Shown here: one piece after another, positions 1-41,143 of the stretch
Position numbering within the stretch: the first letter of the stretch is position 1
Layout of the letters: the number at the start of each line of letters is the position of its first letter
Made by a program: the position numbers and the translations under genes
From: Clostridia bacterium
GTDB taxonomy: Bacteria; Bacillota; Clostridia; Christensenellales; Borkfalkiaceae
DNA length: 41,143 bases
Reading direction: 5' to 3'
Assembly: GCA_017504655.1 (NCBI GenBank)
Contig: JAFVQT010000015.1
Coordinates: 1-41,143 of the forward strand
The notes under the pieces: model-generated
Seen by the model: only the letters and a program-made list of their open reading frames with translations
What the model was told of the DNA's origin: nothing
Database searches by the model: none

Positions 1-1287
1 AACGAACTACCGATAGTATCTATGAGCTGTGGCTCGATGGGAAAGAAAAAGACAACGTTAATTACGGATATGGCACTCTCGCAGGAAGTAATGTTCAGGC
101 AAAAAGCGTTTGACTTATTACAGAAAAACGATATGAAGTTTCCTAACTTCCCGTGGATATGCTTTGAACAAGAACTAAAGGCTTGTATGGAGCATAAAAC
201 CGTGTATAATCTCGCCACGATAAAAGAGTGGATAAAGCTAAAAAGAAAGCGTTTTGACAAGCATCAGAACGAGCATTTGCAACTGTATGGATATGACTAT
301 AAAAAGTATGGAACGGAGTATTACGACGGGCTACAAGTATCGACATTATTCGACATATTGGAGCGTTATGCACTCTTGTATTTTATCTACGTCATAGAAA
401 GCAGTTTAATCGTAGCGAATTATTCTATCCGAACGGATAATATGTTGCTGGATAGTGTCAATTTTCCTATGTGGTACACCAACTTTTTCCCCGAACAATT
501 AACTGATGGCAGACACTCTAAAATTTTGGATTTCGACACTTTAAGACTTGGTAAAAAGGTCATAGAAGAAAATCCGAACATAGGCAGTTTTGAGTTCGGC
601 GTAGTGGTTATATCCGAAGTAGGTAAGGAGCGTGGCAACAATTTAGAGCTACGAGAAATGAAGAAAGGAACGGAGGAAACAAACCAAAAGAACGACCTTT
701 TCAATGCTTGGCTAAAAATGTGTAGGCATTCTGCAACGGTGGATAATTTCCCGTTTATAAAGGTGTTTACGGACGAGCAAAGACCAGAATCGTGGGGTGC
801 TGACGCTCGTGACCTTTGCGACGTAATACATATCGTTTCATCGGGTGAAACGAAACTTGCGATGCCGTTCTATACCATTGAAGATATGCTCTCGGAATGG
901 GCATTTAATGGGTTTATAGGGCTGTATTACGATTTCCGTTTTAGGCGAGGTGACAACACGCTATTAGTCCATATTTTGAAAGCCCTGACGTCTTTTATAT
1001 GGCGTAGGAATATGCGTATTTACAACAAATACGGGTATTCGATTTTGCGTATAGAAAAAGAACGTGGCACGATGGACGGCAAGATAGAAAAGAAGCGTTA
1101 CTTTATTATGAGCAGAAAGATATATAGCCGCCGTTTTTCAACAGACTGTTTCAGCGACTATTTCAACGAGCTTGCGAAGAACACGAAAGTTGGTCTTGCG
1201 GATTACCGTGAGTACGCAACCGAAAAAGCCACCGTTGAAGAATTAAAACTACAAAACAGTTACTTTATCAATTCACTATACAAATAA
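1..1287 (+). CDS. P-loop ATPase of a mobile element, 5' end outside the window
   Basis: The reading frame is open to the first base, so the gene probably starts upstream; the first internal ATG is at 22. Just after it is a Walker A-like string, GSMGKKKTT, and near the middle a hydrophobic strand ending in ISEVG that could be Walker B. Further on, TDEQRPESWGADARD resembles the sensor and arginine region of P-loop packaging or coupling ATPases. The next gene, 21 bases on with a clear ribosome binding site, is an HUH replication initiator. Zot-like or FtsK-like ATPases often accompany such Reps in filamentous-phage and rolling-circle elements, so a role in handling element DNA is inferred. I see no membrane segment, which argues against a classical Zot protein. 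The exact family is not recognised. Confidence 0.6.
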   Translation, partial: NELPIVSMSCGSMGKKKTTLITDMALSQEVMFRQKAFDLLQKNDMKFPNFPWICFEQELKACMEHKTVYNLATIKEWIKLKRKRFDKHQNEHLQLYGYDYKKYGTEYYDGLQVSTLFDILERYALLYFIYVIESSLIVANYSIRTDNMLLDSVNFPMWYTNFFPEQLTDGRHSKILDFDTLRLGKKVIEENPNIGSFEFGVVVISEVGKERGNNLELREMKKGTEETNQKNDLFNAWLKMCRHSATVDNFPFIKVFTDEQRPESWGADARDLCDVIHIVSSGETKLAMPFYTIEDMLSEWAFNGFIGLYYDFRFRRGDNTLLVHILKALTSFIWRRNMRIYNKYGYSILRIEKERGTMDGKIEKKRYFIMSRKIYSRRFSTDCFSDYFNELAKNTKVGLADYREYATEKATVEELKLQNSYFINSLYK

Positions 1288-1308
1288 CGAGAAAAGGAGG
1301 ACTGAATT

Positions 1309-2358
1309 ATGTCATTTGGAGAATGTAAAGTATATAACGACGGTTCGCACTACATAGCAATACCGTATGTGCCTAACCCTCGAAAAAAGAAATGGAAACC
1401 ACCGGAAGAAATGATAGTGGTTAAAGAAGAAGGCGTATCAGCGACTGAAATTATACAAACGGATAACGCCGAAAACCCTATAGAAACGCACGAAATCACG
1501 GAAAATGAGGTCGTGCCTTTTGGCGAGCCTGAAAATACGGATAAGCCCCAAGACGTGTCTGTAAAAAAGGCTAAAAAGGAACGAAAAATGACTCGTAAAG
1601 AGTTATTTGAAGAACTGTATCAGAAGCATATAAACGTTAAAAAGTCTAAGCGTAAAGAAATCATTATAGAGCAAATGCTCCCGTATTTCAAAGATAGAGA
1701 AACCACGTATTTATATGTAACGGCGCAGTTTGAACGAAAGCAACGAAATATCATTTGTAGGCGTGTAAGAATGACGAGGAAAATTAACTTGGCAGAGTTC
1801 AATTATTTTTGCACGTTTACCTATGACGACAAAAAACATACCGAAGATACCTTTAAGAATAAACTTAGAGGCTGTTTCAAGATGCTTTGTCACCGAAAGG
1901 GTTGGAAATATGCAGGCGTATGGGAAAGAGCTCCAGAGAGTAATAGGCTGCATTTTCACGGTCTGTTTTATATTCCTGACGGAACAATGCCCGGTGAACT
2001 GAAAGAGAAACGGGATTATAACACGAAGAAACACCGAATGCAGACAACGTATCAAAATACTTATTTCAATGAAAGATTTGGTAGATCTGACTTTGAGGAA
2101 GTGGATAGTAAAGCTATGCTTGGTGAATCTATTGCATATCTAACAAAGTATATGGAAAAAACAGGTGAAAAAATTGTGTATTCCAAAGGGCTACCACAAT
2201 ACTTCATATCTGACATTATGGACGAAGATATAGTCTGTACAATCGGGCAGGAGGATAAGAAACTTCTATTATTTGATGACTTTACTTGCTGGGACGAAGG
2301 TTGTTACATTGGGCCGGTCAGCCCTGAGGTGATACAACAAATGCGTAAAGCCAACTAA
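1309..2358 (+). CDS. Rolling-circle replication initiator (HUH endonuclease)
   Basis: This 349-residue protein has the three motifs of rolling-circle Rep proteins in order: CTFTYDD at residues 168-174 (motif I), HFH at 215-217 inside LHFHGLFY (the metal-binding HUH motif), and YLTKY at 277-281, where Tyr277 is the likely nicking residue and Lys280 the usual partner. The first 95 residues are charged and look disordered. In the family the tyrosine nicks one strand at the origin and stays attached to the 5' end. The start has an excellent AAGGAGG site. The gene follows a P-loop ATPase and precedes a large palindrome at 2505-2570 that is a plausible nick region. It resembles Reps of microvirus-like and integrated rolling-circle elements; the subfamily is unsettled. 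Confidence 0.8.
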   Translation: MSFGECKVYNDGSHYIAIPYVPNPRKKKWKPPEEMIVVKEEGVSATEIIQTDNAENPIETHEITENEVVPFGEPENTDKPQDVSVKKAKKERKMTRKELFEELYQKHINVKKSKRKEIIIEQMLPYFKDRETTYLYVTAQFERKQRNIICRRVRMTRKINLAEFNYFCTFTYDDKKHTEDTFKNKLRGCFKMLCHRKGWKYAGVWERAPESNRLHFHGLFYIPDGTMPGELKEKRDYNTKKHRMQTTYQNTYFNERFGRSDFEEVDSKAMLGESIAYLTKYMEKTGEKIVYSKGLPQYFISDIMDEDIVCTIGQEDKKLLLFDDFTCWDEGCYIGPVSPEVIQQMRKAN

Positions 2359-2504
2359 AAAGATAGTAGAAAAAGGTAGAAACGGTATTAAAAATGAAAA
2401 ATCCAGCACGACGGTATTCGGCGAAAGATTTGGCAAGCGGCTCAGCGCCAAACTTCGCCTCCGTCTGTGCTTTCATTTTCCGTTTGTTTGATTGCTTTCT
2501 TTTT

Positions 2505-2570
2505 CGTGGCGTGTGCTTGTCGTGGCGGAGCGAAGCGACGCCACTTGTATCAAGACAAGCACACGCCACG
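2505..2570. repeat. Nested palindrome, candidate replication origin or nick site
   Basis: A perfect 17-base inverted repeat (2505-2521 with 2554-2570, right arm GACAAGCACACGCCACG) encloses a second 6-base inverted repeat (GTGGCG 2522-2527 with CGCCAC 2539-2544). It is GC-rich inside an AT-rich gap and lies 147 bases after the HUH Rep gene. There is no T-run, so it is not an obvious terminator. Rolling-circle origins commonly place the nick site in such a cruciform next to the rep gene; a recombination site is the alternative. Apart from this and the promoter at 2659, the gap 2359-2720 shows no convincing gene. Confidence 0.55.
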
Positions 2571-2658
2571 GTTGCAATTAGTTAATTTTCCAAATTTTTT
2601 ATTTATGATTTTTGAGATTAAAAATGAAAATAATTTTATTATTGATAATGGTAAGACC

Positions 2659-2687
2659 TTGATTTTATTTCATAAAAGTGGTATAAT
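2659..2687 (+). promoter_or_regulatory. Sigma-70 type promoter for the XRE and restriction genes
   Basis: TTGATT (2659-2664) and a perfect TATAAT (2682-2687) are separated by 17 bases. They lie 33 bases before the XRE start at 2721, so this promoter probably drives the regulator, the two restriction-modification genes and the SIR2-like gene. Confidence 0.75.
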
Positions 2688-2720
2688 AGTTGCATAATCT
2701 TGAAAATGAGGTTTGTAGAT

Positions 2721-2912
2721 ATGGAGTTTAAGGATAAAGTTAAATTTGTGAGAGAAAAGCTCTGTTTGAGTCAGCAAGATTTAGCAAAGGCAACAGGTAT
2801 TTCTTTTAATACTATCAATCGCTGGGAAAATGGTCTACGTAAACCTACTTATGTATTGCAAAGAAAATTCAATGAGTTTTGTGAAAGTAAAAATATAGTA
2901 TTTAATGAATAA
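2721..2912 (+). CDS. Small XRE-family helix-turn-helix regulator
   Basis: The 63-residue product is essentially one XRE/Cro domain: VREKLCLSQQDLAKATGIS is the first half of the helix-turn-helix and FNTINRWENGLRKP the recognition helix and following turn. I chose ATG 2721 because GAGG lies 9 bases before it; a TTG at 2700 in the same frame has no ribosome binding site. The gene is the first after a strong promoter and sits 21 bases before a restriction-modification operon. This is the place of controller (C) proteins that delay restriction until methylation is complete. A controller role is inferred from size and position; ordinary phage-type repression is the alternative. Confidence 0.8.
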   Translation: MEFKDKVKFVREKLCLSQQDLAKATGISFNTINRWENGLRKPTYVLQRKFNEFCESKNIVFNE

Positions 2913-2933
2913 GCATCAGGCGAGGAATCTTAA

Positions 2934-3899
2934 ATGTCAAATAATAAAGTCGATATAAAAGAAAATTATATTCGGGATTTAGACCAAGAATTGCTGTTGC
3001 TTCTTCTATTAGACCAAACAACCAAAAAGAATTTAATTTGGGCGACAGACAATTACAAAGCCTATGGTTATATGTCTTACGACTACATTACTGTGGCTGC
3101 TATTACAGGTTATCGTGGTTGCGTTATTAAACCCCGAATTGAAAAATCAAAAGCCGAGATACAAAAGCGTGTCAAGGATAAAGCAGAAGTGTTTACACCA
3201 GCTTGGGTTTGCAACGCACAAAATAATCTTGTGGATATAGCTTGGTTTGGATATCAACCCGTATTTAACGTTGAAACAAATAATCATTGGGATACTATAA
3301 AAACAAAAATTAGTTTTCCAGAAGGTAAGACTTGGCAGGATTATGTAAAGGCTAATCGTATGGAAATATCCTGTGGCGAAGCTCCGTATCTTGTTAGCAG
3401 ATATGATTCAGTTTCAGGTGAGATTATACCGTTAGAAGATAGAATTGGCCTGTTAGATAGGAAAGTTAGAATTATAAATGAAAATGTAAACTCTGATGAA
3501 GAATGGTTAGAGTGGGTAAAATGGTCTTTCAAAAGCGTATATGGTTATGATTGGCAAGGCGATAACGTTTTATTGGCAAGAGAAAACTTATTGTTCACGT
3601 TTATTGATTACTACGTTGCTCGTTTCGGACAGCACCCTTCAACTAAAATTCTTTTAGAAATAGCAGAGATAATTTCTTGGAATATATGGCAAATGGATGG
3701 TCTGAAATTTGTGATTCCAAACAGTTGCCATTCTCAAAAACCAATACAAATGTCGTTGTTTGGTGATGAACCAGAAGAACCTTGTATTGGGTGTGTAAAA
3801 AATAGTATAAAACAACATAACGGAATTTATTGCAAAATAAAAGATTGGACTACGGGTAGAGCTAATAAGTTTGTTAATCTTATTGGGAGGAAATCATGA
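2934..3899 (+). CDS. Restriction-modification subunit carrying part of an adenine methylase
   Basis: This 321-residue protein resembles proteins annotated as restriction endonuclease subunit M. Visible blocks are EVFTPAWVC at 85-93, like methylase motif X (FTP), CGEAPYLVSRYD at 147-158, RIGLLDRKVRI at 170-180, and DWQGDNVLLARENLL at 206-220, like the SAM-binding side of gamma-class N6-adenine methylases. No NPPY motif is present here; it is in the next gene, which overlaps by four bases (ATGA). The two proteins are therefore likely to form one enzyme. Near the C-terminus QMSLF (272-276) matches the beta-clamp binding consensus, and Cys284, Cys287 and Cys300 could bind a metal. GAGG lies 7-8 bases before the start. 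The assignment is good at family level; the split-domain model is inference. Confidence 0.7.
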   Translation: MSNNKVDIKENYIRDLDQELLLLLLLDQTTKKNLIWATDNYKAYGYMSYDYITVAAITGYRGCVIKPRIEKSKAEIQKRVKDKAEVFTPAWVCNAQNNLVDIAWFGYQPVFNVETNNHWDTIKTKISFPEGKTWQDYVKANRMEISCGEAPYLVSRYDSVSGEIIPLEDRIGLLDRKVRIINENVNSDEEWLEWVKWSFKSVYGYDWQGDNVLLARENLLFTFIDYYVARFGQHPSTKILLEIAEIISWNIWQMDGLKFVIPNSCHSQKPIQMSLFGDEPEEPCIGCVKNSIKQHNGIYCKIKDWTTGRANKFVNLIGRKS

Positions 3900-6800
3900 A
3901 AAACCAATTTCATTCAACATTTGAATATAAGTTAATATATGTTTTTCGTATAAATGATGAAAACCACAAGAATTTAGTAAAAATCGGTGATGCGACAATT
4001 CATACTGATTGCTCTTATGATGCCCTTGTGCCTAATTGTAAAGAATTAAATCAAGCGGCAAAAGCCAGAATCAATACATATACTTCTACCGCTGGTATTG
4101 TTTATGAATTATTGCATACGGAAATTGCTATTAGGGTTAAAAACGGTCAGCTCAAAGCATTTAGAGATAAGGCTGTTCATAGTGTTCTGATTAGATCGGG
4201 CGTTAAACGTCATTTATTCCCAACGGAAAGTCAAGGACAAGAATGGTTTGAAACGGATTTAGCTACGGCAGTACGTGCCATTCAAGCTGTCAAAGATGGT
4301 ATGTCTTCATTAAATTCCGAAGATATATCACAGGATGATTCGCCTATAATTTTTAGACCAGAGCAAAAGAAAGCAATTAAAGATACACTTGCGCAGTTCA
4401 AAAGCGGTAATAGAATGCTTTGGAACGCAAAAATGCGTTTTGGTAAAACGCTCTGTGCTCTTGAAGTAGCAAAGCAAGCAGATTATAAGAAAATTCTTAT
4501 ATTTACACATAGACCAGTAGTTAGTGACGGTTGGTTTGATGATTTTCATAAGATTTTCAAAGGAACTACATATAAATTTGGCTCTAAAACTAAAGGTGAA
4601 ACAATAGAAACACTTATCACAGAAGATTGTCCTTTTGTGTATTTTGCTTCTATTCAAGATTTACGTGGTTCTGCTGCTGTTGGTGGAAAATTTGATAAAA
4701 ATGATTACGTCTTTTTAATCGACTGGGATTATATTATCGTTGACGAAGCACACGAAGGAACGCAAACAACCTTAGGACAAAAAGTTTTAGAGGCAGTTTT
4801 AAGCAATAATCCTAAAAAAACTCCGAAGTTACTTGAACTTTCAGGAACACCTTTTAATCTTCTTAATGATTTCAAGCAAAGTGAAATTTATACTTGGGAT
4901 TACATTATGGAGCAAAAGGCAAAAGCCGAGTGGGGTATCAATCACTTTGGTGACTCTAACCCGTATGAAGAATTGCCACAACTTGAAATATTTACATACG
5001 ATTTGGATAAGCTTATTCCGGGCTTTATTGACGTAGAAGATAGTGCCTTTAACTTTAGGGAATTTTTCAGAACTTGGACGGGAGATATTAAAAAAGATTA
5101 CAGACCTCTTCCAGAAGGCGCAAATATTGGTGATTTTGTGCATAAAGATGACGTTAATGCTTTTCTTTCTTTATTATGCACAAGTGATGAATATACAAAT
5201 TTCCCTTATTCTACCGAAGAGAACCGTTCTTATTATAGGCATACATTGTGGATGCTACCGGGCGTGAAAGAAGCCAAAGCTCTTTCTGCTTTAATGCACG
5301 AGCATCCTGTGTTTGGTAACGGACAATTCTTTAAGATTGTCAATGTTGCTGGTGACGGTGATGAAGAGCAAAACTACAAAGATGCTTTAGATGCTGTTAG
5401 AACTGCTATTGGTGAGAATCCAGACGACCATTATACAATTACCTTGTCTTGTGGCAGACTTACAACCGGTGTTAATATTCCTGAATGGACTGCGGTATTT
5501 ATGCTTGCAGGTTCTTTCTCTACGTCCGCAGCAAATTATTTGCAAACAATATTCAGAGTACAAACTCCTGCAAATATCAATGGTAGAATGAAAACACATT
5601 GCTCAGTGTTTGATTTTGCTCCTGATAGAACTCTTAAAATGGTAGCAGAAGCTGGTCATTTATCATTAAGAACGGGCAACGTTGGTAATGATAGAATATT
5701 GATGGGTGAGTTTTTGAATTTCTGCCCTGTTATTTCGATATCGGGTTCAAATATGTCGCCTTATAATGTTGATAGCTTGTTACAACAGTTAAAGAGAGCT
5801 TATACAGATAGAGTTGTAAAAAGCGGTTTTGAGGATACACATATTTACAATGATAATCTTCTTAGACTTGACGATATTGACCTTCAAGATTTTGAAGAAT
5901 TAAAGAAAATAATTGGTGCAACAAAGCAAACCAAGCCTACGAGTGAAATCGTAATAAATGATACAGGCTTGACTGATGAACAGTATGAAGAATTAGCACG
6001 CATCGAAAAGAAGAAAAAGAAAGACTTAACGGAAGAACAAAAAGCACTTCTTGAAGAACGCAAGAAAAAACGTGATAATGCTCAAAAGGCTATGGATATT
6101 TTGCGTGGTATTTCTATAAGAATACCTTTAATGATTTATGGCGCAGATATTCCCGTTGATAAAGACATTACGCCTGATAATTTTGTGGATTTAATAGATG
6201 ATTCCTCTTGGGAAGAGTTTATGCCAAATGGTGTAACGAAAGAAAAATATAGGCTTTTTGCAAAGTATTATGAGCAGGACGTCTTTGTTGCAGCTGCACG
6301 TCAAATTCGTCAGATGGCATTGTCAGCTGATGACCTTGCTCCCACTGAACGTGTTAAGAAAATTGCTGAAATATTCAGTATTTTTAGAAACCCAGATAAA
6401 GAAACGGTATTGACACCTTGGCGAGTAGTCAATATGCACCTCAGTGATTGTTTGGGTGGATATAGATTCTTTAATGAAGATTATACTGATACATTGGACG
6501 AGCCTGTATTTGTTGACCGTGGCACAGTAACAACAGATTTGTTTAAGAACAATGACGTTAGAATACTTGAAATAAATTCTAAAACTGGTCTTTATCCTCT
6601 TTATGTTGTATATTCTATATTCCGTCATAAAATGGATAGTTTATCTAAGTATGATTACGAGCATAGACCTATAGATGATATTTGGCGTGAAGTGGTTGAA
6701 GAAAATTTATTTGTTATCTGTAAAACTCCTATGGCTAAGGCAATTACGAAAAGAACGTTGCTCGGCTATAAGAGAGGTAAAATAAATGCACACGCTTTTG

Positions 6801-7915
6801 ATGATTTAATAAATCAATTAAAAGAGAAACCACAGCAATTTAGAGAAAAGGTATTAAGAGGAAGTTTTTGGAACAAAGGAGTGAGAAATATGGTGTTTGA
6901 TGCAATAGTAGGCAATCCGCCTTATCAAGAAGCGGTTAGCAGTAGCGATTCCAATAGGTCATTAAGTAGGCAATTATTCCCTGAGTTTATGAAAGCCTCT
7001 ATTTTGCTAAAACCTAAATATGCTTCTTTGATTACGCCTTCCCGTTGGTTTGCAGGTGAAGCTCAAGATGGTTCTTTTATATCTTTAAGAGAGTTCATTC
7101 AGTCAAATAACCATATTAAAAAAATTACACATTTTCCTGTTGGAAATGATGTTTTTGATAATGTAGTTATTAAAGGTGGAGTAAGTTATTACCTCTATGA
7201 AGAAGGATATGTTGGAGAAGTAAGTTTTTCAAATTCTCGAAACGGAGTATTGATAACTCAAGATAGACCGTTGTTTGAAGAAGGTTTGGATATTATTATC
7301 AGTAATAGTGATGATGTCGAATTGATTTCCAAAGTTACAAAAGAAGGTTTTGTATCTTTGACGACCATTACAAAAGGGAGAAATGCTTTCGGCATTATTG
7401 GAAAGCCCGAAGTATTACGTAAAATAATCCATAAAGAAAAATTTGTTGGTGCGGTTAAATTACAATGCAAAAACGAGGAGATTTATTGGGTTGAAGCAAA
7501 AGAAATAATTAAAAATGAAGATTTAATGAGAAAATATAAAGTATTTATCTCAAAATCGGCTGGAGATCCTTCAAAAGACGCAAAAGTAATTGGACGAGCT
7601 TATGTGGGCGAACCTTTTAGTGCTTGTTCCGATTCTTTGATACCTATTGGTGATTTTGACAATTTGCTTGAAGCAGAGAATTTACGGAAATACTTATCGA
7701 CTAAATTTTTGCGATATATTGTAAGCATTTTGAAAGTTTCGCAGAACGTTACTCAAATAGTTTACAAATTTGTTCCTATGCAAGATTTTACGGCGCATTC
7801 TGATATTGATTGGACTAAATCTGTTGCAGAAGTAGATCAACAGCTTTATAGAAAATACAATTTGTCAGCGGAAGAAATTGCCTTTATTGAAGAAAAAATC
7901 AAGCCTATGGAGTAA
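3896..7915 (+). CDS. Fused nuclease-helicase-adenine methylase restriction enzyme
   Basis: The 1,339-residue protein has several parts. Residues 1-140 look like a T5orf172/GIY-YIG-type nuclease (LVKIGDA, KARINTYTSTAG, then EWFET). Residues 150-560 form an SF2 helicase-translocase with motif I AKMRFGKT (178-185), DEAH (283-286), SGTP (316-319) and motif VI QTIFR (550-554). After a lysine-rich linker comes the methylase motif IV NPPY (1007-1010) with a following region that would hold target recognition. Enzymes of this layout translocate on DNA, methylate the host site and cut unmodified DNA. The SAM-binding half appears to reside in the preceding gene. The start follows GGGAGG. A SIR2-like gene begins three bases after the stop. 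Confidence 0.8.
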   Translation: MKNQFHSTFEYKLIYVFRINDENHKNLVKIGDATIHTDCSYDALVPNCKELNQAAKARINTYTSTAGIVYELLHTEIAIRVKNGQLKAFRDKAVHSVLIRSGVKRHLFPTESQGQEWFETDLATAVRAIQAVKDGMSSLNSEDISQDDSPIIFRPEQKKAIKDTLAQFKSGNRMLWNAKMRFGKTLCALEVAKQADYKKILIFTHRPVVSDGWFDDFHKIFKGTTYKFGSKTKGETIETLITEDCPFVYFASIQDLRGSAAVGGKFDKNDYVFLIDWDYIIVDEAHEGTQTTLGQKVLEAVLSNNPKKTPKLLELSGTPFNLLNDFKQSEIYTWDYIMEQKAKAEWGINHFGDSNPYEELPQLEIFTYDLDKLIPGFIDVEDSAFNFREFFRTWTGDIKKDYRPLPEGANIGDFVHKDDVNAFLSLLCTSDEYTNFPYSTEENRSYYRHTLWMLPGVKEAKALSALMHEHPVFGNGQFFKIVNVAGDGDEEQNYKDALDAVRTAIGENPDDHYTITLSCGRLTTGVNIPEWTAVFMLAGSFSTSAANYLQTIFRVQTPANINGRMKTHCSVFDFAPDRTLKMVAEAGHLSLRTGNVGNDRILMGEFLNFCPVISISGSNMSPYNVDSLLQQLKRAYTDRVVKSGFEDTHIYNDNLLRLDDIDLQDFEELKKIIGATKQTKPTSEIVINDTGLTDEQYEELARIEKKKKKDLTEEQKALLEERKKKRDNAQKAMDILRGISIRIPLMIYGADIPVDKDITPDNFVDLIDDSSWEEFMPNGVTKEKYRLFAKYYEQDVFVAAARQIRQMALSADDLAPTERVKKIAEIFSIFRNPDKETVLTPWRVVNMHLSDCLGGYRFFNEDYTDTLDEPVFVDRGTVTTDLFKNNDVRILEINSKTGLYPLYVVYSIFRHKMDSLSKYDYEHRPIDDIWREVVEENLFVICKTPMAKAITKRTLLGYKRGKINAHAFDDLINQLKEKPQQFREKVLRGSFWNKGVRNMVFDAIVGNPPYQEAVSSSDSNRSLSRQLFPEFMKASILLKPKYASLITPSRWFAGEAQDGSFISLREFIQSNNHIKKITHFPVGNDVFDNVVIKGGVSYYLYEEGYVGEVSFSNSRNGVLITQDRPLFEEGLDIIISNSDDVELISKVTKEGFVSLTTITKGRNAFGIIGKPEVLRKIIHKEKFVGAVKLQCKNEEIYWVEAKEIIKNEDLMRKYKVFISKSAGDPSKDAKVIGRAYVGEPFSACSDSLIPIGDFDNLLEAENLRKYLSTKFLRYIVSILKVSQNVTQIVYKFVPMQDFTAHSDIDWTKSVAEVDQQLYRKYNLSAEEIAFIEEKIKPME

Positions 7916-7918
7916 AGC

Positions 7919-8896
7919 GTGAAATTTGATAATCTTCTTTTAGGAAATGGGATTTCAATAAAAATTTATAAGTTATTAGAAAAACAAGGAATATCTGTTA
8001 TAAGTTTTTTTGACTATCTTGAATATTTTTGTGGATTAGAAGAACATAAAAGAGAAAGAAGGGATTTCTTCAAGATATATAGAGCATTGGTTTATGATGA
8101 TGAAATTCCTCCTATGTTGAATTTTGTGGAAGAAACTTTTGAAGAAGCAAAAAGTATTGGTTTTGAAAGAATGATATCTTCTAAGGTATTCAAGAAACCG
8201 GAAGAATTAAAAAGGATAAATATGACCTTAGACCAATACGATAGGCTTATTAAAAATGTATCGTCATTCTATTTCCTAATCTTTAATTATTGGTATATAA
8301 AAAGAGTTCATAATATTATTGATTATAATGATGCTGCTATAAAATCTTTATCTGATGATATTAAAGCTCTTGTTGGCGGTGATGTTTATTCACTAAATTT
8401 TGATAAGTTGTTGGATAATTTTATCAATGTTAAGCACATTCACGGTTTATTTGTTGATAAGATGGAAAAATATCAAGATATAGTGTCTTGTATGACAAGT
8501 TCGACTTCTTTTCTATACAAATTTTTGTTTGAAACAAATGGCTATGCTAAACTATTTGCGATGAATCAATTAAAAGCTAATAGTGTCGCTAATTTTGATT
8601 ATGATTTTTTGTTTGGGGATAAAGACTTTGGCGACTTGCTAATTTATGGCGTTTCTTTTGGTTTATCTAATATAGTTCCGCAGGAGTTAAAATGTAAGTA
8701 TGAGGACTTTTATCTGACTAATTGCGTAGAAGGACATATTCTGGTGAGGCTAAACGCTTTGTATCAAATGAAAAAAGTTAAATCTATTACAATAGCGTGT
8801 TATTCAGAAGAGGATAAAAGCAATTATCAAGAATTGTTCAAGTTTTGCGATTGTAAAGAAATAATTTCTTACGTAAAATGTTCTGATTTGTTTTAA
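7919..8896 (+). CDS. SIR2-like/AbiH-like probable defence protein
   Basis: This 325-residue protein begins with LLLGNGISI (6-14), the glycine-rich opening of SIR2-like and AbiH-like domains. It continues with SLNFDKLLD (158-166), HIHG (173-176) and LIYGVSFG (241-248), which match the later nucleotide-binding blocks of that fold. Such proteins in several antiphage systems break down NAD+ and stop growth of infected cells; others of the AbiH type are less understood. The start is GTG, with GGAG six bases before it, only three bases after the restriction enzyme stop, so the genes are co-transcribed. A role as a back-up abortive-infection arm of the restriction cassette is inferred. DUF4917-type proteins are an alternative family name. 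Confidence 0.65.
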   Translation: MKFDNLLLGNGISIKIYKLLEKQGISVISFFDYLEYFCGLEEHKRERRDFFKIYRALVYDDEIPPMLNFVEETFEEAKSIGFERMISSKVFKKPEELKRINMTLDQYDRLIKNVSSFYFLIFNYWYIKRVHNIIDYNDAAIKSLSDDIKALVGGDVYSLNFDKLLDNFINVKHIHGLFVDKMEKYQDIVSCMTSSTSFLYKFLFETNGYAKLFAMNQLKANSVANFDYDFLFGDKDFGDLLIYGVSFGLSNIVPQELKCKYEDFYLTNCVEGHILVRLNALYQMKKVKSITIACYSEEDKSNYQELFKFCDCKEIISYVKCSDLF

Positions 8897-8913
8897 CTGT
8901 AATATAACATAAA

Positions 8914-8945
8914 ACAGCCGAGATTGATTTTTCAATCCCGGCTGT
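8914..8945. terminator. Bidirectional terminator between convergent genes
   Basis: ACAGCCG...CGGCTGT forms a strong stem with loop TTTT, extended by ATTGA/TCAAT. It lies between the + strand restriction operon and the convergent minus-strand pair, and serves both. Confidence 0.8.
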
Positions 8946-8949
8946 AATT

Positions 8950-9327
8950 TTATTCAAATAACTTATCGAAATAGCCACTATTCCAAGAGTCTTTTCTTAA
9001 TTTTAGATATCGTTCTACGATTTCTTTATCAAATTGCAAATTATGGTGTTTTAGCATAATATCTGCGACTATTTCATTTTCTTTATCTGAGATTCCTTTG
9101 CATTTAAGGTCTTTTGCGTTTGAATAATTTAAGAAAATTAAACATTCGTCATATAATTTTTTGTAGTCTGGGTTTTCTAATAGATTTAAGTTAGCTCTTA
9201 GATAACCAAAAATTCTTGTAATAAAGCTACGAGGTTTTTTAATATTTGTATTTGCTAATGCAAAAAGTAAAATTTCAGCTTCAAGGTTTTTTAATAATTT
9301 TTTATTTTTCACAAGTAAACCTATCAA
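8950..9327 (-). CDS. Hypothetical protein paired with the SLOG gene
   Basis: This is a 125-residue protein rich in leucine, lysine and asparagine, probably all-alpha. No family is recognised, and there is no signal peptide or clear membrane segment. The TTG start overlaps the stop of the upstream SLOG gene (TTGA), so the two are translationally coupled. A GTG at 9312 with ATAGG just before it is an equally possible start, giving a protein five residues shorter. It lies between the SLOG gene and a shared terminator and so probably works with the SLOG protein. Function unknown. Confidence 0.55.
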   Translation of the reverse strand: MIGLLVKNKKLLKNLEAEILLFALANTNIKKPRSFITRIFGYLRANLNLLENPDYKKLYDECLIFLNYSNAKDLKCKGISDKENEIVADIMLKHHNLQFDKEIVERYLKLRKDSWNSGYFDKLFE

Positions 9328-9785
9328 TATAATTCGTAAGTTCCCTTATATAAGTTAGTATAAGGCTTTTTATGCTTATGTGCATAAAGTAGGGTGTTAT
9401 AAGCTCCGCCGTAATGAGTAGAAACATAGCCAATAACATAGTCGGCATTGTTTACCATCCATTCATTACGTTTCGATATAGCGAATTTTAGTGGTACACT
9501 TTCAATTTCGGGGTAAAGAATCTCGTCATATTCTTTTTCAAAATAATCTTTTCTATCGTTAAGCCATTTGTTCAAATAGGGCGTAACGAAAATAACCCTT
9601 GCGTCTGGGTGTTGTTCCTTGAATTTCTTTGCACAATCTTTAGCAAAATAATCAAAGTTGCCGTAGCCACCAAGATAAAAGTCGATTTGTTGACCTTTAG
9701 ATATTTCTTCTAAAAGGCTTAATAATCGGCTTTCGTCGTCCTGCTCAGCTCTAAAATTTGAATGTCCGCAAAAAGTGATAATCAT
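9324..9785 (-). CDS. SLOG-family nucleotide-ligand protein
   Basis: The 153-residue product matches the SLOG (SMF/DprA-LOG) Rossmann-like family: TFCGHSNF near the start, FYLGGYGNFD at 36-45, an acidic YPEIESVPLKFAISKRNEWMV-type block near 92-112 and YVSTHYGGAYNT near 119-131. SLOG proteins are thought to bind or process nucleotide derivatives, and they recur in mobile elements and conflict systems. The enzyme reaction is unknown here. A minus-strand promoter with TTGCTT (9849-9844) and TATAAT (9826-9821), spaced 17, precedes the gene. A divergent XRE regulator starts 160 bases away. The downstream 125-residue gene is coupled to it. Confidence 0.65.
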   Translation of the reverse strand: MIITFCGHSNFRAEQDDESRLLSLLEEISKGQQIDFYLGGYGNFDYFAKDCAKKFKEQHPDARVIFVTPYLNKWLNDRKDYFEKEYDEILYPEIESVPLKFAISKRNEWMVNNADYVIGYVSTHYGGAYNTLLYAHKHKKPYTNLYKGTYELY

Positions 9786-9808
9786 ACGGTTTCAACCCTT
9801 CTATGAAA

Positions 9809-9927
9809 GTATACATACATATTATAGCATATTCAAATGAAGAAAGCAATCTATAAGGAAGTATCCATTCTTATATTTTGTATTTGAAAAGAATATAATA
9901 ATTATGGAAGTGTTCTTCCGTATGTAT
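9809..9927. promoter_or_regulatory. Divergent promoter region with mirrored boxes
   Basis: The minus-strand promoter is TTGCTT (9849-9844), 17 bases, TATAAT (9826-9821). A + strand TATAAT lies at 9894-9899 ahead of the XRE gene, with a weak -35. The box ATACATAC (9811-9818) recurs inverted as GTATGTAT (9920-9927), one copy just downstream of each -10, and GGAAG/CTTCC forms a small palindrome at about 9906-9919. The layout suggests operators for the XRE protein. Confidence 0.45.
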
Positions 9928-9944
9928 TCTTTCGGAGGTGAATT

Positions 9945-10187
9945 GTGACTGTAAATGATGCTGTTGCTAAGAGAGTTACTCAGTTGCTTGCAGAAAAGAA
10001 AATGACACAGTACCGTTTAGAGCAGCAATCTGGGATACAACACGGACACATGCAGTGGATTATGAGTGGTAAAAGCAGAACCGTTACGCTATCAACTGTA
10101 ATGATGCTCGCAAACGGTTTTGGTATGACTGTAATCGAGTTTCTGAATAATGATATGTTTCTTTTTGAAAATCTTGAAGTAGAATAA
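9945..10187 (+). CDS. XRE-family regulator
   Basis: The 80-residue protein is a single Cro/C1-type helix-turn-helix: VTQLLAEKKMTQYRLEQQSGI, then a recognition region HGHMQWIMSG and the closing helices of the five-helix domain. The start is GTG 9945 with GGAGGTG four bases before it. It is transcribed away from the SLOG pair across a region with mirrored ATACATAC boxes, so it probably represses one or both promoters. A terminator follows directly. Whether it controls the SLOG genes or the wider element is inference. Confidence 0.75.
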   Translation: MTVNDAVAKRVTQLLAEKKMTQYRLEQQSGIQHGHMQWIMSGKSRTVTLSTVMMLANGFGMTVIEFLNNDMFLFENLEVE

Positions 10188-10197
10188 CTAACATAAA

Positions 10198-10236
10198 AAT
10201 AGCCCAGAGGTCTTACGATCTCCGGGCTATTACTTT
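10198..10236. terminator. Bidirectional terminator
   Basis: AATAGCCC...GGGCTATT (10198-10205 with 10224-10231), with an inner GAG/CTC pairing and a T-run at 10234-10239, closes the XRE gene. It also serves the convergent minus-strand operon ending at 10238. Confidence 0.75.
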
Positions 10237-10237
10237 T

Positions 10238-10561
10238 TTATACGGTTTGCGTTATGTCGGGTATATAAATCTTTTCCCCAACTATAATTGCGTGGTATTC
10301 AACGTTCCCAACTCTGTAGGTAGTGGGGATAGGCTTGCCTTTTGCGTTAGCTCTAAGTATGTATTTATCTGAAATCTCGGTATCTTTTTCAAAGTTTCCA
10401 TCTAAAAACTTTTCTTCATTACCGACTTCAAGTATCTTAAAGCCTCGTTTTACAAGGTCTGCTGAAAATTGCCACAATTTGTCGAAAAGTCCGTTACTAT
10501 CCATAATAACGGAACAGTCAATTTCTGGGTGATAAGCTGTAATTCTAAAGTAATTTGCCAT
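10238..10561 (-). CDS. Hypothetical mobile-element protein
   Basis: This 107-residue soluble protein starts MANYFRITAYHPEIDCSVIMDS, with a predicted mixed alpha/beta fold and no membrane segment. The AAGGAGG site overlaps the stop of the PcfJ-like gene upstream, so it is the last gene of the long minus-strand operon, just before a terminator. No domain is recognised. Its placement beside PcfJ/PcfK-like genes suggests a role in transfer or maintenance of the element, but nothing in the sequence shows the activity. Confidence 0.65.
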   Translation of the reverse strand: MANYFRITAYHPEIDCSVIMDSNGLFDKLWQFSADLVKRGFKILEVGNEEKFLDGNFEKDTEISDKYILRANAKGKPIPTTYRVGNVEYHAIIVGEKIYIPDITQTV

Positions 10562-10575
10562 ATTTTAATTCCTCC

Positions 10576-11886
10576 TTAGGCTGCTATTTTCTTCATTTGA
10601 CGTTTAGCGTATGGTAGCCACTTATGATGAACGAAGGAGAGTATTTCTTCTGATGGTTTCGTGTCGTGGTCGCCATAACACTGTAAAACTTTCTTTTCTT
10701 TTATCGAGTATTCCACTGTAACAAGAGGTGTTTCGGGGCTTTCTTTAGTTCGTATGAAGAATATAAGAGATTTTTCATCAACAAATTTTTGGTCGTAACC
10801 CATACCACCTACACAGTGGTGTAAAAGCCTGCCTTCATTTTTAAGGTCAGTAGGCGATTTGGCAATAATGCAAACAAAGCCGATTTTATCAAATTCCAAA
10901 GCTCCGTATTTTTCAGCAACGGCTCTGAAATTATCGTAAAACTGTTTTCTGTTTTCTTCATCACGTTTAGCTTGTTCGCTACGATATTCGTCAGTTCGTA
11001 TATCGTGCCAACGTTTGAAATCGTGAGGGTAGCGGTTTTTCTCAATACTCATATCAATTCCCAAGTATTCACACGCTCTTTTGTAGTCGTTATAGCTGTA
11101 AAAGTTCGTTTTCTGCTTTTCGATATAAGCAAGGAATTTATCCGTTTCGCCCTTCACGAAAGCACGTAAGTTTTCAAGCGAAGAAGCGTGGTAAAATTCT
11201 TTACGTTTGTTTTGTAGTTGTTGCAAAGATTGAAAATCTTTTTTCGTCTTAAACGCATCAATAATAACTTTTATGTCGTATGGTGCATATCTCAGACTTA
11301 ATCTGTTTTTGCCGAGCCATTTTCTAAAGGCTTTGCTTTCTCTTGCGAGCTTCAATATCTGTTTGCTAAGAGCAATATTGGAAAGACCGAGTTTTGTTAT
11401 AAATTCGACTTCGGGATATTGTCTATAAGTCCTAAGATATTTCAAAGTGTTTTCGTAAGAATAAAGCTCAACGGCGCTATATCTAAATTCGGGGATAGTA
11501 GTGATATATTCTGGGTTTATTCTTATAGCAAAAGGATCGAAAGCCTTTTCAGGGGTGCATCTATACCATTTGCCATCTTCATACCAAGAACGTTGTTTAG
11601 TCAAGCCCATATCATACCAGCCGACCATATAACCGGCGATATAATGACATTCAATATCTCTTGCAAAGCATTCGTTAGAATCTACACCGTGAACGGCAAC
11701 CTGCTTTAAGTAAACTTGTCCTTGATAGCTTCTTGCAGCAACCGTTACTTTGACAAGCTCACCGTCATTTTTAGTAAAGTAGGCGTAAAAGCGTTTTTGA
11801 TTATATGCAAGGTTACGGCTTTTATCCAGCTTTATTATTTTCTTTGCTATGTATTTGGGAATAGGCTTAATTTTATCAATTTTCAT
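10576..11886 (-). CDS. pcfJ: PcfJ-like protein
   Basis: This 436-residue protein carries the PcfJ C-terminal signature: GRLLHHCVGGMGYDQKFVDE, then LIFFIRTKESPETPLVTVEYS and VLQCYGDHDTKPSEE. The HCVG histidine and cysteine are conserved in the family. The N-terminal half is basic and unassigned. PcfJ was named in the conjugative plasmid pCF10 transfer region; its biochemical activity is not well defined. I take ATG 11886 because GAGG lies eight bases before it, inside the end of the upstream gene; a longer frame to 11934 overlaps that gene and lacks a site. It is co-transcribed with the PcfK-like fusion, repeating the pcfJ/pcfK pairing of plasmids. Confidence 0.75.
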   Translation of the reverse strand: MKIDKIKPIPKYIAKKIIKLDKSRNLAYNQKRFYAYFTKNDGELVKVTVAARSYQGQVYLKQVAVHGVDSNECFARDIECHYIAGYMVGWYDMGLTKQRSWYEDGKWYRCTPEKAFDPFAIRINPEYITTIPEFRYSAVELYSYENTLKYLRTYRQYPEVEFITKLGLSNIALSKQILKLARESKAFRKWLGKNRLSLRYAPYDIKVIIDAFKTKKDFQSLQQLQNKRKEFYHASSLENLRAFVKGETDKFLAYIEKQKTNFYSYNDYKRACEYLGIDMSIEKNRYPHDFKRWHDIRTDEYRSEQAKRDEENRKQFYDNFRAVAEKYGALEFDKIGFVCIIAKSPTDLKNEGRLLHHCVGGMGYDQKFVDEKSLIFFIRTKESPETPLVTVEYSIKEKKVLQCYGDHDTKPSEEILSFVHHKWLPYAKRQMKKIAA

Positions 11887-11891
11887 ATCAA

Positions 11892-12899
11892 TTACCTCGC
11901 AATTATGTCCTTTCCAAAGATATTTAAGAGCCAATCAGGTACTTTCAAAGACGGTCTTTCAATCTCGTGAACTTCACCGTTTTCGTCAACGTAAGTAAAT
12001 TCGTCAATCCAATGCTTTTCAGGCTCTTCCGTCTTTTTAACTCGTTTTTCCAATACCTGAATATCGTCTTCCTTTTCAACGATTACAATGTCGTAATTGT
12101 AATGTAATTTAAGGAAATACTTTTCAGAGCAGTGATAGGGGAAACCAACCATAGGAACACGGCTTTCTAATCCGCAATCACGTCCCGTAAGGGTTAATTC
12201 CAGCTCGTCTGCTATGAGTTTTGCATTATCGCCTAAAACTTCATAAAAGTCGCCTAAACGATAAACAACGATAGAGGATGGGTATTTGCTCTGTATATCT
12301 AAATACTTGCTATAAAACGGACTTAAAGGCTTTGCAGGAGCAGGTTTAATTTCTTCTTTGTGAAGTTCAGCCATAATTTCCTGTATTTCTTCCTCAGACG
12401 GCATATCGTCATCTTCGTCAACCGTCGTTTCTGTTTTGATGGTAGGTAAGGTGTCCGTTTCTTCACCGTTAGCGGCAATCATATCAAAGAGAGAAAACTG
12501 TGCTTGAGGTTCAGCTTTCTTTTTCGGCGCAGGAGTAGTAACGGTGGTAGTGGTTTTTGCTTTTTTAGTTTCTTTCTTAGGCGGTGTATATGGCGTTCCG
12601 TCAAGGTTGAAATAATTACCTTCGATAGCATCTTCTTCAAAGAAGTGTATCAGCCAGCCGAATACGACCATATCATCAACGTAAGTTCCAATAGCACCTT
12701 TATCAGCCAACTTCTTAGCTTCTTCAAGTGCGTATTTCATAAAACCTTTAAGGTCTTTTTTCATAATGAGCGTAGTTCCGTCTTTTTCAACGGTAACGCC
12801 GTTATTGATTTTTTCTGCAAGGACGTCGCTTGCATTTTCTTCTAAATATTTCAAAAGGCGTAATTCGTCGTTTCCTTTTGTTTCAAGATTGATTTTCAT
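11892..12899 (-). CDS. pcfK: PcfK-like protein fused to a MutS mismatch-recognition domain
   Basis: Residues 1-107 are PcfK-like (DLKGFMKYALEEAKKLADKG, then VVFGWLIHFFEEDAIEGN). A lysine/threonine/proline linker follows, containing QFSLF (134-138), a close match to the beta sliding-clamp binding motif. Residues 192-276 match MutS domain I: YRLGDFYE (213-220) holds the Phe-x-Glu used to read mismatches, followed by LTLTGRD, RVPMVGFPYH and a closing strand. The MutS clamp and ATPase domains are absent, so this cannot be a complete repair protein. It precedes the PcfJ-like gene by five bases. A DNA-structure or clamp-guided role in transfer or replication of the element is inferred. Confidence 0.75.
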   Translation of the reverse strand: MKINLETKGNDELRLLKYLEENASDVLAEKINNGVTVEKDGTTLIMKKDLKGFMKYALEEAKKLADKGAIGTYVDDMVVFGWLIHFFEEDAIEGNYFNLDGTPYTPPKKETKKAKTTTTVTTPAPKKKAEPQAQFSLFDMIAANGEETDTLPTIKTETTVDEDDDMPSEEEIQEIMAELHKEEIKPAPAKPLSPFYSKYLDIQSKYPSSIVVYRLGDFYEVLGDNAKLIADELELTLTGRDCGLESRVPMVGFPYHCSEKYFLKLHYNYDIVIVEKEDDIQVLEKRVKKTEEPEKHWIDEFTYVDENGEVHEIERPSLKVPDWLLNIFGKDIIAR

Positions 12900-12930
12900 T
12901 TAATTACCTCCAGAATTTATTTTTATATAT

Positions 12931-12962
12931 AGAAAAAGCCCTTTCATATTTCAGAAAGGGAC
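12931..12962 (-). terminator. Minus-strand terminator inside the operon
   Basis: Read on the minus strand, CCCTTTC (12960-12954) pairs with GAAAGGG (12946-12940) and is followed by CTTTTTCT. It overlaps the 3' end of the 79-residue gene and separates it from the pcfK-like gene, so it probably attenuates transcription between the two parts of the operon. Confidence 0.6.
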
Positions 12963-13190
12963 TTCACGCCAGATACCTCTAATAACCTCTTTTCGAGTAA
13001 TGGGGAATATCTGCCATTTAACGTTTATAATTGGCTTGCCGTTATCATCAGGCGGTGGATATTTGTAATACATTTCTTTAATCTGTTTCGCCTGTTGATA
13101 AGTTCTTGTTTTGAACCTATGTACGTACTTTTTTCTTTTTACGGGATAACATACTTTATAACCGTATGGATTGTTTAGATTAGGCTTCAT
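12951..13190 (-). CDS. Small basic hypothetical protein
   Basis: This 79-residue, strongly basic protein is rich in Lys, Arg, Tyr and Pro (YGYKVCYPVKRKKYVHRFKT). The region RFKTRTYQQAKQIKEMYYKYPP resembles the arm-type beta strands and helix of DNA-binding domains such as those of integrases, but it is too short to assign. GAT-rich sequence before the start holds only a weak AAGG-type site. The gene end overlaps a terminator stem. It is part of the long minus-strand operon; function unknown. Confidence 0.55.
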   Translation of the reverse strand: MKPNLNNPYGYKVCYPVKRKKYVHRFKTRTYQQAKQIKEMYYKYPPPDDNGKPIINVKWQIFPITRKEVIRGIWREVPF

Positions 13191-13201
13191 AGGCGATCAC
13201 C

Positions 13202-13912
13202 TTAATCATTTTCAGCGAATACGGCAGTATTTTCACTTAGAGCCAAGTAATAATGCCCGTTTCCGCAGTTTCTATATTCTTCTGAATACCACGCCTTTTT
13301 AAGTTCGGGATTGTATTCAAAGGAAACGTCATAACTAACGGTAACGCTTTCGCTGTGTTTTTTCTTTTCGGCTAAAGCTCTACGGATATTGTCTTTAATG
13401 ATAGCGTTATCCCATTTGCCAAAATACATAGATTTCAAAGTGCATTCCGACAATTCCCAGATATAATCGGTAATAATATGTTCTTTACCGTTTTCATCGG
13501 CTCTTATCATAAAAGGGTATTTTGCTTTAACGCTGCTAACAAAATCCATATAATTTTGTTCGCCTTTTTCTTTGTTGTATCTATCGCAAGCCCAATATTC
13601 TTCGTAAATACGGCGTTTTTCTTCTAACGAAACGTAGTTATATAGGTTTTCCCATATCGCTTGAAGATTGTGCCAAAGGTCATTTTGCTTGCATAGAGCA
13701 ATAGCCTTTTTAAGACGCTTTTTCCATTTATCGTTTTCTGTTAAACCCGTTTTCGTTTCTTTAATTTCGTAGTAATTAAAGAATTGAGTAGGGCTATACC
13801 TCCAGCCACGTGTTTTACGTTTTGGAGCTAATACGAAGTAACTACCGTCTGATTCAATTACAAAACGGTATTCCTTATTGTCGTGTAAGTTAATTGCGAT
13901 TTTCTTATCCAT
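13202..13912 (-). CDS. Hypothetical mobile-element protein
   Basis: This 236-residue soluble protein has many aromatic and charged residues (for example GWRYSPTQFFNYYEIKE and YIWELSECTLKSMYFGKWDN). No known domain is recognised. I start it at ATG 13912 because AAGGAG lies eight bases before it; a GTG three codons earlier overlaps that site. It overlaps the preceding 66-residue gene by eight bases, so translation is coupled. Proteins of this kind are common in PcfJ-bearing elements; function unknown. Confidence 0.65.
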   Translation of the reverse strand: MDKKIAINLHDNKEYRFVIESDGSYFVLAPKRKTRGWRYSPTQFFNYYEIKETKTGLTENDKWKKRLKKAIALCKQNDLWHNLQAIWENLYNYVSLEEKRRIYEEYWACDRYNKEKGEQNYMDFVSSVKAKYPFMIRADENGKEHIITDYIWELSECTLKSMYFGKWDNAIIKDNIRRALAEKKKHSESVTVSYDVSFEYNPELKKAWYSEEYRNCGNGHYYLALSENTAVFAEND

Positions 13913-14105
13913 TGTTTTCACTCCTTATAATTCCATATTTGTCATCTGCGTAGAATTGACAGTTATACCAATTAAAAATGGCGGTGCATTTCACACCACC
14001 ATATTCGACGATATAATTAACGTTATCTTTCTGTTCCAATACTGTAATTTCTCTCATTTCACCGTTAAGTGAATGTATATGTGCTAAAGCGGGGTAAGGT
14101 GTCAT
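13905..14105 (-). CDS. Small hypothetical protein
   Basis: The 66-residue product (LNGEMREITVLEQKDNVNYIVEYGGVKCTAIFNWY) looks like a small beta-rich fold of alternating strands. AAAGGAGG precedes the ATG by six bases, and the start overlaps the stop of the upstream gene by four bases (ATGA). The stop overlaps the next gene. No family is recognised; the tight coupling shows it is a genuine member of the operon. Confidence 0.6.
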   Translation of the reverse strand: MTPYPALAHIHSLNGEMREITVLEQKDNVNYIVEYGGVKCTAIFNWYNCQFYADDKYGIIRSENNG

Positions 14106-14284
14106 TGATTGCCTCCTTTGCTTAAAGTAATTCCAAGCTCCTGCATATCTTCTTCGGTTATGCCGATAGCTTCTTCAAACCACTCATATTCATTATCTAC
14201 TTCATTTGCGAAGAAATCGCTGCATTCATCTTCAATCCAAATGATTGCATTGTATAAGAGCGTTCTTAATTTATCATTTTCCAT
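14102..14284 (-). CDS. Small acidic hypothetical protein
   Basis: This is a 60-residue, acidic, probably helical protein (LLYNAIIWIEDECSDFFANE, then EDMQELGITLSKGGNQ). The pattern resembles small accessory proteins of gut Bacillota elements but no named family is certain. AAGGAGC precedes the start, and the stop overlaps the next gene by four bases. Function unknown. Confidence 0.55.
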   Translation of the reverse strand: MENDKLRTLLYNAIIWIEDECSDFFANEVDNEYEWFEEAIGITEEDMQELGITLSKGGNQ

Positions 14285-14296
14285 AGTGATAGCTCC

Positions 14297-14554
14297 TTAT
14301 ATTTCAACGTTGTTTATTTCTTGTGCAAGGCTAAAGCCTATTTTCACGCCCTGAATAAAGGCATATTCTTGATAATCCGAGTATCTATCAGCGTAATGCG
14401 TTAAAAATTCTTGGAAAATTTCAAACTGTTCTTTAGAAAGCATTTTTTCTAATTCATCAAACAAATCACTTTCTTTATCAGAACGCTTTTTATTAGGCTT
14501 TTTGTTAGCAATATCTATTTGTCCGTAATATAACTTAGTAAGTAAATTATCCAT
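14297..14554 (-). CDS. Small helical protein, possibly DUF6809
   Basis: The 85-residue product opens with LLTKLYYGQIDIANKKP and continues with LFDELEKMLSKEQFEIFQEF and QEYAFIQGVKIGFSLAQEI, predicting two or three amphipathic helices. The opening and overall length recall the DUF6809 family of mobile-element proteins; this is a recognition by eye only. A GGAG site precedes the ATG. It ends shortly before the 60-residue gene in the same operon. Function unknown. Confidence 0.6.
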   Translation of the reverse strand: MDNLLTKLYYGQIDIANKKPNKKRSDKESDLFDELEKMLSKEQFEIFQEFLTHYADRYSDYQEYAFIQGVKIGFSLAQEINNVEI

Positions 14555-14594
14555 ATTTAATTCTCCATGATTTTTCCTTATTTATCATTTTCAT

Positions 14595-14903
14595 TTATTG
14601 CACCTCCAAAATTCTCAGTTCAATAAACGTGTGTAAATACCAATCTAATTTACAAGTGATATTCCACCAAAGTTCGTGTTCCTGTCCGTCAGAGTGGATA
14701 GGGGAACAGTCAAGTTCGTAATTGTGCTGTAAAACGCCATTTTCAAAAGCGTTTGCTACCCAGCTATTATCTGGTTTCTTTTCAGCTTCAATCATTTGGT
14801 TATAGCGATTTACAGCCTTCTCGTAGGTGTCAAAGCATTCAGTATCAACACCGTCGCAATCATCTGTAGAGTATTGCATCATTACTAAATAGATTTTTTT
14901 CAT
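14595..14903 (-). CDS. Hypothetical protein
   Basis: This 102-residue protein begins KKIYLVMMQYSTDDCDGVDTEC and has a helix DTYEKAVNRYNQMIEAEKK, suggesting a small alpha/beta fold. It ends ELRILEVQ. AAGGAGC lies a few bases before the start. A 15-codon frame with its own GGAGGTG site begins directly at the stop and may merely couple translation to the next gene. No family is recognised. Confidence 0.6.
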   Translation of the reverse strand: MKKIYLVMMQYSTDDCDGVDTECFDTYEKAVNRYNQMIEAEKKPDNSWVANAFENGVLQHNYELDCSPIHSDGQEHELWWNITCKLDWYLHTFIELRILEVQ

Positions 14904-14917
14904 TGTTTTGCTCCTTA

Positions 14918-15178
14918 TTAAGATTTTCTTATAGCTTCCTTTCTTGCCTTATATTCAAAGAATTTCGTATCTCTTTTGAGTATTTCGTCAAGTTCAGGAC
15001 GGCTTTCTTCAAGGTTTCTACCTATGCAAGCGAGTATAAGCATATTCGTATTACGCTCTAAAACTCTATCAAAGGCGTAATCCAAAAGTTCTCTTATTTC
15101 CACGCTTTCGTGTTCGCTCAAACGATTGTAGTAGTAGAGGACACAAAGGATAGTATCTAATTCTTTTAAGTTTCTCAT
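14918..15178 (-). CDS. Hypothetical helical protein
   Basis: This 86-residue, mostly helical protein has the strings ELDTILCVLYYYNRLSEHES, IRELLDYAFDRVLERN and RPELDEILKRDTKFFEYKAR. Nothing indicates membrane location. The start is one base past the stop of the upstream gene, with a ribosome binding site (AAGGAG) inside that gene, so the two are coupled. It is a member of the long minus-strand operon; function unknown. Confidence 0.6.
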   Translation of the reverse strand: MRNLKELDTILCVLYYYNRLSEHESVEIRELLDYAFDRVLERNTNMLILACIGRNLEESRPELDEILKRDTKFFEYKARKEAIRKS

Positions 15179-15179
15179 T

Positions 15180-15494
15180 TTAATAACTCCTTCCGTTTAA
15201 TGCTCGTGCTAAGCTGTATAGCATTTCTTGTATCGCATCAGCGTCATCAATAAGCGTTCTAATAGATTGCGGAACGCCTCTGACTGATTTTCTGCACTCA
15301 ACCCACATTTCAGCGTGTTCGTCTGCATCGAAATCATCAGCGTATTGGTCAACTTCTTCTGCGAAGTTTCGTTTTGCTACAGCAAAGAAAAAATCTTCGC
15401 CGGCGGGAGAGTATTGACAAACGTCAACGTCTTTTTCATATTCCCGTAGTGTCCAGCCAAGATTTTCACAGATTTTTCTATGTTTGTTATTCAT
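15180..15494 (-). CDS. Hypothetical protein
   Basis: The 104-residue product begins MNNKHRKICENLGWTLREYE and contains EEVDQYADDFDADEHAEMW and LIDDADAIQEMLYSLARAL. It is acidic and mainly helical. I start it at ATG 15494, which has AAGGAG eight bases before it, rather than at the longer frame to 15560, which would overlap the upstream gene without a site. It overlaps that gene by eight bases. Similar proteins are frequent in Bacillota conjugative elements, but no function is known to me. Confidence 0.65.
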   Translation of the reverse strand: MNNKHRKICENLGWTLREYEKDVDVCQYSPAGEDFFFAVAKRNFAEEVDQYADDFDADEHAEMWVECRKSVRGVPQSIRTLIDDADAIQEMLYSLARALNGRSY

Positions 15495-15735
15495 TTTTTT
15501 CGCTCCTTGTATAGTTGTTTTCAAGGGCAATATATTTTTTAACACCGTAAATACCATCACGGCACATAATGCCGTCTATATAGTTGCGTATTTCACTTTC
15601 GGTCATCATTTTGTCTTTATCACCACCTTTCGCTATGTAGCAGTCAATTATTGTTTTGACAGCCCAATCTATGACTTTTTCTTCCTCGTCATTAAAGGTA
15701 TATTTTATGATGCCGTTTTCATTTTTAATTTCCAT
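15487..15735 (-). CDS. Hypothetical protein
   Basis: The 82-residue product begins MEIKNENGIIKYTFNDEEEK, then has a helix VIDWAVKTIIDCYIAKGG and a lysine-rich tail. AAGGAGG lies five bases before ATG 15735, which I prefer to the longer frame to 15768. It overlaps the next gene by eight bases. No domain is recognised; it belongs to the long operon and may encode an accessory factor of the element. Confidence 0.6.
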   Translation of the reverse strand: MEIKNENGIIKYTFNDEEEKVIDWAVKTIIDCYIAKGGDKDKMMTESEIRNYIDGIMCRDGIYGVKKYIALENNYTRSEKNE

Positions 15736-15745
15736 AAAAGCCTCC

Positions 15746-16147
15746 TTATGCAGTTCTACATAAGCCACCGAACTGTGACTTAATACCTATGCCACCAAAT
15801 TCAGAAAGAGAGGAATCGTCTAAATTTTCAACGTAGGCGATAGGCGTTCCGTGTCTAAGGTCATCTCTGTCATAACCCCATTCGTCTTCGTGCTGGGAAA
15901 CGTAGAGGTAGGCAAGCAGCTCGCCAAATTCCGTATAGTTGTGTATAACGTGGTAAACAACGGCGTTATATTCCTTTTCAAATCTTTCAACCAATGCTTT
16001 TTGATTATCGTCAAGCCAAAAGAGGATACCACCGTGTTCGGATTGATTGATAATGTCGTCTTTTTCAAACTCACGAATAACGTTTTCGTGTAATTTGAGC
16101 GTTCTCATTCTTGCCAATGCTTCTTGTTTTTGTAATGTTCTTTCCAT
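15746..16147 (-). CDS. Hypothetical protein with conserved Trp/Gly segments
   Basis: This 133-residue protein begins MERTLQKQEALARMRTLKLH and includes GGILFWLDDNQKALVERFE, VVYHVIHNYTEFGELLAYLY and EDEWGYDRDDLRHGTPIAYV. ATG 16147 is chosen because AAGGAG lies close before it; the frame stays open to 16270 but runs through a separate small gene (16152-16307). No family is named with confidence. Similar proteins occur in element operons near ardA genes. Function unknown. Confidence 0.65.
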   Translation of the reverse strand: MERTLQKQEALARMRTLKLHENVIREFEKDDIINQSEHGGILFWLDDNQKALVERFEKEYNAVVYHVIHNYTEFGELLAYLYVSQHEDEWGYDRDDLRHGTPIAYVENLDDSSLSEFGGIGIKSQFGGLCRTA

Positions 16148-16151
16148 AGTT

Positions 16152-16307
16152 TTAACTCCTTTTATTTTTAATAAAAAATTTAGATTCTTGATTGTATTGC
16201 TTAATAGCGTTTTTCTTGCTATAAAACATATATTGCCTTGTTCCAATGATGCCTGAGATAACCCAAGCACCTTGAAACGATTTTCTAATAAACGTGATAT
16301 ATCTCAT
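16152..16307 (-). CDS. Small basic protein, 51 residues
   Basis: A frame from ATG 16307 to TAA 16154-16152 encodes MRYITFIRKSFQGAWVISG and a basic tail with YSKKNAIKQY. A strong GGAGGTG lies three to four bases before the start, and the stop overlaps the ribosome binding site of the next gene. This tight fit makes it likely to be real although very short. The sequence predicts a short beta strand pair and one helix. Function unknown. Confidence 0.6.
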   Translation of the reverse strand: MRYITFIRKSFQGAWVISGIIGTRQYMFYSKKNAIKQYNQESKFFIKNKRS

Positions 16308-16309
16308 AA

Positions 16310-16873
16310 TCACCTCCGTATTTCAACAATTCCACCTGAGTATTCTCTAAAACCGTCATAGGACAGTTCTTCGCCATACCGGGCGTAGTCGATATAATTC
16401 TCAAGCCAATCAGGTATTTCGTGACAGCAGACGTCGTGAATAAAGTGGTGTCCTAAGTCATACCAATCAAAATCGGGGTAGAGGTACATATCGCTATCCC
16501 AATTTTCTTCATCTTCTTCAACACGGCGTTTCCATTCCTGATAACCTTCGATTTCACAAAAGATTTCAGCACGCTCGTATTTATCGTCATCGTCTAAAAT
16601 GCCAGACTTTTTAAGCAGTTCAAATAGCGTTTGTGGGTGAACGTAATCCCAATTAACGCCGCTATCACAAGGAAAATTCTCAATGTCCTGTATGAAAAGC
16701 TCTTCATCAATACCGTCAAGCTCAAATCCCTGTGCTTTAAGTTCTTCTTCGATTTCTTCCCAATCTTCATAATTGTTCAGACAAATCCATTTAGAGCCTA
16801 AAGCTCTTTCGTTACACTCGTTATACGAACCCCAAGAGCCGATAACTATTTGAATATCGTTACTTCTAATCAT
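16310..16873 (-). CDS. ardA: ArdA-like antirestriction protein
   Basis: The 187-residue protein has the ArdA layout: an N-terminal strand VIGSWGSYNECNERALGSKW followed by the acidic helix DWEEIEEELKAQG, a middle HPQTLFELLKKSGI segment, and the C-terminal IPDWLENYIDYARYGEEL block typical of the third domain. It is very acidic, as expected for a DNA mimic. ArdA proteins occupy type I restriction enzymes and protect incoming mobile DNA. I start it at ATG 16873 with AAGGAGGT just before; the longer frame to 16930 runs through a small upstream gene. Carriage beside the element's own restriction system is notable. ArdA annotation is strong, the exact target enzyme unknown. Confidence 0.75.
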   Translation of the reverse strand: MIRSNDIQIVIGSWGSYNECNERALGSKWICLNNYEDWEEIEEELKAQGFELDGIDEELFIQDIENFPCDSGVNWDYVHPQTLFELLKKSGILDDDDKYERAEIFCEIEGYQEWKRRVEEDEENWDSDMYLYPDFDWYDLGHHFIHDVCCHEIPDWLENYIDYARYGEELSYDGFREYSGGIVEIRR

Positions 16874-16964
16874 CGTAATTACCTCCTTCGATAGCGATTT
16901 TTTCTTCGATACGGTCTTTTGCTTCTTCAAGCAATTCTTCTAAATCCATAATAGGCTTATCCAT
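16866..16964 (-). CDS. Very small acidic protein, 32 residues
   Basis: ATG 16964 overlaps the upstream stop by one base (TAATG) and is preceded by AGGAGGTG. The frame encodes MDKPIMDLEELLEEAKDRIE and ends in EGGNYDD, overlapping the ArdA start by eight bases. It predicts a single acidic helix. It may be a real micropeptide or a coupling leader that carries ribosomes into ardA. Confidence 0.4.
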   Translation of the reverse strand: MDKPIMDLEELLEEAKDRIEEKIAIEGGNYDD

Positions 16965-17200
16965 TAGTCGTTCACCTCCTCAAAGTCATCTACGTTAATG
17001 CGTGCATAATTTACACCATACTCAAAATAAAGACCTTCCTCGTCTTGAAGAAGGTCATATTCCACAAGGCTTATTTTGCCTTGATTAGTGATGGCTACAA
17101 TTATTGTCTTTTTAGTTTCATTAAGGTCATAGATATTGAACGTAACGAAACTTTCACCATCGTGGTATTGAAATTCTTTTAAGTAAAATTTGTTTTTCAT
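16964..17200 (-). CDS. Small hypothetical protein
   Basis: This 78-residue protein looks all-beta: FYLKEFQYHDGESFVTFNIY, then IIVAITNQGKISLVEYDLL and a C-terminal acidic tail. AAGGAG precedes the start with a slightly long spacing of about ten bases. It is the second gene of the minus-strand operon, between a 99-residue protein and the 32-residue frame. No family is recognised. Confidence 0.55.
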   Translation of the reverse strand: MKNKFYLKEFQYHDGESFVTFNIYDLNETKKTIIVAITNQGKISLVEYDLLQDEEGLYFEYGVNYARINVDDFEEVND

Positions 17201-17219
17201 AATATATTAAACTCCTTTT

Positions 17220-17519
17220 TTAGTCTGCAATTTTGTACCAAATGTTGTATTCAATGGTAATTTCTCTTGTTTCTTTACTACCGTTTTCTTGTTCAAATTC
17301 AACTTCACGGATTTCGTAATAGCCACCTTTGTATTCCTTATTTCTGTTAGGGATAGAGTGGCAATCTTTGACGCAATCTTCAAATACCCTAATATACGGT
17401 GTACCTTTCTTGCTCATACAAGCAATTACCAAGTCTGTATCGGTTATATAACCAATACCTGTTAATTTGGAAATTTCACCTTTTACATACCTTGAAACTC
17501 CGTAAACTACTTTTTTCAT
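17220..17519 (-). CDS. Hypothetical protein, first gene of the long operon
   Basis: The 99-residue protein (MKKVVYGVSRYVKGEISKLT, then YITDTDLVIACMSKKGTPYI and a beta-rich charged C-terminal half) is predicted to be soluble and mainly beta. TGGAGGT lies about nine bases before the ATG. Its 5' leader contains a hairpin at 17546-17567. As the first gene after the promoter region it could be an early-expressed factor of the element, which is inference. No family is recognised. Confidence 0.6.
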   Translation of the reverse strand: MKKVVYGVSRYVKGEISKLTGIGYITDTDLVIACMSKKGTPYIRVFEDCVKDCHSIPNRNKEYKGGYYEIREVEFEQENGSKETREITIEYNIWYKIAD

Positions 17520-17887
17520 TTTTTGAATACCTCCAAAATTATTTATTAGCCTTGCGGCAGGGGCTAAGTATCACTGAGAAAAGCCCGAATTTTGCAGTCT
17601 TATGTAGCGTCCCACGAAAGTCAACGAGAGAGGACAAAAATATTGCGTGAGTATAAAAAAAGAGCTAAGCTCATAATCGAGCCTAACTCTTGAAAGTATA
17701 TATAATGTTTTAAGCCATATTTTTTCCCGTTTACTTTCGCTTTTATCTGTGATACAACGACACAAACGCAAGGCAATAATTTTGGAGAAATTAAAAGTGC
17801 GAATAAGGTAGGTAATCTCTCTTTACTTCTCAATATTCCAAGAATGCAAGGGTGCAAGAATATCAAGAATTTCAATAGGTGTTCAGT
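17520..17887. other. Gene-free region at the probable right end of the element
   Basis: This stretch holds the leader and presumed promoter of the minus-strand operon, a leader hairpin TTAGCC/GGCTAA (17546-17567), and a strong minus-strand terminator (17659-17692). A short region follows with three CAAGAAT direct repeats and an ATATTC/GAATAT inverted pair (17833-17863). A weak promoter-like TTGACT occurs on the minus strand around 17,622. No convincing gene is seen. The LRR fragment starts right after, so an attachment site near 17,830-17,890 is plausible but not proven. Confidence 0.4.
17659..17692 (-). terminator. Minus-strand terminator upstream of the accessory operon
   Basis: Read on the minus strand, AAGAGTTAGGCTC pairs with GAGCTTAGCTCTT around a six-base loop and is followed by a run of seven T. 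It would stop transcription entering the element from the LRR side. Confidence 0.7.
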
Positions 17888-18276
17888 TGAGGTCTTTAAC
17901 GGGTGCGTTCTCTTGTTGCTCAAATTTAAAAATCGTAAAAATCCCTAATAGTGTAACTAAAATAAAAAAGTCTGCGTTTTTATATTGTTCTAGTTTAACA
18001 AGCATAGTAATACCTAATAGTGTAAGAACAATGGGTGAAAGAGCGTTCTCTTCTTGCCCCAGTTTAACAAGCGTAGAAATAAGCGAAAGTGTAACTACAA
18101 TAAGCAGAGATACGTTTGTGGGTTGCTATAAGTTGGCTATTTATTATAATGGTGACAAAATACCAAGAGGTTTCGAAAAAGGATGGGATTGTGATCGCCC
18201 TGTTTACGTAAAGCGCAATGGCGCGTGGGTGCAGGTTAAAAAGACGTTTCTTGGCGGTTGGAAGCCGGTAAACTAA
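17888..18276 (+). pseudogene. Truncated BspA-like LRR gene (3' fragment)
   Basis: The frame reads as LRR_5 repeats without any N-terminal domain: SVTKIKKSAFLYCSSLTSIV, SVRTMGERAFSSCPSLTSVE, SVTTISRDTFVGCYKLAIYY, then the same basic tail as the next gene, ending FLGGWKPVN. The only start is an unlikely TTG with no ribosome binding site, and before it the frame no longer looks like an LRR. From 18061 to 18277 it aligns with 20292-20508 at a fixed offset of 2,231 bases with about ten differences. It is a 5'-truncated copy, left by duplication or by insertion of the neighbouring element. Confidence 0.75.
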
Positions 18277-18326
18277 TAAAGCACAAATATATATTATATA
18301 AATAATGTATACAGAGGAAGAAGAAA

Positions 18327-20507
18327 ATGAGTAACGGAAATATGTGCTGCGAAAAATGCGGCGGCAATTTAACACTTAAGGGTGACGTTTACGTATGCCA
18401 TTATTGTAATAGCCAGTACGCAGATGTAATAATAGAAAAAGCATATAAAAAGCTCGAGTTTTCTTTAAGGGAAAAGTTTGGTGATATAGTTCAAGAAGAA
18501 ATTGTAAAAAGGGAGCAGGAAAAATTCCTCCCCCTTCTTCGCCAATTGTGGGAAAAATCTCAAGAAAAATATATCGACAGCAAGGCAATTCTTTCAATCT
18601 GTAGCAAAATAAAAGATATTTATCCCGATCACTTTTTAGCCAATTTTTACGAGGTGGCAAATAGCGGAACGGTTGCTCAAATCAACGAATTTTTAAATGC
18701 TATCGACGTTAAAGAAAATGCGATTTTCGTTGAAGACGTAGTAAGCTTTTTGGTAAAGTCACTCGAAATGGGCAACGTGGCTTCGCTTAACTATTTGGTA
18801 GAAAGGGCATATAAAAACACTAATATGGCAGAATTTGAGTCTTATTCAACAATGATAGAATCCGAGGCTCAAAAGGTAAACTCGGGCTTGTATAAAACCG
18901 ACCTCCCGAGGGACGTTTTTATTGCCTATTCCAGCAAGGATTTACCCGAGGTTTTAAAGCTTGTTGAGGTTATCGAGTCGCAGGGGCTGACCTGCTTTTT
19001 AGCAATGCGAAATTTGCGCCACGGCAGGGGCTCGGTTGCAAATTACGAGGCAGAAATACAAAAAGCAATAGATAATTCGGGTATAGTAATCTTTATTTCT
19101 AGCCGTAATTCTCGTTGTTTAGATTGCGATGCAATAAAAGTAGAAATACCATACATAAAAAAGAAAGATTTAGAAAACATACCTTTGGGCTATAAAAACA
19201 ACTATGCAGACGTAAGGCTTTTAGGTTATAAAAAGCCACGTATTGAATATCGTTTAGATAACGCCCCAACAATTTTAGCCGATAGAATATTAAAAGAATT
19301 TTTCGCAGGGCTTGAATACACAAAGTCGGTAGACGATACCTTAGAGCGCATTGCAAGCATTTTAACCGACGGCTTTGGCTCTCGCAATTTAGAAGAGAAA
19401 GAACAGCCTGTTAGAGGGTTAACTGAAGAAGAATTAAGAAAAATGCTTGAGCAAATGCAGGCAGATGAAAAGCGCAAGGAAGAAGAAAGGATAGCCGAAG
19501 AAAAGCGCAAAGCCGAGGAAGAGGCAAAAAGACTTGCTGAGGAAAAACGTAAAGCCGAGGAAGAGGCAAAAAGACTTGCCGAAGAAAAACGTAAAGAAGC
19601 AAAAAGGCTTGCCGAAGAAAAGCGCAAAGCTGAGGAAGAGGCAAAAAGGCTATCAGAAGAAAGGCACTTGGCAGAAGAAAAACGTCTTGCTGAAATAAGG
19701 CTTGCTGAAGAAACAAAACGTGATTGCATAATCAAAAATGGCAATTTATTGAAATATGAAGGTGTAAACACGAAAGTTGTAATACCCGATTGTGTAACAA
19801 AAATAGATGTTTCTGCGTTTTGTTATTGCAGAAGTTTAACAAGCGTTGTTATTCCCAATAGCGTAACGAGTATTGGTGAGGGGGCGTTCGAAAGTTGCGA
19901 CAGTTTAACAAGCGTATATTATACCGGTGAAATAGAGGATTGGTGCAATATTACGTTTAGTAATTCTTCTGCAAACCCATTAAATAACGGAGCAAGCTTA
20001 TATATAAATAACCAGCTTGTAACCGAATTAGTTATCCCAAATACTGTAACAGAGATAAAATCTTATGCTTTCTATAATTGCGGCAGTTTAACAAGCGTTG
20101 TTATTCCCAATAGCGTAAAGAGTATTGGTGAGGGGGCGTTCGAATATTGCGACAGTTTAACAAGCGTAGTAATAGGGGATAGCGTAACGAGTATTGGTAG
20201 TTCTGCGTTCTCTGGTTGCTACAGTTTAACAAGCGCAGTAATAGGGGGTAGCGTAACGAGTATTGGTACTTATGCGTTCTATCATTGCGAAAGTTTAACA
20301 AGCGTAGTAATAGGCGAAAGTGTAACTACAATTAGCAGAGATACGTTTATGCTTTGCTATAAGTTGGCTATTTATTATAATGGTGACAAAATACCAAGAG
20401 GTTTCGAAAAAGGATGGGATGGTGAACGCCCTGTTTACGTAAAGCGCAATGGCGCGTGGGTGCAGGTTAAAAAGACGTTTCTTGGCGGTTGGAAGCCTGT
20501 AAAATAA
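18327..20507 (+). CDS. Zinc-ribbon, TIR, coiled-coil and leucine-rich-repeat protein
   Basis: The 726-residue protein has four parts. A zinc ribbon uses Cys8/Cys11 and Cys24/Cys27. After a helical region to about 190 comes a TIR domain (195-300): DVFIAYSSKD, CFLAMRNLRHG, and IVIFISSRNSRCLDCDAIKVE, where Glu273 sits at the place of the catalytic glutamate of NAD-cleaving TIRs. A coiled coil of repeated AEEKRKAEEEAKRL-type units spans 365-465. BspA-type LRR_5 repeats (about 483-675) and a basic tail follow. No signal peptide or membrane segment is seen, so it is probably cytoplasmic. LRRs would sense and the TIR act, as in immune proteins, but that is inference. GAGG precedes the start. Confidence 0.8.
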   Translation: MSNGNMCCEKCGGNLTLKGDVYVCHYCNSQYADVIIEKAYKKLEFSLREKFGDIVQEEIVKREQEKFLPLLRQLWEKSQEKYIDSKAILSICSKIKDIYPDHFLANFYEVANSGTVAQINEFLNAIDVKENAIFVEDVVSFLVKSLEMGNVASLNYLVERAYKNTNMAEFESYSTMIESEAQKVNSGLYKTDLPRDVFIAYSSKDLPEVLKLVEVIESQGLTCFLAMRNLRHGRGSVANYEAEIQKAIDNSGIVIFISSRNSRCLDCDAIKVEIPYIKKKDLENIPLGYKNNYADVRLLGYKKPRIEYRLDNAPTILADRILKEFFAGLEYTKSVDDTLERIASILTDGFGSRNLEEKEQPVRGLTEEELRKMLEQMQADEKRKEEERIAEEKRKAEEEAKRLAEEKRKAEEEAKRLAEEKRKEAKRLAEEKRKAEEEAKRLSEERHLAEEKRLAEIRLAEETKRDCIIKNGNLLKYEGVNTKVVIPDCVTKIDVSAFCYCRSLTSVVIPNSVTSIGEGAFESCDSLTSVYYTGEIEDWCNITFSNSSANPLNNGASLYINNQLVTELVIPNTVTEIKSYAFYNCGSLTSVVIPNSVKSIGEGAFEYCDSLTSVVIGDSVTSIGSSAFSGCYSLTSAVIGGSVTSIGTYAFYHCESLTSVVIGESVTTISRDTFMLCYKLAIYYNGDKIPRGFEKGWDGERPVYVKRNGAWVQVKKTFLGGWKPVK

Positions 20508-20534
20508 TAAAAAGTAATTATATATTATTATAAA

Positions 20535-20624
20535 GGAACGTCAAATGATTGGGCAAAGATTTCAATTGGTATAGGAAATGAACAATTAACCCAAGCTACA
20601 GTGCACTATACAGAAAACAAATAA
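20535..20624 (+). pseudogene. Remnant of another LRR_5 protein C-terminus
   Basis: Frame 20535-20624 encodes GTSNDWAKISIGIGNEQLTQ then ATVHYTENK and a stop. This is the typical short insert and end of BspA-like repeats (NDWAKI-SIG-GNE-L-ATVHY). It has no start or ribosome binding site and follows the intact gene directly, so it is a leftover of a further LRR gene. Confidence 0.6.
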
Positions 20625-20715
20625 ATTTAGCCCTTTTAACGTTGTGAAAACCTTTTTTGGTAAATCTAACGATAAAAAGCCTTAATGATAAGCAAAAATA
20701 ATATTAAAAAAATCA

Positions 20716-20753
20716 ACAAGTGTCAGGCTAAAATGCTTGACACCTTGTTTTTT
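20716..20753 (+). terminator. Terminator overlapping the ylxM promoter
   Basis: AACAAGTGTCA pairs with TGACACCTTGTT (one-base bulge) across a 12-base loop and runs into TTTTTT. It ends transcription from the LRR locus; its right arm also contains the -35 box of the next promoter. Confidence 0.6.
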
Positions 20754-20765
20754 ATGGTGTATAAT
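20737..20765 (+). promoter_or_regulatory. Perfect consensus sigma-70 promoter for ylxM-ffh
   Basis: TTGACA (20737-20742), a 17-base spacer and TATAAT (20760-20765) match the consensus exactly. The 17-base string GGYTAAAATGCTTGACA occurs at 20726-20742 and again at 20772-20788, after the start point, and could bind a regulator or be a duplication. Confidence 0.85.
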
Positions 20766-20801
20766 GTGTAAGGTTAAAATGCTTGACAGTAGGAGATGTT
20801 T

Positions 20802-21119
20802 ATGTCTATAAAAGACGGAGTGTATTACGCAGAGCTTTATAGCGAATACAGCAAAACTCTTACCGAAAATCAGCGTTCGGTATTTGAAATGTATTGTATG
20901 TGCGATTTGTCGCTCGGTGAGATTGCAGAGATAAAAAACGTTTCTCGCCAAAGCGTTGCCGATACCGTTACTAAAACGAAAAAGCTTCTTGACGAATTAG
21001 AGGCAAAGCTTGGCTTTGTTGCTAAAAAAAATGCTGTTTACGCACTTATAGCCAAGCTTAACGATAAAAACGCCGTAGAGATTGGCGAAAAAATCAAAAG
21101 TGTATTAGGAGAAGACTGA
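20802..21119 (+). CDS. ylxM: YlxM family SRP-associated helix-turn-helix protein
   Basis: The 105-residue protein is a small helix-turn-helix of the YlxM/UPF0122 family: ENQRSVFEMYCMCDLSLGEI followed by SRQSVADTVTKTKKLLDELE. YlxM proteins occur beside ffh and have been reported to modulate SRP GTPase activity in some Bacillota. I prefer ATG 20802 over 20796 because AGGAG is six bases before the former but abuts the latter. The stop overlaps the ffh start by one base, so the two are coupled. It is the first gene after a perfect promoter. Confidence 0.9.
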   Translation: MSIKDGVYYAELYSEYSKTLTENQRSVFEMYCMCDLSLGEIAEIKNVSRQSVADTVTKTKKLLDELEAKLGFVAKKNAVYALIAKLNDKNAVEIGEKIKSVLGED

Positions 21120-22441
21120 TGGCTGTTTTTGCAGGTTTGTCAGAAAAACTCAATCATATATTTTCTAAGATGACCAAAAGGGGCAGGCTTACCGAGCTTG
21201 AAATCAAGCAGGCAATGAGAGAGGTAAGAATTGCTCTTTTAGAGGCAGACGTTAACTTAGCCGTCGCAAAGGATTTTATTGCAAAGGTAAGCGAAAAGGC
21301 TGTAGGTCAAGAGATTTTAAAAAGCTTAAGCCCCGCTCAGCAGGTTATAAAAATTGTAAACGAAGAGCTTACCGAGCTTATGGGCTCAACCAACAGTAAG
21401 CTTATAGTCAGCTCAACGTTGCCAACGGTAATTATGATGTGCGGCTTGCAGGGTGCGGGTAAAACCACTCTTTGCGGTAAGCTTTCTCTTCATCTTAAAA
21501 AGCAGGGCAAAAAGCCATTGCTGGTAGCGTGTGACGTATACCGTCCTGCAGCTATTAACCAGCTTAAAATAGTAGGCGAAAAAGCCGGTGTAGAGGTTTT
21601 TGAAAAAGGTCAAGGTAACCCTGTTAAAATTGCCGAAAGCGGTGTGGAGTATGCTAAAAAGTTCGGCTATGACACCGTTATCGTTGATACTGCAGGTAGA
21701 CTTCATATCGACGAGGAACTTATGCAAGAGCTTGAAAATATCACAAAGGCTATCCGCGTTGACGAGATTTTGTTAACGGTAGACTCAATGACAGGTCAGG
21801 ATGCCGTAAACGTTGCAAAGACCTTTAATCAAAGGCTTGCCGTTTCGGGCGTAGTGCTTACTAAGCTCGACGGTGATACGCGTGGCGGTGCTTGTCTTTC
21901 TATAAAAGCGGTTACGGGCAAGCCGATAAAATTTGCCTCGGTTGGCGAAAAGCTCACCGATTTAGAGCCCTTCTATCCCGATAGAATGGCAAGCCGAATT
22001 CTCGGTATGGGTGACGTGCTTTCACTTATAGAAAAGGCGCAACAAACCGTTACCGAAGAGCAGGCTTTAAAAATGGAGAAAAAGTTTAAAGAAAACTCTT
22101 TCACCTTAGAAGATTATTTAGAACAGTTTTCAATGCTTAAAAACATGGGTGGTGCTAAAAGTCTTTTAGAAATGCTCCCCGGTATAGGCAACAAGGTTAA
22201 AATAAGCGACCAAGACATAGACGAAAGAAAAATCGAGCGTAACAAGGCCATAATTCTATCAATGACGCCAAAAGAAAGGCGCGACCCTTCTATCATTAAC
22301 TATTCAAGAAAAAACCGAATAGCAAAAGGTAGCGGAACAACCGTTCAGGATATCAATCAGCTTATAAAGCAGTTTGAGCAAACTAAGCAGATGATGAAGA
22401 TGATGAGGGGTAAGCGTGGGGGTTTCCGCCTTCCATTTTAA
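21119..22441 (+). CDS. ffh: Signal recognition particle GTPase Ffh
   Basis: This 440-residue protein is full length for Ffh. The N domain is followed by the G domain with GLQGAGKTT (109-117), DTAGR (190-194) and TKLDGD (248-253). The M domain ends with SGTTVQDINQLIKQFEQTKQ and a methionine-rich tail, which binds SRP RNA and signal peptides. It targets membrane and secreted proteins co-translationally to FtsY and the SecYEG channel. The start overlaps ylxM by one base. The stop lies inside the outer stem of structured repeat A, so the repeat begins at the very end of the gene. Confidence 0.97.
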   Translation: MAVFAGLSEKLNHIFSKMTKRGRLTELEIKQAMREVRIALLEADVNLAVAKDFIAKVSEKAVGQEILKSLSPAQQVIKIVNEELTELMGSTNSKLIVSSTLPTVIMMCGLQGAGKTTLCGKLSLHLKKQGKKPLLVACDVYRPAAINQLKIVGEKAGVEVFEKGQGNPVKIAESGVEYAKKFGYDTVIVDTAGRLHIDEELMQELENITKAIRVDEILLTVDSMTGQDAVNVAKTFNQRLAVSGVVLTKLDGDTRGGACLSIKAVTGKPIKFASVGEKLTDLEPFYPDRMASRILGMGDVLSLIEKAQQTVTEEQALKMEKKFKENSFTLEDYLEQFSMLKNMGGAKSLLEMLPGIGNKVKISDQDIDERKIERNKAIILSMTPKERRDPSIINYSRKNRIAKGSGTTVQDINQLIKQFEQTKQMMKMMRGKRGGFRLPF

Positions 22442-22564
22442 AGGCTTATCTACTTCGTTTGCCTGCGTTAACTGTTTCGCCCTCAAAACCTTGGTGACCA
22501 GCGAGGTCTACCAAGTCTTTTCGGGCTCACGAGCCTTGGCAAACTCGCATCTAATCCTTTAAAA
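22436..22564. repeat. Structured intergenic repeat, copy A
   Basis: Outer stem TTTTAAAGG/CCTTTAAAA (22436-22444 with 22556-22564) is perfect. A 7-bp variable stem is GTTTGCC/GGCAAAC (22457-22463 with 22538-22544). The apex hairpin is CTTGGTGACC/GGTCTACCAAG with loop AGCGA. Copies B to E carry the same layout with different but complementary stem bases. Confidence 0.8.
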
Positions 22565-22566
22565 AC

Positions 22567-22648
22567 TTTAAAGGCTTATATACTTCGCACACCTTCGTTT
22601 ACTGTTTTGCCCTCAAAACCTTGGTGTGCTCGCATCTAATCCTTTAAA
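22567..22648. repeat. Structured intergenic repeat, copy B (apex deleted)
   Basis: Outer TTTAAAGG/CCTTTAAA (22567-22574 with 22641-22648); variable stem GCACACC/GGTGTGC (22587-22593 with 22623-22629). The apex hairpin is missing, as if deleted between two CCTTGG strings. From 22649 to 22757 there is only a short hairpin (about 22,678-22,700) and the rpsP ribosome binding site. Confidence 0.75.
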
Positions 22649-22757
22649 ACACACATTGTAAATATAATAAGAACAAGTAAAAGCGCATGTAAATGCTTTT
22701 AATAAACGGCTTAAAGCCAAAAATAAATAAGTAATATTTTTAACGGAGGAAATAAAA

Positions 22758-23054
22758 ATGGCAGTAAAAATGAGATTGACCAGAATGGGTGACAAGAAAT
22801 CTCCTACCTACAGAATCGTTGTTGTAGACAGCAGAAAGGCAAGAGATGGCGAGTATATCGATAAAGTAGGTCACTACAACCCAACGGCAAACCCTGCAGA
22901 GGTTGTAATCAATACCGAAAAGGCTAAAGATTGGCTTGCTAAAGGCGTTCAACCTACTGAAACCGTAAGATCTCTTCTTTTAAACGCCGGCGTTATCGAG
23001 AAGTCTGACAAGTTGTCACCTTCTAAGACTAACCCAAAGAAGAAAAAGAAGTAA
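22758..23054 (+). CDS. rpsP: Ribosomal protein bS16
   Basis: This 98-residue protein begins MAVKMRLTRMGDKKSPTYRI and contains VVVDSRKARDGEYIDKVGHY, the S16 signature, and ends in a lysine-rich tail. It binds 16S rRNA early in 30S assembly. CGGAGG precedes the start. It lies after structured repeats A and B and just before khpA, in the usual Bacillota order. Confidence 0.97.
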   Translation: MAVKMRLTRMGDKKSPTYRIVVVDSRKARDGEYIDKVGHYNPTANPAEVVINTEKAKDWLAKGVQPTETVRSLLLNAGVIEKSDKLSPSKTNPKKKKK

Positions 23055-23067
23055 TTAAGGAGCAAAA

Positions 23068-23310
23068 ATGTTAGAACTTATCAAATACGTTGTAAACCAA
23101 TTTGCTGAAAATCCTGATGAGATTGAATACTTGGTTGAGGAAAAAGGTAATACGGTTGACGTAACTGTTGTGTTAAAAGAAAGCGATATGGGTAAGGTTA
23201 TCGGCCGTCAAGGCAAGATTGCCAAGGCTCTTCGCACGATTGTAAGTGCTGCATCTAAAAAAAGCGGCAAAAGATACAATATCGAAATTAAAGGCAAAGA
23301 CGAAATTTAA
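23068..23310 (+). CDS. khpA: KH-domain RNA-binding protein KhpA
   Basis: The 80-residue protein is a single KH domain: GKVIGRQGKIAKALRTIV holds the GxxG loop (GRQG) that contacts RNA. KhpA, often with KhpB, binds RNAs and influences cell division and elongation in Gram-positives. It is 13 bases after rpsP with AAGGAG before the ATG. A terminator follows, so rpsP-khpA form an operon end. Confidence 0.93.
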   Translation: MLELIKYVVNQFAENPDEIEYLVEEKGNTVDVTVVLKESDMGKVIGRQGKIAKALRTIVSAASKKSGKRYNIEIKGKDEI

Positions 23311-23324
23311 TTGAAATGCGTAAC

Positions 23325-23358
23325 AAGGGGCTGTTTCACAAAGACACAGCCCTTTTTG
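23325..23358 (+). terminator. Terminator after khpA
   Basis: GGGCTGT (23328-23334) pairs with ACAGCCC (23346-23352) and is followed by TTTTTGTT. A second hairpin ACCGAC-AAAA-GTCGGT (23372-23387) lies in the rimM leader. Confidence 0.75.
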
Positions 23359-23411
23359 TTAAAGCGCTATTACCGACAAAAGTCGGTCTATAAGCTGATT
23401 ATTTAACAATT

Positions 23412-23915
23412 ATGAATAAAATTGAAATTGGCGCGGTGGCAAAACCGCAAGGAATCAAGGGCGAGCTTAAAATTAAGCTTTTTGCCGATAGCTTTGATTC
23501 GGTTAAAAACGTAACCGAGGTAGAAATTAATTCGGTTGTATATAAAGTAGAAAATTTCCGTTCGATATCAAAGGAAGAGGCTATTTTAAAGGTCGAGGGG
23601 ATTGATGACAGGAACTTTGTAGAAACCTTGCGAAGATGTGAGGTTTATGCAGACAGAAGTCAAATTGTTTTAGAAGACGGCAGATTTTTTATTACCGACG
23701 TAATAGGCTGTGAGCTTTATTTAGACAGCGGTAAAAAAATCGGTACGGTCAGAGATATAGTCAGCGGTAACGTAGACTACTACTATATCGATACCTACGA
23801 GGGTAAAGCAGTTTTTCCTCTTATTCCCGCTTTAGACGTTGATATAGACGTAGAAAATAGAAAGGTAACCGTAAACGCTAAAAAATTTACGGAGGTCGTT
23901 ATGTATGAGGATTGA
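23412..23915 (+). CDS. rimM: Ribosome maturation factor RimM
   Basis: The 167-residue protein begins IEIGAVAKPQGIKGELKIKL, the RimM N-terminal signature, and continues with the PRC-barrel half (FITDVIGCELYLDSGKKIGT, then FPLIPALDVDIDVENRKVTV). It helps mature the 16S 3' head domain with S19. No ribosome binding site is visible before ATG 23412, which is unusual here, but the family start fits. It overlaps trmD by 11 bases. Confidence 0.95.
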   Translation: MNKIEIGAVAKPQGIKGELKIKLFADSFDSVKNVTEVEINSVVYKVENFRSISKEEAILKVEGIDDRNFVETLRRCEVYADRSQIVLEDGRFFITDVIGCELYLDSGKKIGTVRDIVSGNVDYYYIDTYEGKAVFPLIPALDVDIDVENRKVTVNAKKFTEVVMYED

Positions 23916-24573
23916 TATTTTAACTCTTTTCCCCGAAATGTTTACTCCGCTGACCGAGAGTATTATCGGTAGGGCAGTAAAGTCAGGCAAGGTTGAAATC
24001 GTCGTAACCGATATACGCGACTACACAGAAAATAAGCACAGAAAGTGCGACGATTATCCATTTGGCGGTGGCGCAGGTATGGTTATGACTCCACAGCCAA
24101 TATATTCTGCAATACAAGCCGTTGACCCAAATCACGAGGCAAGGCGAATTTTTATGTCACCCAAAGGCAGAACCTTTTGCCAGCCAATGGTAAAAGAGCT
24201 TTTAGCATATGATAGAATTTTATTGCTTTGCGGTCATTACGAGGGTGTTGATCAAAGAGTTTTAGACCTTTGTATAGACGAGGAAATTTCGCTTGGCGAT
24301 TTTGTATTGACGGGCGGTGAAATACCTGCAATGGCTATCACCGATAGCCTTTGCCGTTACGTTGGCGGTGTAATTTCCGATGAAAGCCTGTCAGAAGAAA
24401 GCTTCACGGGAAACATGCTCGAATACCCTCAATTTACCCGTCCGCAAATCTTTATGGGTATGCAAGTGCCCGAGGTTTTGGTTTCGGGCAACCATAAAGA
24501 AGTCGATAAATGGAGAAAAAACGAGGCGAAGAAGTTGACTGAGAAGCTTCGCCCCGACCTTTTAAAAGACTGA
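23905..24573 (+). CDS. trmD: tRNA (guanine37-N1)-methyltransferase TrmD
   Basis: This 222-residue SPOUT enzyme uses SAM to methylate G37 of tRNAs reading CNN codons, preventing frameshifts. Visible are DDYPFGGGAGMVM, LCGHYEGVDQRV and the trefoil-knot strand LGDFVLTGGEIPAMAI, and the acidic residue needed for catalysis is in that region. GGAGG lies nine bases before the start, inside rimM. It is slightly short for the family but complete. The stop lies within the left arm of structured repeat C. Confidence 0.96.
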   Translation: MRIDILTLFPEMFTPLTESIIGRAVKSGKVEIVVTDIRDYTENKHRKCDDYPFGGGAGMVMTPQPIYSAIQAVDPNHEARRIFMSPKGRTFCQPMVKELLAYDRILLLCGHYEGVDQRVLDLCIDEEISLGDFVLTGGEIPAMAITDSLCRYVGGVISDESLSEESFTGNMLEYPQFTRPQIFMGMQVPEVLVSGNHKEVDKWRKNEAKKLTEKLRPDLLKD

Positions 24574-24690
24574 TATACTTCACGCACCTGCGTTTACTGT
24601 TTCGCCCTCAAAACCTTGGTGACCGGCAAGGTCTACCAAGTCTTTTCGGGCTCACGAGCCTTGGTGCGTTCGCATCTGAGCCTTTAATTT
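24560..24690. repeat. Structured intergenic repeat, copy C
   Basis: The variable stem is ACGCACC/GGTGCGT (24582-24588 with 24663-24669); the apex is TGACC-GGCAA-GGTCTA. The outer stem is imperfect because its left arm overlaps the end of trmD. Confidence 0.75.
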
Positions 24691-24815
24691 AAAGGCTTAT
24701 ATGCGTCGCAAAAGTGCGTTACTGCTTTGTCCCCCAAACCCCAATGACCAAAGAGGTCTATTGTGTCTTGTGTCACAAAGCGAGCCTTCTTTTGCTTGTA
24801 TCTAATCCTTTAAAT
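24687..24815. repeat. Structured intergenic repeat, copy D
   Basis: Outer stem ATTTAAAGG/CCTTTAAAT (24687-24695 with 24807-24815); variable stem GCAAAAG/CTTTTGC (24708-24714 with 24789-24795); apex TGACC-AAAGA-GGTCTA, flanked by CAAT/ATTG in place of the TTGGT/ACCAA of A. Confidence 0.8.
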
Positions 24816-24987
24816 CTCACTTTGTAAGAGTTAGGCTAAATACACGGATGCAACGTCACGTTGCTGACCAACAAGGTCTATCCCATCCAATACCAATTTG
24901 TGAGCCTTGCCTACCTTGTTTCTCCCCCTTTAAATCTCACTTTGTAAGAGTTAGGCTAAATACACGGATGCAACGTCACGTTGCTGA
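24807..24987. repeat. 61-bp direct repeat at a 120-base period (copies E and F)
   Basis: 24807-24867 and 24927-24987 are identical. Each holds the palindrome GCAACGTCACGTTGC. The first continues into TGACC-AACAA-GGTCTA, the apex of copies A, C and D, and is enclosed by GGATG/CATCC, so it is a variant of the same family; the second is cut short. The rest of 24988-25041 holds only a small hairpin and the rbgA ribosome binding site. Confidence 0.8.
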
Positions 24988-25041
24988 GCCCTCAAATATT
25001 TTTGAGCTTTAACTAAAATTTTAACTTTAAAGGAAAAAACT

Positions 25042-25896
25042 ATGCATATACAATGGTTCCCCGGTCATATGACCAAGGCTATGAGAAAAACTGAAGAGGA
25101 CGTTAAGCTTTGTGACGGCGTAATTTACGTTTTAGATGCAAGGGCTCCTTTTGCATGTATAAATAATAAGCTTATGAGTCTTTTTAAAAATAAGCCCGTT
25201 GTGTATTGCGTTAATAAGTGCGATACGGTATCAGGTAAAGACGCGCAAAAAATTGGCGAGGAATTAAAGCGAAAAGGTATTGTTTACGAGCTTATAGACG
25301 GACTTTCTAAAAAAGATACAGAAAAATTGCGCTCTGCTTGCGAGAAGGTTATGAAAGAAAAGCTCGATAGAGATAAGGCAAAGGGAATAAAGCGTACGCT
25401 TAGATTTATGGTTGCGGGTATTCCCAATACCGGCAAGTCAACTATTATTAATACTATAAGCGGTGGCAAACGCGCAGAAACGGGTGATAAGGCAGGCGTT
25501 ACACGCGCAAACAAATGGATAAGGCTTGGCAATTTTGACCTTTTGGATACTCCCGGCACGATGCCACCAAGCTTTGACAATCAAACCTATGCAAGGCATT
25601 TAGCTTATATCGGCGCAATAAACGACGATATCTTGGATATGGAGGAGCTCGCTTTAGAGCTGATTAAAGATTTAAAGGTGATTGCTCCCGAAAGCTTTAA
25701 AGAAAAATACAAGCTCGAAAATCTCGACAAAGAGGGAATTGAGCTTTTTGACGACGTTTGTAAAAAGAGGGGCTTTCTTCTCCGCGGAGGAGAGAGCGAT
25801 TATACGAGATGCGCAAGGGCGATAATCGACGATTTCAGAAAACAGCGCATAGGCAAAATTTGTTTAGAGGTTACCCCTTATGACGGAGAAAACTAA
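25042..25896 (+). CDS. rbgA: Ribosome biogenesis GTPase RbgA (YlqF)
   Basis: This 284-residue GTPase is circularly permuted: G4 NKCD (58-61) comes before G1 GIPNTGKS (126-133) and G3 DTPG (169-172). The start HIQWFPGHMTKAMRK is the family hallmark, including the histidine region used for GTP hydrolysis. RbgA acts in late 50S assembly near uL16 and is essential in several Bacillota. AAAGG precedes the ATG. It overlaps rnhB by 17 bases. Confidence 0.96.
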   Translation: MHIQWFPGHMTKAMRKTEEDVKLCDGVIYVLDARAPFACINNKLMSLFKNKPVVYCVNKCDTVSGKDAQKIGEELKRKGIVYELIDGLSKKDTEKLRSACEKVMKEKLDRDKAKGIKRTLRFMVAGIPNTGKSTIINTISGGKRAETGDKAGVTRANKWIRLGNFDLLDTPGTMPPSFDNQTYARHLAYIGAINDDILDMEELALELIKDLKVIAPESFKEKYKLENLDKEGIELFDDVCKKRGFLLRGGESDYTRCARAIIDDFRKQRIGKICLEVTPYDGEN

Positions 25897-26512
25897 AGAA
25901 AAGGTAGACTTTGACAAAGGCTTTTTAAAAGCAGGAGAAAAATATATAGTCGGTGTTGACGAGGTGGGGAGAGGACCTTTGGCAGGTCCAGTCGTATGCT
26001 GTGCAGTCATAATGCCGTTAGATGACGGTAAGATAATCGAGGGTATAAACGACAGCAAAAAGCTTTCCGAAAAAAAGAGAATTGTCTTAGACGAGGCCAT
26101 AAGAAATACGGCTGTTGATTACTGCATTTGCGAGGTTTCACCCGAGGAAATTGACGAGATAAACATACTTCAGGCAACAAAGCTATGTATGAAAAAATGC
26201 ATCGACGGATTAAAGGTAAAGCCACACGTTGCTCTTATTGATGCTGTAGATATCCACACCGATTGCAGAAAAGAGTCGGTTATCAAGGGTGATTTTAAAA
26301 GCTATACGATAGGCGCGGCCTCAATAGTCGCTAAGGTGTACAGAGATAACCTTATGTACAAGTACGATAAAATTTACCCCGAGTATAAGTTTGCAAGCAA
26401 CAAGGGCTACGGTACTAAGGACCATATAAACGCATTGAAGGAGGTTGGAGCATGCCCAATACACAGAGAGACCTTCATAAAAAACTTCTCGGTAAAAAAG
26501 GAGAAGATTTAG
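25880..26512 (+). CDS. rnhB: Ribonuclease HII
   Basis: The 210-residue enzyme has GVDEVGRGPLAGPVV near residue 24, with the first two catalytic acidic residues, then INDSKKLSEKKR, LIDAVDIH and SIVAKVYRDNLM. It removes single ribonucleotides and RNA from RNA-DNA hybrids using divalent metal. The start lies inside rbgA, with GAGG nine bases before. The end overlaps yraN by 61 bases: both reading frames are convincing there, which is unusually long for this genome. Confidence 0.95.
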   Translation: MTEKTKEKVDFDKGFLKAGEKYIVGVDEVGRGPLAGPVVCCAVIMPLDDGKIIEGINDSKKLSEKKRIVLDEAIRNTAVDYCICEVSPEEIDEINILQATKLCMKKCIDGLKVKPHVALIDAVDIHTDCRKESVIKGDFKSYTIGAASIVAKVYRDNLMYKYDKIYPEYKFASNKGYGTKDHINALKEVGACPIHRETFIKNFSVKKEKI

Positions 26513-26805
26513 CCGTAAAATTTATTAAAAAGTCGGGCTATAAGCTCGTAAAACGCAATTTTAGCACACCTTTTGGTGAGGCTGACGCTATTTTTGAAAA
26601 GGACGGAGTTACTGTTTTTGTAGAGGTAAAAACAAGAAGCAATGACCTTTTTGGTGAGCCTAAGGATTCAGTGGGCTATAAAAAGCAGGAAAAATATAAG
26701 AAAATCGCTGAATACTACCAATTAAAGCACGGTGAAGGAGAGGTTTCCTTTGCAGTTGCAGAGGTTACGGAAGAAGGCGTCAACGTTATAACTGACGCAT
26801 TTTAA
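26452..26805 (+). CDS. yraN: YraN/UPF0102 family endonuclease-fold protein
   Basis: The 117-residue protein is a restriction-endonuclease-like fold: LGKKGEDLAVKFIKKSGY, RNFSTPFGEADAIFEKDG and VFVEVKTRS with the acidic-ExK residues. Its cellular role is not settled; a part in DNA repair or uptake has been suggested from its neighbours. AAGGAGG lies seven bases before ATG 26452, so the overlap with rnhB is real, not a mis-called start. Three DnaA boxes follow immediately. Confidence 0.9.
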   Translation: MPNTQRDLHKKLLGKKGEDLAVKFIKKSGYKLVKRNFSTPFGEADAIFEKDGVTVFVEVKTRSNDLFGEPKDSVGYKKQEKYKKIAEYYQLKHGEGEVSFAVAEVTEEGVNVITDAF

Positions 26806-26862
26806 TGTGGATAAGTTGTGGATAAACGCCCTATATGGCTACTTAAATTAAAGTTATCCACA
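26806..26862. promoter_or_regulatory. Cluster of three perfect DnaA boxes
   Basis: TGTGGATAA at 26806-26814 and 26817-26825 (spaced 11 bases) and TTATCCACA at 26854-26862 match the DnaA consensus without mismatch. They fill the short gap before the THUMP methyltransferase gene. No dnaA/dnaN-type neighbour or DNA-unwinding element is seen, so this is more likely a titration or regulatory site than oriC. Confidence 0.75.
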
Positions 26863-26879
26863 TAATTATTGGAGAAAAA

Positions 26880-28015
26880 ATGAAGATTTGCGTAACTACC
26901 GCATCGGGTGTAGAGGCGGTTACAAAAAGAGAAATATACAAGCTTTTGGGCGTTGACGCGCCGGCTATAAGCGGAAGACTCTGCTTTGAGGGTGGATGGG
27001 ATGAGATTGCAAAATGCAATATGTACCTTCGCACGGCAAACAGAGTCGGTATTATTTTGGGAGAGTTTAAAGCCGAGACGTTTGACGACCTCTTTGACGG
27101 ACTTAAGCAAATTGCGTTTGAGGAATTTATCCCTGCGGACGGCAAAATTATCGTTACGGCAAAAAACGTTTTGAGTAAGCTCTTTGCAATTTCGGCAACT
27201 CAATCAATCTCTAAAAAGGCTATATGCGAGAGGTTATTCAGTAAATATCGCATAACGACTTTGCCCGAAAGCGGAGAGAGGTATAAGGTTGAGGTTGCAA
27301 TTTTAAAGGACCACGTTACAGTAATGCTTGATACCTCGGGTGACGGCTTGCACCGCAGAGGATATAGGGGGTTAGTCGGCGAAGCACCGTTAAAGGAAAC
27401 GCTTGCATCTGCTATAATTCAGCTTTCCGTTTGGAATCCGTCACGCCCCTTGGCAGACGTGTTTTGCGGTAGCGGAACAATACCCATCGAAGCCGCCCTT
27501 ATCGCGCTGAATATTGCCAGCGGAAAGAACAGAAATTTTGATTTTACTGAGTGGAAGTGCTTTGATAAGTCGATTTTCGACGGTGTTTTAGAGCAGGCAA
27601 TTGCGATGGAAGCTCTTGATAAAGAAGTCAGAATAAGCGGTTTTGATAAGACGAGAGTCAATTAAAGCTTGCGCGCCGTCACGCAAAGGAAGCAGGGGTT
27701 GATAAATATATCCACTTTCAACGCGCCGATATGAGGGATTTTTCCTCAAGGTTTTCTCACGGGGTAATAATCAGCAATCCTCCTTATGGCGAAAGACTGT
27801 CAGACAGACGGCAAATCGAGGTTTTGTACAGAGATTACGGCAAGATGGTGAGGTCATTAGATAATTGGTGCGCGTACACGCTTACGAGCGTGACCGATTT
27901 TGAAAGGCTTTTCGGTAAAAAGGCTGACAAAAAGAGAAAGCTTTATAACGGCAAGCTCGAGTGTAACGTTTTTTCTCATTTGGCACAACCGCCTAAGCGC
28001 GACAAAGTAAAATAA
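26880..28015 (+). pseudogene. THUMP-domain RNA methyltransferase (YpsC/RlmL type), frameshifted
   Basis: The first part (26880-27665, 261 residues) has the THUMP domain, THRRGYRG-like HRRGYRG, and motif I VFCGSGTIPIEAA. It ends at a stop directly after SGFDKTRVN. The second part, in the frame from about 27650, continues DESQLKLARRHAKEAGVDKY, then motif IV NPPYGER and the normal C-terminus to 28015. One missing base near 27648-27650 explains both; adding it restores a protein of about 378 residues, usual for the family. These enzymes methylate 23S rRNA guanine. GGAG precedes the start. It may be a real mutation or a sequencing error; no slippery heptamer is seen. Confidence 0.85.
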
Positions 28016-28049
28016 AATATATAAAAATTAAAAAACCCTGCTAAAACGC

Positions 28050-28148
28050 TTGCAAAAAGAGTTTTGTTGTGGTAGAATAGTTCAAGACTTCGGACGGTCC
28101 TCTGGCAAAATTGCGTATGAACGTTTCGGATAATAGGAGGTATAAGTC
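28050..28148 (+). promoter_or_regulatory. rplS promoter and leader
   Basis: TTGCAA (28050-28055), 17 bases, TAGAAT (28073-28078). The following 60-base leader is GC-richer and can pair (for example GACGGTCC); it sits where Bacillota carry the L19 autoregulatory leader. The leader structure is only a suggestion. Confidence 0.6.
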
Positions 28149-28490
28149 ATGAATATTATCGAACAGATTGAAAGAGAGAACTTAAAAAGCGAAGTTCCCG
28201 TATTCTCGGTTGGTGATACTGTAAAGGTATCTGTAAAGGTTATCGAGGGTGCTAAGGAAAGAATTCAAGCATTTGAGGGTATCGTTATCGCAAAGAGAAA
28301 CGGCGGTATCAGAGAAACCTTCACCGTTAGAAGAATTTCTTACGGTATCGGCGTTGAAAGAACTTTCCCCGTACATTCACCAAAGGTAGCTAAAATCGAT
28401 GTTATTAAGAGAGGTAAAGTAAGAAGAGCAAAACTTTACTATCTTAGAAATCTTACCGGTAAGGCTGCTAAGGTTGAAGAGATACTCTAA
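28149..28490 (+). CDS. rplS: Ribosomal protein bL19
   Basis: The 113-residue protein holds [40 protein letters not shown] and [20 protein letters not shown], the L19 signature, and ends [20 protein letters not shown]. It sits at the 30S-50S interface. AGGAGG precedes the start. It normally follows trmD directly; here it lies 3.6 kb downstream under its own promoter and terminator. Confidence 0.97.
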
Positions 28491-28504
28491 TTGATTAACA
28501 AATT

Positions 28505-28537
28505 AAGACCGATGCATAAGCATCGGTCTTTTTTTGC
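28505..28537 (+). terminator. Strong terminator after rplS
   Basis: AAGACCGATGC and GCATCGGTCTT form a perfect 11-bp stem with loop ATAA, followed by seven T. A second AT-rich inverted repeat CTTTTCAT/ATGAAAAG lies at 28547-28574. Confidence 0.9.
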
Positions 28538-28598
28538 GTTTTTTGTCTTTTCATAATATATATATAATGAAAAGTGTATTAAAAGTTAGCAAAAACAA

Positions 28599-28627
28599 TT
28601 TACAAATAGAAAAATATGGTGTATATT
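28599..28627 (+). promoter_or_regulatory. Promoter for the membrane protein and downstream genes
   Basis: TTTACA (28599-28604), 17 bases, TATATT (28622-28627), 34 bases before the start at 28662. It probably drives the chain of overlapping genes beginning there. Confidence 0.6.
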
Positions 28628-28661
28628 ATAAAAGTATTTTTCTTTTTACACGGAGAGAGCT

Positions 28662-30503
28662 ATGAAAAAAAATTCTAAAATTTTATTTATTTCGACTTTA
28701 ATAGCAGTAATTTTACTTTACGTTGTTTCGGCTATTTTTACACTTGGTACGGTGTTTACGCCCGCAACTGCGCTTGCAAGCTCTACAAACCCGCAGAGGG
28801 ATAAGACAAATCTTAATTCTTTTGTAAACGTAGACGTATTGAGAAATAAGCCCGACCCGGAAAACGAGGGCAAGCTCATAGGCGCAGACATAAATAAAAT
28901 TTACGTTTATATAGGTGAGGTCAGAAGCTATGCAACCGATGAAAACGGCGTGCCTTACGTAGAGATTCGTTTTCAATTCAAAACCAAGAGCCCTAACGAC
29001 GGCTCCAGGTATTACAGAGAAGAGGTTGCAAAAATCCCCGTAAGAGAGTTGAGTGGCGGATACGAGTGGGTTAAGGTATTCGATGCTTCAGAGGAGAATC
29101 GTGGCGAAATTGCATACAGCAGAGTAAAAATTTGCACTCCCGACAGCCTTGACCTTTACGAGGTTGTGTTTACAGATGCTACAGGCTACGTTTTGGCAAC
29201 CGAGGCTGTTTTCGGTACTCCCGAGCAGATTGCAGAGGCTAAGCTTGTTATCGACGAGCAAAATATGTTTAAGCTTAATCAATCTAAAAAATACCACTTT
29301 ACGGATGCGGAGCTTAAAAATCTTGCATCGGCAAACGCCTTAAGAGGAGGAAGGGTTGCCGTTGGCGAGGGACCTTTTACATCGATCGTTCATCTCGTCG
29401 GTATTTCAGTTTTTGGTACTAACACCTTTGGCTTGAGATTTTTCGACTGCATGGCAGGGCTCGGTATGATTCTGATAGCATACGCATTTGCCGTAAAGAC
29501 GTTTGGACATAGCAAATACGGCTTAACCGTTTTATTATCTGTTTTGGCGTTGGGGGCAGTGTTTACCTCTGCAAACTTTGCGCTTGGCGGAATAGGCGCA
29601 TTCTTTGCTTGCTTAAGCGTATATCTTGCTACGAGATATTTTGTAAAGCATTACTATTTAGACGATATTGCAAGCGGTATAGCCTGTATGCTTGGCATAG
29701 GCTTATGCTACGGCATTGCCGTTGCTTGCGATATGGCTTATTCACTCGTTTTGGTTGGACACGTCGTACTCTTTGCCATGGCAAGAAGAAGAGCGTACAA
29801 GCAGTTTAAGAGAAACGAGAAAGAGGCAAGGGGTCTTGAAAAGGAAGACGTTTTCCTTACTTACCGTAAAAACAGATGGATATCGATAGGCGTGTTTGCC
29901 ATATCGCTTTTCATAATACCGGTGGCATTATTCACAGTGTCATTTGCAGTATGCTCAAAAGTATACAAGGGCTTTTACGGTGTAGGCTTTGTACAAAGCG
30001 CATTAAAATACTTTGTTGCAAGCATTACTCCTTCTTATCAGTCATTCCCTCTCGCGTTATATGCGGGCTTTGGCGGAATCAAGGTTGGTGCATACTATTC
30101 CTTCCTCAATTACTTTACCTCTATATTTGCACTCGTATGCTTTGCGTTGGTTACCGTCGTTGTATTCTTCGGTAAAAAGATACCGTTTTTCAATAACGTT
30201 TCAACTATCAAAAACAAATATAAATTAACTACCGTGGCGTTTTTAACACTTAGCATTCCCGTATTTTTGGGGCTTACGTCAAGTCCGTACGGATTTGCGG
30301 GCGTATCGGTATTTATGTGCGCGTATATTGCGTTTGCGCAAAGCATACTCGTTAAGTGTGCAAAGCGCAATGTTGTAAATTTAGCCTTTAACGTAGCTAC
30401 TTGCATAGGTATAGTTTTATTCGGCTTGGCATACGTAGGCTTGGTAGGTATTGCAACAAGTGAGGTTGCAAGCAAAATACTTTATCTTTGGCAGGTGCTT
30501 TAA
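28662..30503 (+). CDS. Multi-pass membrane protein, GT-C glycosyltransferase-like
   Basis: This 613-residue protein has an N-terminal membrane segment (about 7-31), an outside domain to about 235, and then roughly ten membrane segments. FTSIVHLVGISVFGTNTFGL and RFFDCMAGLGMILIAYAFAV resemble the PMT/ArnT-type GT-C fold, in which lipid-linked sugars are moved to proteins or lipids outside the cell; the usual double acidic motif is not obvious, so activity is uncertain. GGAGAG precedes the ATG. The stop overlaps the comM start by one base. A hydrophobic protein of this kind is unusual in this housekeeping block. Confidence 0.7.
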   Translation: MKKNSKILFISTLIAVILLYVVSAIFTLGTVFTPATALASSTNPQRDKTNLNSFVNVDVLRNKPDPENEGKLIGADINKIYVYIGEVRSYATDENGVPYVEIRFQFKTKSPNDGSRYYREEVAKIPVRELSGGYEWVKVFDASEENRGEIAYSRVKICTPDSLDLYEVVFTDATGYVLATEAVFGTPEQIAEAKLVIDEQNMFKLNQSKKYHFTDAELKNLASANALRGGRVAVGEGPFTSIVHLVGISVFGTNTFGLRFFDCMAGLGMILIAYAFAVKTFGHSKYGLTVLLSVLALGAVFTSANFALGGIGAFFACLSVYLATRYFVKHYYLDDIASGIACMLGIGLCYGIAVACDMAYSLVLVGHVVLFAMARRRAYKQFKRNEKEARGLEKEDVFLTYRKNRWISIGVFAISLFIIPVALFTVSFAVCSKVYKGFYGVGFVQSALKYFVASITPSYQSFPLALYAGFGGIKVGAYYSFLNYFTSIFALVCFALVTVVVFFGKKIPFFNNVSTIKNKYKLTTVAFLTLSIPVFLGLTSSPYGFAGVSVFMCAYIAFAQSILVKCAKRNVVNLAFNVATCIGIVLFGLAYVGLVGIATSEVASKILYLWQVL

Positions 30504-32023
30504 TGTTAGCAAAATTCACGGGTTTTACCCTTATCGGGCTTGACGGAGAGATTGTAGAGGTAGAAGTAGATACCAACAACGGGCTTCCTGCGTTTGAAAT
30601 AGTCGGTCTTCCCGATGCGGCTATAAAGGAATCCAAAGAAAGGGTTCGCTCTGCAATTAAAAACAGCGGAAAGAGATTTCCCAATCATAAAATAACGGTA
30701 AACCTCGCTCCTGCAGACCTTAAAAAGGAGGGCGCAGGGTTAGACGTGCCGATTGCGCTCGGAATAATAAAAGCAAGCGGTCAGCTTGCCGATAAGCAGT
30801 TTGACGACACCGTTTTTATAGGCGAGCTGTCCTTGGACGGAGGCTTGAGGGGCGTTGCAGGCATATTGCCAATGCTTATATCGGCAAGAGAAAAGGGCTT
30901 TAAAAGGGCAATAATTCCCGCCGTCAATGCAAAAGAGGGCGAGTATATCGACGGTGTAGAGATAAAAGCAGCAAGCACTTTAAAGGAGCTTTGCGCGTAT
31001 ATAGACGGCACGGGAGAATTACCCGTGGTAAACAAGCTCGATTACGACGTAATAAGCGAAAATATTCAATACTCTGACGATATAACCTTTGTAAAGGGTC
31101 AATACGTAGCTAAAAGAGCTATGGAAATAGCCGTAAGCGGTAATCATAATATTATTTTGGTAGGGCCTCCCGGGTCGGGTAAGACTATGCTTGCAAAGTG
31201 TATTCCGTCTATTATGCCCGATATGTCCTTTGAGGAAGCGCTTGAAACCACTAAAATTCACAGTGCCGCAGGTGTGCTTTCGGGTGAAGAGGGTATAGTC
31301 TATAAACGGCCGTATGCAACACCTCATCACACTGCGTCAAGAATAGCTATTGTAGGCGGTGGAGTATCTGCAAAGCCGGGTATTATAAGCTTGGCGCATA
31401 ACGGAGTTTTGTTTTTAGACGAGATGGCAGAATATCCCCGTTCTATCTTAGAGAGCTTACGTCAGCCGTTAGAGGACAGAGTTATAACCGTTTCCAGAGC
31501 AAAGGCAAGCGTAAAATATCCCGCAAGCTTTATGCTTGTCGGCAGTATGAACCCCTGTCCGTGCGGATTTTTAGGCTCAAAGCAAAACTACTGTAAATGT
31601 ACACCGTCGCAAATTATCAAATATAAGGCGAAGGTTTCAGGACCGTTGATGGACAGAATGGATATCCGCATTACGGTAGATAACGTAAAATACGACGAGC
31701 TCGTTGACAAAACCTCGGGTGAGCCAAGCGAAGAAGTGAGAAAAAGAGTAAACAGAACCAGGCTTATTCAAAGAGAAAGGTTTAAAAACGAGGATATAAA
31801 CAGCAACGCTGAGATGGGTGAAAGGCATTTAGAGGCCTTTTGCAAGCTATCGAAGGAATGTGAAGAGATTATGCGTAAGGCGTTTGATAGCCTAAGGCTT
31901 TCTGCAAGAGCAAGGAGCAGAATTATAAAGGTAGCGAGGACTATTGCAGATATGGAGCTTTCGCAGGATATCGAGCCAAAGCACCTTTTAGAGGCTATCA
32001 GCTATAGAAGTGAGGAGGTATGA
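30503..32023 (+). CDS. comM: Mg-chelatase-like AAA+ helicase ComM (YifB)
   Basis: The 506-residue protein begins MLAKFTGFTLIGLDGEIVEV and has the ComM N-terminal Lon-like domain (GLPAFEIVGLPDAAIKESKE), a Walker A GPPGSGKTML, VLFLDEMAEYPRS (Walker B) and SMNPCPCGFLGSKQNYCKCT with conserved cysteines. ComM is a hexameric helicase that extends branch migration during natural transformation. I choose ATG 30503, overlapping the preceding stop by one base, over a TTG further upstream. It overlaps dprA by four bases. Confidence 0.93.
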   Translation: MLAKFTGFTLIGLDGEIVEVEVDTNNGLPAFEIVGLPDAAIKESKERVRSAIKNSGKRFPNHKITVNLAPADLKKEGAGLDVPIALGIIKASGQLADKQFDDTVFIGELSLDGGLRGVAGILPMLISAREKGFKRAIIPAVNAKEGEYIDGVEIKAASTLKELCAYIDGTGELPVVNKLDYDVISENIQYSDDITFVKGQYVAKRAMEIAVSGNHNIILVGPPGSGKTMLAKCIPSIMPDMSFEEALETTKIHSAAGVLSGEEGIVYKRPYATPHHTASRIAIVGGGVSAKPGIISLAHNGVLFLDEMAEYPRSILESLRQPLEDRVITVSRAKASVKYPASFMLVGSMNPCPCGFLGSKQNYCKCTPSQIIKYKAKVSGPLMDRMDIRITVDNVKYDELVDKTSGEPSEEVRKRVNRTRLIQRERFKNEDINSNAEMGERHLEAFCKLSKECEEIMRKAFDSLRLSARARSRIIKVARTIADMELSQDIEPKHLLEAISYRSEEV

Positions 32024-33114
32024 GAGAGTTAACGCGTGATGAAAAGGCTCTCGTTTTTCTGGACTCGTTTGAATGCATAGAATATAAGCATAAAAAGGCT
32101 CTTTTAGACTTGGCAGGGTCGCCCTGCGAAATCTTTAAAAGCACACAGCTTATAAGCTCTTATTTTGAAAAGGTGGGTAAGCAACAGCTTGCAAGCTCTA
32201 TATTGCTTGCGTTAAAGCGAAGCGATTACGTAAAAGAGGTAATATCAAACTGTCTTATCGGTGCGGACGACGTAATAACTCTTTCAAGCGATTCGTATCC
32301 CGAAGAGCTTGCCAATATCCCAACCCCTCCGTTAGTGCTGTACGCAAGGGGGAACGTTGAGCTTTTAAAAAGGAAAAAGGTTGCTATAGTCGGGTCAAGA
32401 AAGACCCTGCCTCTCTATGCTAAAAAGGCTGAGGAAATTGCCTCAAGGCTTGCCATGAGCGGTATAGCCGTGGTTACGGGTATTGCAGAGGGCGCAGATA
32501 CGTACGCTATAAAAGGCGCGATGTCGCACTCATCCGTCATCTCTGTCTTTGCAGGCGAGGTGGGAAGGGTATATCCTTCAACCGCAAGCGAGCTGGCAAA
32601 CAGTCTTATAAAAAGCGGTGGGCTTATACTTTCGGAATATCCTTGCGGAAGAACACCGAGAGTTTATTCTTATCCTGTCAGAAACAGAATAATAGCAGGA
32701 CTTTCACTCGGCACGCTTATAGTAAGCGGTAGCAAAACAAGCGGAACGAGATACACTGCGGGCTATTCGGCGGATTACGGGAGAGAGGTGTTTTGCCTAC
32801 CGTACGGTATTGGCGTAGCAAGTGGTGAAATATGTAAGTTGCTAATTAAAAACGGTGCGACTATGGTAGAAACCGCAGAGGAGATTGCAGATCAGTTAAA
32901 TATTGATTTGACAGATGGCAAAGAGGAAGAAATTTCGCTCACAGACAATGAAAAAACACTCTATAAGTTAATTAAAGAGGGTATAACAAGCACCGATATC
33001 TTGGCAGAGAGGTCGGGCTTAATGATTTTTGAAATTATATCTGCGCTCGGTCTATTGGAGCTTAAGGGTCTTATCGTAAAAGACGTAAGCGGTGAATACG
33101 GCGCAATCAAATAA
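32020..33114 (+). CDS. dprA: DNA-processing protein DprA
   Basis: The 364-residue protein has the Rossmann-like DprA/Smf core: KKVAIVGSRKTLPLYAKKAE, GIAVVTGIAEGADTYAIKGA, SEYPCGRTPRVYSYPVRNRI and SKTSGTRYTAGYSADYGREV. DprA loads RecA on incoming single-stranded DNA in transformation. GAGGAGG precedes the ATG, which overlaps the comM stop (ATGA). A winged-helix-like C-terminal domain (KEGITSTDILAERSGL) is present. ComM and DprA together suggest the host may take up DNA. Confidence 0.95.
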   Translation: MRELTRDEKALVFLDSFECIEYKHKKALLDLAGSPCEIFKSTQLISSYFEKVGKQQLASSILLALKRSDYVKEVISNCLIGADDVITLSSDSYPEELANIPTPPLVLYARGNVELLKRKKVAIVGSRKTLPLYAKKAEEIASRLAMSGIAVVTGIAEGADTYAIKGAMSHSSVISVFAGEVGRVYPSTASELANSLIKSGGLILSEYPCGRTPRVYSYPVRNRIIAGLSLGTLIVSGSKTSGTRYTAGYSADYGREVFCLPYGIGVASGEICKLLIKNGATMVETAEEIADQLNIDLTDGKEEEISLTDNEKTLYKLIKEGITSTDILAERSGLMIFEIISALGLLELKGLIVKDVSGEYGAIK

Positions 33115-33130
33115 ATTATCGGAGGATTTT

Positions 33131-35440
33131 ATGCAGCTTATAATAGTAGAGTCGCCTTCAAAGGCGAAAACGATAGAAAAATACCTCGGAGGAAAGTATA
33201 AGGTAGACGCGAGCGGTGGACACGTTCGCGATCTTCCCGAAAAAAGACTCGGCGTAAACGTGGCGGATAATTATACCCCCAATTACGTTATTTCAGCAGA
33301 CAAAAAGGCCGTTATCAAAAGGCTTAAGGAAAAGGTGGAGAAGGCCGACAAAATATATCTCGCAACAGACCCTGACCGTGAGGGTGAGGCAATAAGCTGG
33401 CACCTTAAGGAGGTGCTTGGGCTTGACGGAAGAGCGCAGAGAATAGTTTTTAATGAAATAAGCGAAACGGCTGTAAAGGAGGCTCTTAAAAATCCAAGGG
33501 ATATAAATTACAATCTCGTAGATTCTCAGCAGGCAAGAAGAGTTTTAGACAGACTCGTGGGCTACAAAATCAGCCCGTTCCTTTGTAAGAGAATTCAGTC
33601 GGGCTTGTCGGGCGGAAGAGTTCAGTCGGTTGCTCTTAAAATAGTTGTTGACAGAGAGCGTGAAATAAGGGCGTTCGTGCCAAGCGAATACTGGAATTTA
33701 ACCGCAGAGGTAAAGGGAGCAAAGTCCGAGGTCTTCAGCGCTGTTTTAGAGGAGAAAAGGGGCAGAAAATTTAAGCCCTCCAACCAAGCTGAGGCAGACG
33801 TTGCAGAGCAAATAGTTAAAAACGGAAAAATCGTCGTAAAAGAGGTAAAAAAGAGTGTTACAAAGGCTCACGCATTTCCTCCGTTTACCACTTCAACTAT
33901 GCAACAGGATGCATCTGCTAAGCTCAACATGTCCTCATCTATGTGTATGCAGGTTGCACAGCATCTCTACGAGGGTGTTGAAACTGCTAACGGACACTTA
34001 GCACTCGTAACCTATATAAGAACGGACTCCGTAAGAGTTTCTCCCGTTGCTCAATCTATGGCAAGAAATTACATTGAGGAGAAGTTCGGTAAGGAGTATC
34101 TCCCTTCAAAGCCAAACGTTTTCAAATCCAAAAAGAACGCTCAAGATGCGCACGAGGCAATCAGACCAATCGACGTAAGCTTAACGCCGGAAAAGGCAAA
34201 GCCGTTGCTTGACAGAAACCATTATAATTTGTACAAGCTCATATACGACAGATTTATCGCTTCTCAGATGAAGGACGTTGAATACAACTCCGTTCAAATA
34301 ACCTCGGAGGTAGGTGATTACGCCCTTAAAACATACGGCAGAACTGTTAAATTTAAGGGTTATACCGCCGTATATAACGATTACCGTGCATCAGAAGAGG
34401 ACGATAGCGACAAGATTAAGATTATTCCTGACGTAGAGGAAGGCGAGGTTTTAGATCTTACAGCTCTTACTAAGGAACAAAAATTCACCAAGCCTCCCGT
34501 CAGATATACGGACGCAAGCCTTATAAGAATTATGGAGGAAAAGGGCATAGGCAGACCTTCTACCTACGCTACTATTATTTCGGTTCTTTCAAAGCGTAAA
34601 TATACTACAAAGGACGGAAAGAATATTATTCCTACCGATATAGCCTTTGCTATAACCGATATGCTCACAAAGTATTTTTCGGATATTATGGATATCTCGT
34701 TTACAGCCAACATGGAAGACAGGCTCGACGATATAGAAAACGGCGGTCAGGATTGGAGAGATATTATAGGCGAATTCTATCCGTCGTTTATAGAAAGGCT
34801 TTCTAAGGCATCTAGCGACGGCGACGAGGTTACGGATATTCTCTGTGACAAGTGCGGTGCTCCAATGATAAGAAAGAGCGGTCGTTACGGTAAATTCCTC
34901 GCTTGCTCAAAATATCCGGAATGCGCAAACATAAAATCTGAAAACGAAGAGGTTTCAGACGTAAAATGTGACAAATGCGGAGCAATGATGATATATAAAA
35001 CGGGTAAATTCGGCAAATTTTTAGCTTGTCCTAACTATCCCGACTGTACTAACGTTAAGCCGATTGACGAAAAGGTCGTTGAGCAAAAGTGTAAAAAATG
35101 CGGTGGCTTAATGGTGCTCAAAAAGGGAAGATTCGGCAACTACTTGCAGTGCGTTGAATGTAAAGAAACCCTTAGCCAAACCGAAAAGGCAGGCGTTTGT
35201 CCGCAGTGTGGCAAGCCAACCCAAAAGATGACGTCAAGAAACGGCAAGCCGTTCTACGGCTGTTCGGGCTATCCTACATGTAATTTTATGAGCTGGGATA
35301 TGCCAAACGGTGAGCATTGTCCGATTTGCAACAGCTTTATAGTTATCGCAAAGGACGGCAAGACTAAAAAATGCTCTAACAAAGACTGTGATTATACGGA
35401 TAAGCCCGTAAGAAAGAAAAAAGATGCAAAAAACAGTTAA
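33131..35440 (+). CDS. topA: DNA topoisomerase I
   Basis: This 769-residue type IA enzyme has the Toprim start QLIIVESPSKAKTIEKYLGG, the metal-binding DPDREGE (80-86) and the active-site Tyr295 in TYIRTDS. It relaxes negative supercoils. Five C-terminal four-cysteine zinc ribbons follow (from CDKCGAPM to CPICNSF...CSNKDC), one or two more than commonly seen. I take ATG 33131 with GGAGG before it over the longer frame from 33092. It overlaps trmFO by 17 bases. Confidence 0.97.
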   Translation: MQLIIVESPSKAKTIEKYLGGKYKVDASGGHVRDLPEKRLGVNVADNYTPNYVISADKKAVIKRLKEKVEKADKIYLATDPDREGEAISWHLKEVLGLDGRAQRIVFNEISETAVKEALKNPRDINYNLVDSQQARRVLDRLVGYKISPFLCKRIQSGLSGGRVQSVALKIVVDREREIRAFVPSEYWNLTAEVKGAKSEVFSAVLEEKRGRKFKPSNQAEADVAEQIVKNGKIVVKEVKKSVTKAHAFPPFTTSTMQQDASAKLNMSSSMCMQVAQHLYEGVETANGHLALVTYIRTDSVRVSPVAQSMARNYIEEKFGKEYLPSKPNVFKSKKNAQDAHEAIRPIDVSLTPEKAKPLLDRNHYNLYKLIYDRFIASQMKDVEYNSVQITSEVGDYALKTYGRTVKFKGYTAVYNDYRASEEDDSDKIKIIPDVEEGEVLDLTALTKEQKFTKPPVRYTDASLIRIMEEKGIGRPSTYATIISVLSKRKYTTKDGKNIIPTDIAFAITDMLTKYFSDIMDISFTANMEDRLDDIENGGQDWRDIIGEFYPSFIERLSKASSDGDEVTDILCDKCGAPMIRKSGRYGKFLACSKYPECANIKSENEEVSDVKCDKCGAMMIYKTGKFGKFLACPNYPDCTNVKPIDEKVVEQKCKKCGGLMVLKKGRFGNYLQCVECKETLSQTEKAGVCPQCGKPTQKMTSRNGKPFYGCSGYPTCNFMSWDMPNGEHCPICNSFIVIAKDGKTKKCSNKDCDYTDKPVRKKKDAKNS

Positions 35441-36731
35441 AATAATAGGCGGTGGCTTAGCAGGAAGCGAAGCTGCATATTACCTTGCAAAAAAAGGATA
35501 TAGCGTTAAGCTCTACGATATTAAGCCAAACGCCTACACTCCTGCTCACAAAAACCCCAATTACGGTGAGCTCGTGTGTTCTAATTCTTTAAAAAGCAAC
35601 GACGTATACGGCAACGCGTGCGGACTGCTGAAAGAGGAAATGCGAATTCTCGGCTCTATGGTTATTGAGATAGCGGACGGCTGTAGCGTGCCCGCCGGGG
35701 CTGCGCTTGCGGTTGACAGAGAAAGATTTGCCGAGGGTATAACCCAAAGGCTTCGCTCTATGCCGAATATAGAGTTTATTTCAGAAAATGTAAAAACCGT
35801 AGACCTTAGCGAAAACGTAATAATTGCCACGGGGCCGTTAACGACCGCCGAGCTTTGCGACGAGATTGCAAAAATAACGGGAAGCGGATTTTATTTTTAC
35901 GATGCCGCCGCCCCGATTATCGCAGGGGACAGCATAGATTTTGACAACGCCTTTATCTCAGACAGATACGGCGAGGTCGGTGAGGGCGACTATGTAAACT
36001 GCCCAATCGACAAAGAGGGATATTTAGCCTTTTACAAGGAGCTTATTTCAGCAAAAAGAGCTCCCCTTCACGAGTTTGAAAACGTAAAAGTGTTCGAGGG
36101 ATGTATGCCTGTCGAGGTAATGGCTGCAAGGGGAGAGGACACACTCCGTTTCGGACCTCTTAAGCCCGCAGGGCTTACCGACCCTAAAACGGGTAGATGG
36201 CCGTATGCCTGTATGCAGCTGCGTAAAGAGGACGAAGAGGGCAGAAGATACAATATAGTAGGCTTTCAGACAAACCTCTTATTCCCCGAGCAAAAGAGGG
36301 TGTTTTCAATGTTCCCCGCCCTTAAAAACGCAGATTTTTTGCGTTATGGCGTAATGCATAGAAACACTTATATCAATGCCCCTACAGTTTTAAACAGTGA
36401 TTTTTCCATGAAGGATTACCCAACGGTATTTTTCGCAGGTCAGATTACCGGTGTAGAGGGATACGTAGAAAGTACTGCAAGCGGACTTTTGTCTGCAATA
36501 AATATGGATAGAAAATTATCGGGCAAGCAAAGCTTAAAATTGGACCAGACTACGGTTTTGGGTGCTCTCTCTTGCTACGTTGCTACCCCCAACGTCGATT
36601 TTCAGCCTATGAACGCCAATTTCGGCATAATCAGCCCGATAGAATACAATCCCCGCAAAAAGGCGGAGAAAAAGCTTTTAATGGCTCAAAGAGCCTTACA
36701 AAATATCAAGCAAATAAAGGAGATCTTATGA
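35424..36731 (+). CDS. trmFO: Folate-dependent tRNA(U54) methyltransferase TrmFO
   Basis: The 435-residue flavoprotein begins with the FAD fold KIIGGGLAGSEAAYYLAKKG and contains ELVCSNSLKSND, LFPEQKRVF and GQITGVEGYVESTASGLLSA, hallmarks of TrmFO (Gid). It makes 5-methyluridine at tRNA position 54 using methylenetetrahydrofolate. The start overlaps topA with only a weak, A-rich site before it, so translation may depend on coupling. It overlaps hslV by four bases. Confidence 0.96.
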   Translation: MQKTVKIIGGGLAGSEAAYYLAKKGYSVKLYDIKPNAYTPAHKNPNYGELVCSNSLKSNDVYGNACGLLKEEMRILGSMVIEIADGCSVPAGAALAVDRERFAEGITQRLRSMPNIEFISENVKTVDLSENVIIATGPLTTAELCDEIAKITGSGFYFYDAAAPIIAGDSIDFDNAFISDRYGEVGEGDYVNCPIDKEGYLAFYKELISAKRAPLHEFENVKVFEGCMPVEVMAARGEDTLRFGPLKPAGLTDPKTGRWPYACMQLRKEDEEGRRYNIVGFQTNLLFPEQKRVFSMFPALKNADFLRYGVMHRNTYINAPTVLNSDFSMKDYPTVFFAGQITGVEGYVESTASGLLSAINMDRKLSGKQSLKLDQTTVLGALSCYVATPNVDFQPMNANFGIISPIEYNPRKKAEKKLLMAQRALQNIKQIKEIL

Positions 36732-37267
36732 GCGTAGAATTCAGAGGAACGACCATATGTGCCGTTAAGAAAAACGGAATTACCGCAGTAGCAGGTGACG
36801 GACAGGTTACTATGGGTGAGTCTATAGTTTTTAAAAATAATGCGGTAAAAGTAAGAAGAATATATAACGGAAACGTAGTAATCGGCTTTGCAGGTACTGT
36901 TTCCGATGCTTTTTCGCTTTGCGAAAGATTCGAGGCAATGCTCTCGAAATTTGCAGGCAATTTAGAAAGGAGCGCGGTTGAGCTTGCCGAGCAGTGGAGA
37001 AGAGATCAGGTTGGCAGAAAGCTCGATGCATTGATGATAGTTGCAGATAAAAACAGTCTTTTAATCATATCCGGTACGGGTGAGGTAATCGAGCCCGAGG
37101 AGGGTATTTGCGCTATCGGCAGCGGAGGAAACTACGCTTTAGCAGCAGCGAGGGCTCTTGCAGAGGAAACTGATTATTCGGCAGAGGAAATTGCTACCAA
37201 GGCACTTAAAATTGCAAGCAGAATATGTATTTTTACAAACGATAATATTCGTTGTGAAACCGTTTGA
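36728..37267 (+). CDS. hslV: HslV (ClpQ) protease subunit
   Basis: The 179-residue proteasome-like subunit has FRGTTICAVKKNG, whose threonine is the likely N-terminal nucleophile after removal of MSVEFRG or similar, then AVAGDGQVTMGESIV, GFAGTVSDAFSLCERFE and GSGGNYALAAARAL. It forms the peptidase chamber capped by HslU. I start at ATG 36728 with AAGGAG just before; the longer frame into trmFO is spurious. It is followed by hslU at 10 bases. Confidence 0.95.
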   Translation: MSVEFRGTTICAVKKNGITAVAGDGQVTMGESIVFKNNAVKVRRIYNGNVVIGFAGTVSDAFSLCERFEAMLSKFAGNLERSAVELAEQWRRDQVGRKLDALMIVADKNSLLIISGTGEVIEPEEGICAIGSGGNYALAAARALAEETDYSAEEIATKALKIASRICIFTNDNIRCETV

Positions 37268-37277
37268 GAGGTGAATT

Positions 37278-38588
37278 ATGAATTTAACTCCAAGAGAGAT
37301 TGTTAAAGAGCTTGACAAATATATAATCGGGCAGGACAACGCCAAAAGAGCTGTGGCAGTCGCCCTCAGAAACCGTTACAGAAGAAGTCAGTTATCTGCC
37401 GAGCTCAGAGAGGAAATAACTCCTAAAAATATAATTATGAAAGGACCTACGGGTGTAGGTAAAACCGAGATTGCAAGAAGGCTTGCAAAGCTTGTAAAAG
37501 CACCCTTTATCAAGGTTGAGGCAACAAAATATACCGAGGTCGGCTACGTTGGAAGAGACGTAGAGTCAATGATAAGAGATTTGGTTGAGGCAAGCGTGAG
37601 AATGGTTAAAGAGGAGCAGTTTGCAAGTGTTTCAGCAAAGGCTACTGCAATTGCCGAAAGGCACGTAGGCTCAGTGCTTTTCGACGCCTTGAGAGATACG
37701 AGGGGCGAAACGCCGAGAGATTTGTGGGAAGAAACTGTTCTTCACGATTTAAGAAAGGGTAAATACGATAATTTCAATATAGAAATAGACGTGCCCGACG
37801 AGCATAAGCCAATGGAGCTTATCCCGGGCATGAACGCAGAGATTTCTCTCGGCTCAATCTTTGGCGACGTTCTTCCCAAGAAGAGAAAAAAGAGAAGAAT
37901 TTCGGTAAGAGAGGCAATGAGAATTATCATTGCAGAGGAAAGTGACAAGCTTATCGACGACGATGCCGTAAAGGCAGAGGGCGTAAGAAGGGCAGAGGAA
38001 GAGGGTATTATCTTTATCGACGAGATAGACAAGATTGCAAGCAAGGCAAAGCAGGGCGGTCAGGACGTTTCGAGAGAGGGTGTTCAAAGAGATATTCTTC
38101 CTATAGTTGAGGGTAGCTCGGTTACTACCAAATACGGAATCGTTAAAACCGACTATATTTTATTTATAGCTGCAGGAGCTTTCCACGTTTCGGCAGTTGA
38201 AGATTTAATTCCGGAGCTTCAGGGTAGATTCCCAATAAAGGTAGAGCTTGCAAGCCTTACCAAAGAAGATTTCGTTAATATCTTAACTATTCCACAAAAT
38301 GCAATAACTACTCAATATTCAACCTTACTTGCAGTTGATAACATAGATTTGCAGTTTACTAAGGGCGCAATTGAAAAAATTGCCGAAATTTCTGCAGACC
38401 TTAACGCGACAAGCGAAGATATAGGCGCGAGAAGACTTCATACGGTTATGGAAAATCTCGTTGAAGACATTTCGTTCAACGCAGGTGGAGATATTCCGTT
38501 TACTACCGTTACCGTTGACGAAAAATACGTTGAAGAGCATCTTTCAGAGATAATAAAAGACCAAAGCGTTAAAAAATATATTCTTTAA
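37278..38588 (+). CDS. hslU: HslU (ClpY) unfoldase ATPase
   Basis: This 436-residue AAA+ ATPase begins LTPREIVKELDKYIIGQDNAKRA and has Walker A GPTGVGKT (56-63), the pore loop TEVGYVGRDVESM, IFIDEIDKIASKA (Walker B), and the sensor GARRLHTVME. Its C-terminus KKYIL-like tail inserts into HslV. GAGGTG precedes the ATG. It feeds unfolded substrates to HslV. Confidence 0.96.
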   Translation: MNLTPREIVKELDKYIIGQDNAKRAVAVALRNRYRRSQLSAELREEITPKNIIMKGPTGVGKTEIARRLAKLVKAPFIKVEATKYTEVGYVGRDVESMIRDLVEASVRMVKEEQFASVSAKATAIAERHVGSVLFDALRDTRGETPRDLWEETVLHDLRKGKYDNFNIEIDVPDEHKPMELIPGMNAEISLGSIFGDVLPKKRKKRRISVREAMRIIIAEESDKLIDDDAVKAEGVRRAEEEGIIFIDEIDKIASKAKQGGQDVSREGVQRDILPIVEGSSVTTKYGIVKTDYILFIAAGAFHVSAVEDLIPELQGRFPIKVELASLTKEDFVNILTIPQNAITTQYSTLLAVDNIDLQFTKGAIEKIAEISADLNATSEDIGARRLHTVMENLVEDISFNAGGDIPFTTVTVDEKYVEEHLSEIIKDQSVKKYIL

Positions 38589-38601
38589 TTTTAGGTGAAT
38601 T

Positions 38602-39843
38602 ATGATAAATATACCAAAGGGAACTAAGGACGTTTTGCCGGCAGAGAGCTACAAGTGGCACTACGTTGAAAATACTGCAAGAGAAATAGCAGATTTATAT
38701 TGCTTGAACGAAATAAGAACGCCTACTTTCGAGCATACCGAGCTCTTTTTAAGGGGTGTAGGCGAAACGACAGACGTTGTTAATAAAGAGATGTATACCT
38801 TTATCGATAAGGGCGACAGAAGTATGACCTTAAAGCCTGAGGGCACTGCGGGTGTTGCAAGAAGCTTTATCGAAAACGGGCTTTTTAACGGTGCAATGCC
38901 ACTTAAAATGTATTATATCACCCCTGTTTTCCGTTATGAAAACCCACAAAAGGGTAGGCTCAGAGAGCATCACCAATTCGGCGTGGAAATTTACGGCGGT
39001 GCAGGTGCGGATACCGATGCAGAAGTAATTTCGCTCGCACATACTCTCTTAACAAGGCTCGGCTTAAGCGTTAAACTCTTTATCAACAGTATGGGCTGTA
39101 AGGAGTGTAGAACGGAATATAACAACGCTTTAAAGGCTTATTTTGCAGATAAGCTTGACGGATTTTGCCCAACGTGCAGAGAAAGATATTCTAAAAATCC
39201 TTTAAGAATTTTAGACTGTAAGGAAGACAGATGTAAGGCTTTTTGCAAAAACGCACCAAAGATTACCGAACATCTTTGCGACGATTGCAAAACTCACTTT
39301 GATAAACTTAAAGATTTACTCGCTGCAAGCGGTATAGATTTTGAGGTAAACCCATATATCGTAAGAGGTCTTGACTATTATACAAAAACGGTGTTTGAAT
39401 TCGTCACCAACGCACTTGGCTCGCAGGGCACTGTTTGCGGTGGCGGAAGATACGACAATCTTATTGCTCAGCTCGGCGGAAACCCGACCTGTGGCGTTGG
39501 CTTCGGTATGGGCATAGAGAGAATTTTAATGCTTATGGAGGCTGTAAACGCGCCTATTCCCAATCCAAACGGAGTAAAGCTATACGTTGCGTCTATGGGC
39601 GACGTTGCTTATAAAAAGGCTTACGAGATAGTAACTGCCCTTCGTAAAAAAGGCGTAAAGGCAGAGGTTGACCACGCAGGCAGAGGTATAAAGGCTCAGT
39701 TTAAATACGCTGATAAAATCGGTGCAGAAAACGTTATAACCTTAGGCGATAACGAGCTTGAAACAGGCGTTTGCACGGTAAAGCGTATGTCAGACGGAGA
39801 AAGACGTGAAGTTGCAATTGATGAAATCGTAAATTTGTTTTAA
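38602..39843 (+). CDS. hisS: Histidyl-tRNA synthetase
   Basis: The 413-residue class II enzyme has PKGTKDVLPAESYKW, the motif 2 LKPEGTAGVARSF and FRYENPQKGRLREHHQFGVE, the His-specific GLDYYTKTVFEF and GGRYDNL, and the C-terminal anticodon domain. It charges tRNA-His. Paired cysteines (CKECR, CPTCR, LDCK, CDDCK) occur in the insertion domain, as in many Clostridia enzymes. TAGGTG precedes the ATG. Start and length are normal. Confidence 0.96.
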   Translation: MINIPKGTKDVLPAESYKWHYVENTAREIADLYCLNEIRTPTFEHTELFLRGVGETTDVVNKEMYTFIDKGDRSMTLKPEGTAGVARSFIENGLFNGAMPLKMYYITPVFRYENPQKGRLREHHQFGVEIYGGAGADTDAEVISLAHTLLTRLGLSVKLFINSMGCKECRTEYNNALKAYFADKLDGFCPTCRERYSKNPLRILDCKEDRCKAFCKNAPKITEHLCDDCKTHFDKLKDLLAASGIDFEVNPYIVRGLDYYTKTVFEFVTNALGSQGTVCGGGRYDNLIAQLGGNPTCGVGFGMGIERILMLMEAVNAPIPNPNGVKLYVASMGDVAYKKAYEIVTALRKKGVKAEVDHAGRGIKAQFKYADKIGAENVITLGDNELETGVCTVKRMSDGERREVAIDEIVNLF

Positions 39844-39959
39844 AGTAATTTTAAAGGTCGAGAGGGTAAATACGTTTGTAATTAGCGTGCAAGCAAAAAA
39901 TAGCGAGCAACTTGAAAAAATATATTGTTATGCAACTCTAGAGGACGAGATAGAGTGAT

Positions 39960-41006
39960 ATGAAGAAGAGTTTAATTTGCGGTTTGTTATGTTTTTTAAT
40001 GTTTACTAACACAAGTTGTATAATTCTATCAACGAGTGAAAGTGAAAAAGAGTCTACGTCTTATTATTACGAGTTAGATGAAGAAGAAAAGGAAGGAGAA
40101 GAATCTAATTTTCATTATTACGAGTTAGATGAAGAAGTAAAGGCAAGTATATTGGCATATTTTGAAAAAACAGGCGAAACGAGCGACTTTTTAGAAGAAG
40201 GTTGTTATTATGGTGAGTATGAGGGTAAACACGTGTTTTTCAGTTCTGTTCCCGCCCTCGCGGAGTCTAATTTATATGTCGGATGCTTTAGAATGCCATC
40301 ACCTAACGGAGCAAAATTATGGGTGTGGGATGACAATGGGCTTACAGTATACGTAGAAAATTGTAATATTTTTGATTTTGATTCGGCGAGAGAAATAGCA
40401 TTAGTCCATAGCAATCATACGTATAATGGTTGTTTATATTCAAAAAAACATTTAAATAAATGTGCATTTAAAGATGGGGGAGAGGTTGTCGAGGTTGATT
40501 ATTTTAATCGTTGGGCATATCTTTCAGGTGCTACTATCGAGTTGCCTAAAGATTCGTACGGGCTTAAGGGTTATTATGCAGAGCAAACGCCCTTATTGTC
40601 AGGTAAAATTGATATCTCTTATATTGATATGGGACTTTTGCCCGGTGAGTTTGAGCATACAAATAGATACGTTTTAACAATAGAAAACATTGTAGGATAC
40701 GAAGAAAAGTTTGCTTTTTACGGCACTGTTTCAGACATTGAAGAGTTGTGTCAAATAACAGGCGATGCGTGGCTTGAAAGTTACGCGGTGTCTAACCATG
40801 CTGAAAACGTTGATCTAGAAAAAATAAAAAGGCTTAAGTACTACGTGCCAATAAAACCTGCCGACCCATCCGTATTTAACGTAGAAATTTGTTTGGTTGT
40901 AGATATGTCTTACGTGGGAGACGCATACGTACTCGTTATAAAAGTAAATGAAGAAACGGGTCAAAGATACGTATCAGAGATTTATTGTTACAAAAAAGAA
41001 GTTTAA
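39960..41006 (+). CDS. Predicted lipoprotein of unknown function
   Basis: This 348-residue protein begins with a signal sequence MKKSLICGLLCFLMFTNTSC; Cys20 could be lipid-modified, though the lipobox (NTSC) is not canonical. An acidic stretch follows in which YYELDEE occurs twice, caused by a 24-base direct repeat at 40063-40086 and 40114-40137 (period 51 bases). The rest is beta-rich and outside the cell. No domain is recognised. A GAGATAGAG-like string precedes the start. It is the last gene before two terminators. Between 39844 and 39959 no convincing gene is seen. Confidence 0.7.
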   Translation: MKKSLICGLLCFLMFTNTSCIILSTSESEKESTSYYYELDEEEKEGEESNFHYYELDEEVKASILAYFEKTGETSDFLEEGCYYGEYEGKHVFFSSVPALAESNLYVGCFRMPSPNGAKLWVWDDNGLTVYVENCNIFDFDSAREIALVHSNHTYNGCLYSKKHLNKCAFKDGGEVVEVDYFNRWAYLSGATIELPKDSYGLKGYYAEQTPLLSGKIDISYIDMGLLPGEFEHTNRYVLTIENIVGYEEKFAFYGTVSDIEELCQITGDAWLESYAVSNHAENVDLEKIKRLKYYVPIKPADPSVFNVEICLVVDMSYVGDAYVLVIKVNEETGQRYVSEIYCYKKEV

Positions 41007-41012
41007 AAATAT

Positions 41013-41052
41013 CCCTTGCAATTGCTTGTGTGTACGCATTTGCAAGGGTTTT
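41013..41052 (+). terminator. Terminator after the lipoprotein gene
   Basis: CCCTTGCA (41013-41020) pairs with TGCAAGGG (41041-41048), with inner pairing near TTGC/GCA, and is followed by TTTTCTTT. Confidence 0.85.
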
Positions 41053-41065
41053 CTTTAATAGTTAA

Positions 41066-41100
41066 AACGCCCGATGCGAAAACAAATCGCATCGGGCGTT
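41066..41100. terminator. Strong stem, terminator for a converging gene
   Basis: AACGCCCGATGCGA and TCGCATCGGGCGTT (41066-41079 with 41087-41100) form a perfect 14-bp stem. On the minus strand it is followed by TTTTAAC, so it probably ends a minus-strand gene beyond the window. Confidence 0.7.
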
Positions 41101-41143
41101 ATTGCTTGTGTTTATATTTAAAACTATAAAAGTTTAGTAAAAG

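Follow-up and report, generated by a model that had tools for sequence, protein, structure and literature searches.

Gene organization of the locus

The window analysed here, which is the whole stretch of 41,143 nucleotides from a Clostridia bacterium, contains a compact run of minus-strand genes from about 17.5 to 10.2 kb. In this run lies a gene that joins a PcfK domain to domain I of MutS (MutS_I), with the gene of PcfJ downstream of it. The features of the locus are the following:

17220..17519, minus strand: first conserved gene of the operon, 99 amino acids, present in 11 of 16 loci
16310..16930, minus strand: ArdA antirestriction protein (PF07275, E 4.1e-14), in 6 of 16 loci
12951..13190, minus strand: conserved operon gene of 79 amino acids, in 8 of 16 loci
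11892..12899, minus strand: PcfK-MutS_I fusion gene, open reading frame of 335 amino acids
12585..12899, minus strand: PcfK domain, residues 1-105 (PF14058, PHROG 7445, AlphaFold)
12324..12584, minus strand: disordered linker, residues 106-192 (pLDDT mostly 30-55 at residues 110-190)
12486..12500, minus strand: predicted beta-clamp-binding motif QFSLF, residues 134-138 (conservation and shuffle test)
12042..12323, minus strand: MutS domain I, residues 193-286 (PF01624, Foldseek)
12240..12248, minus strand: putative Phe-X-Glu mismatch-reading triad F218-Y219-E220 (conservation)
11895..12041, minus strand: C-terminal tail with a conserved short helix at its end (LLNIFGKDIIAR), kept in relatives
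10576..11886, minus strand: PcfJ gene (PF14284, E 6e-29), 5 nt downstream of the fusion gene, start codon assigned by homology
10238..10561, minus strand: conserved operon gene of the MANYFRITAY family, in 10 of 16 loci
3896-7915: type IIG restriction-modification enzyme, 1339 amino acids, flanked by two genes of undefined function

PcfJ follows PcfK directly in all 16 loci compared, the window included, and the same order is found in pCF10 and in other annotated plasmids and phages. The genes that flank the operon vary between loci and are often defence genes, such as the type IIG enzyme and a TIR-LRR protein in the window, a type II restriction-modification set in locus L096 and Pbe/Ssp/BrxP-like genes in locus L037. 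Among the window proteins scanned, profiles detected neither a relaxase nor a type IV secretion system; we therefore infer transfer of the element from its relatives and cargo.

Domains of the fusion protein

The MutS_I domain matches PF01624 at residues 194-285 with an E-value of 3.6e-19 and a score of 69.5 bits (cut-off 20.6), and the closest solved structures by sequence are MutS chains, which cover residues 193-276. The PcfK domain matches PF14058 at residues 47-93 with 27.0 bits, a score that just equals the curated cut-off of 27. PHROG 7445 covers residues 45-140, the PcfK part, with an E-value of 1e-10, and a profile built from the relatives of the fusion picks up the PcfK protein of pCF10 (E 1.6e-6). 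The NCBIfam models for PcfK/AcrIIA9 match neither the fusion nor six stand-alone PcfK proteins. MutS domains II to V have no Pfam match in the 335 residues, and the core, clamp and ATPase domains of MutS are absent in searches with Pfam, NCBIfam and PDB, the remainder of the protein being PcfK, linker and tail. PcfK and MutS_I are the only domains to pass the Pfam cut-offs, and neither ArdC-N nor any other catalytic domain typical of polyvalent proteins is among the matches. The first-pass annotation, made from the letters of the DNA, had proposed a MutS mismatch-recognition domain that lacks the ATPase and clamp domains; the domain search that it suggested as a check returned a significant MutS_I match and no MutS domain beyond the first.

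The full-length AlphaFold model has two confident domains separated by the low-confidence linker, with a short helix predicted at residues 137-143, beside QFSLF. The model of MutS_I superposes on E. coli MutS (1wbb) with a Foldseek E-value of 1.6e-7 and an rmsd of 1.4 A over 82 columns. The PcfK domain modelled alone reaches a pLDDT of 92.5 and a pTM of 0.81, and its fold search gave nothing convincing in PDB or BFVD; RdgC was considered as a fold relative and set aside, its best VIA-align Z of 3.4 being too low for use. A tail resembling the C-terminal one of the fusion is also present in relatives that lack MutS_I (loci L029, L030 and L032).

A predicted clamp-binding motif conserved in the PcfK family

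The consensus of beta-clamp-binding motifs is QL[S/D]LF, in which positions 1, 4 and 5 matter most (PMC12309361). The QFSLF sequence of the fusion fits a consensus of this type and is conserved within a flexible region: in an alignment of 27 relatives only ten columns are invariant, Gln134 and Phe138 among them, and Ser136 is almost invariant, with the surrounding linker otherwise variable. The strict motif Q.[SD][LMI]F occurs in 29 of 47 non-redundant PcfK tails, against 0.08 expected when each tail is shuffled, and in just 6 of 323 other open reading frames from the same neighbourhoods, while the looser motif Q.[STDN][LMIF][FL] occurs in 44 of the 47 tails against 0.55 expected.

Stand-alone PcfK proteins from pCF10, from streptococcal and Bacteroides phages and from Bacteroides plasmids carry the motif near the C-terminus. 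The protein of pCF10 ends in DEQIDLFECV, that of E. faecium in QQISLF, that of Bacteroides phage BS-TP3 in QQMSLF and those of Bacteroides plasmids in QPSLFDLGL. Streptococcal plasmid proteins (S. equinus, S. salivarius) have KQLDLFS, Streptococcus phage tails have GQLDLFG, two E. faecalis variants have QIKLF and EIDLF, and a phylum-level relative ends in QLSLF. The clamp motif is thus conserved across PcfK proteins of two phyla, Bacillota and Bacteroidota, on plasmids as well as on phages. Since stand-alone PcfK ends in the same motif, the fusion contains a complete PcfK, motif included, which is extended by MutS_I and the tail.

The match of QFSLF to the clamp motif, as first annotated, is therefore real and far above chance, and the lack of conservation in homologues that was named as its refutation is not what the 44 tails display; the motif belongs to the C-terminal end of PcfK and not, as had been annotated, to the linker. 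The host genome encodes the sliding clamp DnaN, and the fusion very likely docks on it through QFSLF, judging by the conserved sequence. Of the recruitment of the host replisome suggested earlier, the part that concerns the sliding clamp is strongly suggested by this motif.

The putative mismatch-reading site of MutS_I

The sequence YRLGDFYE occupies residues 213-220 of the fusion, where Phe218 and Glu220 align with Phe36 and Glu38 of E. coli MutS. In the E. coli enzyme these residues stack on the mispaired base and form a hydrogen bond with it, and the change of Glu38 to Gln abolishes discrimination (PMC3848065). The retention of both residues in YRLGDFYE, pointed out in the first-pass annotation, extends to every sequence compared, since no exception occurs among 34 mobile copies and 19 MutS proteins. 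Arg214, Gly216, Asp217, Phe218 and Glu220 are invariant in all 34 mobile MutS_I domains, and His256 is present in 97% of them. Mobile copies have largely lost the residues typical of MutS at positions 195, 196, 203, 225 and 248 and at several positions close to the domain end, a pattern that suggests the release of contacts to the missing MutS domains and the maintenance of the DNA-reading loop. Pairwise dN/dS values of MutS_I range from 0.00 to 0.15, which corresponds to purifying selection.

The invariant Phe and Glu and this selection make the reading of mispaired DNA by the fusion plausible, and the isolated MutS_I domain is likely to bind DNA. Domain I acts inside a dimeric ring in MutS, so that a lone MutS_I may bind DNA weakly.

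Distribution and phylogeny

Among 201 genomes from the family of the host, the fusion occurs in about 24, in separate assemblies, and the aligned relatives are 38-97% identical. A further copy is present in the gut "phage" record MT835493, which also holds ordinary bacterial genes. In the class-level sample, an order-level relative (G613) has PcfK and the motif, and its MutS_I, though very divergent, retains GDFYE; in the phylum-level sample any PcfK match occurs in only 3 of 299 genomes. Viral contigs gave no matches with the single protein as query and 30 loci with an alignment, and the plasmid search with the fusion as query returned mainly ordinary MutS genes.

In the MutS_I tree, which is short and poorly resolved internally, a branch (98/95) separates cellular MutS from the mobile copies, apart from a single divergent viral copy that falls with MutS; the data neither establish nor reject one origin for the MutS_I of the fusions (AU p 0.229). 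On the PcfK tree, relatives without MutS_I sit among the fusions, which suggests losses or exchange. The fusions of loci L023 and L025 have nearly identical MutS_I domains (dN 0.07) and strongly diverged PcfK domains (dN 0.40), a difference that suggests exchange of domains between elements.

Related genomes also encode giant polyvalent-type proteins with MutS_I, in open frames of up to about 4000 amino acids. A clamp-type motif follows MutS_I in all eight that were inspected (QISLF, QASFF, QFSLF, QLSMF three times, QMSLF and QKSFF), and their domain order and context differ from those of the PcfK fusion. The presence of MutS_I with a clamp tag in two types of protein suggests that tethering makes a lone mismatch reader useful.

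Comparison with known systems

The fusion shares with MutS domain I (PF01624) the fold, the Phe-X-Glu reader and 47-49% identity to the MutS of the host over about 80 amino acids, and differs from MutS in having no connector, core, lever, clamp or ATPase domains. With the PcfK/AcrIIA9 family (PF14058) it shares the domain, the C-terminal clamp motif and the PcfK-then-PcfJ order; other PcfK proteins stop soon after the motif, whereas in the fusion MutS_I and a conserved tail come after it.

MutS-I domains of polyvalent proteins are known from mobile elements of Bacteroidetes and Firmicutes, and binding to single-stranded or mismatched parts of the entering DNA was proposed for them (Iyer et al. 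2017, PMC5512222). ArdC-N accompanies them in about 80% of cases, and the proteins are larger (PMC5512222). The fusion resembles these in carrying MutS-I within a multidomain protein of a mobile element, but it is a PcfK protein of 335 amino acids with a clamp motif, and PMC5512222 mentions neither PcfK nor clamp motifs. Transposases with a QLxLF beta-clamp motif at the C-terminus are also described (PMC4549789); like the fusion they are mobile-element proteins with a clamp motif, and unlike it they have neither PcfK nor MutS_I.

The fusion combines a clamp motif, a long disordered tether and a reader, as Msh6 does, and the arrangement is convergent. In Msh6 the order is clamp motif, tether and then the MutS_I mismatch reader. 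Msh6 differs from the fusion in being a full MutS homologue with an ATPase and in using PCNA. The PCNA motif of eukaryotic Msh6 and Msh3 is N-terminal and lies on an unstructured tether, according to a statement in PMC4942255 that cites Shell et al. 2007.

MutS-I on mobile elements, PcfK itself and clamp motifs on transposases were thus already known. A literature search, confined to open-access papers and so without most subscription journals, returned no description of a PcfK-MutS_I fusion, of a clamp motif throughout the PcfK family or of MutS_I repeatedly paired with such a motif. PcfK proteins are widespread on mobile DNA and bear an anti-CRISPR label, and no settled mechanism was found for them. 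A conserved clamp-docking tag gives them a concrete candidate partner, DnaN, which is cheaply testable, and could explain how proteins of this type reach entering DNA.

Proposed function and alternatives

We propose, with a probability of roughly 0.5, that the fusion is a clamp-tethered binder of distorted DNA, encoded together with ArdA and PcfJ in an anti-defence operon, that works on newly replicated DNA of the element. QFSLF would dock the protein onto DnaN, the flexible tether would present MutS_I to the DNA, and this domain would insert its Phe and Glu into kinked, mispaired or partly unpaired DNA, the tethering supplying the local concentration that a weakly binding lone domain I would miss. 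The site of action would be element DNA that is being copied, for example during complementary-strand synthesis after entry or during replication of the element. PcfK would be the ancestral effector and MutS_I an added reader of DNA structure. An early role in establishment, as part of an anti-defence operon, is favoured by the presence of ArdA and PcfJ and by the published proposals for MutS-I of polyvalent proteins, and we have moderate confidence that the purpose is the protection or processing of element DNA. Evidence against the tethered reader comes from three relatives, within the sampled family, that have PcfK and the motif without MutS_I.

A bolder and more tentative form of this proposal is that PcfK/AcrIIA9 proteins are a clamp-tethered family of plasmids, phages and integrative elements in Bacillota and Bacteroidota, one lineage of which took up a MutS reader to blind or to exploit the mismatch surveillance of the host at the replication forks of the element. 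If so, mobile elements would have rebuilt the layout of Msh6, with clamp motif, tether and reader, without the repair machinery.

Interference with host mismatch repair, also suggested in the first-pass annotation, is possible but less likely as the main role. As an antagonist, the fusion would take mismatches and the clamp from host MutS, or displace MutL from the clamp, so that heteroduplexes arising from entry of the element, recombination or error-prone replication escape rejection. It has retained the residues that read mismatches and lacks both the ATPase and the domains that signal to MutL, as expected of a dominant-negative reader, and the host encodes a full-length MutS and a MutL in two pieces (contig ends or frames). 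However, the motif is found throughout PcfK proteins without MutS_I, so the link to the clamp cannot have arisen just to mimic MutS, and MutS_I is missing in some relatives. A pattern scan of the host MutS, together with inspection of the C-terminus, also revealed no QxSLF-type motif, which makes competition for its clamp site uncertain.

An anti-CRISPR function, in which the PcfK half is a Cas9 inhibitor of the AcrIIA9 type that the clamp concentrates on replicating DNA while MutS_I recognises R-loops or the unwound target, is unlikely. AcrIIA9 carries the Pfam PcfK domain (PMC6739104), and the NCBI label of pCF10 PcfK and its relatives is "Cas9 inhibitor AcrIIA9 family protein", but this name is a family label and not a test. 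No Cas9 turned up in the host genome, and the protein exceeds the cut-off in 31 of the 201 family genomes and in 4 of the 24 fusion carriers, against 3.7 expected, so the fusion is not associated with Cas9.

It is also improbable that MutS_I has lost DNA reading and is a mere scaffold for folding or protein-protein contacts, the clamp motif being what matters. The changes at several further MutS-conserved positions and the absence of MutS_I from some relatives would fit such a role, but the five invariant residues of the reading loop and the low dN/dS values oppose it. A chance motif or an assembly artefact has a negligible probability, for although the Pfam score of PcfK barely reaches its cut-off in the fusion, the shuffled tails and background reading frames rule out the former and the recurrence in about 24 genomes the latter.

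Other genes of the neighbourhood

Clamp-type motifs occur in further proteins of these loci. Methylase-like proteins adjoin PcfK at 2266-3162 of L035 and at 6933-7829 of L100, with QLSLF at the extreme C-terminus and QLSIF near the N-terminus, and their homologue in L093 matches an N6-methylase profile; several proteins of these elements may therefore dock on the clamp. In the window, a protein of 321 amino acids at 2934-3899, upstream of the type IIG enzyme, has QMSLF at residues 272-276.

A Rep_ORF2/G2P replication protein at 1309-2358, which has homologues near the fusion copies in L096 and L100, is possibly the replication initiator of the element. A protein with weak similarity to YpsA/SLOG (9324-9785, E 0.0017) is found beside the operon in four loci. 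Weak inverted repeats were all that a search of the operon for a hairpin target of MutS_I yielded. The TIR-LRR protein at 18327-20507, which adjoins the anti-defence operon, gave no PADLOC match at 1e-5; its 726 amino acids contain a TIR domain (PF13676, E 2.1e-7) and BspA-type leucine-rich repeats (E 1.1e-48), a layout like that of animal and plant immune receptors.

Follow-up and report, generated by a model that had tools for sequence, protein, structure and literature searches.

The protein described here belongs to a family in which a zinc-ribbon/helical/TIR core stays fixed while the module at its C terminus is swapped, in some cases between closely related paralogues within a single genome. 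It is encoded in the window, i.e. the whole stretch of 41,143 nucleotides from a Clostridia bacterium that was analysed. The reading that we prefer, to which we assign a probability of roughly 0.45, is that the family comprises cytoplasmic TIR receptors in which a fixed output core is combined with an exchangeable sensing or anchoring tail, and which are tied to a membrane-damage or envelope-stress response. Sensor-linked TIR proteins are a known kind, of which the family is a variant; it is the family, more than the single window protein, that is of interest.

Domain structure of the window protein

The open reading frame was confirmed in the window, where its ATG is preceded, by reading of the sequence, by a putative ribosome-binding stretch (Table 1). 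An earlier note, made from the sequence alone, had described a zinc ribbon, a TIR domain, a coiled coil and BspA-type LRR repeats in one protein; all four are present, but the helical domain of residues ~33–190 had been overlooked. The two CxxC pairs (8/11 and 24/27) are as described, and the zinc ribbon gives a profile match to an RpoM chain (7oqy). Pfam detects TIR_2 (31.9 bits at residues 197–262, cut-off 28) and LRR_5 (1.1e-48); seven LRR units lie at 484–681, and the repetitive charged stretch at ~364–468 is apparent on direct reading.

Table 1. Features of the window referred to in the text
Feature	Position	Strand	Basis
Type II methyltransferase, then large IIG-type restriction enzyme (Eco57I, ResIII)	2934..7915		PADLOC MTase_II 7.7e-122
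PcfK-like (at cut-off) and MutS domain I in one ORF, beside PcfJ gene	11892..12899	-	MutS domain I 3.6e-19
ArdA antirestriction protein	16310..16930	-	4.1e-14
5'-truncated LRR fragment without N-terminal module	17887..18276	+	In-frame stop upstream
Zinc ribbon-helical-TIR-coiled coil-LRR protein, 726 aa	18327..20507	+	ORF call, Pfam
Zinc ribbon, C8/C11/C24/C27	18348..18407	+	Invariant in 28/28 aligned family cores
Helical domain, residues 33-190, family-conserved	18423..18896	+	AF2 core model, alignment
TIR domain, residues 192-349, family insert ~284-304	18900..19373	+	Pfam, alignment, AF2, VIA-align
Glu-273 codon, aligned with catalytic-Glu column of bacterial TIRs	19143..19145	+	Alignment
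Charged repetitive coiled coil, ~residues 364-468	19416..19730	+	Sequence read directly; repeats D3/D4
Seven BspA-type LRR units (484-681), insert ~530-567	19776..20369	+	Pfam, sequence
C-terminal tail, residues 682-726	20370..20504	+	Sequence comparison

In agreement with the earlier note, the Pfam scan of the window protein gave no nucleotide-binding (NLR/STAND-type) switch domain, its only matches being LRR_5, TIR_2, LRR_8 and FNIP (E 0.01). The description of the protein as cytoplasmic-looking also holds, in that no export signal, anchor, transmembrane or other hydrophobic segment was found in it (19-residue hydropathy maximum 1.32 overall and 0.34 in the first 60 residues), and no export signal or transmembrane segment was seen, by eye, at the N terminus of the family cores.

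Purifying selection on the core is indicated by dN/dS values of 0.11 (compared with paralogue C28) and 0.09 (compared with paralogue C58, with dS saturated at 2.2). An artefactual fusion is ruled out by this selection and by the recurrence of the core–LRR joining in several genomes; that the protein is a stand-alone oddity is likewise ruled out, by four paralogues in its own genome and by relatives elsewhere.

Fold of the TIR domain and position of Glu-273

An AlphaFold2 (AF2) model of residues 1–349, built from 22 sequences (the window protein and named loci), has a pLDDT of 90.1 and a pTM of 0.82. The region that the earlier note had placed at 195–300 is modelled as a TIR fold, consistent with the TIR_2 match, but its limits require revision, since the fold spans ~192–349 and includes a family insert preceding the strand at 305–309. 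VIA-align comparison of residues 192–349 gives Z scores of 14.4 for IL-1RAcPb, 13.9 for SPARTA, 13.3 for AbTir and ~13 for SARM1, with the TIR domains of the plant proteins RPP1, RUN1 and RPS4 also among the matches. A 2'-deoxyribosyltransferase (Z 12.9) ranks among these TIRs, so that fold does not equal function. With Foldseek the best match of the core model was BtTir at E 0.0018, none falling below 0.001, and the second row was an unrelated cobalamin-binding domain.

In the model E273 sits in the helix formed by residues 268–283. Together with the four zinc-ribbon cysteines, it is invariant in 28/28 aligned cores, these being the scored rows of a 32-row alignment from which four copies of other loci had been excluded (two rows end before the TIR domain, and two of L007, left out of the count, both retain the Glu by eye). 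In a wider alignment of the TIR part with intermediate zinc-ribbon TIRs and plain TIR_2 proteins of the order, the column is Glu in 29/30 rows, the 30th stopping before it. A one-residue gap beside the Glu in L001 and an insert in L050 imply that the helix register at this position is not perfectly fixed. With that reservation, Glu-273 aligns with the catalytic glutamate of bacterial TIRs, as the earlier note had proposed, and on sequence grounds the window protein appears to resemble bacterial TIR NADases and SARM1 in having a conserved Glu in the 268–283 helix.

On assembly, the TIR domains of SARM1 and those of bacteria and plants cleave NAD+; some TIR domains are adaptors, and LRR and Sel1 repeats are of the interaction type. 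It might be proposed that the TIR domain of the family is a non-enzymatic scaffold, clustering on membranes or proteins via the repeats. The presence of LRR and Sel1 repeats in the family, and the ranking of adaptor and receptor TIRs with enzymes in the fold comparison, accord with such a role. The invariance of the Glu, in the core set and almost throughout the wider alignment, and the strong conservation of the 'CFxAMRNL' region across the family cores argue against it, and we regard a scaffold as improbable.

The TIR fold is shared with ThsB (of Thoeris), AbTir, the SPARTA TIR and SARM1 (Z ~12–14 for the latter three); none of these is known to have a zinc-ribbon/helical N terminus plus exchangeable C-terminal tails. 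In plant TIR-NLRs, as in the window protein, TIR and LRR regions occur within one chain; by contrast with them the window protein shows no nucleotide-binding switch in the Pfam scan, has LRRs of the BspA type and begins with a zinc ribbon. The likeness is a resemblance of layout, and descent is not claimed.

Distribution of the family and exchange of its C-terminal modules

Searching genome contigs with the whole window protein gave no relative; a query with the core alignment gave 17 loci, in named records that are all Clostridia or Clostridiales metagenome-assembled genomes, several from animal gut. Among 101 genomes of the same bacterial family (own genome included), 24 match a four-row profile at E 0.001, many by the zinc-ribbon or TIR part only, and in the order, 31 of 396 genomes are found with a 28-row profile at E 1e-10, several of them by the TIR alone. 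At a strict threshold of E 1e-18, one genome in a class-wide sample of 391 matches, namely that of the window; the sample also contained genomes of the order and of the bacterial family that gave no match. Among the genomes sampled, the family was found only in one order.

On the same core Pfam identifies, as C-terminal regions, LRR_5 repeats, 2–16 Sel1 stretches, one or six DUF6273 domains, TM2 or a second TIR domain, as well as mixed tails (DUF6273 plus LRR_5; Sel1 plus LRR_5); TerD and transmembrane anchors are likewise counted among the modules. The LRR array, which the earlier note had cast as the sensor, is hence only one of several interchangeable modules, so that the family is not defined by recognition through LRRs. 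The genome of the window contains four copies of the core, of which three bear LRRs. The fourth (C33) differs in having a second zinc ribbon and the start of a coiled coil, with a TerD ORF following in another frame; this may be either one broken gene or two genes.

Labels for the tails were assigned by hand from Pfam and a script, mixed tails being scored once (L043 4602 as LRR, L099 6551 as Sel1, L114 as TM). A 45-row core tree then carries 20 LRR, 12 TM (i.e. membrane-anchored), 9 Sel1, 2 DUF6273, 1 TerD and 1 TIR label. On this tree, which was built by a quick method and in which the long branches L103 and L120 are placed with little certainty, the label changes at least 13 times, compared with a least possible number of 5 and a mean of 21.9 in shuffles, implying that inheritance accounts for the tails in part and that exchange has occurred repeatedly. 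Exchange is not rampant, in that tails track the core tree better than do shuffled labels. Within one genome, the related cores L038, L039, L042 and L040 bear DUF6273, LRR, LRR and TM2 tails, respectively (SH-aLRT 90–92 for forks within the group), and the isolate RGIG5320 has both an LRR-tailed (L046, 7946) and a Sel1-tailed (L047) member.

At L046 (61–16962), four zinc ribbon–TIR–LRR genes lie in tandem; phage-like genes (terminase-like, by eye) occur further downstream. In L054/L101 (G458) a second TIR domain follows the zinc ribbon–TIR core in the same protein. A second, zinc ribbon–TPR–TIR type with a different class of TIR is encoded in the same bacterial family at L018, L019, L020 and L025 (Pfam for L018 and L020), indicating that the combination of zinc ribbon and TIR is a broader theme.

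No description of the family core, of its exchange of tails or of the domain order that the earlier note had thought might be undescribed occurred among the matches listed in open-licence full texts, a collection outside which most subscription papers and bioRxiv-held preprints lie; their novelty is accordingly provisional.

The window locus and the LRR pool of its genome

The TIR gene of the window is solitary and lies between a mobile-element region and housekeeping genes, the latter including two downstream genes that, from our own reading of the translations, we take to encode YlxM and Ffh. Upstream are a Rep-type gene, the type II methyltransferase and IIG-type restriction enzyme, PcfJ, the PcfK/MutS_I protein, which is an odd fusion within the conjugative-element region, and, near the TIR gene, ArdA, which possibly marks the edge of the mobile element. 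The LRR-type copies (C28, C58 and that of the window) adjoin ftsY-like, ftsK-like and ffh-like genes, as read from the translations; this may be chance.

The truncated LRR fragment immediately upstream matches the end of the main gene at 169/177 positions over its last 177 nucleotides. It appears to be a partial duplicate or a remnant, and the identity suggests a recent duplication in the tail. A store of LRR cassettes for gene conversion was considered and rejected; the tail recurs only in this fragment and in C58 (47% identity), which a single partial duplication explains more simply.

BspA LRRs classically belong to surface proteins. The 1.78 Mb genome of the window has 67 LRR_5 matches, including those of the TIR copies, and among 11 other LRR ORFs read in 14 regions of the genome, each with two or more motif matches, 10 have starts that by eye are signal-like, nine of them lipoprotein-like. 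The window protein shares LRR_5 repeats with BspA-type surface proteins, but differs from them in having a TIR domain and no signal-like start. It may be that the tails of the TIR copies come from an LRR pool otherwise used on the surface. A role at the surface or after injection, directed at an animal host or at neighbouring cells in the usual manner of BspA LRRs, would accord with the signal-like starts of these other ORFs; for the window protein it is, however, very improbable given that neither a signal nor a transmembrane segment was found in it, that none was seen by eye at the N termini of the family cores and that genes of relatives lie with AAA ATPase genes.

AAA, coil, band-7 and trypsin-like genes near family members

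Marker profiles were made from L095, L043, L050 and L035 and applied to the surroundings of family loci (26 close, 14 divergent) and of 14 control loci encoding other TIR proteins of the same order; core proteins were not counted as markers, and L115–L118 were dropped as copies of named loci. With cut-offs of 1e-20 for AAA, 1e-10 for trypsin and 1e-5 for the others, chosen after the first profile results were known, at least one marker is present near 10/14 divergent, 7/26 close and 0/14 control loci (Fisher p 8e-5, divergent versus control, a value that, as with all p values here, ignores kinship among loci several of which share a genus or genome). On omitting the four loci from which the profiles were made, markers remain at 13/36 family loci, compared with 0/14 controls (p 0.007). 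Flank lengths vary, being 6.9–16 kb for the control regions and 3.5 kb for L139. At a looser 1e-5 cut-off, AAA matches at E ~1e-11 appear also in the window, L101 and the control L138, and FtsK matches appear in the controls L136 and L137. At the cut-offs used for scoring, the window copy, over 41 kb, and 18 others of the 26 close loci have no marker.

Six divergent members labelled TM (L106, L107, L109, L111, L112 and L139) have a band-7-type gene no more than ~0.4 kb from that of the TIR protein, and for L114 the distance is ~5 kb. Near the C33 copy of the own genome are a TerD run, a coil gene, a coil–AAA gene with Vps4_C below the cut-off, a second AAA gene, a zinc-ribbon trypsin-like gene and a band-7 gene. 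The Ter-type run of this locus (L095, G000:C33, 2616–16473) contains three TerD genes and, by eye, a P-type ATPase-like gene. TIRs are stated to cleave NAD+, and TerD has been proposed to bind nucleotide derivatives, in the available part of PMC7159879.

The nature of the AAA and coil proteins was compared with that of ESCRT components. Of nine AAA proteins scanned, Vps4_C exceeds the cut-off in one (L120, 21.5 versus 21.3), is below it in four (L095 9965, L106, L107 and L114) and is not among the best 25 matches listed for the other four; the second AAA protein of L095 is nearer to Cdc48/p97 (1e-53) than to Vps4 (1e-32) by phmmer. The model of the L043 coil protein (pLDDT 77.9, from two sequences) shows a long helical hairpin and two additional helices. 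Its best ten Foldseek rows are all archaeal ESCRT-III proteins (CdvB/CdvB2, five entries) at weak E values of 0.04–0.46, while VIA-align places BAR domains above ESCRT-III and does not separate ESCRT-III from BAR and other helical hairpins. Of the seven coils scanned, one gives a Snf7 match (E 0.22) and six give none. These neighbours are, with weak support, termed 'ESCRT-like', not ESCRT.

The loci of relatives may resemble ESCRT-III/Vps4-like and PSP/band-7 systems in containing AAA proteins of putative Cdc48/Vps4 type, predicted helical-hairpin coil proteins and band-7/zinc-ribbon proteins; the window copy itself differs from these systems in having no such neighbours at the cut-offs used. 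According to the available part of PMC11237479, PspA is found with AAA and band-7/zinc-ribbon proteins, and VPS4-like ATPases have been transferred to bacteria; 'Tir' there refers to the CesT/Tir chaperone, not to the TIR domain. ESCRT homologues are not identifiable in bacteria according to PMC10936438, in the available main text of which TIR, TerD and trypsin do not occur. TIR together with ESCRT-like genes was not described in any of the matches listed in open-licence full texts.

Discussion

The earlier note had interpreted the window protein as a minimal immune receptor and suggested a survey of its homologues near defence genes. A sensor-gated TIR output is plausible, but the genomic context of the family favours membrane or envelope stress no less than phage; the neighbours that recur are AAA, coil, band-7, trypsin-like and TerD genes, few of which were compared with a defence library. 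In a phage-sensing receptor the LRRs would recognise an intracellular phage protein, and the TIR would deplete NAD+ and abort infection. Several observations are in line with such a role, i.e. the resemblance, albeit weak, of the TIR to Thoeris ThsB profiles (PADLOC 1.5e-5; BcThsB 8btn 0.0014 by profile), the fold similarity to SPARTA, AbTir and SARM1, the restriction-modification, ArdA and conjugation-type genes upstream in the window, and the multi-copy, tandem and tail-exchanging nature of the family, which is how a recognition repertoire is expected to look. Among the ten upstream window proteins, PADLOC gave no match to the Thoeris partner ThsA. The nature of the recurrent neighbours and the membrane-anchored label of 12/45 members speak against the proposal, as does the absence of family matches, within the sensitivity of the searches, from viral contigs and from plasmid and phage records; no direct evidence of phage sensing was found, and we consider it rather unlikely.

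Under the preferred reading, of a cytoplasmic receptor family linked to membrane damage or envelope stress, the core (zinc ribbon, helical domain and a TIR with a catalytic-type Glu) would be joined by a coiled coil or linker to a C-terminal module that binds a protein or an envelope-associated ligand. Binding would cause the chains to cluster and the TIR domains to assemble, the assembled TIRs then consuming NAD+, whether to do damage or to produce a signal of the ADP-ribose type. The zinc ribbon and the helical domain may position or inhibit the TIR, which tail binding would switch on. That the coiled coil oligomerises the TIR, as the earlier note had it, is something we infer only. Where the TIR gene is part of an operon, the trigger may be damage to the membrane with which the AAA/coil/band-7 machinery deals; the LRR copies may read protein ligands. 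Because divergent members and one paralogue in the own genome lie near AAA, coil, band-7 and protease genes and, in the own genome, TerD genes, we infer that the family probably served at first as the output arm of a response to membrane damage or envelope stress, the dispersed LRR copies being diversified stand-alone receptors.

A more specific version is a TIR–ESCRT stress and immunity system, encoded by an operon (an ESCRT-III-like polymer, a Vps4-like ATPase, a band-7 scaffold, a protease and a zinc-ribbon TIR), in which the detection of membrane injury would lead to NAD+ consumption. The genome would spread duplicates of the TIR arm that carry different sensors (LRR, Sel1, DUF6273 and TerD), and these would constitute a diversified repertoire of intracellular receptors that has no nucleotide-binding switch. 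We hold this version to be doubtful, though conceivable.

If the preferred reading is correct, bacteria too build receptor families from a fixed TIR output core and an exchanged sensing tail, and do so without a nucleotide-binding switch, and TIR enzymes would be tied to an ESCRT-like membrane module. Two questions then become open to direct test, namely what it is that BspA-type LRRs recognise in the cytoplasm, and whether bacterial TIR activity can be set off by damage to the membrane.
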